From assembly GCA_016788205.1 (NCBI GenBank), contig JAEUTA010000031.1, forward strand, positions 292,576-356,575: a DNA stretch of 64,000 bases, read 5' to 3'. Below the pieces are notes generated by a model. That model was not told the origin of the DNA. It searched no databases and saw only the letters and a program-made list of their open reading frames with translations. Position numbers and translations under genes: made by a program. The DNA comes from Flavobacteriales bacterium (lineage in GTDB: Bacteria; Bacteroidota; Bacteroidia; Flavobacteriales_F; PHOS-HE28). Below, one piece after another: positions 1 to 64,000 of the stretch (within the stretch, counting starts at the first letter, position 1; every line of letters starts with the position of its first letter).

Positions 1-5
1 TCCTT

Positions 6-13
6 CACCTTCG
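6..13 (+). promoter_or_regulatory. -7-like box CACCTTCG before the sensor kinase gene
   Basis: CACCTTCG resembles the Bacteroidota -7 consensus TAnnTTTG. It ends 4 nt before the ATG at 18, so transcription would start at or next to the start codon. The upstream element is outside the window. Confidence 0.4.
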
Positions 14-17
14 CCTC

Positions 18-2396
18 ATGGCATCAACGCTGGTCCGCTTCGTCCTGCTGATCGCCTGCTATGCATGCACGTGCACGGTTGTCGGTCAAGGTGAGATCAT
101 CCGCAAACTGAAAAGCGAACTCGCGACCGACGAACTGAACTCACACGAGCGCGCCCGCAAACTCGAGCGTCTCTCATGGTACTTATGCGGTGCCGACCCC
201 ATCAGTGCCATGGAGGCCGCACAAGAGGCCATGGCGATCGCGGAACGCATCAATGACCCTTCCCTCCTCGGCAGTGCCATCGTACGCAAGGTCGCTGCGA
301 AGCAGACCGCTAGTGACCGTACCGGAGATGCCGAAGATTTGGAACGTGCTGTCGGTCTCTTGAAGAAGCACGGCCCGGAACGCGATCTAGGCTATGCCTA
401 CTGGTGCCTCTTCATGGAGCTTTCCGAAGTGGCCGGGCAGGACAGCTTGTGCAAGTTCTACAATCAAAAGGCCAGCGCGTTGTTCGAGCGCCACAACGAA
501 GCCACGGGGCGATACTGGGTCTTGTTGACCGCACTGTTCTACAACCCATCCTCCGACCAACAGGATGCTGTGGATATGGAATCCGAACTTGAGCGAACAG
601 TGCGCGAGTCGCATGACACCTGCTTGATCGTAGGCCACTACTCGTATGCGTTCAATAAAGCCCTAGCGGTAGAGCACTTCGCCGAGGCCGAACGCATCGC
701 GAACGAACACCTGGCAATGAGCCGAACGATGAACGTACCGTTCGAGGAATTCGGGGCGCTGCTGGACCTGCAATCCGCCGCCGCCTACTTGGGCGATCAC
801 GAACAGGCCATCCGGTATGGCCTGCAAATGCTGGAAGTCACGGAACGGCTACGAATGACCACCTATCGTCGCTGGGTTCATAGTGAGATCGCAACACGCT
901 TCGCGGATCTGGACGACCACGCGAGCGCCATGGAGCATCTTCAGCAGGCACTGGCCATTGATGGAGGGCCTAAGGGACCGTGGGATTGTTTCCAGATCCT
1001 GCTCAACTTGGGAAGATCCCTTCTGAAGACCGGTCAACTCGATACCGCACTCGTGGTCCTGCACGATTCCGAGCGGCTATTCACAGAGGGAGCGAACGGG
1101 ACTTTCCCGTTGTATGAATCCACCTTGCAGGCCTTCTTGCTGCAATACCTCGGCACCGCTTATCGTCAGAAAGGCGACCTGGTCCGCTCGCGGACGTACC
1201 TGGAACACGCGCTCAGAGTGACCGCCATCCCGAACATGCGCATGGATGCCGCGCGCGTAGGCGTGGAGCACGCCCGCACACTGGCGCTGGGTAACGCCGC
1301 AGACAGGATAGCCGCGATCGCGGAAACCGATTCCGTAATCGCTTTGGCGGCCCGGGAAGGCTGGCTGGAGATGACCCGCGATGCGCGGCTGGCCCTATAT
1401 GAAGCGTACCACCACGACGGAAACGTTCCTGCCGCGCTGCAGAACCTGCGTCTACACATCGCCGCGAAGGACAGCCTGATCAGCTTGGAGCGTATCAAGA
1501 ACATCAATGCACTGAACAAGCGCTTCGAGTCCGAGCGCAAGGATGCGGAACTGAGGGACCTTTCCGTTACGAATACACAACAAGGTGAGCATATTGGCGA
1601 GCACCGTCGACGTAACGTGTTGCTCGCCTCGGGTATCGCTGTCGCGGTGCTTGTTGCCGTGCTCTTGTTCGTGCTACTCCGAAATGCAAGGCGAAGTCGC
1701 GCACTGCTCGCGGAAAAGAACGCCACCATCCTGGAAGCACAGGCCAGGCTGGTAGAAAGCGAACGAGCACGTGAAGCCAGCGAGGTTCGCACCCGCATCG
1801 CCCGCGATGTGCACGACCAGCTCGGCAGCGACCTCACCAAGCTCGTCATGCTCAGCACCGAAGCGAAGGAAGTCACTGGTGCGAACACCCATGAACTGGC
1901 ATCCATCGCCAGTGACATCGAACGCATCGCCGGGGAAGCCAACCGTTCCTTGGGCGACATCGTATGGGCCATCGACCCGCCCCACGATTCGCTCGCCGGC
2001 CTTACCGAACGCGTGCGCGCCCATTGCGAGCGCATGCTGAAATGGAGCAAGGTGGAGCATACCGTGGATTGCGTTCACGACGGCCCCGACCGCTCACTGG
2101 ACCCCGCCACCAAGCGCGACATCTACCTGATGTTGCGCGAGGCCTTGAACAACGCGATCAAGTACGCCAAGGCAACGCACATCGATGTACAATTCCATAG
2201 CTCGGTGAGCGGTGTACGATTTCTGGTGCGAGATGACGGCGTTGGCCTCAACCACGATCCAAGCAAAGGCCATGGAATGGCGAACATGCAAGCCCGTGCT
2301 ACACGCATATCAGGCCTGCTCGCCGTGGAAAGCCAGCCAGGTATGGGCACCGCAGTGCGCTTCAGGGCCGAACTCCCCCTTGAAGTAACGCCGTAG
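18..2396 (+). CDS. TPR-containing sensor histidine kinase (NarL/DegS type, HisKA_3)
   Basis: A 792-residue membrane sensor kinase. An N-terminal signal sequence (about 1-23) is followed by a long alpha-helical TPR-like region (about 30-480) that should lie in the periplasm, a coiled coil, one transmembrane segment (about 531-552), and then a HisKA_3 dimerisation domain with the motif ARDVHDQLGSDL (His599 is the predicted phosphorylation site). A HATPase_c domain follows with the N box LREALNNAIKYA and G boxes DDGVGL and GHGMANM. The response-regulator gene follows 16 nt downstream on the same strand, so the two form a two-component pair. The stimulus is unknown; TPRs suggest protein-protein sensing. 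Family assignment is secure, the ligand is not inferable. Confidence 0.93.
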   Translation: MASTLVRFVLLIACYACTCTVVGQGEIIRKLKSELATDELNSHERARKLERLSWYLCGADPISAMEAAQEAMAIAERINDPSLLGSAIVRKVAAKQTASDRTGDAEDLERAVGLLKKHGPERDLGYAYWCLFMELSEVAGQDSLCKFYNQKASALFERHNEATGRYWVLLTALFYNPSSDQQDAVDMESELERTVRESHDTCLIVGHYSYAFNKALAVEHFAEAERIANEHLAMSRTMNVPFEEFGALLDLQSAAAYLGDHEQAIRYGLQMLEVTERLRMTTYRRWVHSEIATRFADLDDHASAMEHLQQALAIDGGPKGPWDCFQILLNLGRSLLKTGQLDTALVVLHDSERLFTEGANGTFPLYESTLQAFLLQYLGTAYRQKGDLVRSRTYLEHALRVTAIPNMRMDAARVGVEHARTLALGNAADRIAAIAETDSVIALAAREGWLEMTRDARLALYEAYHHDGNVPAALQNLRLHIAAKDSLISLERIKNINALNKRFESERKDAELRDLSVTNTQQGEHIGEHRRRNVLLASGIAVAVLVAVLLFVLLRNARRSRALLAEKNATILEAQARLVESERAREASEVRTRIARDVHDQLGSDLTKLVMLSTEAKEVTGANTHELASIASDIERIAGEANRSLGDIVWAIDPPHDSLAGLTERVRAHCERMLKWSKVEHTVDCVHDGPDRSLDPATKRDIYLMLREALNNAIKYAKATHIDVQFHSSVSGVRFLVRDDGVGLNHDPSKGHGMANMQARATRISGLLAVESQPGMGTAVRFRAELPLEVTP

Positions 2397-2412
2397 GGCT
2401 ATCTTGCGGCGA

Positions 2413-3048
2413 ATGGTCACCACCATCCGCACGGCTATCGTCGAGGACGACAATGAGCTTCGCGAGCTTATCCGGCGTCGCATCGAACGTAGCGGCGATA
2501 TGCAGGTGGTGCGCGTATTCCGGAGCGGCGATGAATTCCTCGAACGGATCGACGAGCTTGATCTCCACGTGGTGCTCATGGACATCAACATGGAGGGCCG
2601 CAATGGCATTGAGACCGTGCGTGTGGCCAAGCCCCACAAGCCGGACGTACAGTACCTGATGCTCACCATCTTCGAGAACCCGGCGTACATCTTTGAAGCC
2701 TTGTGCGCCGGAGCCACCGGTTACCTCACGAAGAGTACGCCCGAAGAAGAACTGCTCGAGGCTGTGCGCGACATCCATCGAGGCGGGTCGCCCATGAACA
2801 GCGCGATCGCGCGCATGGTGGTGAACAGCCTTCACAAAGGCACGCAGCAACGCATCAAGGACGAGCAACTGAGCGAGCGAGAGAAGCAGGTGCTCGATGG
2901 CCTTGCCGCTGGTTTGCAGTACAAGGAGATCGCCGCCAAGCTGGAGCTCAGCACCGAGACCGTGCGCGTGCATGTTCGCCGCATCTACAGCAAGTTGCAG
3001 GTGCGCGGGCGCATGGAAGCGATCCGCAAAGTGTATCCCGGCCAATGA
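2413..3048 (+). CDS. NarL/FixJ-family response regulator
   Basis: A 211-residue DNA-binding response regulator: receiver domain (about 1-120) with the acidic pair EDD near the N-terminus, phospho-acceptor Asp57 in LMDINM and Lys in TKST, then a LuxR-type helix-turn-helix (about 148-200, LSEREKQVLDGLAAG ... VRVHVRRIYSKL). I start at the ATG at 2413; an in-frame TTG at 2404 lies inside the putative -7 box and would be a worse start. It is the cognate partner of the upstream kinase. The next gene begins 68 bp downstream and a 16-nt inverted repeat lies between, so the fibre-protein operon at 3117-9943 is a plausible target (inference). Confidence 0.93.
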   Translation: MVTTIRTAIVEDDNELRELIRRRIERSGDMQVVRVFRSGDEFLERIDELDLHVVLMDINMEGRNGIETVRVAKPHKPDVQYLMLTIFENPAYIFEALCAGATGYLTKSTPEEELLEAVRDIHRGGSPMNSAIARMVVNSLHKGTQQRIKDEQLSEREKQVLDGLAAGLQYKEIAAKLELSTETVRVHVRRIYSKLQVRGRMEAIRKVYPGQ

Positions 3049-3056
3049 ACCACAAG

Positions 3057-3072
3057 TCCCGTTAACACGGGA
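3057..3072. promoter_or_regulatory. Inverted repeat between regulator and fibre operon
   Basis: TCCCGT-TAAC-ACGGGA is a perfect 6-bp inverted repeat with a 4-nt centre, starting 8 bp after the response-regulator stop codon and about 30 bp upstream of a GTGCTTTG box that precedes the fibre operon. It could be an operator for the regulator or a small hairpin at the end of the two-component transcript; there is no T-tract after it, which favours the operator reading. Confidence 0.35.
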
Positions 3073-3101
3073 GTGGTATTGCCCACCTTCCAGCCCGGGC
3101 C

Positions 3102-3109
3102 GTGCTTTG
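3102..3109 (+). promoter_or_regulatory. -7-like box GTGCTTTG before fibre operon
   Basis: GTGCTTTG matches the TTTG half of the -7 consensus and lies 7 nt before the ATG at 3117. If used, it gives the fibre operon its own nearly leaderless promoter separate from the two-component genes. Confidence 0.35.
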
Positions 3110-3116
3110 GGGTACC

Positions 3117-4850
3117 ATGTCCCTTGCGCGTGTTCTAGTCGCGTTGCTCTGCACCGCTCTTGCCGAACAGGTGGTGGCGCAGAACATCGGCATCAACCCC
3201 AATGGTGCGGCCCCGGACCCTTCGGCCTTGCTCGATGTGGATGTTAGCGCACTGCCCGCCAACGGAAAGAAAGGCCTGCTGGTGCCACGTATGACCACTG
3301 CCCAGCGCACCGCAATTCCCTCCCCCGCCGAGGGGCTTCTCGTGTACGACACATCGCTCGGCCAGTTCTGGTACTTCGATGGCGCGGTATGGATGGCCGT
3401 GACGGCGGGAAATCTCTGGAGCACGCGCGGGAATGCAGGCACCGCCACTACCGATGCGGTCGGCTCGTTGGTGGGCAGTACCACCTTGGAATTCCGTGTC
3501 AACAACGAGCGTGCTGGCTACCTCGCTGATGGCATACCGCGAACTTCCTTCGGCCACTTGGCGATGCCCACCGCCACCGGTGCGAACAACACGGCGTTCG
3601 GAAAGTATGCGTTGCGTCTCTTGACCACGGGTACGGACAACACCGCCGTGGGCGCCTATGCGTTGCGCAACATCACCACGGGCAGTTCCAACACCGCCGT
3701 GGGCTACGAGGCCTTGAACGCCAACACCGCTTCGCGCAACACCGCGATAGGCTATCGCGCAATGACCCTGAACACGGCCGGCTTCGACAACACCGCGGTG
3801 GGCTACCTCGCCTTGAGCAGCAACCTTACCGGTGACTACAACACGGCCGTGGGTTATCAAGCACTTCGCTACACCACTTCATCCAGCAACACGGCCTTCG
3901 GATACAATGCACTGCGGGACAACACGGTGGGTGCTTCCAACACGGCCGTGGGCAGTCGCGCTTTGACGAACAACACCACGGGCTCACAGAATTCCGCGAT
4001 GGGCTTCCAGGCCCTGTTCAACAACACCACCGGCGCCGGCAACAGTGCCATCGGGGCCAACGCACTGGATGCCAACAGCACCGGCTTGTACAACACCGCT
4101 TTCGGCGAAAATGCACTGCCCGCTTGCACCGGCTCGTACAACACCGGCGCGGGCATCGGCAGTGCCACGGGCCTTACCGGCGGCCTGTACAATTCTTCCT
4201 GTGGCTACAACACCTCCTTGGGCCTTACCACCGGCGACTACAACACCACCATCGGCTCGTACGCCGGCATCACCGGCAACTACAACAACAGCGCAGGTAT
4301 CGGAGCAACGGCAACCCCAACGGCCAGCAACAGCATCAACATCGGTGTGGCGGTGAACAACAATCTGACCGGAGGTTACGGCACCTGGCAGAACTTCTCC
4401 GACGCACGTTTCAAACGCGATGTACAAGCCGATGTGCCCGGTCTCGACTTCGTGTTGCGTCTAAGACCGGTCACGTACGCACTGGATGCGGAGCTGATCG
4501 AGAGGACCTCCGGCGCATGGTACGTGATGGACACCCTTTCCAACGGGGAACACCGCGCCGACTACATCCAGCGCCTTGCGGAGGTTTCCGCTGCACGCCA
4601 AACGGGCTTCATCGCGCAAGAGGTCGAAGCGGCCGCAGCGGCGATCGGGTACGATTTCGATGGGGTACATCATCCGGTGGATGACAACGACCACTATACG
4701 CTGGGTTATGAATTGTTCACGCTTCCGCTGATCCAAGCGGTGAAAGAGCAACAGGCCGTGATCGAAGAACTGGAGCAGGTGAACGTGCTGCTGCAACAGC
4801 GCATCACGGAAATGGAAGCCGCGAACGGGCCACTCCAAAAAGCGCCATGA
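3117..4850 (+). CDS. Tail-fibre-like repeat protein with S74 chaperone C-terminus (paralogue 1)
   Basis: A 577-residue secreted protein. Start at the ATG at 3117 gives a clean Sec signal peptide ending VVAQ; a GTG five codons earlier is in frame but spoils it. After an N-terminal collar shared with its two neighbours (DPSALLDVD; PRMTTAQR; WYFDGAVW) come about 15 tandem 17-residue repeats of the form NTAxGxxALxxxTTGxx (residues about 158-395), as in beta-helical trimeric adhesin heads. The C-terminus starts SDARFKRDV (Ser428), the hallmark of the Peptidase_S74 intramolecular chaperone of phage tail spikes, and ends in a coiled coil (about 540-570). No T9SS sorting domain. First of four overlapping genes. 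Function as a surface or secreted trimeric fibre is inferred. Confidence 0.85.
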   Translation: MSLARVLVALLCTALAEQVVAQNIGINPNGAAPDPSALLDVDVSALPANGKKGLLVPRMTTAQRTAIPSPAEGLLVYDTSLGQFWYFDGAVWMAVTAGNLWSTRGNAGTATTDAVGSLVGSTTLEFRVNNERAGYLADGIPRTSFGHLAMPTATGANNTAFGKYALRLLTTGTDNTAVGAYALRNITTGSSNTAVGYEALNANTASRNTAIGYRAMTLNTAGFDNTAVGYLALSSNLTGDYNTAVGYQALRYTTSSSNTAFGYNALRDNTVGASNTAVGSRALTNNTTGSQNSAMGFQALFNNTTGAGNSAIGANALDANSTGLYNTAFGENALPACTGSYNTGAGIGSATGLTGGLYNSSCGYNTSLGLTTGDYNTTIGSYAGITGNYNNSAGIGATATPTASNSINIGVAVNNNLTGGYGTWQNFSDARFKRDVQADVPGLDFVLRLRPVTYALDAELIERTSGAWYVMDTLSNGEHRADYIQRLAEVSAARQTGFIAQEVEAAAAAIGYDFDGVHHPVDDNDHYTLGYELFTLPLIQAVKEQQAVIEELEQVNVLLQQRITEMEAANGPLQKAP

Positions 4851-6601
4851 ACAGCGTTCAACATAGTGTGCGTTGGGGATTGTGGCTGTGCTGCTCATTG
4901 CTGTTGGGCAGTGCCCTTCATGCGCAGAACGTGGGCATCAACACCAACGGAGCAACGCCCCATGCGAGCGCCTTGCTGGATGTGGACGCTGCGGCCCTTC
5001 CGGCGAACGGCAAGCGCGCCATGCTGATCCCGCGCATGACCACCGCAGAGCGCAACGCCATTCCTACACCGGCGGTGAGCTTGCTCGTTTACGACATCAC
5101 TACCACCAGCTTCTGGTACTTCAACGGAACGGTGTGGGTGGAATGGGCCGATGATCTGAACACCTGGAAAGTGAACGGCAATACAGGACTCACCGCAGGC
5201 ACGCACTTCATCGGCACTACCGATGTGCAGCCTTTGCAGCTTCGCGCGAACGGTGTGCTCTCGGGACGCATCTCGCTTGACCTCACCTCCTTCGGTGTGC
5301 GTGCAAGCCTGGCCAACTTCACCACGGCTACGAACCAGACCACCTTCGGTTATGAGGCCTTGCAAGGGTCCGGGGCCGCCACCCAGGAAGAGAACACGGC
5401 CATCGGCCACAACGCCATAAAGCCCCCGGCAGGCACCTACGACTGCACCGCCATCGGCAGCGAAACCATGCTGAACGACCTGTCCATCCCGGCATTCTCC
5501 AGCAACACGGCGATCGGCCATCGCGCCTTGCGGGATGTGTACGGCGGTACTTGCACGGCGGTGGGTTACCGCGCACTGGAAGCTTCTGACAATGACTACG
5601 CCACTGCAGCTGGATCGCAAGCCATGCTCGCCACCCCGAACAACTTCGATAACACCGCCATGGGCTACCAGGCGGGCCTGGCCGGAGCGAAGGGCGTGGG
5701 TCGCGGCGCCGCGATGGGGCTGGACGGTTTCGGTTTCGGCGCTGGTGCATGTGCCGATTCGGATGAGTACGCCAACCATGGCTTCGGCTACAATGCGCTG
5801 ACGAGCGTGACCACCGGTAGTGGCAATTGCGCCGTGGGGTTCGCCGCATTATCGACCGGAACGGCCAACGACAATTGCACGGCCATCGGCGCGCAGAGCC
5901 TCATCGGTGCAACAGGCTCGCAGAACACCGCACTCGGATATTCCGCACTGGACGGTGTAGGATCCGGCAGCTACAACACGGGCTTGGGTGCTTTCGCCGG
6001 GCCCACGGTAGGCACGCTCAACTACACCTCCGCCATCGGCTACAACGCGGTTCCTTCCGCGACCGGGCGCATCGTGTTCGGCACCACGTTGAGCACCAAC
6101 CTCACCGGTGGGTTCGGCGCCTGGCAGAACCCTTCCGATGCACGGTTCAAACGCGACGTGCGCGAAGATGTGCCTGGCATTGAACTGATCGGCGCCTTGC
6201 GACCGGTCACGTACCGGTTGGATGCTCCGGCCATCGAGCGCTTCCTTGGTGCCGAAGCACGACTGGAGCGATCGGGCGATGCCGCCGCCCTGGCCGAGCA
6301 CCGAGCGGGATGGGAGCGCGTAGCACAGGAACGCCACACCGGATTGCTTGCCCAAGAAGCTGCCGCCACATTGCACCAGCTCGACGTGTGTACCGATATC
6401 GTTCACGTGCCCAACACCGAGCAGGACCACTACACCATCGGCTACGCCGCTTGGGTGGTGCCCTTGGTGCGCAGCGTGCAACAGCAGCAAGAACGGATCG
6501 CTGCGTTGCGCACCGCCAACCAGGAACTGATGAGCCGCCTGGAGCAATTGGAACGAGCCGCTTCCGCAGCGCATTCCACCACTAGTTCGCGCACACCATG
6601 A
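4847..6601 (+). CDS. Tail-fibre-like repeat protein with S74 chaperone C-terminus (paralogue 2)
   Basis: A 584-residue paralogue of the preceding protein. The start ATGA overlaps the upstream stop by 4 nt, so translation is probably coupled. Signal peptide (ending LHAQ), N-terminal collar (NVGINTNGA, ALLDVD, PRMTTAER, FWYFNGTVW) and a repeat region that is more degenerate than in paralogue 1, with longer inserts between the NTAxGxxA units, including glycine-rich FGFGAGA. The S74-type C-terminus begins SDARFKRDV (Ser430) and a terminal helix rich in Gln/Glu follows (VQQQQERIAAL). The greater repeat divergence suggests old duplication followed by diversification of the fibre shaft while collar and chaperone were conserved. 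Confidence 0.85.
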   Translation: MNSVQHSVRWGLWLCCSLLLGSALHAQNVGINTNGATPHASALLDVDAAALPANGKRAMLIPRMTTAERNAIPTPAVSLLVYDITTTSFWYFNGTVWVEWADDLNTWKVNGNTGLTAGTHFIGTTDVQPLQLRANGVLSGRISLDLTSFGVRASLANFTTATNQTTFGYEALQGSGAATQEENTAIGHNAIKPPAGTYDCTAIGSETMLNDLSIPAFSSNTAIGHRALRDVYGGTCTAVGYRALEASDNDYATAAGSQAMLATPNNFDNTAMGYQAGLAGAKGVGRGAAMGLDGFGFGAGACADSDEYANHGFGYNALTSVTTGSGNCAVGFAALSTGTANDNCTAIGAQSLIGATGSQNTALGYSALDGVGSGSYNTGLGAFAGPTVGTLNYTSAIGYNAVPSATGRIVFGTTLSTNLTGGFGAWQNPSDARFKRDVREDVPGIELIGALRPVTYRLDAPAIERFLGAEARLERSGDAAALAEHRAGWERVAQERHTGLLAQEAAATLHQLDVCTDIVHVPNTEQDHYTIGYAAWVVPLVRSVQQQQERIAALRTANQELMSRLEQLERAASAAHSTTSSRTP

Positions 6602-8313
6602 GAAGCCTGATCATCTTTCTCGTGTTCGCGCTCTATCCGTGTTCATTCCTCCATGCCCAAGTGGGCATAAGCGCCAACGGGGTGGCACCCGACCCATCGG
6701 CGATGCTGGATCTTAATGTCACTTCATTGGCTGCGAAGAAGGGCTTGCTCGTGCCCCGCATGACAGCCGCAGAACGCGTGGCGATCGCAGCACCTGCGCA
6801 AGGCGCGCTCGTGTACGAGACCACCACCGACGTATTCTGGCACTTCAATGGAACGGTATGGGTGCGCTTGTTCGGTACCCTGCTGGGTTGGAGGCTCCCG
6901 TCCAATACCGGCATCACCGCAGGCACGCACTTCGTGGGTACCACGGATGCAGTACCACTGGAATTCAGACAGGGAGGTTTGCGCAGCGGCTGGGTGTCCA
7001 GCTCCTCGGACAATACGCTCTGGGGTTACCGAGCGCTGCAGGTCAATACCGGCACCGGTAACAGTGCGTTGGGCACATTGGCGTTGTGGGACAACACTTC
7101 AGGCACCAACAATACCGCGTGTGGTAGGCGCGCCCTCGGGAACCTGACCACAGGTTCCAACAACGTAGCCGTTGGTTATCAAGCATTGACCAGCATCAAC
7201 ACCAACAGCGGCAATACGGCGGTGGGTTCGTGGGCGATGGCCCAGTTGAATACAGCCACGGGTTCCACGGCGGTGGGCATGCAAGCGATGATGGGCTTCA
7301 GCGGAACCGCCACCAACAATACAGCCATGGGCTACAACGCGCTGTTGTACGGCATCGGCACCGACAATACGGCCTTTGGATATGGCGCGCTACAGGTAAT
7401 GACCACCGGCGATGAGAATACCGCGGTCGGCTACAACGCGCTGGGCCAGAACGTGGGCGCCCGTAACACCGTCCTCTTCGGAATGACCTTCATCACCAAC
7501 GCGGACCGCATCACTACGTTCGGCGTGGGCAACACCACGGGCGGTGATGGCAGTTGTGGTCTGGGTTGGAGTACGCTGGCGAGCCTCACCAACGGGGAAT
7601 ACAACATCGGTCTTGGGTCCATGTGCGCACAACAGATCACGACCGGCGACTACAATGTCGCAATAGGCCGCTTCTCCTTGGCCAACAGCGCCACCGGTTC
7701 CTTGTGTACCGCCGCAGGCAACACCGCCATCATGAGCGTGAGCGGCAACAACCAGATGGCCTTGGGCTACAATGCGGTGTGTCCCGCTGCGAACATCATC
7801 CGCATCGGCACCGCCGCGAACAACAACAACCTCACGGGTGGTTACGGCGCTTGGCAGAACATCAGCGATGCGCGTTTCAAATTCGATGTGCGCGACGATG
7901 TGCCCGGACTGGCCTTCATCAATGGTCTGCGACCGGTCACGTACACGTTCGACGTAGCTGCGTACGACACCTTCACAGGTCTTGCGCAACGCATGCGTGA
8001 CAGTGCGCATGTGCAGGAGGCAGAAGACTACAACGCAGCAGTGACCGCAGCCTCCGCGAAACGACAGACCGGCTTTCTTGCACAGGAAGTGGACAGCCTG
8101 GCGCAAGACCTTGGCTACGAATTCTCCGGCGTTCATCGGCCTTTGACGGAACGTGATCACTACACCATCGGCTATGAGCAGTTCGTGGCACCCTTGGTGA
8201 AGGCGGTGCAGGAGCAGCAGGCGCAACTGGAGGAAGTGCGGGCGGAGCAGCGAGCGATCCTGGCGAAGTTGAAACGGCTAACTCCACCTCCGACTGCGGT
8301 GGAACAACCATAG
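6598..8313 (+). CDS. Tail-fibre-like repeat protein with S74 chaperone C-terminus (paralogue 3)
   Basis: A 571-residue third paralogue, again overlapping the previous stop by 4 nt (ATGA). It has a signal peptide (to LHAQ), the same collar (VGISANGV, AMLDLN, PRMTAAER), NTAxGxxAL-type repeats (about 150-400) and an S74-like domain starting SDARFKFDV (Ser423), where Phe replaces the Arg of the other two. The tail is a coiled coil (VKAVQEQQAQLEEV). Together the three could form homotrimers or a heterotrimeric fibre; equal length and strict co-translation make a hetero-oligomer worth testing. No catalytic domain other than the possible self-cleaving S74 Ser is visible. Confidence 0.85.
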   Translation: MRSLIIFLVFALYPCSFLHAQVGISANGVAPDPSAMLDLNVTSLAAKKGLLVPRMTAAERVAIAAPAQGALVYETTTDVFWHFNGTVWVRLFGTLLGWRLPSNTGITAGTHFVGTTDAVPLEFRQGGLRSGWVSSSSDNTLWGYRALQVNTGTGNSALGTLALWDNTSGTNNTACGRRALGNLTTGSNNVAVGYQALTSINTNSGNTAVGSWAMAQLNTATGSTAVGMQAMMGFSGTATNNTAMGYNALLYGIGTDNTAFGYGALQVMTTGDENTAVGYNALGQNVGARNTVLFGMTFITNADRITTFGVGNTTGGDGSCGLGWSTLASLTNGEYNIGLGSMCAQQITTGDYNVAIGRFSLANSATGSLCTAAGNTAIMSVSGNNQMALGYNAVCPAANIIRIGTAANNNNLTGGYGAWQNISDARFKFDVRDDVPGLAFINGLRPVTYTFDVAAYDTFTGLAQRMRDSAHVQEAEDYNAAVTAASAKRQTGFLAQEVDSLAQDLGYEFSGVHRPLTERDHYTIGYEQFVAPLVKAVQEQQAQLEEVRAEQRAILAKLKRLTPPPTAVEQP

Positions 8314-8320
8314 CTGGATC

Positions 8321-9943
8321 ATGCGCCTACGAAACACTTCCCAGAAAGGAATGCGCATCGCTTGCGTATTGTTCGGCGTGATGAACCGAAGAGCGCGTAG
8401 GTCGCTCTTCGGCCTCGTCATGTCTTTCTACGCATTCGGCAGTAACGCGCAAGTGGTCATCAACGGAGCCGGCATCACCATCACCGTGAGCACTGGAACG
8501 CAGCTGGTGGTGGAAGGTGGAGCCCAGCTAAACGCTGCCGCTGTGTTCGAGAACGATGGCGCCGTGCACGTGCTTGGCGATTGGACCAACAACAGCGGGG
8601 GCAACGGATTCAACGCGACCAGCACCGGCAGCGTGTACCTGCACAACCCGCTGCCTCAGGTCATCCAAGGGACCGCGATCACCGACTTCCGGAACCTAGT
8701 GATCAGCGGCGGTACGAAGACCCTCCTGGGCAATGCCCAGTGCGGGACCGCGGCTCAAGCCGATGGATCGCTCACGCTGAACAGCGGTGTACTTCTCCTC
8801 AATACGCGCAGCTTTTCGTTGTATAACCCCGCAAGTGCTGCCTTGGTCGCTGTTGGTGGAAGTATCCGCAGCGAAAGCACCGACCTGCTGAGCCGTTTCC
8901 AATGGGCGCTGGGGAACGACATCACCGAACACCGTGTCCCGTTCTCCGATGGCTCGGGCAACGCGCTTCCTTTCGGGTTCACTCCTTCGGCAGCGTATCC
9001 CGCGAACACCTTGTTGAGCATCGCAACCTATCATACCGCTGCTGACAATACCGTCTATCCCATTACGGTGAACCAGCAGGTCCTGCACATGGCCGGGGTA
9101 GCCGCTGCGGATAATAGCGCCAACACCGTGGATCGTTTCTGGCTGGTGGATCTCCCCTACGGCTCGTTGACCGGCGCGCTTCACCTGAGCTATTCATCGC
9201 TTGATGATGCCTCCCTAGGCGCGGGGTCCGTGCGCGCCCAGCGTTGGTTGGAATCGGGCGGCACCTGGCAAGCACCGTTGTCCGGCCAAACCCAACCCTT
9301 TCTGCGGGAAGTGGTCGTGCCGAACGTGGTCTTCTCCGATGTGACCGCACCGGCCAACGAACACATCTGGGCCATGGCCTATGATCTTACACCGCTGCCG
9401 GTAACGCTGCTTTCATTCGAAGCCAGGTGCGAAGGAACAGGTGTATCGTTCGCATGGCGCACCGCTTCGGAACAGAACAGCGCCCTGTTCACGGTGGAGC
9501 GCTCCGTCGATGGCTTGAGTTGGAGCATGATCGGTTCTTCGAGCGCTATGGGTACCAGCCATACGCCGACCGCCTACGGCTTGGTCGACCCAACCATCAT
9601 CGCGGACATCCCACTGCTCTACCGTCTCGTAGAACACAGCACCGATGGGACCACGACGGCACTGGCCACGATCAGCGCCCCGGCATGCTCCCCGCCCGAA
9701 CTGGTCCTCTTCCCGAACCCGGCCAGTGACCGGGTATTCGCCCAGCTTCCCGTGCAGTCGGCAAAAACCCTTGTGGTCACCGTCCATGACGCCACGGGCC
9801 GCGCTGTGCATCAACAGAACGTGGAACCCTCAGCAATGCCCGTTATGCTGAATATCACCGGCTTCGCAGCCGGCACCTACCATGTCCGGTTCGCAACAAC
9901 GGACGGTAACTGGTACGGCACTGGACGCTTCGTGAAGCACTAG
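8321..9943 (+). CDS. Secreted protein with T9SS type A sorting domain
   Basis: A 540-residue protein 7 nt downstream of the third fibre gene, so very likely the last gene of that operon. The ATG at 8321 is used here; a later in-frame ATG (residue about 21, before NRRARRSLFG) would give a more normal signal peptide. The N-terminal third is a beta-rich, Thr/Gly-rich region (TVSTGTQLVVEGGAQL) common in Bacteroidota surface proteins. A central module begins LPVTLLSFEA, and residues about 465-540 form a type A sorting domain (LFPNPASDRVFAQL ... GTYHVRF, ending FVKH). It should cross the outer membrane by T9SS and be attached at the surface. A role in anchoring the fibres is conjecture based on position only. 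Confidence 0.85.
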   Translation: MRLRNTSQKGMRIACVLFGVMNRRARRSLFGLVMSFYAFGSNAQVVINGAGITITVSTGTQLVVEGGAQLNAAAVFENDGAVHVLGDWTNNSGGNGFNATSTGSVYLHNPLPQVIQGTAITDFRNLVISGGTKTLLGNAQCGTAAQADGSLTLNSGVLLLNTRSFSLYNPASAALVAVGGSIRSESTDLLSRFQWALGNDITEHRVPFSDGSGNALPFGFTPSAAYPANTLLSIATYHTAADNTVYPITVNQQVLHMAGVAAADNSANTVDRFWLVDLPYGSLTGALHLSYSSLDDASLGAGSVRAQRWLESGGTWQAPLSGQTQPFLREVVVPNVVFSDVTAPANEHIWAMAYDLTPLPVTLLSFEARCEGTGVSFAWRTASEQNSALFTVERSVDGLSWSMIGSSSAMGTSHTPTAYGLVDPTIIADIPLLYRLVEHSTDGTTTALATISAPACSPPELVLFPNPASDRVFAQLPVQSAKTLVVTVHDATGRAVHQQNVEPSAMPVMLNITGFAAGTYHVRFATTDGNWYGTGRFVKH

Positions 9944-10012
9944 ACCGCAACGTCTTGCCAGCGGTGGTCACGGCTTCCGCGCCACTTCGTTCCTTTGCGG
10001 GCCCAAGACGCC

Positions 10013-11470
10013 ATGCAACCTACCTCCATCAAGCAAGTCCTCGACAACGAAGCCCTCACCGGAACCACCGTTACCGTGGCCGGCTGGGTGCGCACCTTCC
10101 GTAACGATCGCTTCATCGCCCTCAACGACGGCAGCACCATCCGCAACCTGCAGTGTGTGATCGATCAGGAGCAAGTAGGACCCGCCACGCGTGCACGTTT
10201 CACCACGAGCGCCTCCGTGAAATGCACCGGTGTGATCGTTGAAAGCAAAGGCAGTGGCCAGCGTGTGGAGATGCAGGTTTCCTCCGTGGAAATGCTCGGC
10301 GACAGCGATGCGGAGAAGTATCCGATCCAGCCGAAGAAACACTCGCTCGAATTCCTGCGCGAGAACGCACACCTGCGCTTCCGCACCAACACCTACAGCG
10401 CCATCTTCCGCATGCGCCACCAGGTGAGCTTCGGCATCCACGAGTATTTCGATTCGCTCGGCTACAACTATTTCCACAGCCCCATCATCACAGCAAGTGA
10501 TGCGGAGGGTGCGGGCGAGATGTTCCGTGTCAGCACACTCGATGCGAAGAACCCACCGCTGAGCGATGACGGCACAGTGAACTGGAAGGAAGACTTCTTC
10601 GGCGCCGAGAGCCGCCTCACCGTGAGCGGTCAGCTGCAGGGCGAGCTCGCCGCCACCGCGCTGGGCAAGGCCTACACCTTCGGCCCCACGTTCCGTGCGG
10701 AGAACAGCAACACGGCACGCCACCTCGCCGAGTTCTGGATGATCGAACCAGAGTGCGCCTTCCTGGACCTGTACGGCAACATGGACCTCGCCGAGGGCAT
10801 GTGCAAACACCTCATCGCCCGCGTGCTGCGCAACAGCATGGACGATCTGCAGTTCCTCGATGCACGCCTGAAGGAAGAGGAAGCGACGAAGCCGAAGGAA
10901 CAGCGCGCCGAAATGGGCCTCATCGATCGGCTGAAGTTCGTGCTGGAGAATCCCTTCGAACGGATCACCTACACCGACGCGATCGAGATCCTCCTGCGCA
11001 GCAAGCCGCACCAGAAGGGGCAGTTCCAGTTCCCCGTGGAATGGGGCATCGACCTGCAGAGCGAGCACGAGCGCTACCTGGTGGAAAAGCACTTCAAGAA
11101 ACCGGTGATCGTCACGGGCTATCCCGGCAAGATCAAGGCCTTCTACATGCGCACCAACGCGCCCGGCGACTTCGGCTACAGCGACAAAGGCCTCACCGTG
11201 GCCGCGATGGACGTGCTGTTCCCCGGTATCGGCGAGATCATCGGTGGCAGCCAGCGCGAAGAACGCCTCGATATATTGGAAGCGCGCATGAAGGAGATGC
11301 ATGTGCCCGCCGAAGAACTGTGGTGGTACCTGGATACGCGCCGCTTCGGCACCGTTCCGCACTCGGGTTTCGGATTGGGGTTGGAGCGCTTCGTGCTGTT
11401 CGTCACCGGCATGGGCAACATCCGCGATGTGATCCCCTTCCCGCGGACGCCGAAGAGCGCGGAGTTCTAG
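10013..11470 (+). CDS. asnS: Asparagine-tRNA ligase
   Basis: A 485-residue class IIb aminoacyl-tRNA synthetase that charges tRNA-Asn with asparagine in the cytoplasm. The N-terminal OB-fold anticodon-binding domain (about 1-115, VTVAGWVRTFRNDRFIAL) precedes the catalytic core, which shows motif 2 (FRAENSNTARHLAEFWMIE) and motif 3 (GFGLGLERFVLF). Presence of AsnS implies direct Asn-tRNA formation rather than only transamidation. The ATG at 10013 is preferred over an in-frame TTG at 9995 that sits in a TTCCTTTG -7-like box. Length is normal for the family. Confidence 0.97.
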   Translation: MQPTSIKQVLDNEALTGTTVTVAGWVRTFRNDRFIALNDGSTIRNLQCVIDQEQVGPATRARFTTSASVKCTGVIVESKGSGQRVEMQVSSVEMLGDSDAEKYPIQPKKHSLEFLRENAHLRFRTNTYSAIFRMRHQVSFGIHEYFDSLGYNYFHSPIITASDAEGAGEMFRVSTLDAKNPPLSDDGTVNWKEDFFGAESRLTVSGQLQGELAATALGKAYTFGPTFRAENSNTARHLAEFWMIEPECAFLDLYGNMDLAEGMCKHLIARVLRNSMDDLQFLDARLKEEEATKPKEQRAEMGLIDRLKFVLENPFERITYTDAIEILLRSKPHQKGQFQFPVEWGIDLQSEHERYLVEKHFKKPVIVTGYPGKIKAFYMRTNAPGDFGYSDKGLTVAAMDVLFPGIGEIIGGSQREERLDILEARMKEMHVPAEELWWYLDTRRFGTVPHSGFGLGLERFVLFVTGMGNIRDVIPFPRTPKSAEF

Positions 11471-11473
11471 GCC

Positions 11474-11701
11474 ATGGAAGGACCTCGTTACGCGAAGGCC
11501 ACCTCCCTACTCGGCGAGGAACGCCTGATCAACTTCCTACGCGCGGCAGCATTACAAGGCGCTGATCCCGGCGCCACGTGGAAAGCCGCGCAACTTTCGG
11601 CACGCACGTTCAGCATACAGTGTGGCAGTGGCCGTTCAATGCGACGCTGGCGCACGAGCTTCAGGGCTTGCGGCAAGGTGCAGTTGCTGAAGGAGGTCTG
11701 A
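11474..11701 (+). CDS. Doubtful small ORF downstream of asnS
   Basis: A 75-codon reading frame starting 3 nt after the asnS stop. It has no recognisable domain, signal peptide or transmembrane segment, and codon 2 onward (EGPRYAKATSLL) matches nothing I know. It abuts the convergent DsbA-like gene. It could be a small coupled protein, the degraded remnant of a gene, or simply open by chance in GC-rich DNA. The 232-bp gap between asnS and the DsbA-like gene holds nothing else that I can recognise. Confidence 0.2.
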   Translation: MEGPRYAKATSLLGEERLINFLRAAALQGADPGATWKAAQLSARTFSIQCGSGRSMRRWRTSFRACGKVQLLKEV

Positions 11702-11702
11702 T

Positions 11703-12698
11703 CTATTTCTTCCGCCACACGCTCCCGTTCCGCGTATCCACGGAAGTGAGCTCACCTTTCGCCTGCGCTTTCTTCAGTTGTTGGATCGCTTGCTCGTGCG
11801 TGATGTTCAACGCCACGGCCACTTCTTCGGCGCACCACGATGTGTGGATATCGAACAACGCGTTCAATGTCGTTGGTACCGACGCAGCTTTCACATCGGG
11901 TTTCATCGCCTTCACCGCAGCTTCGAAGTGCGCGTAGGGCCGAGCACCGTAAACCTGTTGCCGACCACCTTCCGCATTGCTGAAGATGAACGTGGGGAAG
12001 CCACGCACACCCAGCGAACGCGCCAAGGTGAGGTCGGCTTGGAAGAGCGCATTGCCAGCACCGGTGAAGTCGGCGTGCAGGCGTGCCGTGTCAAGCTGCG
12101 CGAACGTGGCAGCTTCGGCGATCACCGGCCACTTGGTGATGTTCTTCTTCTCCATGAGCACCTGCTCGCGCAGACGGCGCAGGAAGATCAGCGCCTTGCC
12201 GTGGTCCTGCAGTGCGGCGGCTTTGAAAGCGACACTCGGTGGGTAGCTGCTGGGCAATGGATCCTCCAACCACACATCGCCGATGATGGGCATGCGGTAA
12301 TGCGGACTCACTTCATCCCAATGACCGGCCACATCGCTCGGCTTGGTGATGCCACCACCGTTGAAGCCATCCCACGAGGGCAGCAGGCCGCCCATGTGAT
12401 ATTCGATGTCGATCGCATCACCGTATTCCATTTTCAACCGGCGCAATTGTGGTTCGCTGCCCCAGCAACTGCTGCAAATGGGGTCGGTGAAGTAGAGCAG
12501 CGTGATGGGCTTGGTGGTCCGCGGGATCTCCATCAACGCATCGCCGTGCGCACCAGCCGCGTGACCCGGAATGGTGCATGATCCGGTAACAGTGTCGCAG
12601 AGCAGCGGGTTGGCGGTCTTGTCCATGACCTTGTCGGGTTGTGCGCATGCGACCAGTCCGGTGAATGCGATAAGCGCGGCGGTCGAGGTTCGGTACAT
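11703..12698 (-). CDS. DsbA-family thioredoxin-fold lipoprotein (DsbA_5/SpxH-like)
   Basis: A 331-residue periplasmic lipoprotein: signal peptide with lipobox GLVAC (Cys18), then a DsbA-like thioredoxin fold containing the redox motif CSSC (Cys75-Cys78) in FTDPICSSCWGSEPQL, followed by an inserted helical domain and the cis-Pro strand GVRGFPTF. The context DPxCxxCWxxEPxL is that of the DsbA_5 group, which includes the Firmicutes adaptor SpxH, but here the protein is exported, so a thiol oxidoreductase role is more likely. The last about 50 residues resemble a small winged-helix segment. Start chosen at the ATG at 12698, which gives the signal peptide; an upstream ATG at 12734 would not. Divergent from the HxlR regulator. 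Confidence 0.8.
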   Translation of the reverse strand: MYRTSTAALIAFTGLVACAQPDKVMDKTANPLLCDTVTGSCTIPGHAAGAHGDALMEIPRTTKPITLLYFTDPICSSCWGSEPQLRRLKMEYGDAIDIEYHMGGLLPSWDGFNGGGITKPSDVAGHWDEVSPHYRMPIIGDVWLEDPLPSSYPPSVAFKAAALQDHGKALIFLRRLREQVLMEKKNITKWPVIAEAATFAQLDTARLHADFTGAGNALFQADLTLARSLGVRGFPTFIFSNAEGGRQQVYGARPYAHFEAAVKAMKPDVKAASVPTTLNALFDIHTSWCAEEVAVALNITHEQAIQQLKKAQAKGELTSVDTRNGSVWRKK

Positions 12699-12709
12699 GT
12701 GCGGGTAAC

Positions 12710-12720
12710 TTGCGGCGCAA
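12710..12720. promoter_or_regulatory. Inverted repeat between the divergent dsbA-like and hxlR-like genes
   Basis: TTGC-GGC-GCAA lies in the 34-bp gap between the two divergent start codons and overlaps the -7-like box (GATCTTTG, minus strand 12718-12725) of the DsbA-like gene. Position and symmetry make it a candidate operator for the HxlR regulator. Confidence 0.35.
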
Positions 12721-12732
12721 AGATCCCGCCTC

Positions 12733-13056
12733 ATGGACCGTGCCGCAAGAAGTCAAGGGAAGTTGACCACCTCCGCAGCACCGGATTGCCCCGCCGAGCA
12801 AGCGCTTCGCAGCATCAGTGGCAAGTGGAAACCGCGCATCCTGCGTGCTGCGGCCGAAGCGCCCGTCCGCTTCAACCAATTGTTGCGCGACATCCCCGAA
12901 AGCAACAAGCAAGCGATCACCAACGCGTTGCGCGAGCTGGAGAACAATGCCTTGCTGGACCGTACCGTGGTGCAACAGAAACCCTTGCACGTGGAATACA
13001 CGTTGACCGATCAGGGCCGTGCGATCGTGGCCCTGCTGCGCGCGATGGAACCGTGA
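12733..13056 (+). CDS. HxlR-family winged-helix transcriptional regulator
   Basis: A 107-residue HxlR regulator. Visible family hallmarks are an N-terminal cysteine (Cys19 in PDCPAEQAL), ISGKWKPRIL, the recognition helix region RFNQLLRDIPESNKQAITNALRELE and the C-terminal HVEYTLTDQGRAI. HxlR proteins often sense thiol-reactive compounds through a single N-terminal cysteine (known for HypR/QorR-type members), which fits the divergent position beside a disulphide oxidoreductase gene. It probably regulates its neighbour and itself (inference). ATG start at 12733 just 34 bp from the divergent gene's start. Confidence 0.9.
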   Translation: MDRAARSQGKLTTSAAPDCPAEQALRSISGKWKPRILRAAAEAPVRFNQLLRDIPESNKQAITNALRELENNALLDRTVVQQKPLHVEYTLTDQGRAIVALLRAMEP

Positions 13057-13066
13057 CCAGCCCGGA

Positions 13067-13498
13067 CTACGCGAACCACACGGCCCACGGGATCCGCGAG
13101 AGGATCAATACCAGGCCTACGGCATACATCCGGCTGATCAACTTGAACTTGCGCTGGTCATCCGTTGTGCGTTTCGCCTTCGAGTAACCGATGGTGATCA
13201 CCACGATGCCGAGCAGCATGATCAATGGGTGTTCCAGCGCGAACAGGCGCGACAGGCTGTTGCCCATGGCCTCACCGTTCAGGTTGGTGAAACCCATCGG
13301 CGAGGTGAAATAGAGGAACAGCCCGAAGAGCATCTGTACGTGCGCGCTCACCAATCCGAAGAGCACGATCTTCTTGCTGGTCGGGGTGAAGGGGCGTTTG
13401 TTGACCAGCGAGATCACGGCATGCACCACAGCGATCGTCAAGGCAAGCAGCGCGATGTAGGCGACGAACGAGTGGAAGTGTTTGAGGCCGGTGTACAT
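13067..13498 (-). CDS. Small four-helix membrane protein, cytochrome b-like
   Basis: A 143-residue inner-membrane protein with four predicted transmembrane helices (about 8-28, 45-65, 85-105, 118-138). Histidines occur at helix positions suited to haem binding (LKHFHS, VVHAV, SAHVQM, EHPLIM), as in the short cytochrome b-like proteins found in many Bacteroidota. A CXXCH or other haem c motif is absent. Start is the ATG at 13498; the reading frame stays open upstream but that part is antisense to the neighbouring genes and lacks coding character. A TACTTTCG box lies 20 nt upstream. Haem binding is a guess from histidine spacing. Confidence 0.7.
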   Translation of the reverse strand: MYTGLKHFHSFVAYIALLALTIAVVHAVISLVNKRPFTPTSKKIVLFGLVSAHVQMLFGLFLYFTSPMGFTNLNGEAMGNSLSRLFALEHPLIMLLGIVVITIGYSKAKRTTDDQRKFKLISRMYAVGLVLILSRIPWAVWFA

Positions 13499-13576
13499 GG
13501 TGCGTTGGTTGGTGGCGGCGAAAGTAGCGCCTCGGGTCAGTAGCTGCGCGCGGTGCTGGCGGCTATCTTGCCGATC

Positions 13577-14041
13577 ATGCTGCTCAAATGGCTGAACATC
13601 CTGGGTATGGTGCTCCAGTTCATCTCGTTCTGGTGCGCTGCACCGGAGCTGCTCGGTGAGTCCGCGATGAAACGATTGGAGAACGGCATGACGCGCTTCG
13701 TGGCGCGCATACCGGTGATCATCGTATTCGGCAGCATGATGACATATGCCCTGGCGGCGGGCCTGTTCGGTGTTTACGAAGGCCTCTCCGCTTCGCGTGG
13801 CGAGGAACCCTTGGTGAGCACGCGCTACTACTTCCTGTTCATGGGGTTCATCATGGCCGTATACCTCGTGTTCATGGTCTTCTACAAAAGGGTGCTCGCC
13901 TACCTGGAACAGCGCCTGGCGCAGCCGCTCGTGCATCACTTGGTAGTGAACGCCGATGCGCGACGTAACGCGCTGGTGCTCGGGGCCGTACTGCTCACGT
14001 TGGGTTTCCTCTTGCAACTGGTGGTGGCCCTGCTCACGTGA
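13577..14041 (+). CDS. Uncharacterised small membrane protein
   Basis: A 154-residue protein with about four hydrophobic segments (5-25, 50-75, 90-112, 130-150) and basic loops (MKRLENGMTRF, RRNALVLGA). No family recognised. The TATCTTG box ends 6 nt before the ATG at 13577, which supports this start over a GTG 24 nt earlier and argues for an expressed gene. It is divergent from the cytochrome b-like gene, with 78 bp between their start codons. Confidence 0.7.
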   Translation: MLLKWLNILGMVLQFISFWCAAPELLGESAMKRLENGMTRFVARIPVIIVFGSMMTYALAAGLFGVYEGLSASRGEEPLVSTRYYFLFMGFIMAVYLVFMVFYKRVLAYLEQRLAQPLVHHLVVNADARRNALVLGAVLLTLGFLLQLVVALLT

Positions 14042-14052
14042 ACGGCGCGCTG

Positions 14053-14060
14053 CATCTTTG
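14053..14060 (+). promoter_or_regulatory. -7-like box CATCTTTG before the DUF1569 gene
   Basis: CATCTTTG sits 12 nt before the ATG at 14073, giving a predicted 5' leader of only a few nucleotides. No clear -33 TTG is seen at the usual distance. Confidence 0.4.
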
Positions 14061-14072
14061 TCGCCGCAGAAC

Positions 14073-14537
14073 ATGAAGAACATCTTCGACCGCAGCGTGT
14101 GCGATGAGTTCATCGCACGCATCGACCGCATATCCGTCGACACCCGCCCGAAGTGGGGCAAGATGAACGCCGCACAGATGCTGGCACACTGTTGCAAACC
14201 GTACGATACGTTGTACGATGCCGGGTACCAGAAGCGCTACCCGCCACATACAGGCCTCATGCGCTTCCTGTTGAACTGGTTGGTCAAACCGATCGTCGTG
14301 GGGCCGAAACCGTACAAACCCAACACGCGCACCGCCCCTTCCTATGTGGTGGCGGATGGACGCCAACTGTCCACCGAAAGGAACAAATTGGTCGGATACC
14401 TCCACAAGGTTCAGGCGCTGGGCCGCAAGGAATTCGAAGGGAAGCTCTCTTACTCGTTCGGCCCGCTCACCGCCGATGAATGGAACGTGCTCTTCTACAA
14501 ACACCTGGACCACCACCTGCAACAGTTCGGGGTGTGA
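14073..14537 (+). CDS. DUF1569 family protein (DinB-like fold)
   Basis: A 154-residue soluble protein. The segment WGKMNAAQMLAHCCKPYD is the signature of DUF1569, a four-helix-bundle relative of DinB/YfiT metal-dependent enzymes; the histidine in MLAHC corresponds to the first metal-ligand position, and further histidines occur at the C-terminus (HLDHHLQQF). No substrate is known. The start at 14073 follows a CATCTTTG box. The ArsC/Spx-like gene follows 13 nt later on the same strand, so both may be co-transcribed. Confidence 0.8.
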   Translation: MKNIFDRSVCDEFIARIDRISVDTRPKWGKMNAAQMLAHCCKPYDTLYDAGYQKRYPPHTGLMRFLLNWLVKPIVVGPKPYKPNTRTAPSYVVADGRQLSTERNKLVGYLHKVQALGRKEFEGKLSYSFGPLTADEWNVLFYKHLDHHLQQFGV

Positions 14538-14550
14538 CCCGAGACCAACC

Positions 14551-14910
14551 ATGGCACGCATCATTTACCACCTCGGCAACTGCACGACCTGCCAGGCCAT
14601 CCTGAAGAGGATCCCGAACCTGAAGACGTTCACCTTGCGCGAGATCAAGGGCGACGCGGTCTCCGCGAAGGAATTGGACGCGATGAAGAAGCTGGCGGGG
14701 AGCTACGAAGCGCTCTTCAGCCGGGTGGCGTTGAAGTATCGCGCCTTGGGGCTCAAGGACAAGAACCTCACGGAGAAGGACTATCGGAAGTACATCCTGG
14801 AGGAATACACCTTCTTGAAACGCCCGGTGATGGTGCTTGACGATCGCATCTTCATCGGCAACGCGCCGAAGAACGTGGTGGCGATGGTGGAGGCAGCGAA
14901 AGCGCACTGA
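14551..14910 (+). CDS. ArsC/Spx-family thioredoxin-fold protein
   Basis: A 119-residue protein of the ArsC/Spx/YffB family. It starts IIYHLGNCTTCQAI, with a CxxC pair (Cys10 and Cys13) at the position of the ArsC active-site cysteine, and ends with the KRPVMVLDDRIFIG cis-Pro region. The CxxC is Spx-like, whereas classic glutaredoxin-coupled arsenate reductases have a single Cys followed by the residues GTS. No ars genes are nearby, so arsenate reduction is not supported; an oxidoreductase or stress role is more likely. Confidence 0.85.
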   Translation: MARIIYHLGNCTTCQAILKRIPNLKTFTLREIKGDAVSAKELDAMKKLAGSYEALFSRVALKYRALGLKDKNLTEKDYRKYILEEYTFLKRPVMVLDDRIFIGNAPKNVVAMVEAAKAH

Positions 14911-14914
14911 TCGA

Positions 14915-15817
14915 CTACCGCTCGGGCATGGGCACGTAGCCGGTCTCGCCCACCAGCTCCGGGAACTGGCGATCGCGCCAACGCTGCTTCGCCGCTTCGA
15001 GCCGCGCTTCGCTCGTGGCCACGAAGTTCCAATGGATGAAGCGCTCTTCCGGGAAAGGCTCACCCCCGAAGAGATAGACGGTCGTGTGCGGCGCCATGGT
15101 GAAGGTGCACAAGGAAGGATCCTTGGCCACCAAAATGCGACGCTCACCGTGCCATTCACCTCCTGCGCCTTCCTGCACCCCGCCGCGCAGGATGTACATG
15201 CCCACTTCGCCGTAGAGGTGCTGGCCGATACGCACTTCGCCGCCCGCTTCGCTATGGACCTCCAGCATGTACAACGGGCTGTGTACGGGCACCGGTGAGC
15301 GATGTCCCATCACCTCTCCGGCGATGAGCTTGAACCGCGCTCCGTCCGCTTCCCAGACAGGCAGGTCCTTCGCCTCGGTGTGGTGGAAGGCGGGCTCCAT
15401 GTCCTCCAAGGCCTTGGGCAGGGCAACCCAGATCTGCAGCCCATGCAGCGACCTTTCAGGCACCTGCCCCAGGGTTGATCCAGCGTGGCGCAAGCGCTCC
15501 GGCGTGCGCTCGCTGTGTACGATGCCGTGGCCAGCCGTCATCCAATTGACCGCTCCGGGGGTGATCTCCACGGCGGTGCCCAAGCTGTCGCGGTGCACCA
15601 CGGCCCCTTCGAACAGGAAGGTGAGCGTGCTGAGGCCGATGTGCGGATGCGGGCCGATGTCCATGTTCTGGTGTTCGCTCATGGTCACGGGGCCCATATG
15701 GTCGATGAAGATGAACGGTCCCACCATGCGTTTGCTGTGGAAGGGCAGCAGGCGGCCCACCAGGAAGTTGCCGATATCGCGTGCGCGTTCGGGTATGATG
15801 ATGCCGATGTTGGACAT
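14915..15817 (-). CDS. Pirin family protein
   Basis: A 300-residue bicupin pirin. The metal-site motifs are present: HPHIG in the first cupin and VHSE about 45 residues later, corresponding to the two His, His and Glu Fe ligands of human pirin and E. coli YhhW. Some bacterial pirins have quercetin dioxygenase activity; others have none known. Start taken at the ATG at 15817 (MSNIGIIIPE); an earlier in-frame start would read through the terminator-like hairpin region's flank. It converges with the ArsC/Spx gene, stop codons only a few bp apart. Confidence 0.93.
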   Translation of the reverse strand: MSNIGIIIPERARDIGNFLVGRLLPFHSKRMVGPFIFIDHMGPVTMSEHQNMDIGPHPHIGLSTLTFLFEGAVVHRDSLGTAVEITPGAVNWMTAGHGIVHSERTPERLRHAGSTLGQVPERSLHGLQIWVALPKALEDMEPAFHHTEAKDLPVWEADGARFKLIAGEVMGHRSPVPVHSPLYMLEVHSEAGGEVRIGQHLYGEVGMYILRGGVQEGAGGEWHGERRILVAKDPSLCTFTMAPHTTVYLFGGEPFPEERFIHWNFVATSEARLEAAKQRWRDRQFPELVGETGYVPMPER

Positions 15818-15860
15818 GCGGTGAATGTACTGCGGCCAGTAACGAACGGCCGGCAACGAA

Positions 15861-15888
15861 AAGCCCGCGCCGTTGGAGGCGCGGGCTT
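15861..15888 (-). terminator. Rho-independent terminator after the Spy-like gene
   Basis: A perfect 11-bp stem (AAGCCCGCGCC / GGCGCGGGCTT) with a 6-nt loop. On the minus strand the stem ends in a short T run (TTTT across the arm) directly downstream of the stop codon at 15905, separating that gene from pirin. Confidence 0.8.
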
Positions 15889-15904
15889 CGACCGGTGCTG
15901 AGGT

Positions 15905-16291
15905 CTATTTGGACTGTTGCGCCTTGATGGTCTTGCGCTTCTCCATACGCTTCGTCTTCATGGCCGCCTTCTTCGCCTGCCACTTGCCGTACTGCTCCGG
16001 GGTCAACACGGCCTTCATCTCGGCATCGTGCGCATCGTGCAACGCCTTGCCATCATTGCGCGCTTCTGCACGATCGGCCTCACGCTCTTTGCGCAGCTCC
16101 TCACCTTGGTCGGCGTACTTGAGGTTGATGGCCTGCACTTTGGTGGCCTGCTCGGCGCTCAAGCCAAGGTCCTTGGTCATATGCTCGGTCCGCATCCGGG
16201 CACGTTCCTCGGGGGTCTTGCGCTCCTTATCCTGTGCTTGTGCGGCAACGGTCATGCCGGCCAGCACAGCGATCATCATCAGCTTCTTCAT
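15905..16291 (-). CDS. Spy/CpxP-like periplasmic protein
   Basis: A 128-residue, very highly charged, helical exported protein: signal peptide MKKLMMIAVLAGMTVAAQA, then KTPEERARMRTEHMTKDLGLS and an EQATKVQAI / LTPEQYGKW pair that recalls the LTxxQ motifs of the Spy/CpxP family, which are periplasmic ATP-independent chaperones or metal-response proteins. Bacteroidota have many such small proteins (DUF4890-like) of unknown role. The terminator at 15861-15888 follows. Start at 16291 gives the signal peptide. Confidence 0.75.
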   Translation of the reverse strand: MKKLMMIAVLAGMTVAAQAQDKERKTPEERARMRTEHMTKDLGLSAEQATKVQAINLKYADQGEELRKEREADRAEARNDGKALHDAHDAEMKAVLTPEQYGKWQAKKAAMKTKRMEKRKTIKAQQSK

Positions 16292-16389
16292 GGTCCTGTT
16301 CGGTTTGTGGGTGGTATGACAAGGATCAAGCCACGGGGTTCGATCACCCACCCCGCCTTAACAGTTCTTGGGAACGCAGTGCATCGGGC

Positions 16390-17133
16390 TCAACCCTTCA
16401 CCGCACTGGAGCGGCGCCCCAGCGCCTCGATCACCTCCTGCCGACGGCGATGGCTTACCGGCACCTCCTGCCCGTTGGCGAGGAGCAGCGTACCTCCATC
16501 GCGGTGCAGGTACATCTTCACCTGCGCCATGTTCACCAGATGGGAAAGATGCACGCGCATGAAGCCGTGCGGTTCCAGCTGGGCGTCGAACTCTTTCATG
16601 GTCCGGGAGGCCAGCACCTTCTCCCCATCCGCCAAGTGGAATCCCGTGTAGTTGCCATCGCTCTCGCAGCGGATGATCTCACCGGGCGACAGCACGTGGA
16701 ACCCTTCGGCAGTGGGTATGGTGATGCGTTCCTGCAAGGCCTTCCGCACCTGTGTCGTTCCCATGGTGGTCCTGGATGGCGTGGCGGCTACGCGCTCCAG
16801 CGCTTCCTGCAGGTCATCGCGCACCACGGGCTTCAGCAGGTAGTGCAGGGCGCCGCTCTTGAAGGCGCGCACGGCGTAGTGGTCGAACGCAGTGACGAAG
16901 ATGATGCGTGTCTCCGTGTGAGAGAGGCGCTCCACCACATCGAAGCCCGTGCCGTCGCCCAGCCAGATGTCCAGCAGCACCACATCGGGCCGCATACTGT
17001 CGAGCAACGCCACCGCGCTCTCCACATCATGTGCCTCACCCACCACTTCCACCGCCACAGGGATGGAGCCCAATGCGGCCCGCAGGCTGGCCCTTGCCGG
17101 AGCCTCATCATCAACGATCGCCAAGCGCAGCAT
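16390..17133 (-). CDS. LytTR-family response regulator
   Basis: A 247-residue response regulator with an N-terminal receiver (IVDDEAPARASL; phospho-acceptor Asp55 in VVLLDIWLG; Lys in LKPV) and a C-terminal LytTR DNA-binding domain (about 140-240: EIIRCESDGNYTGFHL, SRTMKEFDAQLEPHGFMRVHLSHLVN). Its ATG at 17133 overlaps the end of the upstream histidine kinase gene by 23 nt, so the two are co-translated partners. LytTR regulators bind pairs of short direct repeats; I could not identify such a site in the window. Confidence 0.95.
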   Translation of the reverse strand: MLRLAIVDDEAPARASLRAALGSIPVAVEVVGEAHDVESAVALLDSMRPDVVLLDIWLGDGTGFDVVERLSHTETRIIFVTAFDHYAVRAFKSGALHYLLKPVVRDDLQEALERVAATPSRTTMGTTQVRKALQERITIPTAEGFHVLSPGEIIRCESDGNYTGFHLADGEKVLASRTMKEFDAQLEPHGFMRVHLSHLVNMAQVKMYLHRDGGTLLLANGQEVPVSHRRRQEVIEALGRRSSAVKG

Positions 17134-19045
17134 GTTCGGTCAAGGGTATTACACGCAAACGTAGGGTGACCACCGTGCCTTGTGCCGCGCCGTTGTCATC
17201 CTTCAGGTCGCGGACCTGGACCGCCTCGGACAGCGAAGTGGCACGGTCGAAAAGTGCGATGCGTTTGCGTACCAGATCCATACCCAGCGAGGTGCCGTTG
17301 CGGCGCGAGGGACGCTTGGCGGCCGCCGAACGGCCGATGCCATTGTCGCGCACCTCCACGTGCAGCACACCGCCCGCACGGTCCACCAGTATCGAGAGGT
17401 GTCCGTGCACAACACCGCTGAACCCATGCTCGATGGCATTCTCCACCACGGGTTGGATCAACATGGGCGGTACCGCGATGCGCTCGGCCTGCACGTAAGG
17501 CATCACCTTCAACTCCCAGGAGAAACTACCCGGCTTGCGGTTGGCACTGATGCGCAGGTAGTGCTCCACGAGCTGTATCTCCTGCTGCAACGGGATGGTC
17601 CTGCGCCGACTGGTCTCCAACACCAACCGCAGGAACCGGGAGAGATGGGCCACGTGATCGTTCGCGGTCGCCACGTCGCCACCGGCGTAAAGTCCCGGTA
17701 CGGTGTTGAGCGCATTGAAGAGGAAGTGCGGGTCCATTTGCAAGCGCAGCGCCTCCTGCTCCAGTTCGGCCTCCCGTTCCCGGGCTCGCTGTCGGCTGCG
17801 CTGTACCATGGCCCAACCCGATACGGCTATGGCGATGGCCAGCACCCCGATCCCGATGGCCGTCCACCGGTTCCGGTCGGCACGCAACGAAGCGAGCTCT
17901 TCGGCGGCGCGTAACGCAGCGTTCTCACGGTCCTTGTGTTCCGTATCGAAACGCAACTGCAGCTCGGCCATCTCACCGCGCGTGCTCTCGTTCATCAACG
18001 AGTCGTTCAGTGCATGATAGTCACGGAAGTGCTCTAGGGCCGCCTCCGGATCGGCCATCTTCTCGTGCAAGGTCGCCAGCGACAGGTGCGCCTCCTTCAT
18101 GTCCTCCAACGACCCTATTCGCGTGGCCACGGCCAGGCTACTGTCCAACAGCGGAAGCGCCTCTTGCAGCCGCCCTTGAGCCCGGCGCACATCGCCCAAC
18201 CCGTACAAAGCGCGCACTTCCACTTCACTGTTCCCATGGGCCCGTGCTTCGCGCAGGCTCTGCTGGTAGTGGAATACCGCACTGTCCAATTCACCGGCCC
18301 GCTCGTAAGCCAGACCGATGTTGCTGATCTGCATCTCGCGGTCGGCCCCTTCGCCCAAACTGTCTTCCAGCAGAAGGCTTTCGCGCAACACGGCAAGGGC
18401 CGAGTCGTACCGGCCTGCCTCGATCAACAGCACCCCGAGACCGTTCAGACCACTGGCCACGGCCTCAGGGTCCAACTGGCGTTTAATGGCCAGGCTGCGT
18501 TGTAGAAAAGCCAAGGCCTGGTCCATGCTATCGCGCCGCCATTGCAGCACGCTCATGTTATGCAATACACGCGCGATACTGAGGCTATCGCCCAGCAACT
18601 CCTTCCAGCGCAAGGCGTTGAGGCCCGCCTGCAGGGCGCCCGGGTAATCGCCTTGGATCTCGCGGGCCACCCCGATGTTGGTCCATGCGGCTCCTATCCA
18701 GAACGTGTCGCGGGCGAGCTCCGCGTTCAACAGCACCTGCTCATAGCAGGCCAGCGCACTATCGGGTTGCGAACGCCGCTGCAACACCTGCCCCAGCATG
18801 GACAGGGCGTGGAAGCCTTGTTTACGAAGCGGTGGGGCGCCTTGTGCGGCCTGTACGATCGGGCGTACGATGCGTTCGACCTCGGCGTTCCTTCCGGTGC
18901 GCAGGGCATCCTTCGCTCGGTCCAGTTCATTGCGGTAGGTCAGCGTGTCCAAAGGCTCGCCCGGTCCGGTGCCACGCCGCGGCCCAGTGCCGCCGCAGCC
19001 CGCGAGGAGCGATCCGAAGAGCAGGATGATGAGCGTATCACGCAC
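17111..19045 (-). CDS. TPR-containing LytS-type sensor histidine kinase (His_kinase PF06580)
   Basis: A 644-residue membrane kinase. I start at the GTG at 19045, which gives a lipoprotein signal peptide with lipobox LLAGC and lies 4 nt after a CATCTTTG box; the frame is open further upstream but has no start of that quality. A TPR region (about 60-390) precedes a transmembrane helix (about 425-445, ending before QRSRQRAREREAE), a coiled coil, and the His_kinase domain with the H box DPHFLFNALNTV and N box MLIQPVVENAIEHGF plus G box DNGIGRS. A kinase with both a lipobox and a transmembrane helix is unusual; the lipobox may simply be part of a non-cleaved signal. The partner is the LytTR gene. 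Confidence 0.9.
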   Translation of the reverse strand: MRDTLIILLFGSLLAGCGGTGPRRGTGPGEPLDTLTYRNELDRAKDALRTGRNAEVERIVRPIVQAAQGAPPLRKQGFHALSMLGQVLQRRSQPDSALACYEQVLLNAELARDTFWIGAAWTNIGVAREIQGDYPGALQAGLNALRWKELLGDSLSIARVLHNMSVLQWRRDSMDQALAFLQRSLAIKRQLDPEAVASGLNGLGVLLIEAGRYDSALAVLRESLLLEDSLGEGADREMQISNIGLAYERAGELDSAVFHYQQSLREARAHGNSEVEVRALYGLGDVRRAQGRLQEALPLLDSSLAVATRIGSLEDMKEAHLSLATLHEKMADPEAALEHFRDYHALNDSLMNESTRGEMAELQLRFDTEHKDRENAALRAAEELASLRADRNRWTAIGIGVLAIAIAVSGWAMVQRSRQRAREREAELEQEALRLQMDPHFLFNALNTVPGLYAGGDVATANDHVAHLSRFLRLVLETSRRRTIPLQQEIQLVEHYLRISANRKPGSFSWELKVMPYVQAERIAVPPMLIQPVVENAIEHGFSGVVHGHLSILVDRAGGVLHVEVRDNGIGRSAAAKRPSRRNGTSLGMDLVRKRIALFDRATSLSEAVQVRDLKDDNGAAQGTVVTLRLRVIPLTEHAALGDR

Positions 19046-19049
19046 GGAA

Positions 19050-19057
19050 CAAAGATG
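19050..19057 (-). promoter_or_regulatory. -7-like box CATCTTTG before the LytS-type kinase
   Basis: On the minus strand CATCTTTG ends 4 nt before the GTG at 19045. An inverted repeat CGATCG-7 nt-CGATCG (19092-19110) lies about 40 bp further upstream and might be an operator. Confidence 0.4.
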
Positions 19058-19164
19058 AATTCCCGGCGACCAGCCCGAACGTGACGCGCACCGATCGTTG
19101 AGCTCGATCGAGCGGACGTCCTGTTCCAGCGATCCTGCGTGCACTGGTTCCAGGGAAAAGCAGA

Positions 19165-19189
19165 AGCCCCGGCTCATGCCAGGGCCTCG
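19165..19189 (-). terminator. Probable terminator after the intradiol dioxygenase gene
   Basis: On the minus strand, GCCCTGG-CATGAG-CCGGGGC forms a 7-bp stem (one G-T pair) followed by TTCTGCTTTT, about 20 nt after the stop codon at 19210. Confidence 0.55.
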
Positions 19190-19209
19190 CTGGGAACAGA
19201 CGACCGGCT

Positions 19210-20253
19210 TCAAGAAGCCGCCGTCATCATCTTGCACTGGCGATGGGTGCCATGGGCGTTGATCACGCTCAGCTGGTAGACATAATTGGCAGTGGGGACA
19301 TCCAGTTCCACGGTATCCAGTCGCACCTGATGGTCGCCTGGGGCCAGGTTCTTGCGCTCCACGGCGGCCACTTTCCGGCCGTTCATATCGAATAGCTCGA
19401 TGGTGATGTCCGATGTGTTCTTCAGGCTGAAGGGGACCACGGTGGCGCCCACATACGGGTTGGGGAAGTTCTGGCCCAGCTTGAACTGGCCGCCGGTCTC
19501 CGGCTCTAATGCGAGCAACCCCGTGTTCACCTCACCTTCGCCCTGGATGGCCACTTCCAGGAAGGAGTCATATTCACCCGTAGCCTCATTGTAGGCCAGG
19601 GTCGCTTCCTGCAACGCGTATCCATTGCTGAAGATGCCATCCTGCGCCGGGGTCAGGGGGTCGGTACCCCAGGTGGTGTATGGCTCCTCGCTGGTGAGCA
19701 ATGCGTTCTTCGCCGCAGTGGGATAGCACAACTGCGAAGTGACCTGCAACATGGAATTGAGGTATACCTGGAAGTGGATGTGGCACGTGCGCCCGGGGTA
19801 CCAGCCAGGGAACTTGGTGAGGAACTCCACCTCGCCATTCGCATCGGTCATCTGTATGCCGCGCAGGAACCGCTCGCTCACGTGGTTCTGCGAGCCCTCG
19901 TGGGCACTTGTGGTATAGCCGCTGTAGTAGCCGCCCACATTGCAGTGCCAAATATCCACCCGGCAGTTGACCATGGGAAGGCAGTTGGCATTGCCCAGGA
20001 TGCGCAGGCGTACACGATGGTCCACGCCGGCCTGCTCTTCGCGGATATCCGTTCGGAAATAGGTGTTGTTGCCGCTCAGGTCCAACGGATAAGGGCCGGC
20101 GGTCTCGCTGGGTACCAAGGCGCAACCGCCTTCGGAGCCGGCAGCCGGTGCGGGATGGTCCTCGTGGTCGTGATCCTCGGCGTGCCCTGCGCCGGGCAGC
20201 ATCGTGGCGATGCCCGCAACACCGGCGAGCTTGAGAAAGTCCTTGCGTTCCAT
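19210..20253 (-). CDS. Secreted intradiol ring-cleavage dioxygenase with T9SS type A sorting domain
   Basis: A 347-residue protein with a dioxygenase fold at about 43-235 and a T9SS domain at about 262-347. All four Fe(III) ligands of protocatechuate/catechol intradiol dioxygenases can be placed: Tyr110 in IWHCNVGGYYSGY, Tyr152 in PGWYPGRTCHIH, His158 and His160. The family opens catechols between the hydroxyl groups. The N-terminus ERKDFLKLAG is a Tat-like signal with RK instead of RR, followed by a His/Asp-rich stretch (HAEDHDHEDH). The sorting domain begins LGQNFPNPYVG and contains ITIELFDMNGRKV. Such extracellular family members exist in fungi and some Bacteroidota, but the substrate is unknown. 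The start at 20253 matches the signal peptide. Confidence 0.88.
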   Translation of the reverse strand: MERKDFLKLAGVAGIATMLPGAGHAEDHDHEDHPAPAAGSEGGCALVPSETAGPYPLDLSGNNTYFRTDIREEQAGVDHRVRLRILGNANCLPMVNCRVDIWHCNVGGYYSGYTTSAHEGSQNHVSERFLRGIQMTDANGEVEFLTKFPGWYPGRTCHIHFQVYLNSMLQVTSQLCYPTAAKNALLTSEEPYTTWGTDPLTPAQDGIFSNGYALQEATLAYNEATGEYDSFLEVAIQGEGEVNTGLLALEPETGGQFKLGQNFPNPYVGATVVPFSLKNTSDITIELFDMNGRKVAAVERKNLAPGDHQVRLDTVELDVPTANYVYQLSVINAHGTHRQCKMMTAAS

Positions 20254-20420
20254 CGCGATGGGCCGGGGTGGAATGAACCCCCTTACCCATTGGACAAGGA
20301 GCCTGCTACCGGGGTTGCGTCGCACTCTCCATTCTTCGACAGAGCATCTTCTACCAGCCCCGGAGCGCCCGAGCCCATAGCCGAAGACGCGCTGCCGAGG
20401 CACCCAGCACGAGCCACCCG

Positions 20421-20428
20421 TATTTTTA
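20421..20428 (+). promoter_or_regulatory. -7-like box TATTTTTA before rpoN
   Basis: TATTTTTA (last G replaced by A) ends 7 nt before the rpoN ATG. The 182-bp gap to the divergent dioxygenase gene shows no other feature I can name. Confidence 0.3.
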
Positions 20429-20435
20429 CCCCACG

Positions 20436-21899
20436 ATGCTCAAACAAGGTCTTTTCCAGAAGCTCCAGCAGAAGCTCTCGCCCCAGCAGATCCAACTGAT
20501 GAAGTTGCTGCAGGTGCCTACCGCCGAGCTGGAACAACGCGTGAAGCAGGAGATCGAGGAGAACCCGGCGTTGGAAGAGGGCGAAGACCACGATGACGAG
20601 GAAGTGCCGACGGAAGACCAGGCCATCGCTGAGAACGAGGAGGTGGAAGGCAACGAGGAGAACGAGCGCGACGACTTCGACCTGAGCGACTATTTCCAGG
20701 ACGATGACACGCCGGACTACAAGCTGAGCGTGCAGAACTCGGGCCCTGATGACGAGGAGCGTGAGATACCGTTGGCCGGAGGAAGTTCGTTCCAGGACAA
20801 CATGAAGGCACAGCTTGCCCTGCGAGCTATCGACGAGCGTACCGAACTGCTGGCCGAGAACCTGATCGGCAACCTGGACGAGGACGGCTATCTCCGCCGC
20901 GAGCTCGATGCCATCGTGAACGACCTGGCATTCACCCAGAACGTCCTTTGCGAAAGGCATGAACTGGAGGCGGCACTGAAGGAGGTGCAAGCCCTGGACC
21001 CCGCTGGCGTAGGCGCCCGCGACCTGCGCGAATGCCTGTTGCTGCAAGTAGAACGCATGCCGCACAGCCTGGAGCAGCGCGTGGCCCACGAGATCCTGGA
21101 CAAGAACTTCGACGCCTTCAGCAAGAAGCACTACGACCGCATCCTGGACCGGTTGGAGATCGACGAGGAGGCACTGAAAGAGGCCATCGACCTGATCGTG
21201 CGCCTGAACCCGAAGCCCGGGAATACCCTCCGCGAGACCGACAAACCTTCGCAAGAGATCATCCCCGACTTCGGCGTGATGGCCATCGATGGCCAGCTGG
21301 AGCTATCGCTGAACGGACGTAACGCGCCGGAACTCCGCGTGAGCCGTGCCTACCGCGAGATGATGCAGGACTATGCGCGCAACAAGAAGGACAAGGACCA
21401 GCGCGACGCCCTGCAGTTCATCAAGCAGAAGCTGGACAGTGCCAAGTGGTTCATCGATGCCATCAAGCAGCGACAGAATACGTTGTTGGTGACCATGGAG
21501 GCCATCATGGAACACCAGCGCGAGTTCTTCCTCACCGGCGATGAGACCAAGATGAAGCCGATGATCCTGAAGGACATCGCCGAACGCGTGGGGCTGGACA
21601 TCAGTACCATCAGCCGGGTGGCCAATAGCAAGTACGTGCAAACGAACTATGGCACCTTCCTGTTGAAGTTCTTCTTCAGCGAGAGCCTCACCAACGAGGC
21701 CGGCGAAGAGGTGAGCACACGCGAGGTGAAGAAGATATTGAAGGACGCCATCGAGGCCGAGGAGAAGCGCAAGCCGCTGACCGACGATGAATTGACCGCA
21801 TTGCTGAAGAGCAAGGGGTATAACATCGCACGGCGCACCGTAGCGAAATACCGTGAACAGCTCAGCATTCCCGTGGCGCGGTTACGGAAAGAGCTGTGA
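20436..21899 (+). CDS. rpoN: RNA polymerase sigma-54 factor
   Basis: A 487-residue sigma-54. Region I is glutamine/leucine-rich (LQQKLSPQQIQLMKLLQ), followed by an acidic region II (about 45-110), the core-binding domain (about 115-320), the helix-turn-helix (LDISTISRVANSKYV) and the RpoN box ARRTVAKYREQL near the C-terminus, which reads the -24 element. It directs transcription that depends on AAA+ activators; none of those enhancer-binding proteins is in this window and I found no -24/-12 promoter here. Its stop overlaps the start of the PAP2-like gene (GTGA). Confidence 0.97.
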   Translation: MLKQGLFQKLQQKLSPQQIQLMKLLQVPTAELEQRVKQEIEENPALEEGEDHDDEEVPTEDQAIAENEEVEGNEENERDDFDLSDYFQDDDTPDYKLSVQNSGPDDEEREIPLAGGSSFQDNMKAQLALRAIDERTELLAENLIGNLDEDGYLRRELDAIVNDLAFTQNVLCERHELEAALKEVQALDPAGVGARDLRECLLLQVERMPHSLEQRVAHEILDKNFDAFSKKHYDRILDRLEIDEEALKEAIDLIVRLNPKPGNTLRETDKPSQEIIPDFGVMAIDGQLELSLNGRNAPELRVSRAYREMMQDYARNKKDKDQRDALQFIKQKLDSAKWFIDAIKQRQNTLLVTMEAIMEHQREFFLTGDETKMKPMILKDIAERVGLDISTISRVANSKYVQTNYGTFLLKFFFSESLTNEAGEEVSTREVKKILKDAIEAEEKRKPLTDDELTALLKSKGYNIARRTVAKYREQLSIPVARLRKEL

Positions 21900-22552
21900 G
21901 TCCCCGGCCACTTCGCAAGGACAGCGCATCCGTGATGCAACAGCTCGCCCGGCTCTTATCCGTGCTGTTTCACCCGGTCTTCATGCCGTTGTTCACGTTG
22001 GCCCTGGCAGGAACGGTAAGTCCGGCACTGGTCTATTTCGTACCGCCCGGGTCGCGCTTGATCATGCTCGGCATGGTCGCCATCATGACCATCGCATTCC
22101 CGCTCACCAGCGCGCTCCTGTTGCTGCGCGCCAGTGTGGTAACGCGCCTGGACATGCCCACCCGCCAGGAACGCATCGTACCGTACGCCATGACGTTGAT
22201 CCACTTCTGCCTGGCCTACTACCTGCTTCGGCGTTCGCCCGTGCACCCGGCCCTACTTGCGGTGAACTATGGTATACTGCTGGCAACGGGGTTCACCTTC
22301 GTCATCACCTTCTTCTGGAAGATCAGTGCGCACATGGTCGGTATCGGGGGGCTCATCGGCATGCTCACCGCACTTTCCGCGGTGCAACAGGCCCCCTTGT
22401 TCCCGCTCATCGCTGCGGCGATCATCGTTGCCGGACTGCTTGGTAGCGCAAGGGCGCTCATCAGCGATCACAGTCACGCACAGCTCATCACCGGGGCACT
22501 GCTCGGATGGGTTTGCGTGCACGCTTCGGTCATGCTAGGGTGGTACCCGTGA
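21896..22552 (+). CDS. PAP2-like membrane protein
   Basis: A 218-residue protein with about six transmembrane helices. The later part (KISAHMVGIGG about 145 and DHSHAQLITGALLGW about 190) resembles motifs 2 and 3 of PAP2-superfamily lipid phosphatases (SxHxxG and HxxxQ/D), but the KxxxxxxRP motif 1 is not obvious, so activity is uncertain. The GTG start overlaps the rpoN stop by 4 nt; an ATG at 21935 is an alternative giving a shorter N-terminus. Translational coupling with rpoN suggests the two are always made together, although no functional link is known. Confidence 0.65.
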   Translation: MSPRPLRKDSASVMQQLARLLSVLFHPVFMPLFTLALAGTVSPALVYFVPPGSRLIMLGMVAIMTIAFPLTSALLLLRASVVTRLDMPTRQERIVPYAMTLIHFCLAYYLLRRSPVHPALLAVNYGILLATGFTFVITFFWKISAHMVGIGGLIGMLTALSAVQQAPLFPLIAAAIIVAGLLGSARALISDHSHAQLITGALLGWVCVHASVMLGWYP

Positions 22553-22574
22553 TGTTGCATTTTCGCCGTCCGTG

Positions 22575-24377
22575 ATGAGATCCGCCATACCTCGTTCAGC
22601 TTCCCTTTTCATGGTATGGTCCATGGTCCTTGTCACGGCCCTGGTCACCATGCGTGGCCTGTGGAACGGTACCGATGGCAAGGGCTGGAAAGAGACCATC
22701 CGGAGCGATGCGCGCGGATACTATGGCTACCTACAGGCCTTCTTCATCCGCGAAGACCTCGGCCGTGAAGCGTATGTCCCCACCTACGTGAAGTACACGC
22801 CCACGGGTACACTGAACAAGTACTACTGCGGCACCAGTGTGATGATGGCGCCATGGTTCGGCATCGGCCATGCTTTGGCGCTGCAGCACCCTGAAGGGCC
22901 GCAGGATGGTACCAGCGAGCATGAGCAGAAGGCCATCGGCGTTGGCGCATGGGTCTACCTATCGCTGGGTCTGCTGGCCTTGCGCGCCTTGCTGCTCGGG
23001 GCGGGCGCAAGGGACGGCGTTGTGGCTTGGGTGCTTTTCGGTCTTTGCCTGGGTACACCATTGGTCCAATATGCCGCCATGCAGCCCGGCTGGTCGCACG
23101 TATACTCCTTCGCGGTCATCAGCGGGTTCCTGCTCGCGGTGCATCGCTTCGCCACAGGTAGTTCGCGATGGTGGCTGGTGGGCGCCGGTGCCTTGCTGGG
23201 GTTGGCGGTGCTCATCCGTCCAGTGAACGGCATTGTATTGCTGGCGGTCCCGCTGGTAGCTGGCCCTCATTGGGCTTCTTCCTTGGATAGGCTTCGGCGG
23301 GAGTACGTGCTCTTGCTGTTCGCGCTTCTCTCGTTCACGGCCATCATCGCCATACAGTCCGCGCTCTGGCATGCGCAAACCGGCAACTGGGTGGAGTACG
23401 GGTACAAAGGAGAAGGCTTCCACTGGAGCCGTCCACAGTTCCTCAAAGTGCTCGTCGGCTTCCGTCGTGGGCTCTTCTTGTGGACACCGCTGATGCTGCT
23501 TCCCGCTCTATGCGCGGTACTGCTCTGGCGCACCGATCGTTGGCGCAGCGTATGGGCCGTGGTGTATTGGGTCGTCTGCACGTACATCATCAGCAGTTGG
23601 TGGATCTGGTATTACGGCGGTGGCTTCGCCAGTCGTGTGTTCATAGACCACTATCCCATCCTGGTACTGCCCATGGTACTGGTCGTGCAACGATGGTCCG
23701 TTCGCGCCTGGTCGTTCACGCGCATCTTCATCGTGCTGTGCGTCGCACTCAACCTCGCTCAACTCTGGCAGTTCCACCACGGGTTCCTGCACCAGGAAAG
23801 CATGGATCGCGCCAAATACGAATACACGTTCCTACGCTTCGACGAAGCCCATCGCGACAAACTGGGCGGCAACTACCAGGAAGCGCCGTTCAACCCCAAC
23901 GGGATGGAGATGATCCTGGAAGAGACCTGTGGCATGGACGATAGCTGCACCTACTGGAGCCGCGGGTATCGCGTGCCGTGGGAGGGTGCTTACAGCCCCG
24001 CCACGGTGTGCCTTTTCGATGCATACCATGAATTCGGCCTTCTCTTCGATGCCGACACCGATACGCTTCCCACGGGCCGTGCGCTCTACCTGGAGGTGGG
24101 CCTGCAACGGTTCTGCGCCCGTCCGCAGGCATCACTGCATGCACTCGGCGTGACCGAGGTGCGCGATGCGCGCGACTCCATTTGGTTCTACGAGCCGTTC
24201 CGCCTGGACCCCGTGCCGTGCCGGGCCGGCGTGTGGGAGCAGTTGGAATACCGCATCCCTGTTCCTCCGCTGAAAGATGGCGACCGTTTGAGCTTCTATT
24301 TCTGGAACCAGGAACTGCGATCGCAATTCCTCGTGGACGATGTCTTCATCCGCGTGAACGCCGTAAGACCATACTGA
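22575..24377 (+). CDS. Polytopic membrane protein, glycosyltransferase GT-C-like
   Basis: A 600-residue protein with about 10-11 transmembrane helices in the first 430 residues and a soluble, probably periplasmic, C-terminal domain (about 435-600). The first loop contains RSDARGYYGYLQAF, similar to the acidic/aromatic DxxxYY loop of GT-C polyprenyl-phosphate-sugar transferases, and a second conserved-looking loop reads SWWIWYYGGGFASR. No PMT/GT39 domain can be claimed with certainty. The C-terminal domain ends VPPLKDGDRLSFYFWN with beta-sandwich character. The ATG at 22575 is chosen; a GTG 3 nt earlier is equally placed, and a CATTTTCG box lies 9 nt upstream. Confidence 0.65.
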   Translation: MRSAIPRSASLFMVWSMVLVTALVTMRGLWNGTDGKGWKETIRSDARGYYGYLQAFFIREDLGREAYVPTYVKYTPTGTLNKYYCGTSVMMAPWFGIGHALALQHPEGPQDGTSEHEQKAIGVGAWVYLSLGLLALRALLLGAGARDGVVAWVLFGLCLGTPLVQYAAMQPGWSHVYSFAVISGFLLAVHRFATGSSRWWLVGAGALLGLAVLIRPVNGIVLLAVPLVAGPHWASSLDRLRREYVLLLFALLSFTAIIAIQSALWHAQTGNWVEYGYKGEGFHWSRPQFLKVLVGFRRGLFLWTPLMLLPALCAVLLWRTDRWRSVWAVVYWVVCTYIISSWWIWYYGGGFASRVFIDHYPILVLPMVLVVQRWSVRAWSFTRIFIVLCVALNLAQLWQFHHGFLHQESMDRAKYEYTFLRFDEAHRDKLGGNYQEAPFNPNGMEMILEETCGMDDSCTYWSRGYRVPWEGAYSPATVCLFDAYHEFGLLFDADTDTLPTGRALYLEVGLQRFCARPQASLHALGVTEVRDARDSIWFYEPFRLDPVPCRAGVWEQLEYRIPVPPLKDGDRLSFYFWNQELRSQFLVDDVFIRVNAVRPY

Positions 24378-24404
24378 GCCGAGTCGGCCTAGCCTGGCGA
24401 CATC

Positions 24405-24480
24405 TGGTGGGCCCAGCAGGATTTGAACCTGCGACCAAGGGATTATGAGTCCCCTGCTCTGACCGCTGAGCTATGGGCCC
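24405..24480 (-). tRNA. tRNA with anticodon CAU, probably tRNA-Ile2 (alternatively tRNA-Met)
   Basis: A complete 76-nt cloverleaf on the minus strand: acceptor stem GGGCCCA pairs fully with TGGGCCC, discriminator A and encoded CCA (24405-24407), T-loop GGTTCAAATCC. The anticodon (complement of 24445-24447) reads CAU within loop CTCATAA. Comparison with the E. coli tRNA-Ile2 arm ACTCATAATCGCTTGGTCGC, remembered as highly similar, favours the Ile2 (lysidine-modified by TilS) identity over elongator Met; it is not the initiator, because the three G-C pairs typical of initiators are absent in the anticodon stem. The 5' end is 66 bp from the HAD gene's start on the other strand. Confidence 0.93.
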
Positions 24481-24532
24481 GGTCTTCCGCGCGAACGCGG
24501 GAGCGCGAAAATAGACCGTAGCGGCCGAAGGC

Positions 24533-24540
24533 TAGTTTTG
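24533..24540 (+). promoter_or_regulatory. -7 box TAGTTTTG before the HAD gene
   Basis: TAGTTTTG fits TAnnTTTG exactly and ends 6 nt before the GTG at 24547, so the mRNA would start at or within a nucleotide or two of the start codon. Confidence 0.5.
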
Positions 24541-24546
24541 CCGCCC

Positions 24547-25182
24547 GTGCAACAGACCTACGACACGATACTCCTGGACCTGGGCGGTGTGCTCATCGAT
24601 GTGGACTACCGTGCCACCGCCCGGGCTTTCCGCGCGCTGAACCATCCGCACTTCGAGCGCATCTACAGTAAAGCGCAGCAGGACCATTTCTTCGATGGTT
24701 TTGAGACGGGATCGCTCTCTCCGGCACAGTTCCGAGACCGCATTCGGGAGCTGCTGGACCCCGCACTCGCCGACGATACCATCGACGCGAGCTGGAACGC
24801 CATGTTGGGCACCATTCCGCCAGAGCGTATTGAGCTGGTAGAACGACTCAGGGAACGCTACCAGGTGCTGCTCCTGAGCAATACCAACGCCATTCACGTG
24901 CCGGCCTTCGAGGCGATCATCGCCCGCCAGAACGGCATCAAGGACTTCAAGTCACTATTCCACGGCGCTTACTACAGCTGCGAGATCGGTCTTCGGAAAC
25001 CCGATAAGGCTTCGTTCCTCCATGTACTCGGGTCACATGATGCTCGGCCGGAACGAACGCTGTTCATCGATGACAGTATCCAGCACGTGAACGGTGCACG
25101 AGAGGCAGGACTGAACGCGGAACATCTGGAACTGGCCAGCGAAGATGTCGTCGGCCTGGTGCGACGCATCGGACTGCTCTGA
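24547..25182 (+). CDS. HAD superfamily hydrolase (YihX-type phosphatase)
   Basis: A 211-residue HAD subfamily IA phosphatase. Motif I is LLDLGGVLIDVD (Asp11 nucleophile; DLG instead of DxD as in YihX-type alpha-D-glucose-1-phosphatases), motif II LLLSNTN, motif III GLRKPD with Lys, and motif IV LFIDDS. The cap is the small helical C1 type (about 20-85). Substrate cannot be told from sequence. The GTG at 24547 is preferred: the only upstream in-frame alternative (TTG 24538) is inside the -7 box. It ends 7 bp before the convergent T9SS gene. Confidence 0.9.
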   Translation: MQQTYDTILLDLGGVLIDVDYRATARAFRALNHPHFERIYSKAQQDHFFDGFETGSLSPAQFRDRIRELLDPALADDTIDASWNAMLGTIPPERIELVERLRERYQVLLLSNTNAIHVPAFEAIIARQNGIKDFKSLFHGAYYSCEIGLRKPDKASFLHVLGSHDARPERTLFIDDSIQHVNGAREAGLNAEHLELASEDVVGLVRRIGLL

Positions 25183-25189
25183 CAAGCCG

Positions 25190-26323
25190 TCAACGCTTGA
25201 TGATGGGTACACGGAGCTTGTCCGCGCCCTGCTGAGCGCAGACGATATAGCTGCCGGCCGCTAGGGAGGTGAGCGATATGCGACCCGATGATAGGTTGGA
25301 GAAGGACCTGACCACCCGACCGTTCAGGTCAACGATGCTGATAACCACCGAACTCATGCCGGATGGTGCGGTGAGCATGATATGGTCGTCCGCTACCAGG
25401 GGGAACACGTTAATGCCACTCGCTGTGCGCGCGCCTACCAAGGCCCCATCGGTAATGGTGATGACACGGTTCACAGGCTGACAGAGCTGGTCTGGAGAGA
25501 ACACCAGCATATACTCGCCAACGGCAAGGCCCGACCAACTGGCGGTATTCCCCATCTGTTCGCTACCGATGGTCTCTCCGGTAAGGTTGTTGAAGAGAAT
25601 GAACGCGCCGTTCACAGGAGCGCTGATCGGGAACGGCTCACTCAGGTCCGGTATCACCTCGGTCACCACGATACTGCCGGAATCCTCTCCATCCAGGGCA
25701 TCCTCCACGGTGGTGACCAGTTCCAGGTTGGAACAACTATGCGCGGTCACTTGCATCACCTCGGACACACCTGCGCACACCGGGTCGGTCACCAATACGG
25801 TGTATACATGCCCGTAAGGCAGTCCTGTCAACATCACCAGGTTGTACGCACACTGCACGTCCGCACAGCCCAAACACCAATCTGCGACGTACGGGGCACC
25901 ATCCTGAAGCAGGGAAATAGTGGTTTGCGCGGGGTCCGGGTGGCAGCAAGGGGCGTTGAAGATCTGCGTACCGCAATAAGGCACGCTCACTGGGCCCGAT
26001 AGCTGAAGACCGTCCGGTGAGGCTACGGGCGTGATCTCCACCTCCCATCCATGGGATTCGATCTCCCGCTCACCTTCCATGACGAGCACGCCATCATCGT
26101 AGATCGTGAAGCCATATATGCCGGGTGGTGCCGCCAGCACATCGCCCTCCGCACCAGTGGACCACACCACGTGGTCGAAACCGCTGCCCAATACCGCGAT
26201 GGAGCCACCACAGGCCCCGGGGAATTCGTGATGCGTATGGACTTCGAACTGGGCCTGAGCGATGGTGGGCGATATGAGCACCGTGCAGAGACCGATGAGA
26301 TGCTGGACGCTAGCATGTTCCAT
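25190..26323 (-). CDS. Secreted Cys-rich protein with T9SS type A sorting domain
   Basis: A 377-residue exported protein. A signal peptide (about 1-25, ending AQAQ) is followed by a SprB-like beta-repeat region (GSGFDHVVWSTGAEGDVLAA), a Cys-rich central part (PCCHPDP, CLGCADVQCAYN) that is likely disulphide-bonded outside the cell, and a type A sorting domain from about 305 (INVFPLVADDHIML ... IVDLNGRVVRSF ... ending IKR). No enzymatic motif is visible. It is 76 bp downstream of the TfoX-domain gene on the same strand and might be the tail of that unit. Confidence 0.8.
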   Translation of the reverse strand: MEHASVQHLIGLCTVLISPTIAQAQFEVHTHHEFPGACGGSIAVLGSGFDHVVWSTGAEGDVLAAPPGIYGFTIYDDGVLVMEGEREIESHGWEVEITPVASPDGLQLSGPVSVPYCGTQIFNAPCCHPDPAQTTISLLQDGAPYVADWCLGCADVQCAYNLVMLTGLPYGHVYTVLVTDPVCAGVSEVMQVTAHSCSNLELVTTVEDALDGEDSGSIVVTEVIPDLSEPFPISAPVNGAFILFNNLTGETIGSEQMGNTASWSGLAVGEYMLVFSPDQLCQPVNRVITITDGALVGARTASGINVFPLVADDHIMLTAPSGMSSVVISIVDLNGRVVRSFSNLSSGRISLTSLAAGSYIVCAQQGADKLRVPIIKR

Positions 26324-26399
26324 GGCGGGCGTATCTACCTCGAAGACGCGCGGCTCATCTCAAGTTGCCCCGGGGGACCTTTATCGCTATGCCGGTCAT

Positions 26400-26729
26400 C
26401 TAGCCTTTGCGCTTCCTGGCCTTGGGTTCAGGCAACACTTGCGCTATACGCAGCAGAACGTCGGGCAACTTACGGTCGCCAGCTATGATGTCCTCGGGGA
26501 CGAGGTAGTAGTCCTTCGACCCCGGATATGCCGGGGCCTTTTCACAACGTGCTTCCAGTGAAGCGCTCTCTGCCATGATCTTCACGAACAACTGATCGTC
26601 GCAGATGAAGGCCACGGCTTTGCCATCGGCGTACAGCGCGAATTCGCCGAACATCGACTTCACACTGAACCGATCCGAATGACCGAGCTGGTCGAGGATG
26701 AAAGCTGCGGTTTCCTTTCGCGTGGCCAT
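26400..26729 (-). CDS. TfoX N-terminal domain protein
   Basis: A 109-residue protein made only of the TfoX_N domain: SVKSMFGEFALYADGKAVAFICDDQLFVKI and YPGSKDYYLVPEDI. TfoX regulates competence in gammaproteobacteria, but standalone TfoX_N proteins are widespread and of unknown function. The C-terminus is basic (KARKRKG). The ATG at 26729 lies 2 nt after the epimerase stop (26732), so the two are likely translated from one mRNA; an upstream in-frame start at 26750 would overlap the epimerase gene. Confidence 0.85.
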   Translation of the reverse strand: MATRKETAAFILDQLGHSDRFSVKSMFGEFALYADGKAVAFICDDQLFVKIMAESASLEARCEKAPAYPGSKDYYLVPEDIIAGDRKLPDVLLRIAQVLPEPKARKRKG

Positions 26730-26731
26730 GG

Positions 26732-27133
26732 CTAAACGATGTCCTGACACAATTCAACCAGCACACCGTTCGCGCTCTTCGGGTGTACGAAACACACGAG
26801 CTTGTTGTCCGCCCCGCGCTTCGGCTCTTCGTTCAGCAGGGTGAAGCCCTCCACTTTCAGGCGCACCATCTCCGCGCGAATATCGGCCACCTCGAACGCG
26901 ATGTGGTGAATGCCCTCCCCCCGTTTCTCGATGGCCTTGGCGATGGGACCATCCGGACGGGTGCTTTCCAGCAGCTCGATCTTGTTCGGCCCCACCTTGA
27001 AGAACGAGGTGATCACCCCCTCGCTCTCCACCGCTTCACGCTTGTAGCTCCCCGTGCCTAAGAGTTTGGCATAGACTTCCTCGGCTTTGTCCAGCTCTTT
27101 CACGGCTATGCCGATGTGCTCGATACGGATCAT
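26732..27133 (-). CDS. mce: Methylmalonyl-CoA epimerase
   Basis: A 133-residue VOC-fold enzyme that interconverts (2R)- and (2S)-methylmalonyl-CoA in propionate and branched-chain/odd-chain degradation. The metal ligands can be placed: His6 in IEHIGIA, Glu in NKIELLE, His in GIHHIAFE and Glu in GVLVELCQ. Length and motif order fit the family. The mutase (MutAB) is not in this window. Start at the ATG at 27133. Confidence 0.93.
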   Translation of the reverse strand: MIRIEHIGIAVKELDKAEEVYAKLLGTGSYKREAVESEGVITSFFKVGPNKIELLESTRPDGPIAKAIEKRGEGIHHIAFEVADIRAEMVRLKVEGFTLLNEEPKRGADNKLVCFVHPKSANGVLVELCQDIV

Positions 27134-27181
27134 GTTCCAGGCACCCGTTCAGTAGCGGGCGGGACGAAGTTCCGAAAAGAA

Positions 27182-27208
27182 GAAAGCCCCCCGAGGAGGG
27201 AGGCTTTC
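27182..27208 (-). terminator. Rho-independent terminator after the 261-residue exported protein
   Basis: GAAAGCC...GGCTTTC with a C/G-rich inner stem forms a hairpin. On the minus strand it is followed by TTCTTTTCGG, about 20 nt after the stop at 27230. Confidence 0.75.
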
Positions 27209-27229
27209 GACGATCCGTTAAGAGTTCTA

Positions 27230-28015
27230 TCAACGTTTGATGAAGGTCTCCCCCATCTTGTTGTCGTAGTTGAGATAATAGAGGTCCTTCTTCAAGGTGG
27301 CCACTTCCACACGGTCGGCATAGCCGCGCTTCACGATATTGCCGTATTGGTCGTAGATCTCGAAAAGCGTGAGCCCGCTGAAGACAATCTCTTCCTTGGG
27401 CTTCGCAGGGCCCCAGGTGATGGCCGCAGAACTGGAAGCCAACGTCACCGGCTCGCTGTAGCGCGCACGCTTGGTAAGGTCGGTCTGCTTCACGCGGAAG
27501 GTGTTCTCGCCGCTATGTGGAGTAACGGTGAACGTGTAGGTATGCTCACCGGGTTTGCCCACACCGATCACCTCACCCACCTTCACCCATTTGTTCCAAC
27601 GCTTCTGTTCCACGATGAACGGCAGTTCCCCGGTCTCGTTCGTGGTGGTCCAGCTGTACGTACCGTCCGTACCGATCGATTGTTTCACGATGTCGAAGGT
27701 GCTCTTCGGCTTCAGCACTTCGGGGTTCAGCACAACAGGGGAACAACCATCCTTGTGCTTCACCTTCACCACCACCTTATCGCTCAACTTCAAGCCGAAG
27801 TTGTTCATATCGATCTCGAAGGCACTACTGTTGATCTCGTCGGTGGCGATCTGGTCGTTCACCGTGACCTCGAACACGCAGAAACCTACACCAGCTTCCG
27901 AGAACGGGTTCTGAATGAAGAGGTTCTTGCCTTGGTAGTTGCCCTCCAACACGATGACCCCAGCGGTGGCTGGCAGACTCAGAGCGGCGGCGAATAGGAT
28001 GTTCAGAGAGCGCAT
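27230..28015 (-). CDS. Conserved exported protein with T9SS-domain-like C-terminus
   Basis: A 261-residue protein with a signal peptide (1-18, LPATAG). The first domain begins VIVLEGNYQGKNLF and includes GFCVFEVTVNDQIATDEI; the segment DGCSPVVLNPEVL is followed by an all-beta region. The last 60 residues (LTLFEIYDQYGNIVKRG ... ending GETFIKR) have the pattern of a short, diverged type A sorting domain. My recollection is that close homologues are widespread in Flavobacteriales, but I cannot name the family and state no function. The ATG at 28015 gives the signal peptide; a TATCCTTG box lies 25 nt upstream. Confidence 0.75.
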   Translation of the reverse strand: MRSLNILFAAALSLPATAGVIVLEGNYQGKNLFIQNPFSEAGVGFCVFEVTVNDQIATDEINSSAFEIDMNNFGLKLSDKVVVKVKHKDGCSPVVLNPEVLKPKSTFDIVKQSIGTDGTYSWTTTNETGELPFIVEQKRWNKWVKVGEVIGVGKPGEHTYTFTVTPHSGENTFRVKQTDLTKRARYSEPVTLASSSAAITWGPAKPKEEIVFSGLTLFEIYDQYGNIVKRGYADRVEVATLKKDLYYLNYDNKMGETFIKR

Positions 28016-28141
28016 GGCGGTAGTCCTGTCAAGCTGCAAGGATAGCCGATCCGGGCCGGGTTTCCTAAGGCATTTCGACGCCGTGTGTACGGAGCATCGA
28101 CCAAGAGGTTGCACCCCGCTTGGATCGACCCGCCAACCGAC

Positions 28142-28747
28142 CTAATCGTGATGTTTCAAAACGCCGGCCAGAACGGCCACCTCCAAGTGGTTCTCCAGCG
28201 GCGGAATGGGGCATGAGTACCGTCCTCCGTAAGCGCAATAAGGGTTATAAGCCCGGTTGAAGTCCAAGGCCACCGTCTCTCCCAACGGCCCCTCCAGGTC
28301 CAGGTAGCGCCCACCGCCGTACGTGGTCTCCCCGTTACTGAGATCGGTGAAGGGCACGAAGAGGTAGTTGCGGTAATCCTCCAACCGACTGAGATCGATG
28401 TTGCGATATACCGTAAGCTGCTCTTCTTTTCCCGCCAGGGTGAAGTGCAGGGTGCCTACACTCCGGTATTTGGGCTCACGTTCGGTGCTGGTCTTCATGC
28501 CGAAGACCTCTCCTTCCAGAGCAACGAAACGTGCCTTCACCTGGAACGAACGATCCACTGCGAACCGGGGCAGGTTGGTAAAGCCTTTGCGATCCTCTTT
28601 CGGAAGGGGAGAATGCACCGAGTCCCGATAGGCCGAATCGATCGCTGCCCAATAATGATCGAGCCCCGCCAGCCACGCATCATCACCTTGGGCGCTCAGC
28701 CGAAACACTCCGAGGATCGCCAGGGCCAACAACACGCAGCGCGTCAT
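28142..28747 (-). CDS. DUF1684 domain protein
   Basis: A 201-residue exported protein. The C-terminus carries the DUF1684 signature LDFNRAYNPYCAYGGRYSCP followed by IPPLENHLEV. Signal peptide about 1-20 (FRLSAQG). The start ATGA overlaps the stop of the preceding lipoprotein gene by 4 nt. DUF1684 proteins are common in Bacteroidota and halophiles; their role is not known. Confidence 0.9.
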   Translation of the reverse strand: MTRCVLLALAILGVFRLSAQGDDAWLAGLDHYWAAIDSAYRDSVHSPLPKEDRKGFTNLPRFAVDRSFQVKARFVALEGEVFGMKTSTEREPKYRSVGTLHFTLAGKEEQLTVYRNIDLSRLEDYRNYLFVPFTDLSNGETTYGGGRYLDLEGPLGETVALDFNRAYNPYCAYGGRYSCPIPPLENHLEVAVLAGVLKHHD

Positions 28748-29271
28748 ACCGCTGCTTTGGTCTTGATGGATGCCGCCATACGGGCAATGTCCGCCTCGTT
28801 GAAGCGGACCTGTTCGGCGTCCGTTATCACGAAAGCACGATCCCCAACCTGCACCGTGCGGTAGAAATGGATGAAGGTGCCCGCGTCATCCGGGAATTGC
28901 GAACGATAGACCAGCTTCTCCGGCGTTTCCTCGACCACCGTATGCTTCTGCAGCATGTCACGGTCAAGGTCGGCCTTCAAACGGGCCATGTCAGCCGGTT
29001 CTTCCGTGATCAACAGGCCGAAATGTTCACCGGCGCTCACTTCCAGGCGGCCGAACTCCTCGTTCCATTTCACCGTGGGTGAATCGACCCCGAGCGTGGA
29101 CATGTCCCCCAGTTCCACCAGCAACGGTGTGTCGTAGGTCGAGAGGTCAAGGACGACAGGAGCCACAGCGGAAATGGCCGTGGTGTCCGCCATCTGCTCA
29201 GCAGCCTCCTTCTTGCCATCCCCACAGGAAGGCAGCAGGATGACGAGCGCGAACGGGATCAGTGCTTTCAT
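28744..29271 (-). CDS. Uncharacterised lipoprotein
   Basis: A 175-residue lipoprotein: lipobox LLPSC (Cys17) after a short signal peptide, a small Lys/Glu linker, then a compact alpha/beta domain (VKWNEEFGRLEVSAGEHFGL ... FYRTVQVGDRAFVITDAEQ). No family recognised. The ATG at 29271 is supported by the lipobox and by a TATTTTCG box ending 4 nt upstream, which predicts a leaderless mRNA shared with the DUF1684 gene. Confidence 0.8.
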   Translation of the reverse strand: MKALIPFALVILLPSCGDGKKEAAEQMADTTAISAVAPVVLDLSTYDTPLLVELGDMSTLGVDSPTVKWNEEFGRLEVSAGEHFGLLITEEPADMARLKADLDRDMLQKHTVVEETPEKLVYRSQFPDDAGTFIHFYRTVQVGDRAFVITDAEQVRFNEADIARMAASIKTKAAV

Positions 29272-29275
29272 CCGG

Positions 29276-29283
29276 CGAAAATA
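29276..29283 (-). promoter_or_regulatory. -7-like box TATTTTCG before the lipoprotein gene
   Basis: TATTTTCG on the minus strand ends 4 nt before the ATG at 29271; it overlaps the space after the upstream propeller gene and shows the lipoprotein/DUF1684 pair can be transcribed separately. Confidence 0.4.
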
Positions 29284-29302
29284 GGTGCGCGCACGGATTG
29301 CC

Positions 29303-31744
29303 TCAGGCTTCCGACAGCGCTTCAGCTTCGAACCGTGCGGAGGTTCGACGTTGACGACCCCTCCGACCGGCGGTGAACAAAGCCGTAAGCAGAACGGCCA
29401 CCAGTGCACCAACACCTACCCATACGGCACGATAGGCATGCCACGGGCGCTCCACCCGTATGGGCACTTCCAGCGTACGAACGCTCCAGTAACCGAAACC
29501 ATCGCGCGCCTTTACCTCCAATACATGTTCGCCGTAGGGCAATCGGTCCAGCCGCACGGATGGTTCGTGCTGATAATTCCAATCATCCTCAACACCGGCC
29601 AACCGCCAGGCATAGAGCACCCGGCCCTTCCCTTCGAAGGAGAGCAGCGCGAAAGAGACCTGCATCGAGCCTTCGTCCACCCCGAGCTGGATGCCTTCCG
29701 ACGCCACCGTTTCCGTCGTGCGGTCCACTAGACCCTGTTGCTCGTTGGAATAATGCTGAACACGCGTAAGCACGAGCGGGAACTGCTGTTGATCACTGCC
29801 CGGTTTGAACGCATCAGGATGGAACGAAGTGATCCCGTTGAGTCCGCCGAAGTACAGGGTACCATCCGCCGTGCGCGTGTGCGCCAGTCGGTTGAACTCA
29901 TCGTGCGTGATACCGTCCGCTGTGGTGAAGACGGCGCTCTGCCGGGTGTGCTTATCGAAACGGACGATGCCGCCATCGGTGGGCAACCACAACTGGTCGT
30001 TGTCATCTTCATAGGCCGCATAGACCATGTTGTTCGGGAAGCCGTTGCGCATGGTGTATCGCTGATGCCTGCCCGTGGTAGGTTCGAAACGGACGAGCCC
30101 CGCTCCGCGTGTGGAGAGCCACATGATACCATCGGCATCCACGTGGCAATGATGAAGGTCGTGGTAGGGAAGTCGATCCCGGCCTTCCGCACCCGACCAC
30201 CAGCGCTTTTCGACACGCCCGCCAGTTGTCAGGCGATAGAGCCCTTTGGACGTGGCCGCTAATAGCCCTCCATCCGATGTGCGCTGCAAGTGCATGACGT
30301 GGGCGTTCCTCAACTCCGGGTATCGTGCATCGTTGATATCCGTGAACTTGCCACTGGCTACATCCAACCGTTGCAACCCGCGGAGACCACCCAGCAACAC
30401 ACCACCATCCACATCCGCCAGGATGTTCCAGATGCGGTCGTCGACCCGGTATGTGCGCGTACGCCCGTCCGGCGTTTCGCTCACCACCACACCGGTACCC
30501 CCGCGCCACCACGTACCATCTTGCGCGATGTGCGACGCGAAAAGGTATTGCGGCTCCGGTAGCTTCTCCACACGCATACCATCGGCGCTGTCACGCAGGA
30601 CGTATGCTCCCTGCCACTCGGTGGACAGGTACACGTCGTTCCCCTTGGCGGCCATGCCTCTACAGAGCACGCCCATGCCTGCGATAACAGGCGTTTCATA
30701 CAAGGAACGCTGGAACACATCCTTCCTCAATTCAATATGGAAAAGCCCGAACTCGGTGGCCATCCAAGGGTCCCCACGGCGATCGACCATGCAGTCCTTC
30801 ACACGCCCCCCGATCTCCGGTCTCAACGCTGAAAGGTCGAACAGGGTGCGGTCGTCCCCGTCCATTATTCGGGAGTCCTCCACGCGCAGCCCATGGTCAG
30901 GGAGCGGTGTGAAATTCACCGGTCGGTGGATCGGGTCCCCAGCCCTGCTGATCGGGAGCTCGCTGTCCAACGAACGTTGATCGAGGACCATCTCCGAATA
31001 CGTGTCGTAGTAGCGTGGCGCCTCTTTGGGCACGGTGACCTTATAAAGCGCACCATGTGACCTGCGGCCCGTGATCATGGCTTCCACGAAGGAACCAGGG
31101 ATCAACTCTTGCATCACGCGCACCGCTCCAGAAGTGTCCACCTGCACGATCTGTTGCTGCCCATCGCTCTTCACCAAATGCCCGATGATCAATCCCATCC
31201 GATCATCGCCCAACGGTTCGAACCGCGCACCATCCAACTGCTGGACGATGAAGCCGCGAGTCCGATCATACCGGATGGATCTTGCAGGCGATGCTGCGCC
31301 CAACGAAATGGTCCCATCCTGGCGTTGAGGACCGAAACGCACGAGCTGTGCTGGATCGAAGGGGAGCTCTGGAAATCGCTCCGGAAGCGATCGGATCGTT
31401 CCCGTAGCGGGGTCAAGAATGTCGAGGTTCGTGATATCGTTCTCTGCGGATGTGGCAAAGACCCAGATGAGACCCGCTCCATCGCGCCGTAGCGCATCCA
31501 CCCGTGCGCCACTAACGCCATCGCTCAAGGACCAATTGCGGAAGGAATGACCGTCGAACCGGTCCAGTCCGGATACGGTGCCCACCCACACGAAGCCTAC
31601 CTGGTCCTGAATGATGGCCGTGACATGCCGGTTGCTCAGACCTTGCTCGGGACCATAGCCCTGCCATTGAAAAACAGGTGCGCGCTGGCCCTGCATGGCA
31701 AGGGCGGACAACAGCGCCACAACGGGGAGAGCCGTTCGGATCAC
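29303..31744 (-). CDS. Two-component-type beta-propeller sensor without an output domain
   Basis: An 813-residue exported protein resembling the sensor half of Bacteroidota hybrid two-component systems. After a signal peptide (1-20) come about 12-14 Reg_prop propeller repeats (WVGTVSGLDRFDG, LWLPTDGGIVRFD, LYFGGLNGITSFHPD), then a Y_Y_Y-type immunoglobulin-like domain (about 690-770, KARDGFGYWSV), one transmembrane helix (about 776-798) and only about 15 residues before the stop (RFEAEALSEA). A kinase, receiver or AraC domain is missing; the next gene starts 31 bp later on the same strand. GTG start at 31744, 35 bp after the alpha-2-macroglobulin stop. It could be truncated or a partner of another kinase. 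Confidence 0.8.
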   Translation of the reverse strand: MIRTALPVVALLSALAMQGQRAPVFQWQGYGPEQGLSNRHVTAIIQDQVGFVWVGTVSGLDRFDGHSFRNWSLSDGVSGARVDALRRDGAGLIWVFATSAENDITNLDILDPATGTIRSLPERFPELPFDPAQLVRFGPQRQDGTISLGAASPARSIRYDRTRGFIVQQLDGARFEPLGDDRMGLIIGHLVKSDGQQQIVQVDTSGAVRVMQELIPGSFVEAMITGRRSHGALYKVTVPKEAPRYYDTYSEMVLDQRSLDSELPISRAGDPIHRPVNFTPLPDHGLRVEDSRIMDGDDRTLFDLSALRPEIGGRVKDCMVDRRGDPWMATEFGLFHIELRKDVFQRSLYETPVIAGMGVLCRGMAAKGNDVYLSTEWQGAYVLRDSADGMRVEKLPEPQYLFASHIAQDGTWWRGGTGVVVSETPDGRTRTYRVDDRIWNILADVDGGVLLGGLRGLQRLDVASGKFTDINDARYPELRNAHVMHLQRTSDGGLLAATSKGLYRLTTGGRVEKRWWSGAEGRDRLPYHDLHHCHVDADGIMWLSTRGAGLVRFEPTTGRHQRYTMRNGFPNNMVYAAYEDDNDQLWLPTDGGIVRFDKHTRQSAVFTTADGITHDEFNRLAHTRTADGTLYFGGLNGITSFHPDAFKPGSDQQQFPLVLTRVQHYSNEQQGLVDRTTETVASEGIQLGVDEGSMQVSFALLSFEGKGRVLYAWRLAGVEDDWNYQHEPSVRLDRLPYGEHVLEVKARDGFGYWSVRTLEVPIRVERPWHAYRAVWVGVGALVAVLLTALFTAGRRGRQRRTSARFEAEALSEA

Positions 31745-31779
31745 GGCCGTTGTACGCGCTTTCGCGGCGTACGGTTCGA

Positions 31780-34700
31780 CTACCGCCCCCCGATCTCCAA
31801 CCGCACGCCCTCACTGTGCGAACTGAACTCCGGTGCATACATGCACATGGCCGTGGTGAGACCGTTGCTCATGGAGCCTGCATGCGTCACTTTCAACTCG
31901 TACTCGAACACATGGGTGCCGGGCACCATGCGATCAAAGAAGAAGTGCATGCCCGCATCGCGGATGCTCTGGTAATAACCCTGACCGCCCTGCCATTTGT
32001 AGCCACTGAGCGCTTCCACCGGCTCGAGACCCGCCGCGCGCTGGTCCTTCATGTGTACGTAGTCGAGGTAACGATCCGTGCGCAGTTCGATGCGGATGGT
32101 GACGCGATCACCAGGCATCAACTTGGTCCCTTCGGCCACCGGCAGCAGTTGCGCTCCAGCTTCCGTGGCCCGCTTCAACATTACCTGCTTGCGCACACTG
32201 AAGGGACTTTCATGGGGTGTGACCTTGTCCATCCGCTCCAGATACTGCCAGTGCAGCGCCCCCCATTGCACACCATCGTTCGCGGTGGTCACGCTCACCC
32301 GACCCATTGCAGGTTTCAGCTCTGCGCCGGTCCAGGTGCGCTCGAAGTAGCCGGTGCCTGCATCTTGTTTGTCGGGTTTCACCTCTTCGGTGCCGACCAG
32401 GATCGTGGGGAGTGTCTTCGCCTCCAGCCAATCGCCACCGGTGAGCAACAGCGCGTAACAGGCATCTGCAGTTGCCTTTGTGGTCTTCCAATCCGTGGTC
32501 TGCTTCAGCTTCAACAGGTACTGACGTAGTTGGTCGGTGCTCGCTTTGTCCTTGCCCACTTCGTGGAAGGCTTCCACCAGCAAGGCGTGTGTTTCCGTCG
32601 GGAAGCTCCACCATTCGTAACCTGCGTTGAAGCCCTTCCAATACATGCCCAACTCTTCGCTGCGCGTGGCGCGCTCGCCGAGCGACTTCAAGACCAGCTG
32701 CGCAGTGGCCTTCTCATCAAGACGTTCGAACGCCAAGGCCAGCATCGCCTGCTCCTGCAAGCTGCGTTCCACCCAAGTGTTCTTGCAGCGCTCTTTCAGG
32801 AATTCGACAGCCGTGCGCGTGCTGCCGTCGATGGGCCAGCGCTTGAAGAAGCTGCGCGCGTAGAGCAGATGCACATCCGTATTGCTGGGGACATACGTCG
32901 CACGATCCTCAGCCTTGGTCTGGCGCAGGAACTCCTTGTGCTCGCGATCCACCTCGGCATCGAGCCATTCCACAGCACGACGCACCATCTGTTCGTTCGG
33001 GCCATCGCCGCGTGTGTCGGCGGCCTTCAACGCCTCTAGGTGCCCGAAGCCCGCAACGATATGCTGCGTGATGTAACGCGAAGGTTGCATCCCGCTCCAC
33101 CATGCCCATGCACCGGTATTCGACTGCATGTCGCGGAGTTTCTTCAATGAACTCTGCTCTTCCGCTGCCATGCGTTGTAGATCGAAGAAGAGCGCCACGC
33201 GACGTTTGCGTTCGCCTTCATCCTTCGCATTGAGCAACCACGGTGTCTCCTCCAGCACAATGCCTTTCAGCTCGGTGTTCTTTTCCAACGCCGAAAGGAA
33301 CGCGCTCTCCCCTTCCTTCTTCCACTGCTCGAACACGCCTTTTACCGCAGGACGCTGTTCCACGATGTGTGTGGCGAGTCGGTTGGCGTAATAGCGGCTG
33401 AAGGTCTGTTCGGCGCACTCGTGCGGGAACTCCATCAGATAGGGCAATGCCTGCAGGGCGTACCAGGCCGGGTTCGGAGTGAACTCCAGTTTCAGTTCAC
33501 GGTGTTTCAGCGTGGTGCTCGTATTGTTCACCAGCTTGTCCAGCGTGAACACTTTCGTTCCCGCTTTGGTGATGGATAACGGCAGGCTCTCGGTGACCAG
33601 CACCTTGTCGGTGAGGATCGGCAATGGACGTTCTTCACCATCACTGATGCCTGCGCCGGTAGCGGTGATGCGCACGCTGGCGATATCGAGATCATCGGGA
33701 ACGGTGATCGGCCATGCAACGACGGCACTTGCGCCAGGAGCCGCAGTGACCGGGACTTCGATGCCCTTCGCGATGAAGCGCTGCGTGATCTCCTTATTGG
33801 TCACCGGATCGAAGAGTGACAGACGCGCCACACCGCTCACCGCTGTTTCTGTCGCATTGATCTTCGCTGTGAGCGTGATGCGATCGCCATGACGCAGGAA
33901 GCGCGGCAGGTTCGGCACTACCATCAGCGGTTTGCTCGTGGTGGCCTCCTTGGTGAATTGCGCGAGTTGGAGCTCCTTGGTGTGTGCCAGACCCATCACC
34001 TTCCAACGCGTCAAGGCGTCTGGTGTGGTGTAGCGCAGGACAACACTACCATCGCGATCGGTGAGCAGATCGGGCAGGAAGAAGGCAGTCTCGCGGAAGT
34101 CGGTACGTATGGGCCGCGGGCCGCCGCTGGATGAAGCGCGTTGCTCGGCATTGGGATCCGCAGGTGGTGCGGCTTCCTGTGCCATGGGTTCCTTGCGGGC
34201 GAAGCCGCTGCCGGCGCTCTTGTCCATTTCGTCCAGGGCCACATCGCCGCGTCCACCAGCGTGCATAGGAACTCCAACATTCGCTGCTTCTGAGCGCATC
34301 TGGATGCCATCGATCTCGTAGTACCGCTGCTCGCTCCATCCTCCGAGGTCGAAGAGATGCGGATAGGCCCGTCCGACATCATCCGGTAGCATGACGCCCG
34401 TGTTCCACGCCGAGCCGTTCACGGCACCGAACGGCTCACTGCGTTGCCAGTTGAATTGCGAGCTGTTCATCGGCCACGCGAAGCCGTTCCACTTATGCGG
34501 CGTGAAGTGATCCAGCGATGCATCATACATCACCGCCAGCAATTGTGCGGCCACCTTCTCCTTCTTCGGGCCGGTGATGCGCAAGCGCCATTCCTCCTTC
34601 GAGCCGGGGAGCAGCTTGTCGCGGAAGCTCAACCATTCCACCTGGAGGTCCTTGTTGCCCCAGGGTACATCGATCCATTCTGTGCTCAGGTGCGACCGGC

Positions 34701-37700
34701 CGCGTTCCACACAAACGAAATGCACGGCGAATCCTCCGCGATCACCCTCCTGCACTGGCAGTTCGATCCGCTGCTGACCCTTGTTCAGCACGAACGTTCG
34801 GTTCACCGCGATGCGGTCCTCGCGTTCCACTTCCATCAACACGCGACACGTTGGTAACGCACTGCTGATAAGGAGCACGGCCTTCTCCCCCGGCTCGCAA
34901 CGCACCTTCACCGCCTGCACATGGAAGGCCTCATCGATGAACCCCGTGTTCTGGATCGCCGTGTCGTACACCGTGAAGAGCTTGGCCACTTTCACAACCG
35001 TGCCATCGGCCGCTTTCGATTCCACCTCGATGCGGTACTTCCCGACGGGTGCATCCTTCAGTTCTTTCACCGGTAGTGGCTTGCCGTTAGCGCGGTGGCC
35101 TTTGCGTTCCAGCACCACCTTATTCACAGGCCAACTCATCGGATCATCGGCCAGATGCGTGCGCGGTAGTTCGCCTTCCAGTACGCGATCAGGGCGCTCC
35201 CACAAACGTTCACGGCGCGGTGCATCCGCCGCCGGCACGAGTTCCACGATGCGCACATCCATCGGCACATCCACCTCTTCACCATTAAGGTTGCGCACAC
35301 GCACGTCGATGTCGTTCGTGGTCTCACGGTCGATGGCATCACCCAGATCCATGATGATATCGAATGTTCTATAGGCCACTGCGAGGCTCGTTGTGCCGGA
35401 TTGGGTTTCGCCACTGATATCGGTGGCATCGGCGTTCACCGTGAAGTGGAACGAGGGATCCGACGCACGTGGGAAGGACCGGTCAGGCTCAGCGAGGAAG
35501 GTGATGGTGAACTTGCCCTGCGCATCGCATACGGCTTCACCACTTGCTACTTCGGTCTCACGCCCCCAAGGCAATCCACGCCAACCCCAGCCGCACCACC
35601 ACGGCATGCGTACGCCACGCTTCACGTTCCACTTCACTACGGCGCCGTCCAACGGCACACCTGCGTAACTCTTCGCAATGCCGGTCGCGGTAGCCTGTTC
35701 GTTCAACTTCGGCGTTCCAGCGATCTTGTCGAAGACCACCTCGAAGGTGGGGCGCTTGTACTCTTCCACCTGCATGTAGGCACTGCCGTGTTGCTCGTCC
35801 AAACGCATACCGCCAGTGAGCGCGCCGGTCGGTGTGGTGAACTTGCCATGGAACGCACCGAAGGCATCGGTGGTCACGTTCGCAGAATCAACGAGCTCTC
35901 CGTTCACATCGAAGAAGCGCACCGTGGTGCGATGGCCAGAACGCACACTCGCATCACGTCCTTTCTGCGCGACGACGATGCCTTTGAAATGCAGCTCCTG
36001 TCCCGGACGGTAGATCGCACGGTCCGTGAAGAGGAAGGTGCGCAACTCTTCCTGTGGTGTGTTGCGAACGTTGCCATAGGTCCACGACGGTCCCGTGCGG
36101 AACTTGTCTTCGCCCTGTTGGATCGCGTGGTACCGATACTGTTGTTCCCCTTTTGAGGCGAAGCGCACACGACCCTCTGCATCCGTGGTCGATTGTGCCG
36201 TGCGCGTGGCGCGCTGCTGACGGTCCCAGCCGTTCGCCCTGGACCATTGCTCCACTTGCACACCGCTCTTGGGAGACCCCGTGTTGCGATCGAGCACCAA
36301 CAACTCCTCTTCACCATACACCGTACGCAACACCACCGCGAACGACGTGGACCAGAACGCCGCATGTGCGAAAGAACCATTGCCTTTACTGAAGTCGCCA
36401 TCAATAGCCACGAGAACGGAATAACGCCCGAGCGGTAGGCCATCCACCGGCACTTCGATCATGTGTTCGTTGAGGTCGCCATCATCGGGTAGCTCCACGC
36501 TCCACTCGTGCACCGGTTTCTGTGCTATGAGCCATTTCTCATAGTCGCGACGTTCTTCCGCCTCATCAACCAACTCATCCTTCACCACCCGCAGCCCGAC
36601 CTTCTTCACGTTACGATAGAAAATAGCCACCTGCGAGCGCTCATTCGGCGCAACAGCATTTTCCGCTTCGATGCGCAAGGCGGGCATCTCCATTTCCGCT
36701 TTCAACCGCGCACATTTCTTGGCCCCGTAAGATCCAGGGAACTTCACGGTAGCTTCGTTGCAGAGCTCACGCGCGGTGCGGTTCTCCCACTTCCATTGCT
36801 CCGATCCCAGCCGCTGGTATTGGTCGCCTTGCTCGCGATGCCACACGGCCAGCGCCTGCATCACCTCCGCCTGGCAGGTGTCGTTGGGCAGTCGGCTGCG
36901 CAGGATGTTCAACGCGTTCGCAAAGAGCGAGTCCTTTTCCGCCAGCAGGCTGCGTTCGCGAACGAAAGCCAATCGTTGCAGCGTGACATCCACCAACGCA
37001 TCGGGTTTGTCGTCGTTCAGGTGCAGACGCTCCAATTGCTGATAGGTGCGCAGCGCCTGGAACTCCCACGCCGTGCTATCGCGATGGGTCAACGCTCGGA
37101 ACGCGAACGGTTCGAAGAGATCGAAGTCCTTCGTGTCGTTCAACGTGAAACGCCAGGCCGGTTCCGTGATGCGCGTTTCGCTGTTGCCGAAAACGGAAAG
37201 GGCGCGGTGAGCAAGGATGTCGTAGACGGTCGGACGGAGTTTGCGCGCTTCCGCATCATCACCGATCAGCAGATCGCCCAGATCACCGGCAGCGAGTTTC
37301 TTCAGGGTGTCCACCGGTTCCAGCGAAGTCGTGAAATGGCCGATGACCTTATTCATGTACGTGGCCTGCGACCATGTCGCCGGATCACCTCCTTCAGCCT
37401 CGGTGTTCGTGCGGTCGAGCACACGCCAGCGGTCCTGTTCGTAACGCTGCCACCAACCCGTGGCGAGGGCCGAATTCAGCAATTGCTTCAGCGGAACACC
37501 CGCTGTTGCAGCCCGCTCCTCGATCGCCAGCAGCGAACTGTCATTGGATGCTCCAGTGTACGAACGGTACTGTCCGCGATACTGCCACGCGCGGAACTCG
37601 GTGCGCCAGTCGCCGTTGGCCTTCGACTCTTCGAGGATGGCTTGTGTACGATCCAGCGCCGTGGCGTACTGGCCCAGCTGGCTCAATGAATCGATCGTGG

Positions 37701-37812
37701 CCCAGCGGGGATCGGTGGTATGGCTGGTGCTCACCGTTTCACGTTTGGAACGGCAGGTGACGAAAAGCGGAACGAGCGTGAGCAGGAGGAGCGAGGTGCG
37801 GACAAGGCGCAT
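31780..37812 (-). CDS. Alpha-2-macroglobulin family protein
   Basis: A 2010-residue protease-inhibitor-like protein. The hydrophobic N-terminus ends in LFVTC, a weak lipobox (Thr at -1), so outer-membrane or periplasmic anchoring is likely. MG1-type domains (LHFKGIVVA and others) are followed by a possible bait region (about 1130-1190, Gly/Ala/Pro-rich), the A2M domain (FLPDLLTDRDGSVVLRYTTP) and the thioester region HECAEQTFSRYY with Cys1466 in a CxEQ motif, so the thioester could form. A receptor-binding-like C-terminus ends VRLEIGGR. It is larger than E. coli YfhM (about 1650 residues). The usual companion PBP1C is not adjacent. The propeller gene follows 35 bp later. Confidence 0.93.
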   Translation of the reverse strand: MRLVRTSLLLLTLVPLFVTCRSKRETVSTSHTTDPRWATIDSLSQLGQYATALDRTQAILEESKANGDWRTEFRAWQYRGQYRSYTGASNDSSLLAIEERAATAGVPLKQLLNSALATGWWQRYEQDRWRVLDRTNTEAEGGDPATWSQATYMNKVIGHFTTSLEPVDTLKKLAAGDLGDLLIGDDAEARKLRPTVYDILAHRALSVFGNSETRITEPAWRFTLNDTKDFDLFEPFAFRALTHRDSTAWEFQALRTYQQLERLHLNDDKPDALVDVTLQRLAFVRERSLLAEKDSLFANALNILRSRLPNDTCQAEVMQALAVWHREQGDQYQRLGSEQWKWENRTARELCNEATVKFPGSYGAKKCARLKAEMEMPALRIEAENAVAPNERSQVAIFYRNVKKVGLRVVKDELVDEAEERRDYEKWLIAQKPVHEWSVELPDDGDLNEHMIEVPVDGLPLGRYSVLVAIDGDFSKGNGSFAHAAFWSTSFAVVLRTVYGEEELLVLDRNTGSPKSGVQVEQWSRANGWDRQQRATRTAQSTTDAEGRVRFASKGEQQYRYHAIQQGEDKFRTGPSWTYGNVRNTPQEELRTFLFTDRAIYRPGQELHFKGIVVAQKGRDASVRSGHRTTVRFFDVNGELVDSANVTTDAFGAFHGKFTTPTGALTGGMRLDEQHGSAYMQVEEYKRPTFEVVFDKIAGTPKLNEQATATGIAKSYAGVPLDGAVVKWNVKRGVRMPWWCGWGWRGLPWGRETEVASGEAVCDAQGKFTITFLAEPDRSFPRASDPSFHFTVNADATDISGETQSGTTSLAVAYRTFDIIMDLGDAIDRETTNDIDVRVRNLNGEEVDVPMDVRIVELVPAADAPRRERLWERPDRVLEGELPRTHLADDPMSWPVNKVVLERKGHRANGKPLPVKELKDAPVGKYRIEVESKAADGTVVKVAKLFTVYDTAIQNTGFIDEAFHVQAVKVRCEPGEKAVLLISSALPTCRVLMEVEREDRIAVNRTFVLNKGQQRIELPVQEGDRGGFAVHFVCVERGRSHLSTEWIDVPWGNKDLQVEWLSFRDKLLPGSKEEWRLRITGPKKEKVAAQLLAVMYDASLDHFTPHKWNGFAWPMNSSQFNWQRSEPFGAVNGSAWNTGVMLPDDVGRAYPHLFDLGGWSEQRYYEIDGIQMRSEAANVGVPMHAGGRGDVALDEMDKSAGSGFARKEPMAQEAAPPADPNAEQRASSSGGPRPIRTDFRETAFFLPDLLTDRDGSVVLRYTTPDALTRWKVMGLAHTKELQLAQFTKEATTSKPLMVVPNLPRFLRHGDRITLTAKINATETAVSGVARLSLFDPVTNKEITQRFIAKGIEVPVTAAPGASAVVAWPITVPDDLDIASVRITATGAGISDGEERPLPILTDKVLVTESLPLSITKAGTKVFTLDKLVNNTSTTLKHRELKLEFTPNPAWYALQALPYLMEFPHECAEQTFSRYYANRLATHIVEQRPAVKGVFEQWKKEGESAFLSALEKNTELKGIVLEETPWLLNAKDEGERKRRVALFFDLQRMAAEEQSSLKKLRDMQSNTGAWAWWSGMQPSRYITQHIVAGFGHLEALKAADTRGDGPNEQMVRRAVEWLDAEVDREHKEFLRQTKAEDRATYVPSNTDVHLLYARSFFKRWPIDGSTRTAVEFLKERCKNTWVERSLQEQAMLALAFERLDEKATAQLVLKSLGERATRSEELGMYWKGFNAGYEWWSFPTETHALLVEAFHEVGKDKASTDQLRQYLLKLKQTTDWKTTKATADACYALLLTGGDWLEAKTLPTILVGTEEVKPDKQDAGTGYFERTWTGAELKPAMGRVSVTTANDGVQWGALHWQYLERMDKVTPHESPFSVRKQVMLKRATEAGAQLLPVAEGTKLMPGDRVTIRIELRTDRYLDYVHMKDQRAAGLEPVEALSGYKWQGGQGYYQSIRDAGMHFFFDRMVPGTHVFEYELKVTHAGSMSNGLTTAMCMYAPEFSSHSEGVRLEIGGR

Positions 37813-37883
37813 GCAGGTTGTATTCGGGGGTAAAGGTCAGTCGGCGACGCCTCTCACCAATGCCGTTCCTGGTCCCTCCGTGC

Positions 37884-37891
37884 GATCTTCG
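37884..37891 (+). promoter_or_regulatory. -7-like box GATCTTCG before yecM-like gene
   Basis: GATCTTCG ends 5 nt before the ATG at 37897, predicting a leaderless or nearly leaderless mRNA. Confidence 0.4.
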
Positions 37892-37896
37892 CGCCG

Positions 37897-38388
37897 ATGG
37901 AACTCCCCGACCCGTCGATCTTCCTGCAAAAGCTCATCGCCGCCGTTGAGGGTGACGGCATACGCACGTCCCCGCTGGTGCTGGACCATGTCTGCTATCG
38001 CGTGGAAACCCTGGCGCGGTATGCGGAATGGAAGGATCACCTTTCCAAGAACGGCAAGCTGCTTGGCGAGCATCCCATCGGTGGACGGCCCATCGCGACG
38101 TTCAAATTGAGCAAGCCATTTATGTTCCAAGGGCGTGCGATCGACGTGATCGAGCTACCGGCACCGAAGGATGGAAGCCCGTATGCGGAAGGCTACGAGC
38201 ATGCAGAGTTCGTTGTCGCCGATGGTCCACGCGCGTTCGCGATGCGATATCCCTTCCTGCGTTGGGATCTTTCGGGTGTCGACAAGACGATCAACGCCGA
38301 TGTGCGCTTGGGCTACGATGGCTTCAGCGTTAAATTCCATGAGCGATCGCTGGAGGAGGTGATCGCACTGGAGCAAGCTACCCTATGA
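37897..38388 (+). CDS. YecM-like VOC family protein
   Basis: A 163-residue protein of the YecM family (VOC/glyoxalase fold). Recognisable segments are LVLDHVCYRVETLARYAEW, ATFKLSKPF and DVIELPAPKDGSPYAEGYEHAEFV. His in LDHVCYR and Glu in EHAEFV could be metal ligands, but no activity is established for the family. It overlaps the convergent FAD-oxidoreductase gene by 11 bp at the 3' end. Confidence 0.85.
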   Translation: MELPDPSIFLQKLIAAVEGDGIRTSPLVLDHVCYRVETLARYAEWKDHLSKNGKLLGEHPIGGRPIATFKLSKPFMFQGRAIDVIELPAPKDGSPYAEGYEHAEFVVADGPRAFAMRYPFLRWDLSGVDKTINADVRLGYDGFSVKFHERSLEEVIALEQATL

Positions 38389-39415
38389 AGCGGTCCGGAC
38401 GCACGGCTTCGTCCAGCTCAGCACCCTCGAAAACGTGATCGCAGAGGTGTTGTGCGCACCAAGGCGCCAATACCACGCCTCTTGAGCCCAGTCCATTGAA
38501 GACCACTTCGTGCCTCCCAACGCGGCCGAGGATGGGACGCCGATCCTTGGAGGCCGGGCGCACACCACACCAATGATCGAGCACCTCGACCTCCCGCTCC
38601 ACCAGCCGCTCCAAGCGATCCAACAGATAACGTTGCGCGTCAGCGGATGGGCCGCTCCACACATCGTTCCAAGCAAAGGTGGATCCCACACGATAGACCT
38701 CATCGCCAACGGGCAGCATGAACACCCCGCGATGGATGGCCTTGGTGGCATGCAGGTCCGGTATGCGCACCGTTAGGCCCTCTCCTTTCACTTGGACAAG
38801 CCCATCGACTTGTGCGAAAGGACCGCTACAGTGCACGAGTAACGGTGCTGTGCGGCCAAGCAGCTCAACACCATCATCCGATCGGCGGATGTCCGAAGCC
38901 TCTATGCTACGCTCTTCCAGCTCTCCGGCCGCTAGGGCTTGTGCGCGATAGGCCTCGAGCATCTTGGAGACATCCACCCAGGCACTGCGATCGATGATGC
39001 CGCGGCCGTAGGGCTGCGGCAACTGGTCCAGGGCGGGGTCAGCGGACGTGTCCAGGCGGAGGAAACGCATCATCTCCGGGTCCTTCATGCGCAACTGCCA
39101 GATACCCGCTTCCTGTGCTGTAGGGAAAAGCACTGCCAATGGCGTGGGGTGCCAAAAAGCCGTGTCGTACTGAAGACCGAGATCGCGATAGAACGCCCCC
39201 GCGATCGCGAGCATTTCCGAGGCCCGCCACGTGAGCACAGTACGCCGGAGCGAAACGGGATTCACCAAGCCTGCTGCCACGTGCGATGCGCGTCCGGGTC
39301 GTGGTGCATCGAACACCATCACCCGCTTCCCGCGCTGAGCGAGCGTTTCAGAAAGCACCGTACCGGCCAGGCCTTGACCGATGATGATGACGTCGTGTGT
39401 GAACGATGTGGGCAC
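38378..39415 (-). CDS. FAD-dependent oxidoreductase (DAO family)
   Basis: A 345-residue flavoenzyme with N-terminal dinucleotide-binding motif IIIGQGLAGTVLSE and the C-terminal DAO signature GCGVRP-like region CGVRPASKDRRPILGRVG ... FNGLGSRGVVLAPW. Such proteins include glycine oxidase and the FAD domain of MnmC; the substrate here is not clear. The GTG at 39415 is preferred over a TTG at 39424: the GATCTTTG box ends 6 nt before it and the TTG lies inside the box. Confidence 0.85.
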   Translation of the reverse strand: MPTSFTHDVIIIGQGLAGTVLSETLAQRGKRVMVFDAPRPGRASHVAAGLVNPVSLRRTVLTWRASEMLAIAGAFYRDLGLQYDTAFWHPTPLAVLFPTAQEAGIWQLRMKDPEMMRFLRLDTSADPALDQLPQPYGRGIIDRSAWVDVSKMLEAYRAQALAAGELEERSIEASDIRRSDDGVELLGRTAPLLVHCSGPFAQVDGLVQVKGEGLTVRIPDLHATKAIHRGVFMLPVGDEVYRVGSTFAWNDVWSGPSADAQRYLLDRLERLVEREVEVLDHWCGVRPASKDRRPILGRVGRHEVVFNGLGSRGVVLAPWCAQHLCDHVFEGAELDEAVRPDRFIG

Positions 39416-39421
39416 GAGGCC

Positions 39422-39429
39422 CAAAGATC
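39422..39429 (-). promoter_or_regulatory. -7-like box GATCTTTG before the FAD oxidoreductase gene
   Basis: GATCTTTG on the minus strand ends 6 nt before the GTG at 39415. Confidence 0.45.
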
Positions 39430-39432
39430 GCG

Positions 39433-39792
39433 CTAGGCCGCCAGCAAGCGTTGCATGCGCTGTAACAACTCCTCGGGGTCGTACGGTTTGCGCACCAGTT
39501 CGTTCGCTCCTGTGCTACGCACCGTGGCGTGCAGGTGTGGCAGGTCGTAGGCGGTGAGGATCATCACCGGGGTATCGACCCCGTTCGCACGCAGGTTCTC
39601 CACCAGGGCAAGGCCATCGATGTGCGGTAAGCCAAGGTCTATGAGGACGAGGTCGGCCGGATGTGCTCGAAGATGTTCGAGCAGACCGCGGCCATCGCGC
39701 AGGCCACTGACCTGCCAACCGGCAGCGACCAACCGCTTCTCCAACAACTTGCGGACGAGGGCATCATCCTCGACGAGCACAACGTACGCCAT
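39433..39792 (-). CDS. Receiver-only response regulator
   Basis: A 119-residue single receiver domain (VLVEDDALVRKLL; Asp52 in VLIDLGLPHIDGL; Thr in MILTAYD; Lys in LVRKPYDPEE). No DNA-binding or other output domain. Receiver-only proteins commonly relay phosphate (CheY/Spo0F type). Start at the ATG at 39792; the open frame upstream overlaps rseP antisense to nothing useful. It lies 38 bp after the rseP stop on the same strand, so it may share the dxr-rseP transcript. No kinase is adjacent. Confidence 0.9.
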   Translation of the reverse strand: MAYVVLVEDDALVRKLLEKRLVAAGWQVSGLRDGRGLLEHLRAHPADLVLIDLGLPHIDGLALVENLRANGVDTPVMILTAYDLPHLHATVRSTGANELVRKPYDPEELLQRMQRLLAA

Positions 39793-39830
39793 GGAGCCTT
39801 GTACGGCACCGCGCCAGCGTTTGTTCGGCC

Positions 39831-41174
39831 CTAGAACCGGCCCGTGATCCCCTTGAAGATGTCGTTGCCGTTGGCGAACAGGATGAGCCCGAGCAAAAGC
39901 ACCATGCCGACCATCTGGGCCACCTCCATCACGCGCTGCGGAGCGGGTTTGCCAGCGATCATCTCGTAGAGCAGGAAGAGCACATGGCCGCCGTCCAATG
40001 CCGGGATCGGCAGGATGTTCATGAAAGCCAGTATGATGCTGAGGAAAGCCGTCATGTTCCAGAAGGCGTTCCAATCCCATTGCCCAGGGAACATGTTGCC
40101 GATGGCACCGAAACCGCCGATCTGCTCCGCACCGCTCTTGGTGAAGAGGAGCTTCAGCGAACGCACGTATCCGCCCAGTGTCTCCAGGCCATAGCTGATC
40201 CCAGCAGGAATGGACGCGAAGAAGCCGAAGGTGTCCTTCACGGTCACGAAACCTTCTCCCGCTGCAGCGAGCTTCTTGTAGGTCATCGGACCGAGTCCCA
40301 CCTTACCCTCTTCATCCACCTTCACCGGAACCTTCACCGTATCTCCGCCGTGTACCACGGTGATCGAAACGTTCTGGCCCTTTTTCGTCTGCAGCGTTTT
40401 GCGGAAGTCCTCGAAGAACCCTGTTGGAGCGCCATCTACCGCGAGCACGCGATCGCCCTTGCTCAAGGCCGTCTTTGATGCAGCACCGCCAGCGATCACA
40501 CTATCGATGTAGAACGGCAACCGCACCGCCATGATCTCCTTCTCGCCACTGGCAAGGGCTTGTTGGTTGAAGTCCGCAGGAAGCTCGATCGTGACCTGCT
40601 GTCCATTGCGCTCCACCACGATCTTACGGGCCGCATCGATCATGATGGCCTTGCCCGCATCGCCAGTGGTCTTGGGCTTCACACCATCGATGCTGATGAT
40701 GCGATCACCATCCTGTACGCCAGCGGTCGCCAGCGTTTTGCTCGGATGGATCCCGTACGTGGCGTTCTCCAACGGCAGGTATTCCCGGCCCCACACGAAG
40801 AGCACCATGATGTAGATGAGCATGCCCAGGATCAAGTTCACGGTGACCCCTCCGATCATCACGATCAGGCGCTGCCAGGCGGGTTTGCTGCGGAATTCCC
40901 ACGGCTCCGGTGGCTTGGACATCTGCTCCTTGTCCATGCTCTCGTCCACCATGCCGCTGATCTTCACGTACCCACCGAGCGGCAGCCAACCCACGCCATA
41001 CTCGGTATTGCCCACCTTCTTCTTGAAGAGCGAGAACCACGGATCGAAGAAGAGGTAGAACTTCTCCACGCGGATCTTGAACCAGCGCGCGGGGAGGAAG
41101 TGGCCCATCTCATGCAACACGACGAGGATGGAGAGGCTCAGCAGAAGCTGAGCGGCTTTGATCAGGAATTCCAT
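39831..41174 (-). CDS. rseP: RIP metalloprotease RseP (site-2 protease)
   Basis: A 447-residue intramembrane zinc protease. The active site HEMGH (His21, Glu22, His25) is in the first helix, and the second metal-binding helix near the C-terminus has NILPIPALDGGHV with the LDG aspartate. Two PDZ-like domains (about 110-290; GVQDGDRIISIDG, LSKGDRVLAVDG) lie between the membrane helices. It releases anti-sigma factors and cleaves signal-peptide remnants in other bacteria. Its start overlaps the dxr stop region by 13 nt, the classic dxr-rseP arrangement. Confidence 0.96.
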   Translation of the reverse strand: MEFLIKAAQLLLSLSILVVLHEMGHFLPARWFKIRVEKFYLFFDPWFSLFKKKVGNTEYGVGWLPLGGYVKISGMVDESMDKEQMSKPPEPWEFRSKPAWQRLIVMIGGVTVNLILGMLIYIMVLFVWGREYLPLENATYGIHPSKTLATAGVQDGDRIISIDGVKPKTTGDAGKAIMIDAARKIVVERNGQQVTIELPADFNQQALASGEKEIMAVRLPFYIDSVIAGGAASKTALSKGDRVLAVDGAPTGFFEDFRKTLQTKKGQNVSITVVHGGDTVKVPVKVDEEGKVGLGPMTYKKLAAAGEGFVTVKDTFGFFASIPAGISYGLETLGGYVRSLKLLFTKSGAEQIGGFGAIGNMFPGQWDWNAFWNMTAFLSIILAFMNILPIPALDGGHVLFLLYEMIAGKPAPQRVMEVAQMVGMVLLLGLILFANGNDIFKGITGRF

Positions 41175-42325
41175 GCAGGGGTTCTAGTGCGGGCCAAGCG
41201 ACGGGCTTCTGCGTCGCTGGCTTCGAGGTCGGCGAGTGCCGGGTTGGCGATGAACGGGACGGTCTCCAAGGTGCTCGCGATCAGGTCGCTCATCTCCAGG
41301 AAACCGATGTTGTCTTTCAAGAAAAGCTCCACGGCCACTTCGTTGGCGGCGTTCAACACGCACGGTGCGTTGCCGCCCTTTTCCATGGCTTGCAGCGCGA
41401 GTGCGAGGTTACGGAAGGTGACAAGGTCCGGCTGTTCGAAGGTGAAGGCCGGATACTTCGTGAAATCGAAACGGGGCCAGTTGGTAGGCAGGCGATCGGG
41501 GTAGGCCATCGCGTACTGGATCGGCAGCTTCATGTCCGGCAGGCCCATCTGCGCCTTCATGCTGCCATCGCGGAACTGCACGATGCTGTGTATGATGCTC
41601 TGCGGATGCACGATGATCTCGATCTGCTCAGCCTTCAAGTTGAAGAGCCACTTCGCCTCGATCGCTTCCAGGCCTTTGTTCATCAGGCTCGCGCTATCGA
41701 TCGTGATCTTCGCGCCCATGTCCCAGTTGGGATGTTTCAGCGCTTGGGCCTTGGTCACCTTCGCCAGCTCCTCGCGCGACTTGCCCCGGAATGGACCACC
41801 GCTGGCCGTGAGCACGATCTTCTCGATCGGGTTGTGCCACTCACCGGCCAGGCATTGGAAGATGGCGCTGTGTTCGCTGTCCACCGGGTAGATGTTCACG
41901 CCTTTCTCACGCGCGGCCTTCGTCACCAGTTCACCGGCAACGACCAGCGTTTCCTTATTGGCCAAGGCGATGTGTTTGCCCGCGTCGATCGCCGCGAGCG
42001 TTGGGCGTAATCCGGCATAACCCACCAGCGCAGTGAGCACCAGCTCGATGCCTTCCATGCGCACACATTGCTCCAGTGCTTCGGCACCAGCGTAGACCTT
42101 GATGCCCGCCGGAAAGAGCGCATCCTTCGTGGCTTCGAGCTTGGATGCATCGCCGATGACCACCGCGTTGGGCTTGAACTCCAGCGCCTGCTTGATGAGC
42201 AGATCCACGTTGTTGCCGCAGCTGAGCAGTTCCACTTCGAAACGCTCCGGCTGCTCACGAACGACCTCCAGCGCTTGCGTGCCGATGGAGCCGGTGGAGC
42301 CGAGGATGGCGATGCGTTTGGACAT
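41162..42325 (-). CDS. dxr: 1-deoxy-D-xylulose 5-phosphate reductoisomerase
   Basis: A 387-residue enzyme of the MEP isoprenoid pathway, converting DXP to MEP with NADPH. Visible are the N-terminal NADPH motif LGSTGSIGTQALEVV, the substrate-binding ASGGPFRG, the metal/substrate segment VDSEHSAIFQCL and a C-terminal ANEVAVELFL. The presence of dxr shows isoprenoids are made from pyruvate and glyceraldehyde 3-phosphate. It precedes and overlaps rseP. Confidence 0.97.
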   Translation of the reverse strand: MSKRIAILGSTGSIGTQALEVVREQPERFEVELLSCGNNVDLLIKQALEFKPNAVVIGDASKLEATKDALFPAGIKVYAGAEALEQCVRMEGIELVLTALVGYAGLRPTLAAIDAGKHIALANKETLVVAGELVTKAAREKGVNIYPVDSEHSAIFQCLAGEWHNPIEKIVLTASGGPFRGKSREELAKVTKAQALKHPNWDMGAKITIDSASLMNKGLEAIEAKWLFNLKAEQIEIIVHPQSIIHSIVQFRDGSMKAQMGLPDMKLPIQYAMAYPDRLPTNWPRFDFTKYPAFTFEQPDLVTFRNLALALQAMEKGGNAPCVLNAANEVAVELFLKDNIGFLEMSDLIASTLETVPFIANPALADLEASDAEARRLARTRTPAWNS

Positions 42326-42482
42326 GTGCTAATCTGACCATGTGCTCATGTGGACATGAATACACGGTCGCGTAGGGAGGGCAAAGGTCGCGCTTCCGAG
42401 CGGTTCTTGAATGGATCGAACTCTTTGTGTCCGAGCGTGTACCAACACGTGGATCGTTCATGATCCGTTGACCACTAGCACC
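42326..42482. other. Intergenic region between divergent dxr and CxxC protein
   Basis: 157 bp containing a cluster of CATG words (two direct CATGTGCT copies and an inverted CATGTCCACATG) next to the dxr start, and an ACCTTTGC minus-strand box (about 42380) that could be the dxr promoter with a longer leader of about 55 nt. Nothing else is evident. Confidence 0.3.
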
Positions 42483-43247
42483 ATGCGCCTATCGCTTTCC
42501 GTTCCCAAGCCCTGCCAAGAGGACTGGTCCGCGATGTCCACTCGACAAGATGGCCGCTTCTGTAGCTCCTGTCAGCATGAGGTAGCTGATCTCACCCACG
42601 CCACGGACAACGAACTGCTCCGGCTTTTCGGAGGCGATGCCGAACCACCGAAATGTGCACGCTTCGATCCACGCCAACTGGACCGTGTGTTGCGGGGTCC
42701 CGAGGAACGGAATGCTGGCGTGTTGCCGATCGCAATGTTCACTTCCTTGCTGGCTCTGTTGAGCGGAAATGAGTCCTTGGGTCAACATGGGGGCGTGGTC
42801 GGTAAACCCATGCCCGAGCGTGTGGACCGCGGATCCGAGCCGCGCGCAGTGCCTGAAGTCGGGCATGCGTCGAGTGCCACACCACGCATCGTCACCGTTC
42901 ATGGTCGCATGGTGAATGCCAACACCGGCCTTGCCATGCCCGATGGCTTCGTTCGGTTATGGGGCGGTTCGCGGGAAATACAGACCTATTCCGACTCTAC
43001 GGGGCGATTCTCCCTCGTGTTCGAAGCAACCGCGGATAGCACGGAGCTGTTCTTCGGAGGTCCTGACCGCGACCCCTTCACACAATTCGTTTCATGGGCG
43101 CGAACTGCTGGCAGCGGCCCCCTCGCGATCCCCTTGGGCGAGGTGCGAATGCTCCCTGCGCAACGGATGGACCCGAAAGAGATGATGCTCGGCGAAGTAG
43201 CGGTGCTGCGACGCCCGACATGGCGATTCCGGTCAGGCAAACCTTGA
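42483..43247 (+). CDS. Protein with N-terminal CxxC zinc-ribbon-like domain, TM helix and carboxypeptidase-regulatory-like domain
   Basis: A 254-residue protein. The start KPCQEDWSAMSTRQDGRFCSS then CQHEVADLTH is the Cys-rich N-terminal module found on many Bacteroidota TonB-like energy transducers and related membrane proteins (CxxxWxxM...GRxCxxC). A transmembrane helix (about 78-98, VLPIAMFTSLLAL) follows, then a Ser/Pro linker and a C-terminal domain (about 135-240, GRMVNANTGLAMPDGFVRLWG) with the CarboxypepD_reg-like beta fold. A TonB C-terminal domain is not present. The ATG at 42483 is used; the frame opens earlier but without coding appearance. It converges with tsaC, 5 bp apart. Confidence 0.75.
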   Translation: MRLSLSVPKPCQEDWSAMSTRQDGRFCSSCQHEVADLTHATDNELLRLFGGDAEPPKCARFDPRQLDRVLRGPEERNAGVLPIAMFTSLLALLSGNESLGQHGGVVGKPMPERVDRGSEPRAVPEVGHASSATPRIVTVHGRMVNANTGLAMPDGFVRLWGGSREIQTYSDSTGRFSLVFEATADSTELFFGGPDRDPFTQFVSWARTAGSGPLAIPLGEVRMLPAQRMDPKEMMLGEVAVLRRPTWRFRSGKP

Positions 43248-43252
43248 CCCCA

Positions 43253-44221
43253 CTACCGCTTCGCCGCCGCCCTGCGCAACCGATCATTGATCGCTCGGCC
43301 AAGTCCCTCTTCCGGAAAGCGTTCGGCGAGGATGACATCGCAGTCGCTGGCGTCCAACATGCGCAACGCTGCGAAGAGCTTCTGTGCGGCTTCCTTCAGG
43401 TCGCTACTGGGTGAAAGCACTTCGCTCCGGTGTACCGGGTAAGTCTTGCTGAACGAGATCATGCCGATGCGTTGACCGTTGTGCGCTTTGAGCAGTTCAT
43501 CGAGGTCTCCCACCTGCACTGGCTTCCGTGGCGCATAGTGGCTCTCCAGCATACCTGGTGCTTGCACTGGAACCTCGACACCAGATGGGTCGCCTCCAGC
43601 AGTGCTTAGCGAAACCCCGAGGACCCTTTCGATCGCTTCTACAGGAACACCGCCTGGCCGATAGAGCCTCCATTCGCCAGCTTCCCAACCGATGATGGTG
43701 CTCTCCACGCCCACGTTGCACGCTCCGCCATCGAGGATGTACGGGATGCGCTCACCAAGCTGATCCGCCACGTGTTGCGCGGTCGTGGGGCTTACGTAGC
43801 CGAACGGGTTCGCACTGGGCGCCGCGAGCGGAAAGTCAAGGTTGCTCAACAGTTCCAGCGCCATCGGGTGCGCCGGCATGCGAACGCCCACGGTATCCAG
43901 GCCGCTCGTCACGATGTCAGGTACTTCGGGGCGTTTCGGCAGCACCAGCGTTAGCGGGCCGGGCCAGAATACGTTCATCATTCGTTCTGCGCCTTCGGGG
44001 AGCTCCAGCACCACACAACCAAGCTGTTCCATCCGCCCGATGTGAACGATCAGCGGATCGAAGCTGGGGCGTGCCTTGGTGGTGAAGATCTTCAACACGG
44101 CCTCCGGGTTGAATGCATCCGCAGCCAAGCCATAGACTGTCTCGGTGGGGATGGCCACGATATCGCCACCGCGCAGCAGATCAGCGGCGGTGCTCAGGTA
44201 GGTGCCGATGCGGGTGGACAT
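43253..44221 (-). CDS. tsaC: Threonylcarbamoyl-AMP synthase (Sua5/TsaC family)
   Basis: A 322-residue Sua5-type enzyme that makes threonylcarbamoyl-adenylate from threonine, bicarbonate and ATP for the t6A37 modification of ANN-decoding tRNAs. The YrdC domain (about 1-200) has the motif GGDIVAIPTETVYGLAADA, KARPSFDPLIVHI and PSANPFGYVSPT, and a C-terminal Sua5 domain with PGMLESHYAPRKPV follows. The ATG at 44221 lies 4 nt after a GATCTTTG box, supporting this start over the longer open frame. Confidence 0.95.
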   Translation of the reverse strand: MSTRIGTYLSTAADLLRGGDIVAIPTETVYGLAADAFNPEAVLKIFTTKARPSFDPLIVHIGRMEQLGCVVLELPEGAERMMNVFWPGPLTLVLPKRPEVPDIVTSGLDTVGVRMPAHPMALELLSNLDFPLAAPSANPFGYVSPTTAQHVADQLGERIPYILDGGACNVGVESTIIGWEAGEWRLYRPGGVPVEAIERVLGVSLSTAGGDPSGVEVPVQAPGMLESHYAPRKPVQVGDLDELLKAHNGQRIGMISFSKTYPVHRSEVLSPSSDLKEAAQKLFAALRMLDASDCDVILAERFPEEGLGRAINDRLRRAAAKR

Positions 44222-44225
44222 GGCG

Positions 44226-44233
44226 CAAAGATC
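44226..44233 (-). promoter_or_regulatory. -7-like box GATCTTTG before tsaC
   Basis: GATCTTTG on the minus strand ends 4 nt before the tsaC ATG, predicting a leaderless mRNA. Confidence 0.45.
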
Positions 44234-44374
44234 CGTATTGCACGGCGCAGGGGATGACATTCCCCATTCGCGGGGTGCGAATGCAGCGAAATGCGGCTTT
44301 TCACACTTCTTAACCTGCCACACATCCGTTCGGCACGGTTTGCGCGTAGATGTTCTTAACCAATACGAGTTACA

Positions 44375-44536
44375 ATGCCACGGGCAAAGAAGAAACTGGT
44401 GCTCAGCCAACCGATAAAAGAAGGCTTGAAAGCCATTAAAGTGCAGTTGGACCATCGCACTGTCATCACTCTGGCCAGTTTGAAAGCGCTCGACTTCTGG
44501 AAGAAGCGCTATCCGCAGGCGGTGGTGATCAGCTAA
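44375..44536 (+). CDS. Small basic protein of 53 residues
   Basis: A 53-codon gene starting ATG CCA CGG: it begins MPRAKKKLVLSQPIKEGLKA and ends KKRYPQAVVIS. It is basic and amphipathic, with no signal peptide or transmembrane segment, and reads as a compact folded domain with alternating hydrophobics (VQLDHRTVITLASLKALDFW). No overlap with other genes; it fills the gap between tsaC and GH3. An ACGGTTTG box ends about 40 nt upstream. I remember similar small ORFs in Flavobacteria but cannot confirm homology. Its stop is 10 bp from the convergent GH3 gene. Confidence 0.6.
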   Translation: MPRAKKKLVLSQPIKEGLKAIKVQLDHRTVITLASLKALDFWKKRYPQAVVIS

Positions 44537-44545
44537 GACGGTCCA

Positions 44546-46018
44546 CTACAAGCCCTCCACGTAACGCCTGTCATTGGCCAGCCGGGGGACCTTGCTCTGC
44601 GCATCGCTCATGCCGCGGGCTTTCATCCACGTTGTGAAAGCGCCACGAGGAAGCGAGCGGATCATCAGCGGTCGCAGCACTTTGCCAGTGATCAAGTCCT
44701 TATAGTAGACATTGCGCTTTTGCAGCGCCAAATCCATCAGTGCAGCGAACCCCGGCACGTCTTCCGGTGGGGAGGCGAATTCAATGTTCCATTCGTGATA
44801 AGGCAGCCCTTCCGACGGAGCCAGTTGTGGCGCCACGGTGAACTCCGCCACCTCGCAAGGCATCTGAGCCATGGCATCCTTCAAGGCTCCTTCCACTTCC
44901 TCCGCGATCACATGTTCGCCGAACGCACTGGTAAAATGCCTCGTGCGGCCTGTTACCACGATGCGGGGCGGTGAAAGCGATACGAACTTCACTGTATCGC
45001 CGATCTCGTAGCCCCAAAGGCCGGCGTTGGTGTACAAGACAAGTGCATATTGCACGTTGAGCTCCACTTCCGCGATGGACCGGGGCCGCCGATCTTCCCC
45101 GTGCATGGGCACGAATCCGAAGTAGATCCCATTGTCCAGTACGAGCAGCAATCCCTCTTCGTGGCTCTTGTCCTGGTAGGCGATGAAGCCTTCGCTCGCC
45201 GGGAATAACTCAACGCTCGGCACACTTCCCCCGATAAGCGACTCCATTCGGCTGCGGTAGGGCGCATAGTTCACTCCACCATACACGAAGAGTGAGAAAT
45301 TCGGGAATACCTCTTTCACGTTCGCCTTGCCCGTACGGGCCAGCAAGCGCTCGAAGTACATCTGCACCCACGCTGGAATACCACTGATCAGCCGCATATC
45401 CGCCAACCGGGTCTCGCCAACGATGGCTTCCACCTTCGTCTCCCAATCGGCGATGGTGTTGGTGGCGTAGCTCGGCATCCGGTTCCGCAGCAGGTACGCT
45501 GGAACGTGATTCGCCACGATCCCGCTGAGCCGTCCGCTGGGGATGTGTGTGTTCCTGTCCAGCACGGGACTGCCTTGCAGGAAGATCATCTTCCCATCCA
45601 CGAAACCCGCTTGGCCGCTATGGGCGATGTAGGCCAGCAGGGCCCGGCGCGCGCTGCCGATGTGGTTGGGCAGGCTCTCCTTGGTGATGGGGATGTACTT
45701 CGCGCCGCTGGTGGTGCCGCTCGTTTTGCACAGGTACAGCGGCTTGCCCGGCCAGAGGACATCCTCCTCACCGAATTTGACGCGATCGATATAGGGCTTG
45801 AAGCCTTCATAGTCGCGCAGAGGAACGGCCTGTACGAGATCCGTATGGCTTTGCACCGCGTGGATCCTGTGCTCCCTACCGAACGACGTATCGCCACCGA
45901 AACGCACCAGTTCCTTCAGTACCGCTGATTGTGTGGCACCCGGATCCAACGCGCGCTTCATTACCGCCTTGGTGACAGCATGTGCGTACGGCTTGGCGAT
46001 GGCTGACTTTAGGCTCAT
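44546..46018 (-). CDS. GH3 auxin-responsive-promoter family enzyme (acyl-adenylate/amidosynthetase type)
   Basis: A 490-residue member of the GH3 family, ANL-type enzymes that adenylate an acid and join it to an amine. The ATP-binding P-loop-like motif KTSGTTSGAKYIPI is clear, and later segments FVYGGVNYAPYR and LVLYTNAGLWGYEIGDTVKF match the plant and bacterial family. Bacterial GH3 substrates are mostly unknown. The ATG at 46018 is preceded by a TGCTTTTG box 17 nt upstream. Confidence 0.92.
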   Translation of the reverse strand: MSLKSAIAKPYAHAVTKAVMKRALDPGATQSAVLKELVRFGGDTSFGREHRIHAVQSHTDLVQAVPLRDYEGFKPYIDRVKFGEEDVLWPGKPLYLCKTSGTTSGAKYIPITKESLPNHIGSARRALLAYIAHSGQAGFVDGKMIFLQGSPVLDRNTHIPSGRLSGIVANHVPAYLLRNRMPSYATNTIADWETKVEAIVGETRLADMRLISGIPAWVQMYFERLLARTGKANVKEVFPNFSLFVYGGVNYAPYRSRMESLIGGSVPSVELFPASEGFIAYQDKSHEEGLLLVLDNGIYFGFVPMHGEDRRPRSIAEVELNVQYALVLYTNAGLWGYEIGDTVKFVSLSPPRIVVTGRTRHFTSAFGEHVIAEEVEGALKDAMAQMPCEVAEFTVAPQLAPSEGLPYHEWNIEFASPPEDVPGFAALMDLALQKRNVYYKDLITGKVLRPLMIRSLPRGAFTTWMKARGMSDAQSKVPRLANDRRYVEGL

Positions 46019-46097
46019 TGACCAAGGGTCGGGCACAAAAGCACGGGCAAGACCGGAGCGCTGCCCCTGCTACTTCCCCTGCTCCTTGAGTTCAAGA

Positions 46098-46991
46098 TCA
46101 TTCGAAGACCATGTAAGCCTGTGGGTCCACTGGCTCGCCATTTAGCCAAAGCTCGAAGTGCAGGTGCGGTCCGGTGGTGAGCTCGCCACTATTGCCTACG
46201 ATGGCGATCGCTTCTCCTGCTTTCACCTTGTCGCCCACCTTCTTGAGCAACACACTGTTATGCTTGTACGTGCTCACCAGATCGTTCACATGCTGGATCT
46301 GGAGCACATGACCGGCGTCGGTCGTCCAACTTGCCAAGGTGACCGTTCCCGCAAGACACGCTTTCACGGCAGCATCGGCCTTGGCCACTATGTCGATGCC
46401 GAAATGGTCGCTCTTGCGTTCGAACTTGCTGGTGACGATACCCCGCAACGGGGGGAAGAAGAAGACCCCGGCCAATTCCTTGCGGTCGGTGCCCACGCGG
46501 CCCTCCTTCAAGCTGAAGGCTTCTTCACGTGCCACCCGTTCCCGCATAACACTATCCGCAGGGCCGGCGCGTAGATCCGCCGGCCGGGGCTTCTCCGCAA
46601 GCGGAGCGAGCAGGCTTGCGCTGTCAGCCTTGACCTGCCCGCTGAGCACCGCCCGTAGATTCGCGATGTAGAGATCCCGCTCGTGCAGCCGCTGCTCCAA
46701 CGAGTCGGCCATGAGCAGGCTTCGATATGCGTTGCGCTTGGTCTCCTGGTCGGCATATCCGGGGATGTACCGCTTCAGGGGGGTAAGCACGATCACCGCA
46801 GTGACGAAAGCGCCATAGAGCAGGAAAGCGCCGACCCCGAGCAAAAGCACGTTCAGCCGATTCAACCGGATACTGAACCGCTCTTCGAACGTGCCATCAC
46901 TGATCAGCAGCAGCCGATACCGATCACGCAGCTTCCGCAGCCAGCGACGGCGACCGTCCCGGACAGGCTTGGGGGCAGCAACGGTGGGCAT
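46098..46991 (-). CDS. M23 family metallopeptidase (membrane-anchored peptidoglycan endopeptidase)
   Basis: A 297-residue protein with a basic cytoplasmic N-terminus, one transmembrane helix (about 50-72), a coiled-coil-like linker (about 80-170) and a LytM/M23 domain at about 190-295. The zinc ligands are in SDHFGIDI (His, Asp) and GPHLHFEL (His-x-His), so it can be catalytically active in cutting peptidoglycan cross-links. The ATG at 46991 is chosen because a GATATTTG box ends 4 nt before it; an in-frame ATG at 47012 lies upstream of that box. Divergent from sprE. Confidence 0.92.
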   Translation of the reverse strand: MPTVAAPKPVRDGRRRWLRKLRDRYRLLLISDGTFEERFSIRLNRLNVLLLGVGAFLLYGAFVTAVIVLTPLKRYIPGYADQETKRNAYRSLLMADSLEQRLHERDLYIANLRAVLSGQVKADSASLLAPLAEKPRPADLRAGPADSVMRERVAREEAFSLKEGRVGTDRKELAGVFFFPPLRGIVTSKFERKSDHFGIDIVAKADAAVKACLAGTVTLASWTTDAGHVLQIQHVNDLVSTYKHNSVLLKKVGDKVKAGEAIAIVGNSGELTTGPHLHFELWLNGEPVDPQAYMVFE

Positions 46992-46995
46992 CGCA

Positions 46996-47003
46996 CAAAT
47001 ATC
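46996..47003 (-). promoter_or_regulatory. -7-like box GATATTTG before the M23 peptidase
   Basis: GATATTTG on the minus strand ends 4 nt before the ATG at 46991 and faces away from the sprE promoter. Confidence 0.4.
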
Positions 47004-47061
47004 GGTGCTCATGCCCTGCCCTGACCCTTCTTCGGCATGTCCCCGATCAAGGCCAGTGAAA

Positions 47062-47069
47062 TATCTTCG
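47062..47069 (+). promoter_or_regulatory. -7-like box TATCTTCG before sprE
   Basis: TATCTTCG ends 28 nt before the sprE ATG, giving a short but not absent 5' leader. Confidence 0.4.
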
Positions 47070-47097
47070 CCCGTTCGTAGTTATCCCTGCCGGAACC

Positions 47098-49734
47098 ATG
47101 CACCGCAAGACTTACCCTCGCCTCGCCGCACTGCTTGTCGTGGCGGCCGTGCTGTTGGTCGGCTGCTCCCAGGAAAAAGACGCGTTCCTCAACCGCACGT
47201 TCCACCGCCTCACCGCACGGGACAACGGCTGGTTCAACGCCAACGAAAAGCTGCAGGAGGTGGTGGCGGGCATAGAAGATGCCCACCAGGACGACTACGA
47301 CCAGATCCTTCCTCTCTTCGTCTATGGTACCGACGAGCAGGCAAAATCGGCCACTCCGGACCTTGAGAAGTGCATCGACAAGTGCTCGCTGGTGATCGAA
47401 CGACACTCCATGACGATCGAGGGAAAGGAGCGGAACAAGTGGATAGACGATGCCTGGTTCGTGATCGCCAAGAGCCATTTCTACAAGCGGAATTATTACG
47501 AGGCGGAGCGCGGCTTCTCGCACATCAGCCGCCGTTTCAAAGGGGAGAACAGGCAGATGGAAAGCCTGATCTGGCTGGCACGCACGGCGATCCAACTGGA
47601 GCAGTTCGGCAAGGCCCAGAGCGCACTGGACGAGATCAAGGGCCAGAAGCAGCTGCCGAAGAAATTCGACCATGGGGAGTTGGAGGCCGTACAAGCTGAA
47701 TTGGACCTGAAGCGAGGTAAGGTGGATGATGCGATCGTTCACCTCGAAGCCGCCATCCCGAACGCGGAAAGCAAACGGGAGCGGGTTCGCTGGGCGTTCA
47801 TTCTGGCGCAACTCTATCAGATGAAAGGCCTGGACGACAAGGCCATCAAGCAGTTCGTGGCCGTGGGCAGGATGAATCCGCCGTATGAAATGGCCTTCCA
47901 CACCCAGATCTTCCAGGCGCTCGCCTTCAACAACGGTAACAGCAAGGAGATCCGCAAGAAGCTCAACCGCATGCTGCGGGACGACAAGCATATCGACCAT
48001 TTCGACATGCTCCACTACGCCTTGGCGGACCTCGACCTGAAGGAACGGAAGGACTCCTCGGCCGTCGAACACCTGATGACCAGCGCGAGGGTCAGCACCA
48101 CGGATGTGAAGCAGAAGGCCAAAACGTTCCTCAAGCTGGCTGACATCTACTTCGATGATCGTGCCTACGCCGACGCTCAGAAATACTACGACTCCACACA
48201 GACCATCATCGCGGAGAGCCATCTGCGCGCCGAAGAGGTGAAAACCCGCGCACGCGTGCTTGGAGAACTGGTGGAGCAGTTGAACATCATCGCCCGCGAG
48301 GACAGCCTTCAGGCTTTGGGGAAAATGGACGAGAAGGACCTGGAGAAGAAGATCCGGGGAATGATCCAGGATCGTGAGCGCGAGGAAGCCGCCCGCAAGC
48401 AGGCCGAAGAAGAAGCACGCGCTGCGGCGGAGGCCGACCCCGATGCGGGAAAGCCAGCGCCACCTACGAACGCTGGCGGACGTGGCAACTGGTACTTCTA
48501 CGACCCGCAGCAGATCGGCAGGGGTCTGTCCAATTTCCGCAAGAAGTGGGGCAATCGCGCGTTGGAGGACGACTGGCGACGCAAAGACAAGAGCGGTAGT
48601 GCCTTGATGGCACAGGAAGAGGAGCCCGAAGAGGAAAGCCCCGATGCCAAGGAGGAGCGCGAGAAGAAAGAGAACGCCTGGAAGGACCCCGCGTTCTACA
48701 CCAAGGACATCCCTACCAGCAATGAAGCCCTCGCTGCTTCTGATTCCATGATCTGTGCCGCGCTGTACACGAGCGGCATGATCTACAAGGAACAACTGAA
48801 GGATGCGGATAACGCCATCGAGAGCTTCGAGGTGTTGAACGGCCGTTTCGAGGAATGTCGCTACACGCCCGAGAGTTTCTACCAGCTCTACCGCATCTAC
48901 CTGGAGAAGGAGCAGACCACCAACTATTTCGCCCCGGACGGCATGGGGTCTCAGTACTACGCCAACGTGATCCTGGAGCGCTGGCCCGATTCAGAGTTCG
49001 CCCGCCTGGTGCGCGACCCCAATATCCTGCAAGCCGACGAGGCCCGGAAGAAGGAAGAGGAGGTCGCCTACAAGGAAGTCTATGACCGCTACCGCCAGTA
49101 CATGTTCAACAGTGTGATAATCTCCTGCGACGGCGTGATCGCGAACGAACCGCGCAACCACTTCCTTCCGAAGTATCACATACTGCGCGCCATGGCCATC
49201 GGTGGAACACGTGACACCAACGGCTTCCGAGCTGCCGTGAACGAGGTGAAGGCGAAGTTCCCAGGTACGGACGAAGAGCGAGCCGCCACCGAACTACTGG
49301 CAGCATTGGACCGGACCGCAGGGGCATCCACACAAGCTCCTCAGCGCAATGGGGCCGCAGGGGAGTATAAACCCGACCCGGGCCAGCACTACTTCGCACT
49401 GATCGTGCCCGGTACAGGAACCGATATGGATGCCCTCAAACGCAGCATTTCCGTGTTCAACCAACAGTACTTCCCCACCACACCCGTGGAGATCACCAAT
49501 AGCTTCCTGGACCCGCAGCATCAAGTGGTCCTGCTCAGTGGCTTTGCCTCAAAGACGAAGGCGATGGAGTACTTCAGCCTATTCAGCAGTGGGAATGAAC
49601 AACTCGTGGGAGTCAATGATCAGGGGTTTCCCGCTTTTCCCATCACCACAGGCAACTACGCCCAGTTGTACAAGAGCAAGGACGTGGACGGCTACACGGA
49701 CTTCTTCACCCAGAATTACCTTGACGGTCAGTAG
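47098..49734 (+). CDS. sprE: Type IX secretion / gliding motility lipoprotein SprE (PorW)
   Basis: An 878-residue TPR lipoprotein of the T9SS apparatus. Signal peptide with lipobox LLVGC (Cys22), then the family hallmark NRTFHRLTARDNGWFNANEKL, TPR repeats (about 90-440), a Glu/Lys/Ala-rich coiled coil with a Pro/Ala linker (about 440-480, EEARAAAEADPDAGKPAPP), NWYFYDPQQIGRG and a C-terminal domain (about 790-878) that resembles the SPOR-like end of these proteins (HYFALIVPGTGTDMDALK). In Porphyromonas PorW bridges the T9SS core. The several T9SS substrates in this window depend on this machinery. The ATG at 47098 gives the signal peptide. Confidence 0.93.
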   Translation: MHRKTYPRLAALLVVAAVLLVGCSQEKDAFLNRTFHRLTARDNGWFNANEKLQEVVAGIEDAHQDDYDQILPLFVYGTDEQAKSATPDLEKCIDKCSLVIERHSMTIEGKERNKWIDDAWFVIAKSHFYKRNYYEAERGFSHISRRFKGENRQMESLIWLARTAIQLEQFGKAQSALDEIKGQKQLPKKFDHGELEAVQAELDLKRGKVDDAIVHLEAAIPNAESKRERVRWAFILAQLYQMKGLDDKAIKQFVAVGRMNPPYEMAFHTQIFQALAFNNGNSKEIRKKLNRMLRDDKHIDHFDMLHYALADLDLKERKDSSAVEHLMTSARVSTTDVKQKAKTFLKLADIYFDDRAYADAQKYYDSTQTIIAESHLRAEEVKTRARVLGELVEQLNIIAREDSLQALGKMDEKDLEKKIRGMIQDREREEAARKQAEEEARAAAEADPDAGKPAPPTNAGGRGNWYFYDPQQIGRGLSNFRKKWGNRALEDDWRRKDKSGSALMAQEEEPEEESPDAKEEREKKENAWKDPAFYTKDIPTSNEALAASDSMICAALYTSGMIYKEQLKDADNAIESFEVLNGRFEECRYTPESFYQLYRIYLEKEQTTNYFAPDGMGSQYYANVILERWPDSEFARLVRDPNILQADEARKKEEEVAYKEVYDRYRQYMFNSVIISCDGVIANEPRNHFLPKYHILRAMAIGGTRDTNGFRAAVNEVKAKFPGTDEERAATELLAALDRTAGASTQAPQRNGAAGEYKPDPGQHYFALIVPGTGTDMDALKRSISVFNQQYFPTTPVEITNSFLDPQHQVVLLSGFASKTKAMEYFSLFSSGNEQLVGVNDQGFPAFPITTGNYAQLYKSKDVDGYTDFFTQNYLDGQ

Positions 49735-49753
49735 GATAACAGCAGTACGCGTC

Positions 49754-49761
49754 TATCTTTG
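49754..49761 (+). promoter_or_regulatory. -7 box TATCTTTG before the bactofilin/atp operon
   Basis: A perfect TAnnTTTG. It ends 35 nt before the ATG at 49797, so the ATP synthase operon may begin here with a short leader. Confidence 0.5.
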
Positions 49762-49796
49762 ACCCTGAAGTCACTCCCAGAACACGAGTAGGGAAC

Positions 49797-50264
49797 ATGT
49801 TCCGAAGCGATAAACCTGCGAACCCGGCACCCACGATGAACAAGACCGCAGAACCCGTAAGCCCCGGCAAGATCAACAGCATCATGGAGGGCACCTCCAT
49901 CGTCGGGGAGATCAACAGCGATAGCAACATTCGCATCGATGGCAAGGTGAAAGGCACGGTGAACGCACGTGGCCGCGTGATCGTGGGCCAGACCGGCATC
50001 ATCGAGGGTGAGGTGATCTGCCAGAGTTCGGATATCGAGGGCACGGTGATCGGCAAGATCAATTGCCAGGACCTGCTGAGCCTGAAGGCGACCGCCAAGC
50101 TCCAAGGCGACATCAACACGAAGAAGCTGGCCATCGAGCCCGGCGCCGTGTTCACCGGTAACTGCAGCATGGGCGGCGGTGTGGTGAAGGAGATGGACCC
50201 CGTGCGCCTGCGCACCGACAACGCTAACGCAGCGCGTCCGGAGCAGCAGCAAGCTGCCCGCTAA
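49797..50264 (+). CDS. Bactofilin (polymer-forming cytoskeletal protein)
   Basis: A 155-residue bactofilin: a disordered N-terminus (about 1-25) precedes a right-handed beta-helix of short repeats with Gly/Ile every 5-6 residues (GEINSDSNIRIDGKVKGTVN, GRVIVGQTGIIEGEVI, GTVIGKIN), then a Gln-rich tail (EQQQAAR). Bactofilins self-polymerise and act as membrane-linked scaffolds. In Bacteroidota this gene typically opens the ATP synthase cluster, as here. Confidence 0.93.
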   Translation: MFRSDKPANPAPTMNKTAEPVSPGKINSIMEGTSIVGEINSDSNIRIDGKVKGTVNARGRVIVGQTGIIEGEVICQSSDIEGTVIGKINCQDLLSLKATAKLQGDINTKKLAIEPGAVFTGNCSMGGGVVKEMDPVRLRTDNANAARPEQQQAAR

Positions 50265-50284
50265 GTCACCGCTGATCGCTTTCC

Positions 50285-50665
50285 ATGGCGACCCCGCAAC
50301 GGTCGTTCCTCGTTCCCCTTTCCGTGTTCACGCTGGCGTGCGCCGCTGTGCTGTTCGTCATTCTTCGCGCGGTCAAGGCACCGATCACCACGCACTACCT
50401 CTTCGCGCTGGTGTATTTCGCGGCCATCACCTTTTTCCTGCACCGCTGGCAGGAGAACAATTTCGCCACGGACCCCAAGGGTTTCGTGCGCCGCTTCATG
50501 ACCGGCCTGGTGCTGAAGATGTTCGCCTCCATCGCCGTGCTGGTGGTCTGTATGCTGCTCGTATCCGCTGAACTGCTGGTGCCCTTTACACTCAGCTTCG
50601 CGGTGCTCTACCTGGCCTACCTCGTCTTCAGCACGGCACGGTTGATGCGGCTTTCCCGCCCATGA
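50285..50665 (+). CDS. AtpI-like membrane protein
   Basis: A 126-residue inner-membrane protein with about four hydrophobic helices (7-30, 40-58, 72-92, 98-118). Its place between bactofilin and atpZ is the usual one for an AtpI-like protein, which in other bacteria helps assemble the c-ring or take up Mg2+. Sequence similarity to known AtpI is too weak to be certain. It overlaps atpZ by 4 nt (ATGA). Confidence 0.65.
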   Translation: MATPQRSFLVPLSVFTLACAAVLFVILRAVKAPITTHYLFALVYFAAITFFLHRWQENNFATDPKGFVRRFMTGLVLKMFASIAVLVVCMLLVSAELLVPFTLSFAVLYLAYLVFSTARLMRLSRP

Positions 50666-50895
50666 CACCGGACGAGAAGGAAACCGTCAAGAAAGTCCGC
50701 TCGGGCTACAACAGCTACCTGCGCTTCACCGGTTTGGGCTTTACCATGATCGGCATCATCCTCGTGTTCTGCTTTGCTGGCTACTGGCTGGACGGGCTCA
50801 TCGCTTGGAAGTATCCGGTCCTCACCATCGCCCTCAGCATGCTGGGCATCGCGGGGTCCATGGTGTACCTGTTCAAGGAAACGGGGCGGAAGTAA
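50662..50895 (+). CDS. atpZ: AtpZ/AtpI family protein
   Basis: A 77-residue protein with two transmembrane helices (about 22-42 and 53-73). The segment LGFTMIGIILVFCFAGYWLDGLI is the AtpZ-family motif, with the Gly-rich helix that ends in the conserved Asp. AtpZ with AtpI forms a Ca2+/Mg2+ transporter-like accessory of the ATP synthase in some bacteria. Translation overlaps the preceding gene. Confidence 0.85.
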   Translation: MTPDEKETVKKVRSGYNSYLRFTGLGFTMIGIILVFCFAGYWLDGLIAWKYPVLTIALSMLGIAGSMVYLFKETGRK

Positions 50896-50906
50896 CCCAT
50901 AGGAGC

Positions 50907-50956
50907 AGGAGCAAGCGCAGGAGCTAGGCGGGATCATTGCCCCTGCGCTTGCTCCT
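50907..50956. repeat. Strong inverted repeat in the atpZ-atpB gap
   Basis: AGGAGCAAGCGCAGG (50907-50921) is perfectly complementary to CCTGCGCTTGCTCCT (50942-50956) with a 20-nt loop. A 15-bp perfect stem is far more than chance. There is no T tract on either side, so it is either an mRNA processing/stability hairpin or a small repeat element; the putative atpB promoter box (51026-51033) lies downstream. Confidence 0.8.
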
Positions 50957-51025
50957 AGTCCTCATTCCTGACACTCATCGGACACGATCTCGCATTAAGG
51001 AGTTCCATCATTCCCAACGGAATTC

Positions 51026-51033
51026 TACCTTCG
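51026..51033 (+). promoter_or_regulatory. -7-like box TACCTTCG before atpB
   Basis: TACCTTCG ends 31 nt before the atpB ATG. Together with the hairpin upstream it suggests an internal promoter that separates atpB-G from the bactofilin part of the operon. Confidence 0.35.
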
Positions 51034-51064
51034 CGGCCGCAAACAGGGGTACAACCCTTAAGTG

Positions 51065-52237
51065 ATGTCGATCCCGAACCTGCTGCGTACCGCGTCCCTC
51101 CTGATCGGAAGCCTCCTTTTCGGTGCCGCGAACGCACAGCACGAAGGACATGATCACGCCACCCACGAGCACACCGACCAGGTGGAGAACGGCGTGGTGA
51201 AAGTCGTAGCGGCGGACACCGAAGCTCCGGAACTGGCGAAAGAAGAGGCGGAACACGGCGGCAAGTTCGACGCGGGCAAGCTGATCATGGGCCACATCGG
51301 CGATGAGCACGGCTGGCACCTCTGGGGCCACACCACGCTCCCACTGCCGATCATCATCTACAACACCGAGCGCGGCGTCTCCTGCTTCAGTAGCAGCCAT
51401 TTCGACCACGGCCACAAGACCTACGGCGGCTACATGCTGCACGAAGGCGATATCGTAGCTACTAAAGCGGAGGATGGCACCGATATCCACCACGCCACCA
51501 TCGACGAGCCGCTGACCAAGGCGACCTGGGACATCAGCATCACCAAGAACGTGCTCAGCCTGTTCATCAGCCTAGCGATCCTGCTGTTCGTGTTCATCAG
51601 CGTAGCGAAGGCCTACACGCGTCGCGCTGGTCAAGCCCCCACGGGCTTCCAGAACCTGGTGGAACCGATCATCCTCTTCGTGCGTGACGATGTGGCGAAG
51701 AGCGCCATCGGGCCGAAGTACATGACCTTCATGCCGTACCTGTTGACGGCCTTCTTCTTCATCTTCCTGAACAACCTGCTCGGTCTGGTGCCCTTCTTCC
51801 CCGGTGGCGCCAACCTCACGGGCAACATCGCGGTGACGCTGGTGCTCGCGCTGATCACCTTCATCATCGTGACGGTGAAGGGCAACAAGCACTACTGGCA
51901 CCACATCCTTGCCATGCCAGGCGTTCCGGGCTGGGTGCTGTTCATCCTGACCCCGGTGGAGATCCTGGGTATGTTCCTGAAGCCGTTCGTGTTGATGATC
52001 CGACTGTTCGCCAACATCACGGCGGGCCACATCATCGCGCTCAGCTTCTTCAGCTTGATCTTCGTTTTCGGTGAGACCAATGCGGGTGCCGGCTACGGCG
52101 TGTCCGTGATGTCGCTCGCCTTCACCGTGTTCATGACCATGCTCGAACTGCTGGTCGCCTTCATCCAAGCTTACGTGTTCACCTTCCTGTCGGCCATGTA
52201 CATCGGCTCGGCCGTGGAAGAACCACACCATCATTAG
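51065..52237 (+). CDS. atpB: ATP synthase F0 subunit a
   Basis: A 390-residue subunit a. Unlike E. coli AtpB (271 residues) it begins with a signal peptide (LLFGAANA) and a His/Asp/Glu-rich periplasmic extension of about 130 residues (HEGHDHATHEHTDQ), typical of Bacteroidota. Five to six transmembrane helices follow (about 158-370). The essential Arg of the proton half-channels is Arg313 in LMIRLFANITAGH, and Gln in the last helix is in VAFIQAYVFTFL. The ATG at 51065 is used; a GTG immediately before is the alternative. Confidence 0.96.
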   Translation: MSIPNLLRTASLLIGSLLFGAANAQHEGHDHATHEHTDQVENGVVKVVAADTEAPELAKEEAEHGGKFDAGKLIMGHIGDEHGWHLWGHTTLPLPIIIYNTERGVSCFSSSHFDHGHKTYGGYMLHEGDIVATKAEDGTDIHHATIDEPLTKATWDISITKNVLSLFISLAILLFVFISVAKAYTRRAGQAPTGFQNLVEPIILFVRDDVAKSAIGPKYMTFMPYLLTAFFFIFLNNLLGLVPFFPGGANLTGNIAVTLVLALITFIIVTVKGNKHYWHHILAMPGVPGWVLFILTPVEILGMFLKPFVLMIRLFANITAGHIIALSFFSLIFVFGETNAGAGYGVSVMSLAFTVFMTMLELLVAFIQAYVFTFLSAMYIGSAVEEPHHH

Positions 52238-52266
52238 AACCTGAACCTTTCCTAAACCTCGAACAC

Positions 52267-52509
52267 ATGTTCCTTTCTGTTCTCCTCGACCTCGGCACTG
52301 GTTACGGTATCGCCGCCCTCGGCGCTGGTCTCGCTGCAGTTGGTGCCGGCATCGGTATCGGCCGCATCGGTGGTGACGCGGTTCAAGCCATGGCCCGCCA
52401 GCCGGAAGCCATCAACGACCTGCGCGCCAACATGATCCTGACCGCCGCTCTCGTTGAAGGTGCTGCCTTCTTCGCGATGGTGGTAGGTCTGCTGGTGGTG
52501 CTGAAGTAA
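52267..52509 (+). CDS. atpE: ATP synthase F0 subunit c
   Basis: An 80-residue hairpin of two transmembrane helices with a polar loop ARQPE. The ion-binding carboxylate is Glu64 in LVEGAAFFAMV. Helix 1 lacks the Gln, and the residue after Glu64 is Gly rather than Ser/Thr, so the Na+-binding signature is absent and proton specificity is inferred. About 30 bp separate it from atpB and 58 bp from atpF. Confidence 0.96.
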   Translation: MFLSVLLDLGTGYGIAALGAGLAAVGAGIGIGRIGGDAVQAMARQPEAINDLRANMILTAALVEGAAFFAMVVGLLVVLK

Positions 52510-52567
52510 GCGAGGACACTCCGTCCGCGCTTTCTCTTCGTTCAACTTCAATTGATCACGCACGCCC

Positions 52568-53077
52568 ATGCTGCTCGCTAGTCTCGTAGAGCCGTCGTTC
52601 GGCCTCATCTTCTGGATGACGCTGTCGTTCCTGACAGTGCTCTTCCTCCTGGCCAAATTCGCCTGGAAGCCCATCCTCAATGGGTTGAAGGAGCGCGAAG
52701 CATCCATCGCCGATGCGCTGACCAAGGCCGAACAGGCGCGTGCTGAGAACGCGTTGATGATGGCCAAGAACGAGGACCTGATGCGTCAGGCGCGTGAGGA
52801 GCGCGAACTGATGCTGAAGGAAGCGCGCGACATCCGCGACCGCGAGATCGCCGGTGCGAAAGCCAAGGCCAAGGCCGAAGGTGACGCCCTGCTGGCACGC
52901 GCCCGCGAAGAGATCCGCAACGAGAAGAACGCCGCCATCACCGAGATGAAGAACCAGGTGGCCGAGCTGAGCATTCAAGTAGCTGAGCGTATCCTGAAGG
53001 AAAAGCTCGGTGACGCTGCAACGCAGAAGGCACTGGTGGATAAAGTGATGGCCGAGGCCGACCTCCGCAAGTCATGA
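52568..53077 (+). CDS. atpF: ATP synthase F0 subunit b
   Basis: A 169-residue stator subunit: one N-terminal transmembrane helix (about 12-32, FGLIFWMTLSFLTVLF) followed by a long Ala/Lys/Glu-rich coiled coil (KAEQARAENALMMAKNEDLM and on) to the end. It binds the delta subunit at the top of F1. It overlaps atpH by 4 nt. Confidence 0.95.
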   Translation: MLLASLVEPSFGLIFWMTLSFLTVLFLLAKFAWKPILNGLKEREASIADALTKAEQARAENALMMAKNEDLMRQAREERELMLKEARDIRDREIAGAKAKAKAEGDALLARAREEIRNEKNAAITEMKNQVAELSIQVAERILKEKLGDAATQKALVDKVMAEADLRKS

Positions 53078-53634
53078 ACATCGCCCCGGTCGCATACCGC
53101 TACGCGCGTTCCTTAATGGACCTCTCCCTGGAGAAGGCCAACACGGATGCCGTGAACGAGGATATGGCCCTGGTGGCCAACACCTGCGCCGGTAGCCGCG
53201 AACTGCAGGTGCTGCTGAGCAGCCCGGTGGTGAAAGCCGATAAGAAGGAGAAGGTGCTGGACCAGCTCTTCGCCGGAAAGATCGGCGCCATCACCAACAG
53301 CTTCATCGGCATCCTCGTGCGCAAGGGGCGCGAAGCGCTGCTGCCCCAGGTGGCCGCTGCGTTCACTGAACTCTACAAACAACACAAAGGCATCGTCACC
53401 GCCGAGGTGATCAGCGCCGTGCCGCTCACCGACGACGCGCGTAAGCGCGTGCAGGAGCTGGCCGCCGCGAAGCATCCCGGCAAGTCCATCCAACTCTCGG
53501 AAAAGGTGGACCCGTCCCTCATCGGCGGCGTGACGATCCGCATCGGCGACGAACAGTACGACGGCAGCGTGAGCCGCCGCCTGAACGACCTGCGCCGCGA
53601 ATTCTCCAAGAACCCGTACATCCCCGAGATCTAA
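53074..53634 (+). CDS. atpH: ATP synthase F1 subunit delta
   Basis: A 186-residue subunit with the N-terminal helical domain (VAYRYARSLMDLSLEKAN) that binds F1 alpha and the C-terminal VDPSLIGGVTIRIGDEQYDGSV. The gene overlaps atpF by ATGA and atpA follows 12 nt later. Confidence 0.95.
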   Translation: MNIAPVAYRYARSLMDLSLEKANTDAVNEDMALVANTCAGSRELQVLLSSPVVKADKKEKVLDQLFAGKIGAITNSFIGILVRKGREALLPQVAAAFTELYKQHKGIVTAEVISAVPLTDDARKRVQELAAAKHPGKSIQLSEKVDPSLIGGVTIRIGDEQYDGSVSRRLNDLRREFSKNPYIPEI

Positions 53635-53646
53635 AGCATACGCCCC

Positions 53647-55227
53647 ATGGCCCAAGTGCAACCCGCCGAAGTGTCGGCGATCCTGAAACAAGAACTCGCC
53701 GGTTTCCGCAGCGAGGCCGAGCTCGAGGAGGTCGGTACCGTACTGCAAGTGGGTGATGGTATCGCCCGCATCTACGGCCTGAAAGGAGTGCAGAGCGGTG
53801 AGCTCGTGGAGTTCAAGAGCGGCCTGCAAGCCATTGTGTTGAACCTCGAAGAGGACAACGTGGGTGCGGTATTGCTCGGTCCTTCCGTGGGTATCAAGGA
53901 AGGCGACACCGTGAAACGCACCAAGCGCATCGCCAGCATCAAGACCGGCGAAGGCATGGTGGGCCGCGTGGTGAACACCCTCGGCGAACCGATCGACGGC
54001 AAAGGCCCGATCGGCGGTGAGCTGTTCGAGATGCCGATCGAGCGCAAGGCTCCCGGCGTTATCTACCGCGAGCCTGTGAAGGAGCCGCTGCAGACGGGCA
54101 TCAAGGCCATCGACGCCATGATCCCCGTGGGCCGTGGCCAGCGCGAATTGATCATCGGCGACCGCCAGACCGGTAAGAGTACCGTGGCGATCGATACGAT
54201 CATCAACCAGAAGGAATTCTTCGACGCTGGCAAACCGGTGTACTGCATCTACGTGGCCGTTGGACAGAAAGGTTCCACGGTGGCCGGTACGGTGAAGGTG
54301 TTGGAAGAAGCCGGCGCCATGGCCTACACCACGGTGGTGGCCGCGAACGCCAGCGACCCTGCGCCGATGCAGTTCTACGCGCCGTTCACGGGTGCCGCCA
54401 TCGGCGAGTATTTCCGCGATACCGGTCGTCCTGCACTGATCGTGTACGATGATCTCTCCAAGCAAGCCGTGGCTTACCGCGAGGTGTCGCTGCTGCTGCG
54501 TCGTCCTCCCGGACGTGAGGCTTACCCGGGTGACGTGTTCTACCTGCACAGCCGCCTGCTGGAGCGCGCCGCGAAAGTGACCGCTGACCAGAGCGTGGCC
54601 GAGCAGATGAACGACCTGCCCGCTTCGCTGAAAGGAAAAGTGAAAGGTGGTGGTTCGTTGACCGCGCTGCCGATCATCGAGACACAAGCCGGTGACGTAT
54701 CCGCCTACATCCCTACGAACGTGATCTCCATCACCGATGGACAGATCTTCCTGGAGAGCAACCTGTTCCTCAGCGGCGTTCGCCCCGCCATCAACGTGGG
54801 TATCAGCGTGAGCCGCGTAGGTGGTAACGCGCAGATCAAATCCATGAAGAAGGTGGCCGGTACGCTGAAGCTTGACCAAGCTGCGTACCGCGAACTGGAG
54901 GCCTTCTCGAAGTTCGGTTCCGACCTCGACGCTGCTACCAAAGCGGTGTTGGACAAGGGTGCCCGCAACGTGGAGATCCTGAAGCAAGGGCAGAACAGCC
55001 CGGTGCGCGTGGAAGAGCAGATCGCCATCATCTACTGCGGTACCAAGGGCCTGCTGAGCAAGGTGCCGGTGAAGAACATCAAGCAGTTCGAAGCCGAGTT
55101 CATCACCATGCTGCGCAACAAGCACAACGATGTGCTCGAAGCGTTGAAGAAGGGTGACTACAACGACCAGATCACGAGCACGTTGGAGAAAGTGGCCGCT
55201 GATCTCGTGAAGAGCCTAGACAATTGA
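53647..55227 (+). CDS. atpA: ATP synthase F1 subunit alpha
   Basis: A 526-residue subunit. The Walker A motif GDRQTGKS is at residues 171-178, in the non-catalytic nucleotide site, and the alpha signature [14 protein letters not shown] is present. C-terminal helical domain ends LVKSLDN. Length matches the family. Confidence 0.98.
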
Positions 55228-55245
55228 TCCCGGAGATCCTGTAGC

Positions 55246-55264
55246 GTCGACCCACCGGGTCGAC
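55246..55264. repeat. Small hairpin between atpA and atpG
   Basis: GTCGACCC-ACC-GGGTCGAC is a perfect 8-bp stem with a 3-nt loop, lying 18 nt after atpA and about 35 nt before the atpG ATG. It has no T tract; an mRNA processing or translational element is possible. Confidence 0.6.
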
Positions 55265-55297
55265 CCATGAACCCCGAACCAGCAGCCCGCACCCACG

Positions 55298-56185
55298 ATG
55301 CCAAGCCTGAAGGAAGTACGCAGCCGGATCGTCTCGGTCAACAGCACCAAGCAGATCACCGCCGCCATGAAAATGGTGAGCGCGGCCAAGCTGCGTCGTG
55401 CCCAGGATGCGATCACGCGCATGCGTCCTTACGCGGAGAAGCTGCAGCAGATCCTGAGCAACGTGAGCGCTTCACTGGATAGCAGCGAAGGCAAGTACAG
55501 CCAGCAGCGCGAGGTGAAGAAGGTGTTGATGGTGGCCATCGTGAGCAATCGCGGATTGGCCGGTGCCTTCAACACGCAGGTCTTCCGCCAGATCCGTCGC
55601 ACGGCTACGCAACTGGAAAGCGAAGGCAAAACGGTACATATCCTGCCGCTCGGCAAGAAAGCGATGGACGCGTATCGCCGTACGAAGTATTTCAACGCCG
55701 ACCTGCCCACGGACGGTGCCAGCCTTTACGATGGCCTGAGCTTCGACAAGGTGGCGCCGAAGGCCGAACTGCTCATGGAGCTCTTCGCCAACGGCACCTA
55801 CGACCAGATCGTGCTGGTGTACAACAAGTTCAAGAACGCGGCGGTGCAGATCCTCTCCGAGGAGCAATACCTGCCTGTGGCACCGCCCAAGGCCGATGCT
55901 TCCGCAAAAGCCAGCGCTTCCAAGGTGGACTACATCATGGAACCGAGCCGCGAGGAGATCGTGGAGAACATCATCCCGAAGAGCCTGAAGATCCAGCTCT
56001 ACAAGGCGATGCTCGACAGCAACGCCGCCGAGCACGGTGCACGCATGACCGCCATGCACAAGGCCACCGACAACGCCGACAGCCTGCTGAAAGGCCTGAA
56101 GCTCACCTACAACAAGGCGCGTCAGGCGAGCATCACCAACGAGATCCTGGAGATCGTGGGTGGTGCGGAGGCATTGAAGGGGTAA
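55298..56185 (+). CDS. atpG: ATP synthase F1 subunit gamma
   Basis: A 295-residue rotor subunit with the N-terminal helix RIVSVNSTKQITAAMKMVSA and C-terminal helix AKLTYNKARQASITNEILEI, characteristic of gamma. Its ATG at 55298 follows a 70-bp gap. The genes for beta and epsilon (atpD, atpC) do not follow; in Bacteroidota they are usually at another locus. Confidence 0.96.
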   Translation: MPSLKEVRSRIVSVNSTKQITAAMKMVSAAKLRRAQDAITRMRPYAEKLQQILSNVSASLDSSEGKYSQQREVKKVLMVAIVSNRGLAGAFNTQVFRQIRRTATQLESEGKTVHILPLGKKAMDAYRRTKYFNADLPTDGASLYDGLSFDKVAPKAELLMELFANGTYDQIVLVYNKFKNAAVQILSEEQYLPVAPPKADASAKASASKVDYIMEPSREEIVENIIPKSLKIQLYKAMLDSNAAEHGARMTAMHKATDNADSLLKGLKLTYNKARQASITNEILEIVGGAEALKG

Positions 56186-56259
56186 GCGCTCTGCCTGGGC
56201 CACGTCCCCAGCAACCCGAAGTCTTCCGTTCGTCTTCCTTGCGTAAACTCGTGTTGCGC

Positions 56260-58461
56260 ATGAGACCACTTCTCTCCCTTCTGCTCCTGTTGCTTTCACT
56301 GCATGTGTCGGCCGCGCTCAGTGTTTATGTGGATGCCTGGGCGGCCACCTGCGGCAACCCGACCGGAAGGGCCCGAGCCAATCCTAGCGGTGGTGTAGCC
56401 CCTTACATCTACAGCTGGAGCAATGGTGGCGATACCGACATGATCACGGATCTCGCAGCAGGTACATATACCGTGACGGTCACAGATGCCATCGGTGATG
56501 AGGTACAAGGAGAGGCGGTCATAGAAGATGTACCCAGCCTCGGGAACCACGGACCGGACATGTTCGCGTTCGGAGGAATGACCCCCTGCGTTGGGGAATG
56601 CAATGGGGGCTTTCGATTCTACATGGGTGCCCAGGGCCAGCAACCCGTGGTGGTGACGACCGATCCGCCGATGGATCTGGAGTTCACCAACCAGGACCCG
56701 ATCACCCTGTGGACCTCGCGCCAATTCAGAGGGGCTTGTGCCGGACAGGTCGTGGATCTTCAGATCGTGGATGACAATGGATGCTTCGGTACTGCGCAGA
56801 TCACCATACCCGAGCCTGTCGTATTCGAAACCACCGTACTGGCCACCACCGGCAGTTGCACGGGTGGAACAGGCGGAACAGCGACCGTACAGGTGGATCT
56901 GATGAACGCGGACCTTGGCTACGAGCCCTATTGGCAACTGGTTGCCCGTGACGACCAAGGCGTGGAGGCGAGCAGCATCGACCTGACCTTCCAACAAGCT
57001 GGCGAACACATGTTCTTCGGCCTTCACCCCGGCGCTTGGACCGCCATCCTCCGCAAGAACTTCGGGACCGGCCCCGGAGCTCCCGATAACTGCGAATTCA
57101 CCGCGCCTTTCACCATCGCGGATGTCGGTTCCGCTTGCGGCATCGTGAATGGCACGGTACACCATGAGAGCAACCAGAACTGTGCGCAGGACAATGGGGA
57201 GGTCGGTGTTCCATATCGTCTTCTTGAATTCATTCCCGGCCCCTTCTATGCCCTTACCAGCGCTACGGGATCCTACCAGGCCGCTCTTCCTTTCGGGAAC
57301 TATTCCCTTGCACAGATCGGTGAGGGCATCGAACAGCTTTGCCCGCCTTCAACGCCGATCCTTGTTCCTGTCAGCACCACGCCTTCCAGCATCAACATCG
57401 CCGATTCCATCACTTCGCCGTTCGATCTGGTCGCCCATTTGTGCAACACCACCGCACGACCGGGCTTCCAGTTCAATTACAACCTGCATATCCGCAACTA
57501 CAGCGCGTACCCCGGCGAAGCGACCACGGTGGACTTCTCTTACGATCCGATCTTCTCCTACGTAAGCAGCTCGCATAACCCCGCTCTTAACTCACCGGGA
57601 GTACTTCGCTTCGATCTCCCGGATATGGCACCTTTCGGACATGCTAACATCCGGGTGACCTTGCAGGTGCCTGCGGACGCTGGGCTGATCGGTACGCAGC
57701 ACGATGCCACACTACAGGTGTCCTCGAGCCTTGCGGAGAATATCGCGAACAACACGACCACCGAAACGCTGACGATCACCGGGAGCTATGACCCCAACGA
57801 CAAGCAGGCGCGCACGAGCACGCGTTTGAGCGGGACCGACTACCTGCTCGGCCAGGATGAATGGATCGACTATATGATCCGGTTCCAGAACACCGGGACC
57901 GATACGGCGTTCACCGTTGTGGTGACCGACACCCTGAGCGAACATTTGGATCTGCGGACGCTGGACATTCTTGGCAGTTCGCATGAGATGACCCCGGAGA
58001 TCCGCAACGGCAGCGTGCTCGTTTTCACCTTCCACAGCATCCTGCTCCCGGACAGCAACGTGAATGAGGCCTCCAGCCACGGCTACATCTTCTTCCGCAT
58101 CCGACCGTTCGAACAGCCCGGAGTGATGATCACCAACGCTGCCGACATCTACTTCGACTTCAACGAACCGGTGCGCACGAACTCCACCGAGCTCTGGATG
58201 AGCGTCACTACCGCTCTGGATGAGGATCCGAGTCCGGACGTCACCCTGTTCCCCAGCCCGGTCGACGACGTGTTGAACGTTCAGCTGCCAGCTTCGCACA
58301 CGGCCAGAACATTCATCATCCATGGCATGGATGGCCGTCAGATCGTGAGGCAGGCCGCCTCCCTACCCTTGCACGTTCGCATGCTTCCCTCAGGTGTGTA
58401 TTCCCTGGAGGTGGAGTTCACGAACGGCTCGTCCATGGTCTCTCGTTTCGTGAAGCGTTAG
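56260..58461 (+). CDS. Secreted repeat protein with T9SS type A sorting domain
   Basis: A 733-residue surface protein. The signal peptide (LLLLLLSLHVSA) is followed by SprB-like repeats (SGGVAPYIYSWSNGGDTD, TYTVTVTDAIG), a Cys-containing central part, and a beta-sandwich module starting YDPNDKQARTS and containing RFQNTGTDTAFTVVVTDTLS, the DUF7619/CHU-type repeat common in Flavobacteria. The C-terminal about 75 residues form a sorting domain (LFPSPVDDVLNVQL ... ending FVKR). Start chosen at ATG 56260; a TTG at 56239 would place the signal poorly. The gene overlaps the convergent MOSC gene by 4 bp. Confidence 0.88.
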   Translation: MRPLLSLLLLLLSLHVSAALSVYVDAWAATCGNPTGRARANPSGGVAPYIYSWSNGGDTDMITDLAAGTYTVTVTDAIGDEVQGEAVIEDVPSLGNHGPDMFAFGGMTPCVGECNGGFRFYMGAQGQQPVVVTTDPPMDLEFTNQDPITLWTSRQFRGACAGQVVDLQIVDDNGCFGTAQITIPEPVVFETTVLATTGSCTGGTGGTATVQVDLMNADLGYEPYWQLVARDDQGVEASSIDLTFQQAGEHMFFGLHPGAWTAILRKNFGTGPGAPDNCEFTAPFTIADVGSACGIVNGTVHHESNQNCAQDNGEVGVPYRLLEFIPGPFYALTSATGSYQAALPFGNYSLAQIGEGIEQLCPPSTPILVPVSTTPSSINIADSITSPFDLVAHLCNTTARPGFQFNYNLHIRNYSAYPGEATTVDFSYDPIFSYVSSSHNPALNSPGVLRFDLPDMAPFGHANIRVTLQVPADAGLIGTQHDATLQVSSSLAENIANNTTTETLTITGSYDPNDKQARTSTRLSGTDYLLGQDEWIDYMIRFQNTGTDTAFTVVVTDTLSEHLDLRTLDILGSSHEMTPEIRNGSVLVFTFHSILLPDSNVNEASSHGYIFFRIRPFEQPGVMITNAADIYFDFNEPVRTNSTELWMSVTTALDEDPSPDVTLFPSPVDDVLNVQLPASHTARTFIIHGMDGRQIVRQAASLPLHVRMLPSGVYSLEVEFTNGSSMVSRFVKR

Positions 58462-58997
58462 ACGCGTTCCAGCGCAACGAAGGGCTGCGCGGGCAGCTCC
58501 ACCGTCATGGTGTCCCCTGACCGGATGACCCCGCCTGCTACGACGATGCCCATGATCCCCGCTTTCCGGATCAGCGAGCCGTCGTGGGATCGGCCCAGCA
58601 CGGCAGCCATCAAGCCGGGGCGAAGGCCATCCAATTGAGCGCACGGGTTGCGCAGACCGGTGATCTCCACCACGGCCTCGCCGATGTACAGACGTGTCCC
58701 ACGTGGTAGCGCCAACAGGTCGATGCCTCGTGTAGTGATGTTCTCGCCCATCAGCCCAGGTGCCAGATCGAAGCCTTGACCGTTCAACGCGTCGATCAGT
58801 TCCATCATCATCAGGTGTACCTGGCGCAGGTTGGGTTGCTCTGGATCCTGCCGGACCCGCGAGCGGTGCTTCACCGTGGAACCTGCGTGGGCATCACCTT
58901 CAACGCCCAGGCCTTCCAGCAGCATGATGCTGGGGCGCACGAGCTTGCTCATCGTATGCCCTGCGCTGCTACAAACGGCGACCACTTCCGCCCTCAT
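58458..58997 (-). CDS. MOSC domain protein
   Basis: A 179-residue MOSC-domain protein related to the C-terminus of molybdenum cofactor sulfurase. Segments VEGDAHAG, LMGENITTRGIDLLALPRGT and ITGLRNPCAQLDGL are the family motifs; the Cys in NPCAQL may be the conserved sulfur-relay residue. Likely handles sulfur transfer or detoxification of N-hydroxylated compounds (as YiiM does), but no molybdoenzyme is near. Confidence 0.88.
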   Translation of the reverse strand: MRAEVVAVCSSAGHTMSKLVRPSIMLLEGLGVEGDAHAGSTVKHRSRVRQDPEQPNLRQVHLMMMELIDALNGQGFDLAPGLMGENITTRGIDLLALPRGTRLYIGEAVVEITGLRNPCAQLDGLRPGLMAAVLGRSHDGSLIRKAGIMGIVVAGGVIRSGDTMTVELPAQPFVALERV

Positions 58998-59032
58998 CGC
59001 TACGAATAACGCACACCTTTGTGCCTTATTCC

Positions 59033-60301
59033 ATGTCCCCAGCGAAACCCCGTCCTTTTACCCGGTACCAGATCTTCCTGATCGCGGTGCTTGCCTTCAT
59101 GCAGTTCACGGTGATCCTGGACTTCATGGTGATGGCTCCGCTGGGCGCCATGCTGATACCGGAACTGGACATCACCCCCGAACAGTTCAGCCATGTGGTA
59201 CTTGCCTATGCGGCGGCGGCGGGCATCAGTGGTTTGTTGGCTGCCGGCTTCGCGGATAAATACGACCGCAAGTCGCTGCTGTTGTTCTTCTACATCGGCT
59301 TCATCATCGGCACGCTGTTCTGCGGCCTCGCTCCATCGTATGAGCTGCTGCTCGCTGCGCGGATCTTCACCGGCATCTTCGGTGGCGTGATCGGCTCGGT
59401 GTCCATGGCCATCATCACCGATGTTTTCGCGCCAGAAGTGCGTGGCCGGGTGATGGGCTTCGTACAGATGGCCTTCGCCGTAAGCCAGGTGGCGGGTATC
59501 CCGATCGGCCTCTTCCTCGCACACCGCTTCCATTGGCACGCCCCGTTCCTGATGATCGTGGGCTTCGGAACACTCGTGGGCTTCATCATCTTCCGGTCCA
59601 TGCGTCCGGTGGCCGATCACCTCCTGCTGCATCACACTACCGATCCGGTACGGCACCTGCTGAACACCTTCACCAACCGTCGCCACACCGTGCCTTTCCT
59701 CACCATGATGATCCTGGCCACGGGCGGGTTCATGATGATGCCGTTCTCCACCACTTTTCTGGTGAACAACGTGGGGGTCAGCGAAGGAGAGCTTCCGTGG
59801 ATCTTCGTGATCATCGGGCTCTGCTCCATGTTCGTATTCCCGTTGATGGGTCGCTTGAGCGACCGTTTCGGCAAGCTGCGGATCTTCATCTTCGGCACAG
59901 TCATCGCCATGACCACCACGGTCATTTACAGTCATCTAGGGCCAACACCGCTTTGGCTGGTGATCATGATCAATGCGATCAGTTTCGTGGGCATCGGGAG
60001 CCGGATCGTTTCTTCCCAGGCGCTGATCACGAGTGTTCCGGAAGCTCGGGATCGCGGAGCCTTTTCGGCCATCACCGCGTCCATCCAACAACTTTCCGGA
60101 GCCATCGCTGCCGGCGTGGCCGGCTTGATCGTGATGCAAGCCAACGAGACCGCGCCACTGATCCATTACGATACGCTCGGCATCGTTTGCGCCTGCACCA
60201 TGTTCCTCTGCGTGGTCCTGATGTATTTCGTGCAGCGACAGGTTGAGCGCCAGCAGGCTTCGGTCGAGGACCTTGTTCGTCCGGAGACCGCATCCGCTTG
60301 A
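59033..60301 (+). CDS. MFS transporter
   Basis: A 422-residue major facilitator superfamily protein with 12 predicted helices. The loop between helices 2 and 3 is GFADKYDRKSLLL (the MFS motif A-type GxxxDRxGRK variant), and helix 4 carries RIFTGIFGGVIG. Substrate not predictable; sequence character is similar to drug/H+ antiporters of the DHA1 type. The ATG at 59033 is preceded by a CACCTTTG box 11 nt upstream. Confidence 0.9.
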   Translation: MSPAKPRPFTRYQIFLIAVLAFMQFTVILDFMVMAPLGAMLIPELDITPEQFSHVVLAYAAAAGISGLLAAGFADKYDRKSLLLFFYIGFIIGTLFCGLAPSYELLLAARIFTGIFGGVIGSVSMAIITDVFAPEVRGRVMGFVQMAFAVSQVAGIPIGLFLAHRFHWHAPFLMIVGFGTLVGFIIFRSMRPVADHLLLHHTTDPVRHLLNTFTNRRHTVPFLTMMILATGGFMMMPFSTTFLVNNVGVSEGELPWIFVIIGLCSMFVFPLMGRLSDRFGKLRIFIFGTVIAMTTTVIYSHLGPTPLWLVIMINAISFVGIGSRIVSSQALITSVPEARDRGAFSAITASIQQLSGAIAAGVAGLIVMQANETAPLIHYDTLGIVCACTMFLCVVLMYFVQRQVERQQASVEDLVRPETASA

Positions 60302-60336
60302 TCAACGTTGGTCATCCCGCGAACCTCGAGCGGTCG

Positions 60337-60354
60337 GGTGCGTACAAACGCACC
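60337..60354. repeat. Hairpin upstream of the LamG-like T9SS gene
   Basis: GGTGCGT-ACAA-ACGCACC, a perfect 7-bp stem 14 nt before the ATG at 60369. It may terminate the MFS transcript or affect translation of the next gene. Confidence 0.5.
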
Positions 60355-60368
60355 TCCTTAACGACCAC

Positions 60369-62252
60369 ATGCGTCCGTTCCGCACTATCTGGCCAGCTCT
60401 CCTGCTGTCGCCCCTGATCGGCCTTGCCCAGACCGGACCTGGTGGCGTCGGCTCCTCAACGAACAATATCCTTTGGCTCGACGCGAACTACCATGTCACG
60501 GTCGCCGCCGGATCGGTGAGCGGTTGGAGCGACCGTTCCGGTAACGGGAACAATGCCTCGCAGACCGTTGCTGCACAGCGACCCGTGCTCACCGGATCGA
60601 TCTTCAACGGATACCCCGCCGTCCAGTTCGATAACGACCAGACCAACTATGATTTCCTGCGCGTGCCGGATAACAGCACGCTCGAAGGAATGAACGGTCT
60701 CACGGGATTCGTGGTGTATCAGCTCCTCACGGGCACTTCAGCTAATGCACCGCGCTGCTTCTTTTCCAAGCGGGACGGCGTTGACACCCAGGAGGCGTAC
60801 GATTGGTTCCTGTGGAATAGCGGGGCCAATGTTGTGCAGCACCTGGACATCAACAATACGGATCACCGCGCCAGCAGCAGCGGGAACTATGTTCCCGGCA
60901 CCACGTACCTCAACGGTTTCACCTACCACGGCTCCACGCCAAGCGATGTGAACGACCAGGTGCTGTACGATGGCAACACGGCGGTCGGCAATCGCTCCGA
61001 AGGCGCGACAAGCATACCGAACTACACTTCGGACCTCTACGTCGGCATCCTCCGCGGGCACACCGGTACCGGTTCCAATGTCTCTCGTTTCAACGGCTAC
61101 ATCAGCGAGATCATCCTATACAATTCGGTACTGAACGATGCCCAGCGCATCATCGTGAACAATTACCTCACCGCCAAGTACAACATAGCGCTCGCAAGTC
61201 TGGATGTCTACCGCCAGGACGATGCAGCACAGGGCAACTACGATCATGACGTCGCAGGCATAGGTCGCATCTCTTCTACCAGTACGCAAACGACTTCACG
61301 CGGAACAGGCATCGTTGAGGTCGGGGGGCCCACGGATCTCAACGACGGAGAGTTCCTGATCTGGGGGCATGACAACGGCTCCCTAGGGACCTTCAACGTG
61401 CCTGACAAACCCGTTGGTGTGGACGGCCGGTGGCAGCGGACCTGGCGCGTGAGCGAGCTGAACATTTCGACCAGCGCCGTGGACGTCGGTGCAGTGGATA
61501 TCACCTTCGACCTTTCTGCGTTCACGTCGGTCGTAGCCAGCGATCTGCGCCTGCTCGTGGACACGGACAATGACAACACGTTCGCTGATGAGATCGCCAT
61601 CGGGGGTGCTACCAGCTTGGGCTCGGGACGCTACCGGTTCGCGGGCATCACCGCATTCGCCAACAACCGCCGCTTCACCCTAGGCACCACGAATACGGCT
61701 CAAACACCGCTGCCCGTTCGGCTGCTCAGCTTCTCTGGTGAGTGCATCGGCGATCATGCCCAGCTGTTCTGGAGCACCGCCTCCGAAGAGAACAGTGATC
61801 ACTTCCGCGTGGAGCGCACAGACGATCTGGTAGCATGGTCCTCGGTAGGCGAGATCCCTGCTGCTGGAGAGAGTACCACGACCTTGCAGTACCGGGTTGA
61901 TGATCCACTCCCTCTGACAACAACGACCTACTATCGACTTGCGCAGGTCGACGAAGACGCTTCGGTGGTCAACTCTGCCGTGATCAGCCTGACCCCGACC
62001 CTCCGCACCCCGCCTCTGCTCTGGCCCAACCCGTCCAACGGACGATTGAACATAACAAGCTTCGATGAGGATCCATTGGATGTGAAGGTCTTCGATCCAC
62101 AAGGGCGCCTCGTGCGAGAATATCCCGTTGCGCGCCAACGCCAGATCGGTCTGGATCTCTTCGGCCTGGGCGTTGGATGCTACACGATCGGTGTGCGAAG
62201 CGCTTCGGGCACGACCTATCACACGGTCGTCCTTGGCAAGGGTGGCGAATAG
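60369..62252 (+). CDS. LamG/DUF8202-containing secreted protein with T9SS type A sorting domain
   Basis: A 627-residue exported protein. Signal peptide about 1-18 (LIGLAQTG); residues about 30-250 have the concanavalin-like (LamG) fold typical of Bacteroidota surface proteins (LWLDANYHVT, WSDRSGNGNNAS, INGLTGFVVYQ-like strands), then a DUF8202-type segment (PTDLNDGEFLIWGHDNG), a module starting LPVRLLSFSGEC, and a C-terminal sorting domain (LLWPNPSNGRLNI ... ending VLGKGGE). It may bind glycans or act as an adhesin. ATG at 60369 is used. Confidence 0.85.
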   Translation: MRPFRTIWPALLLSPLIGLAQTGPGGVGSSTNNILWLDANYHVTVAAGSVSGWSDRSGNGNNASQTVAAQRPVLTGSIFNGYPAVQFDNDQTNYDFLRVPDNSTLEGMNGLTGFVVYQLLTGTSANAPRCFFSKRDGVDTQEAYDWFLWNSGANVVQHLDINNTDHRASSSGNYVPGTTYLNGFTYHGSTPSDVNDQVLYDGNTAVGNRSEGATSIPNYTSDLYVGILRGHTGTGSNVSRFNGYISEIILYNSVLNDAQRIIVNNYLTAKYNIALASLDVYRQDDAAQGNYDHDVAGIGRISSTSTQTTSRGTGIVEVGGPTDLNDGEFLIWGHDNGSLGTFNVPDKPVGVDGRWQRTWRVSELNISTSAVDVGAVDITFDLSAFTSVVASDLRLLVDTDNDNTFADEIAIGGATSLGSGRYRFAGITAFANNRRFTLGTTNTAQTPLPVRLLSFSGECIGDHAQLFWSTASEENSDHFRVERTDDLVAWSSVGEIPAAGESTTTLQYRVDDPLPLTTTTYYRLAQVDEDASVVNSAVISLTPTLRTPPLLWPNPSNGRLNITSFDEDPLDVKVFDPQGRLVREYPVARQRQIGLDLFGLGVGCYTIGVRSASGTTYHTVVLGKGGE

Positions 62253-62634
62253 CCAAGGCAAGAGCCGGCGGCCTGTCTCCAGCACGCGTTCCACACCTGT
62301 GCGCGCGGATCTTCATTTGTTCGACACCCACTCCTCGAACAAGGCCCAACGGGCTCCCTCCTGGCGAACATTCACATCCGGCGAGAGACATCAGTGCTTT
62401 CACCCGCACGTCGAAGGTTGCCCTGGCTTCACCATCCTACACCCTAGGCCCGATCATTGCCGATGCGGTGAGCGTCTTCCATCTGCTGAGCAGATAACTA
62501 CGAACGTGGATGTCCGATCACGATCATCCATCCTCTCCGCGTCGCGGAACCCCGTGCCGGAGCATGGCGAACACAGCGGTCAACACGAAGGCCACGCTAC
62601 CCGGGAGTAACGTGGCCTCTATCGCGGGATCTTG
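62253..62634. other. 382-bp intergenic gap
   Basis: No ORF of convincing quality, tRNA or known motif is seen between the convergent LamG and PorP/SprF genes, apart from a possible terminator hairpin at 62589-62618. Confidence 0.6.
62589..62618 (-). terminator. Possible terminator after the PorP/SprF gene
   Basis: AGGCCACG...CGTGGCCT forms an 8-bp stem around a 14-nt loop just downstream of the minus-strand stop at 62635. There is no good T tract, so this is uncertain. Confidence 0.4.
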
Positions 62635-63645
62635 CTAGAACGCGCTGCTCGTCATCCTGCGCTCGCGTCCGGAGTGTGTTCCGTAATACACCACCGTGAA
62701 TTCGTAAGCACCGTTCCTGTTCGTGTAGGCCTTCAACGGCGAGGTGTTCACGTCGTAGCTGAAGCGGTACATCGCATTCTTGTGCTTCAGTCCGATCTGC
62801 GCTACGATCGCGTCGTTCAGCCGGTAAGATGCCCCGCCTACAACACTATACATGGAACCCATGATGCTGACCTCGGCCAGCATGCCCGCATTGATCAGCT
62901 GATCGTTGCCCTGGCGCATGTAGATCCCCATCGGGATCAGATACGTGCCGTCCATGATCTCAACACGCACACCGGCGTTGGCCATGTAGCGGATCGGCAT
63001 GTCGCTTTTAACGGTGCGATAGATCGACTCGTCCGGCGTGGTGACATGGAACAACGCGAAGTTGCCATACGGATTCACCCGCTTACGCCCATTCGTGGAG
63101 CGGTAGGCGATCCCCGCCGATACCTCAGGCATCATGCGGCTCCCTTTCTGCAGGACCTCGCCCGAGGGAAGGTCGGTATTGAAGTAGCCCTGATCGTACT
63201 GTGCGTCCCATACCAGCTGTTGATCGTTGATCTTCTTGTAGAGAAGACCAAGGTTCACCCCCACGGAAAGCGTGTGGTTGGCCTTGCCTTGGGAAACGTT
63301 GTAAGCCGCTGTTGCTCCGGCCTGGAACGTGTTCATGATCCCGGCCATGTTGTAGTTATTGAGATACGTGCCGAAGCCATAACGCTTTTGCATGGACATG
63401 TCGTAGGCAAAGGCCGTAGTGACGAAGCTGCTGGCCAGGCTGCTCCATTGGCTGCGCACAGCGGTGTTCATCCTGAAGTCCGCATTCTCGTACATCCCCG
63501 TCAAGGCCGGGTTCAGTATCACCGCAGTGGCGTCGTACTGGGAGAACTGACCATCCTGTGCCTGCAAGCCCATCGTGCCGAACAACACGGACACCGCCAG
63601 GGTAAGGTTCTTTTTCGCTTTCATGTTGCTCCGGATCTTGTTCAT
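62635..63645 (-). CDS. PorP/SprF family type IX secretion system membrane protein
   Basis: A 336-residue outer-membrane beta-barrel-like protein. The signal peptide (LGLQAQDG-like end) is followed by GQFSQYDATAVILNPALTGMYENADFRM, the hallmark of the PorP/SprF family, and alternating beta strands to the end (QIGLKHKNAMYRFSYD). These proteins associate with an adjacent T9SS type B substrate and help its surface attachment. It overlaps the upstream type B gene by 4 nt (ATGA), so the pair is coupled. An internal ATG (residue 8) is an alternative start. Confidence 0.92.
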   Translation of the reverse strand: MNKIRSNMKAKKNLTLAVSVLFGTMGLQAQDGQFSQYDATAVILNPALTGMYENADFRMNTAVRSQWSSLASSFVTTAFAYDMSMQKRYGFGTYLNNYNMAGIMNTFQAGATAAYNVSQGKANHTLSVGVNLGLLYKKINDQQLVWDAQYDQGYFNTDLPSGEVLQKGSRMMPEVSAGIAYRSTNGRKRVNPYGNFALFHVTTPDESIYRTVKSDMPIRYMANAGVRVEIMDGTYLIPMGIYMRQGNDQLINAGMLAEVSIMGSMYSVVGGASYRLNDAIVAQIGLKHKNAMYRFSYDVNTSPLKAYTNRNGAYEFTVVYYGTHSGRERRMTSSAF

Positions 63646-64000
63646 CGTACGAGTGTCACCTTGCCTGACCGATCATGCTCCATTCCATCCACGGACTTGG
63701 CGATCACCGTGTACACGTATACACCGTTGATCTCCGGCTTTCCTTCGTGCGTGCCATCCCAACCGGCTAATGGGTCGGTGGTCTCGAAGATGAGTTCGCC
63801 CCAGCTGTTATAGACCATCAGCTCCATCGTCTCGAACGGGCCTCCGCGCACGAAGAAGCGGTCGTTCACGCCATCGCCGTTCGGACTGAATGCGTTCGGC
63901 AGCTTGGGCGGCAGGATGTCCTTCTCCTCGATGGTGATCAATAAGGAGTCGCGATCCGAACAACCGTTCGCATTGGTCACGGTCTGCACGATGATGTACT
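63642..64000 (-). CDS. C-terminus of a gliding-motility/T9SS type B sorting domain protein (partial)
   Basis: The last about 119 residues of a large protein whose frame continues past the window edge. The sequence PNAFSPNGDGVNDRFFV, followed by MVYNSWGELIF, GWDGTHEGKP and GVYVYTVI, is the type B (CHU_C) C-terminal domain used by SprB-like surface adhesins. It lies directly upstream of, and overlaps, its PorP/SprF partner. The preceding residues (VTNANGCSDRDSLLI) are the end of an adhesin repeat. Confidence 0.9.
   Translation of the reverse strand, partial: YIIVQTVTNANGCSDRDSLLITIEEKDILPPKLPNAFSPNGDGVNDRFFVRGGPFETMELMVYNSWGELIFETTDPLAGWDGTHEGKPEINGVYVYTVIAKSVDGMEHDRSGKVTLVR

Follow-up and report, generated by a model that had tools for sequence, protein, structure and literature searches.

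A likely two-component-controlled island of S74 surface fibers in an uncultured sludge bacterium

Introduction

The closest described cellular fibers are the MAT (mosaic adhesive trimer) fibers of Bdellovibrio bacteriovorus. Members of their S74 subgroup, such as Bd3182, are encoded on the chromosome with a signal peptide, and both surface display and self-cleavage at the SDxxxK motif have been demonstrated (PMC10769870). The S74 fold and motif also occur in phage spikes and fibers, among them the K1F endosialidase, the T5 L-shaped fiber and phi29 gp12. In Bacteroidota, S74 fibers are common, unexplained 'tail fiber' genes, and arrays that combine a collar, a repeat shaft and S74 are found in MAGs, Niastella, Flavobacterium and others. 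A search of the open-access literature found no paper on S74 fibers in cells of Bacteroidota or on how such fibers are regulated.

Here we describe three such fibers, F1, F2 and F3, from an uncultured sludge bacterium whose genome (3.97 Mb in 32 contigs) is 94% complete. They share with the MAT S74 subgroup a chromosomal location, a signal peptide, an N-terminal domain conserved within each group, a beta-rich fiber and a C-terminal S74 domain with SDxxxK; with the phage proteins they share the S74 fold and motif, and with the Bacteroidota arrays their layout. We consider it likely that they belong to a two-component-controlled surface-fiber island, in which a regulator controls a Bacteroidetes-type promoter through an operator fused to it, and a near-leaderless mRNA encodes adhesive S74 fibers.

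Results

Gene layout

The window, which is the whole 64-kb stretch of DNA that was analyzed, starts inside the locus, and a further ~21 kb of the locus lies upstream, outside the window. All genes considered in the window are on the plus strand. HK3 (18..2396), a sensor kinase of 792 aa, is followed by RR (2404..3048, with a start at 2404 or 2413), a NarL/LuxR-type response regulator. Next come the fiber genes F1 (3117..4850, 577 aa), F2 (4847..6601, 584 aa) and F3 (6598..8313, 571 aa), then T9 (8321..9943), which encodes a secreted protein of 540 aa. asnS (9995..11470) forms the right border of the island and lies outside it. ATGA overlaps join F1 to F2 at 4847 and F2 to F3 at 6598, while F3 and T9 are separated by 7 nt. 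The coordinates given for these six genes in the original prediction are accurate to the base, and its T9SS substrate directly after F3 was confirmed by a T9SS type A sorting domain in T9 (Por_Secre_tail, Pfam).

Two-component domains were found by Pfam in both upstream genes. RR has a receiver (Response_reg) and GerE. HK3 consists of a periplasmic TPR region, a transmembrane segment and HisKA_3/HATPase_c. The predicted kinase-regulator pair is present, but it is really the end of a longer series, three tandem paralogous kinases plus one regulator. HK3 is the third of these kinases, and HK1 and HK2 lie upstream of the window.

S74 domains and predicted structure of the fibers

F1, F2 and F3 each possess a signal peptide, a common collar, a beta-repeat shaft, an S74 domain and a coiled-coil tail. 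In F1 the collar extends over residues of about 23-100 and the shaft over 101-427, and the chaperone begins at Ser428 (codon 4398-4400). The corresponding SDARFK serines are Ser430 in F2 and Ser423 in F3. Peptidase_S74 (PF13884) scored 35.4, 26.8 and 31.3 bits in F1, F2 and F3, and 33.3 bits in F0, a fourth fiber of the island, against a curated cut-off of 22 bits. Three ATGA-overlapping fibers that share collar and S74 had been predicted, and the signal peptides, the collar and these scores bear this out. The genome encodes 6 S74 proteins.

The Ser, Asp and Lys of SDxxxK (Ser428, Asp429 and Lys433 in F1) are invariant across 10 aligned fibers, and also in an 82-sequence alignment whose members were selected for SDxxxK. 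An AF2 model of the S74 domain made with the 82-sequence alignment had a pLDDT of 85. Its four best structural matches were MyRF (7dc3, Z 7.8), K1F (3gw6, Z 6.8), T5 (4uw8, Z 6.0) and phi29 gp12 (3gud, Z 5.9); the next row, which is unrelated, had a Z of 3.5. By motif and predicted fold, the C-termini of F1-F3 are true S74 chaperones. The AF2 monomer of full-length F1 was mediocre (pLDDT 67, pTM 0.48) and usable for the shaft only, where block means of pLDDT were mostly 82-93 over about residues 170-370. This model had no significant Foldseek match, and a profile of the full fibers had no match among solved structures.

The collar and the S74 core are better conserved than the shaft, a pattern that would be expected of an adhesin whose base is fixed and whose fiber varies. 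The T9SS sorting domain (PF18962/TIGR04183) had no match in F1-F3 or F0; it is present in T9 and in a 156-aa protein encoded before F0, and the genome encodes the T9SS core protein SprA. F1-F3 have neither a lipoprotein nor an anchor signal, so they have no evident route across the outer membrane.

Conservation of the triplet

The public relatives of the host are Flavobacteriales MAGs. RR-F1-F2-F3 was found in G001 (SJ123, L073), with identities of 90/94/87% for F1/F2/F3, and in G027 (L036), with 75/68/67%. The triplet is also present in G034 (L011, the same as L074; 66/62/56%), where genes for a 518-aa protein, a 157-aa T9SS protein and an F0-like fiber are inserted between RR and F1. RR orthologues in the three relatives are 93%, 89% and 76% identical. 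The order RR-F1-F2-F3 is conserved in three other species, one of them with inserted genes, and the 4-bp overlaps are kept in the relatives' triplets. RR and F1 are separated by a conserved predicted promoter/operator. These observations uphold the idea of a regulated, coupled triplet. The original prediction was to fall if relatives did not keep the gene order, and for RR-F1-F2-F3 they do keep it. The larger six-gene unit that includes T9 was rejected, because none of the other three triplets is followed by T9. T9 homologues adjoin fiber and/or kinase-regulator genes in 4/5 other places (L015, L038, L039 and L041, not L040).

A tree built on the S74 region placed the F1, F2 and F3 of the four species in three supported clades. 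The triplication is therefore older than these species. Shaft lengths, counted from the collar Trp to SDxxxK, are 336/333/335, 336/333/335, 337/334/336 and 337/333/342 residues in the four species, near-equal despite just 34-40% identity between paralogous shafts. If F1, F2 and F3 were subunits of one obligate heterotrimeric fiber, this would explain the strict order, the translational coupling and the near-equal shafts, and equal copy number and order are indeed kept. However, the known S74 fibers are homotrimers (PMC10769870; K1F and T5 structures), the paralogous chaperone halves are just 33-44% identical, and F3 of G034 exceeds its orthologue in this genome by about 7 residues. An obligate heterotrimer appears quite improbable.

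A candidate operator-promoter element upstream of F1

Comparison of intergenic regions revealed two consensus elements, class A TAACCCGnnCGGGTTATTG and class B TACTACnnACGTGGTATTG. The element upstream of F1, TAACACGGGAGTGGTATTG (3063..3081, plus strand), is a class A operator/-33 element identified by conservation and putatively bound by the regulator. It is followed by a -7-like box, GTGCTTTG (3102..3109, plus strand), whose TTTG begins exactly 24 nt past the operator. The same spacing to TTTG or TTCG holds in 23/27 distinct sites. The original prediction had named this box together with an inverted repeat, TCCCGTTAACACGGGA (TCCCGT-TAAC-ACGGGA, 3057..3072). Both are present, and the box belongs to the conserved element. 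The repeat is at chance level and was rejected as a regulatory element: the window contains 22 repeats of the same shape, with arms of 6 bp and a loop of 4 nt, and the nearest relative has TTCCAT in place of the left arm TCCCGT. The repeat overlaps the conserved element.

In 45 genomes of the genus the composite TAMY-N6-GKGKTATTG-N24-TTYG, a motif whose derivation used some of the sites later counted, had 43 matches and the reversed pattern 0; the core motif had 33 matches, and column-permuted motifs averaged 0.14. Independent support for the motif comes from the zero count of the reversed control and from composite sites in G064 and G032, genomes that were not used for its derivation. The host genome has 4 composite matches, all inside the island and all co-directional, which precede the 555 aa-TANFOR operon, the operon of the 156-aa T9SS protein and F0, HK3 and F1. 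Exact class A matches adjoin kinase, regulator or fiber genes in 15/15 cases. The site in the window is a diverged class A element, which explains why AACCN4CGGGTTATTG had no match within the window when up to 2 mismatches were allowed. Since a third site class, TACCnnGATCGKGGTATTG, precedes unrelated genes in other genomes, GGTATTG-N24-TTYG is probably a general promoter core, in which case the upstream half alone would be regulator-specific. The island of G060, whose RR is 71% identical, has degenerate sites only, which speaks against the proposed control. The pairing of regulator with operator is suggested by adjacency and conservation.

The sigma-A -7 box of F. psychrophilum, TAnnTTTG, spans positions -12 to -5 (PMC9723704). 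By this rule the predicted start of the F1 mRNA is at most about three bases away from the ATG, and the predicted start in G027 and G024 is about at the ATG.

The array might instead have arisen by ordinary tandem expansion within a fiber family that is widespread in Bacteroidota, with the kinase-regulator pair as a mere neighbor that exerts no control. Such kinase and regulator genes are common in Bacteroidota, and 22/77 related loci have tandem S74 arrays, most of which lack a two-component system. The linkage of regulator and fibers in four species argues against chance proximity, as do the regulator-type operators directly before F1 and the three other units named above. We therefore consider this explanation unlikely, and control of the fibers by the two-component system is preferred.

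A variable island flanked by an RND-efflux operon and asnS

The island measures ~31 kb. It is bounded by the efflux operon's TetR gene, which ends at C9:271246, and by asnS (C9:302570), and it encodes four kinases and two regulators along with four S74 fibers. Its left part follows the RND-efflux operon and encodes a kinase (607 aa), a regulator (212 aa), a 555-aa protein, a 2297-aa protein with a weak TANFOR match and an FN3 protein of 678 aa. The middle part consists of the 156-aa T9SS protein and F0, a fiber of 1005 aa with collagen-like repeats, shaft and S74, followed by HK1-HK2. HK3-RR-F1-F2-F3-T9 forms the right part, which ends at asnS.

The gap between TetR and asnS is 222-268 bp, an empty site, in five other genomes of the genus and 0.6-1 kb in three further genomes. 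Other genomes have variable genes at this position, over lengths from several kb to about 30 kb. The cargo includes TPR-kinases, NarL regulators, S74 fibers, TANFOR/FN3 and T9SS proteins in differing combinations. Recent acquisition, as judged by composition, was unsupported. Both G+C (60.9% against 60% for the host) and GC3 match the flanks, so that nothing points to a recent foreign origin.

F1-F3 could also be domesticated or degenerate fiber genes of a phage or tailocin (eCIS), which either serve a contractile injection particle or are left from a prophage. All three fibers match PHROG profiles of tail spikes and virion proteins, the tail-spike profiles over shaft and S74, with the collar outside the best phage profile matches. 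Phage fibers align at 28-36% identity across the same two regions, and S74 fibers exist in eCIS (PMC12923769). Against such an origin, every fiber has a Sec signal peptide, the G+C is host-like, the orthologous frames are intact in four species, and no phage genes were recognized among those read across the island and its flanks. The sheath gene (PF04984) had no match in the 94% complete genome. With no sheath and with signal peptides present, a prophage/eCIS origin was rejected and seems very improbable. Signal peptides, non-phage neighbors, the lack of a contractile sheath in the genome and the presence of SprA suggest that the fiber genes are cellular.

Discussion

For the two-component-controlled island that we favor, the following course of events can be proposed. 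The domains of the periplasmic TPR kinases suggest that they would sense a cue and phosphorylate the NarL-type regulator. The regulator would then bind the TAAC...GGGTTATTG operator, a conserved element that overlaps -33 and lies at a fixed distance from the -7-like box. The gene layout predicts a near-leaderless polycistronic F1-F2-F3(-T9) mRNA, with translation coupled at the ATGA overlaps. The fibers would be exported by Sec, trimerize under the C-terminal S74 domain and cut themselves at SDxxxK. By the precedents of MAT and phage fibers, the remaining collar-plus-shaft fiber may bind other cells, glycans or matrix from the cell surface. T9 and the 156-aa protein before F0, both with sorting domains, would use the T9SS. 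A bolder version, which we put forward as a long shot, is that two regulator/operator classes drive a mosaic, species-specific S74 repertoire from one chromosomal hotspot, and that F1-F2-F3 is a signal-induced heterotrimeric fiber of a free-living bacterium.

With a sensor, a regulator and a precisely spaced operator-promoter, it becomes testable when and why a bacterium deploys phage-like fibers. The empty, filled and mosaic states of one genus-wide site allow the fiber repertoire to be compared with ecology.

A phage-type chaperone on a bacterial surface fiber had been predicted to be new, a claim that falls to the MAT precedent (PMC10769870) and to the tandem arrays common in Bacteroidota. 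F1-F3 resemble MATs in general layout only, and membership of that family is not claimed. They are about half as long as the Bdellovibrio MATs. As in Bdellovibrio, which has 13 members, there are several per genome (6 S74 proteins here). Unlike MATs, F1-F3 sit in a coupled triplet within an operator-marked island under predicted two-component control, and their surface display and self-cleavage, demonstrated for MATs, are predicted. They differ from phage S74 fibers in their signal peptides and in that no virion or tail genes were recognized nearby. Most Bacteroidota S74 arrays, unlike this locus, are without a neighboring NarL-type two-component system, and among the loci compared ATGA-coupled array junctions occur in this genus only. 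All the domains of a typical NarL/LuxR-type regulator with TPR-HisKA_3 kinases are found in this locus as well; here, however, three tandem kinase genes precede one regulator gene, and the candidate operator TAACCCG..CGGGTTA overlaps the -33 region. As far as our open-access search shows, what is new is the coupling of S74 fibers to a two-component system and operator, together with the hotspot island that carries them.

The TetR-asnS junction

The junction between the TetR gene of the RND-efflux operon and asnS, which in this genome (G000, C9:271411-302518; stretches L007, L060, L071 and L072) holds the ~31 kb island, is a hotspot. At least five genomes of the genus have an empty TetR-asnS site of 222-268 bp, and in others the site is occupied by mosaic islands of kinase, fibre and T9SS genes. 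At the extreme left border of the G010 island, immediately 5' of a class A candidate operator, lies a remnant of the asnS 5' end (L061:9516-9752; 63 codons, 76% identity), 26 kb from intact asnS. The same remnant is present in G058.

Additional asnS 3' pieces of 21-140 aa were found close to full-length asnS or to larger pieces of it, mostly 0.6-9 kb downstream (G004 C2:985351; G011 C84:30253; G067 C86; G065 C3:95860; G034 C45:820; G018 C25:7658; G024 C11:60941). The majority terminate at or near the final asnS residue. Judging from these extra pieces, the asnS 3' end appears to be used as an integration hotspot.

Fibre sorting and a third site class

A 156 aa T9SS-sorted protein is encoded immediately 5' of an F0-type collagen/S74 fibre (L007:7854-11344), with equivalents in several genus genomes and a class B candidate operator ahead of the pair. 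It is a possible export partner for fibres without a sorting domain. The two remaining S74 proteins of this genome (L008:1568-3757; L009:7665-8480) carry additional sequence C-terminal to S74, similar to a T9SS sorting domain; against the sorting-domain profile it gave a sub-threshold match in L009 and none in L008. Self-cleavage would thus detach the sorting signal from the fibre.

A third class of sites, TACCnnGATCGKGGTATTG-N24-TTYG, precedes unrelated genes (stretches L150, L154, L159, L162, L164, L166 and L168), among them a recurrent ~320 aa membrane protein and larger secreted proteins. These sites possibly mark another regulon with the same promoter type.
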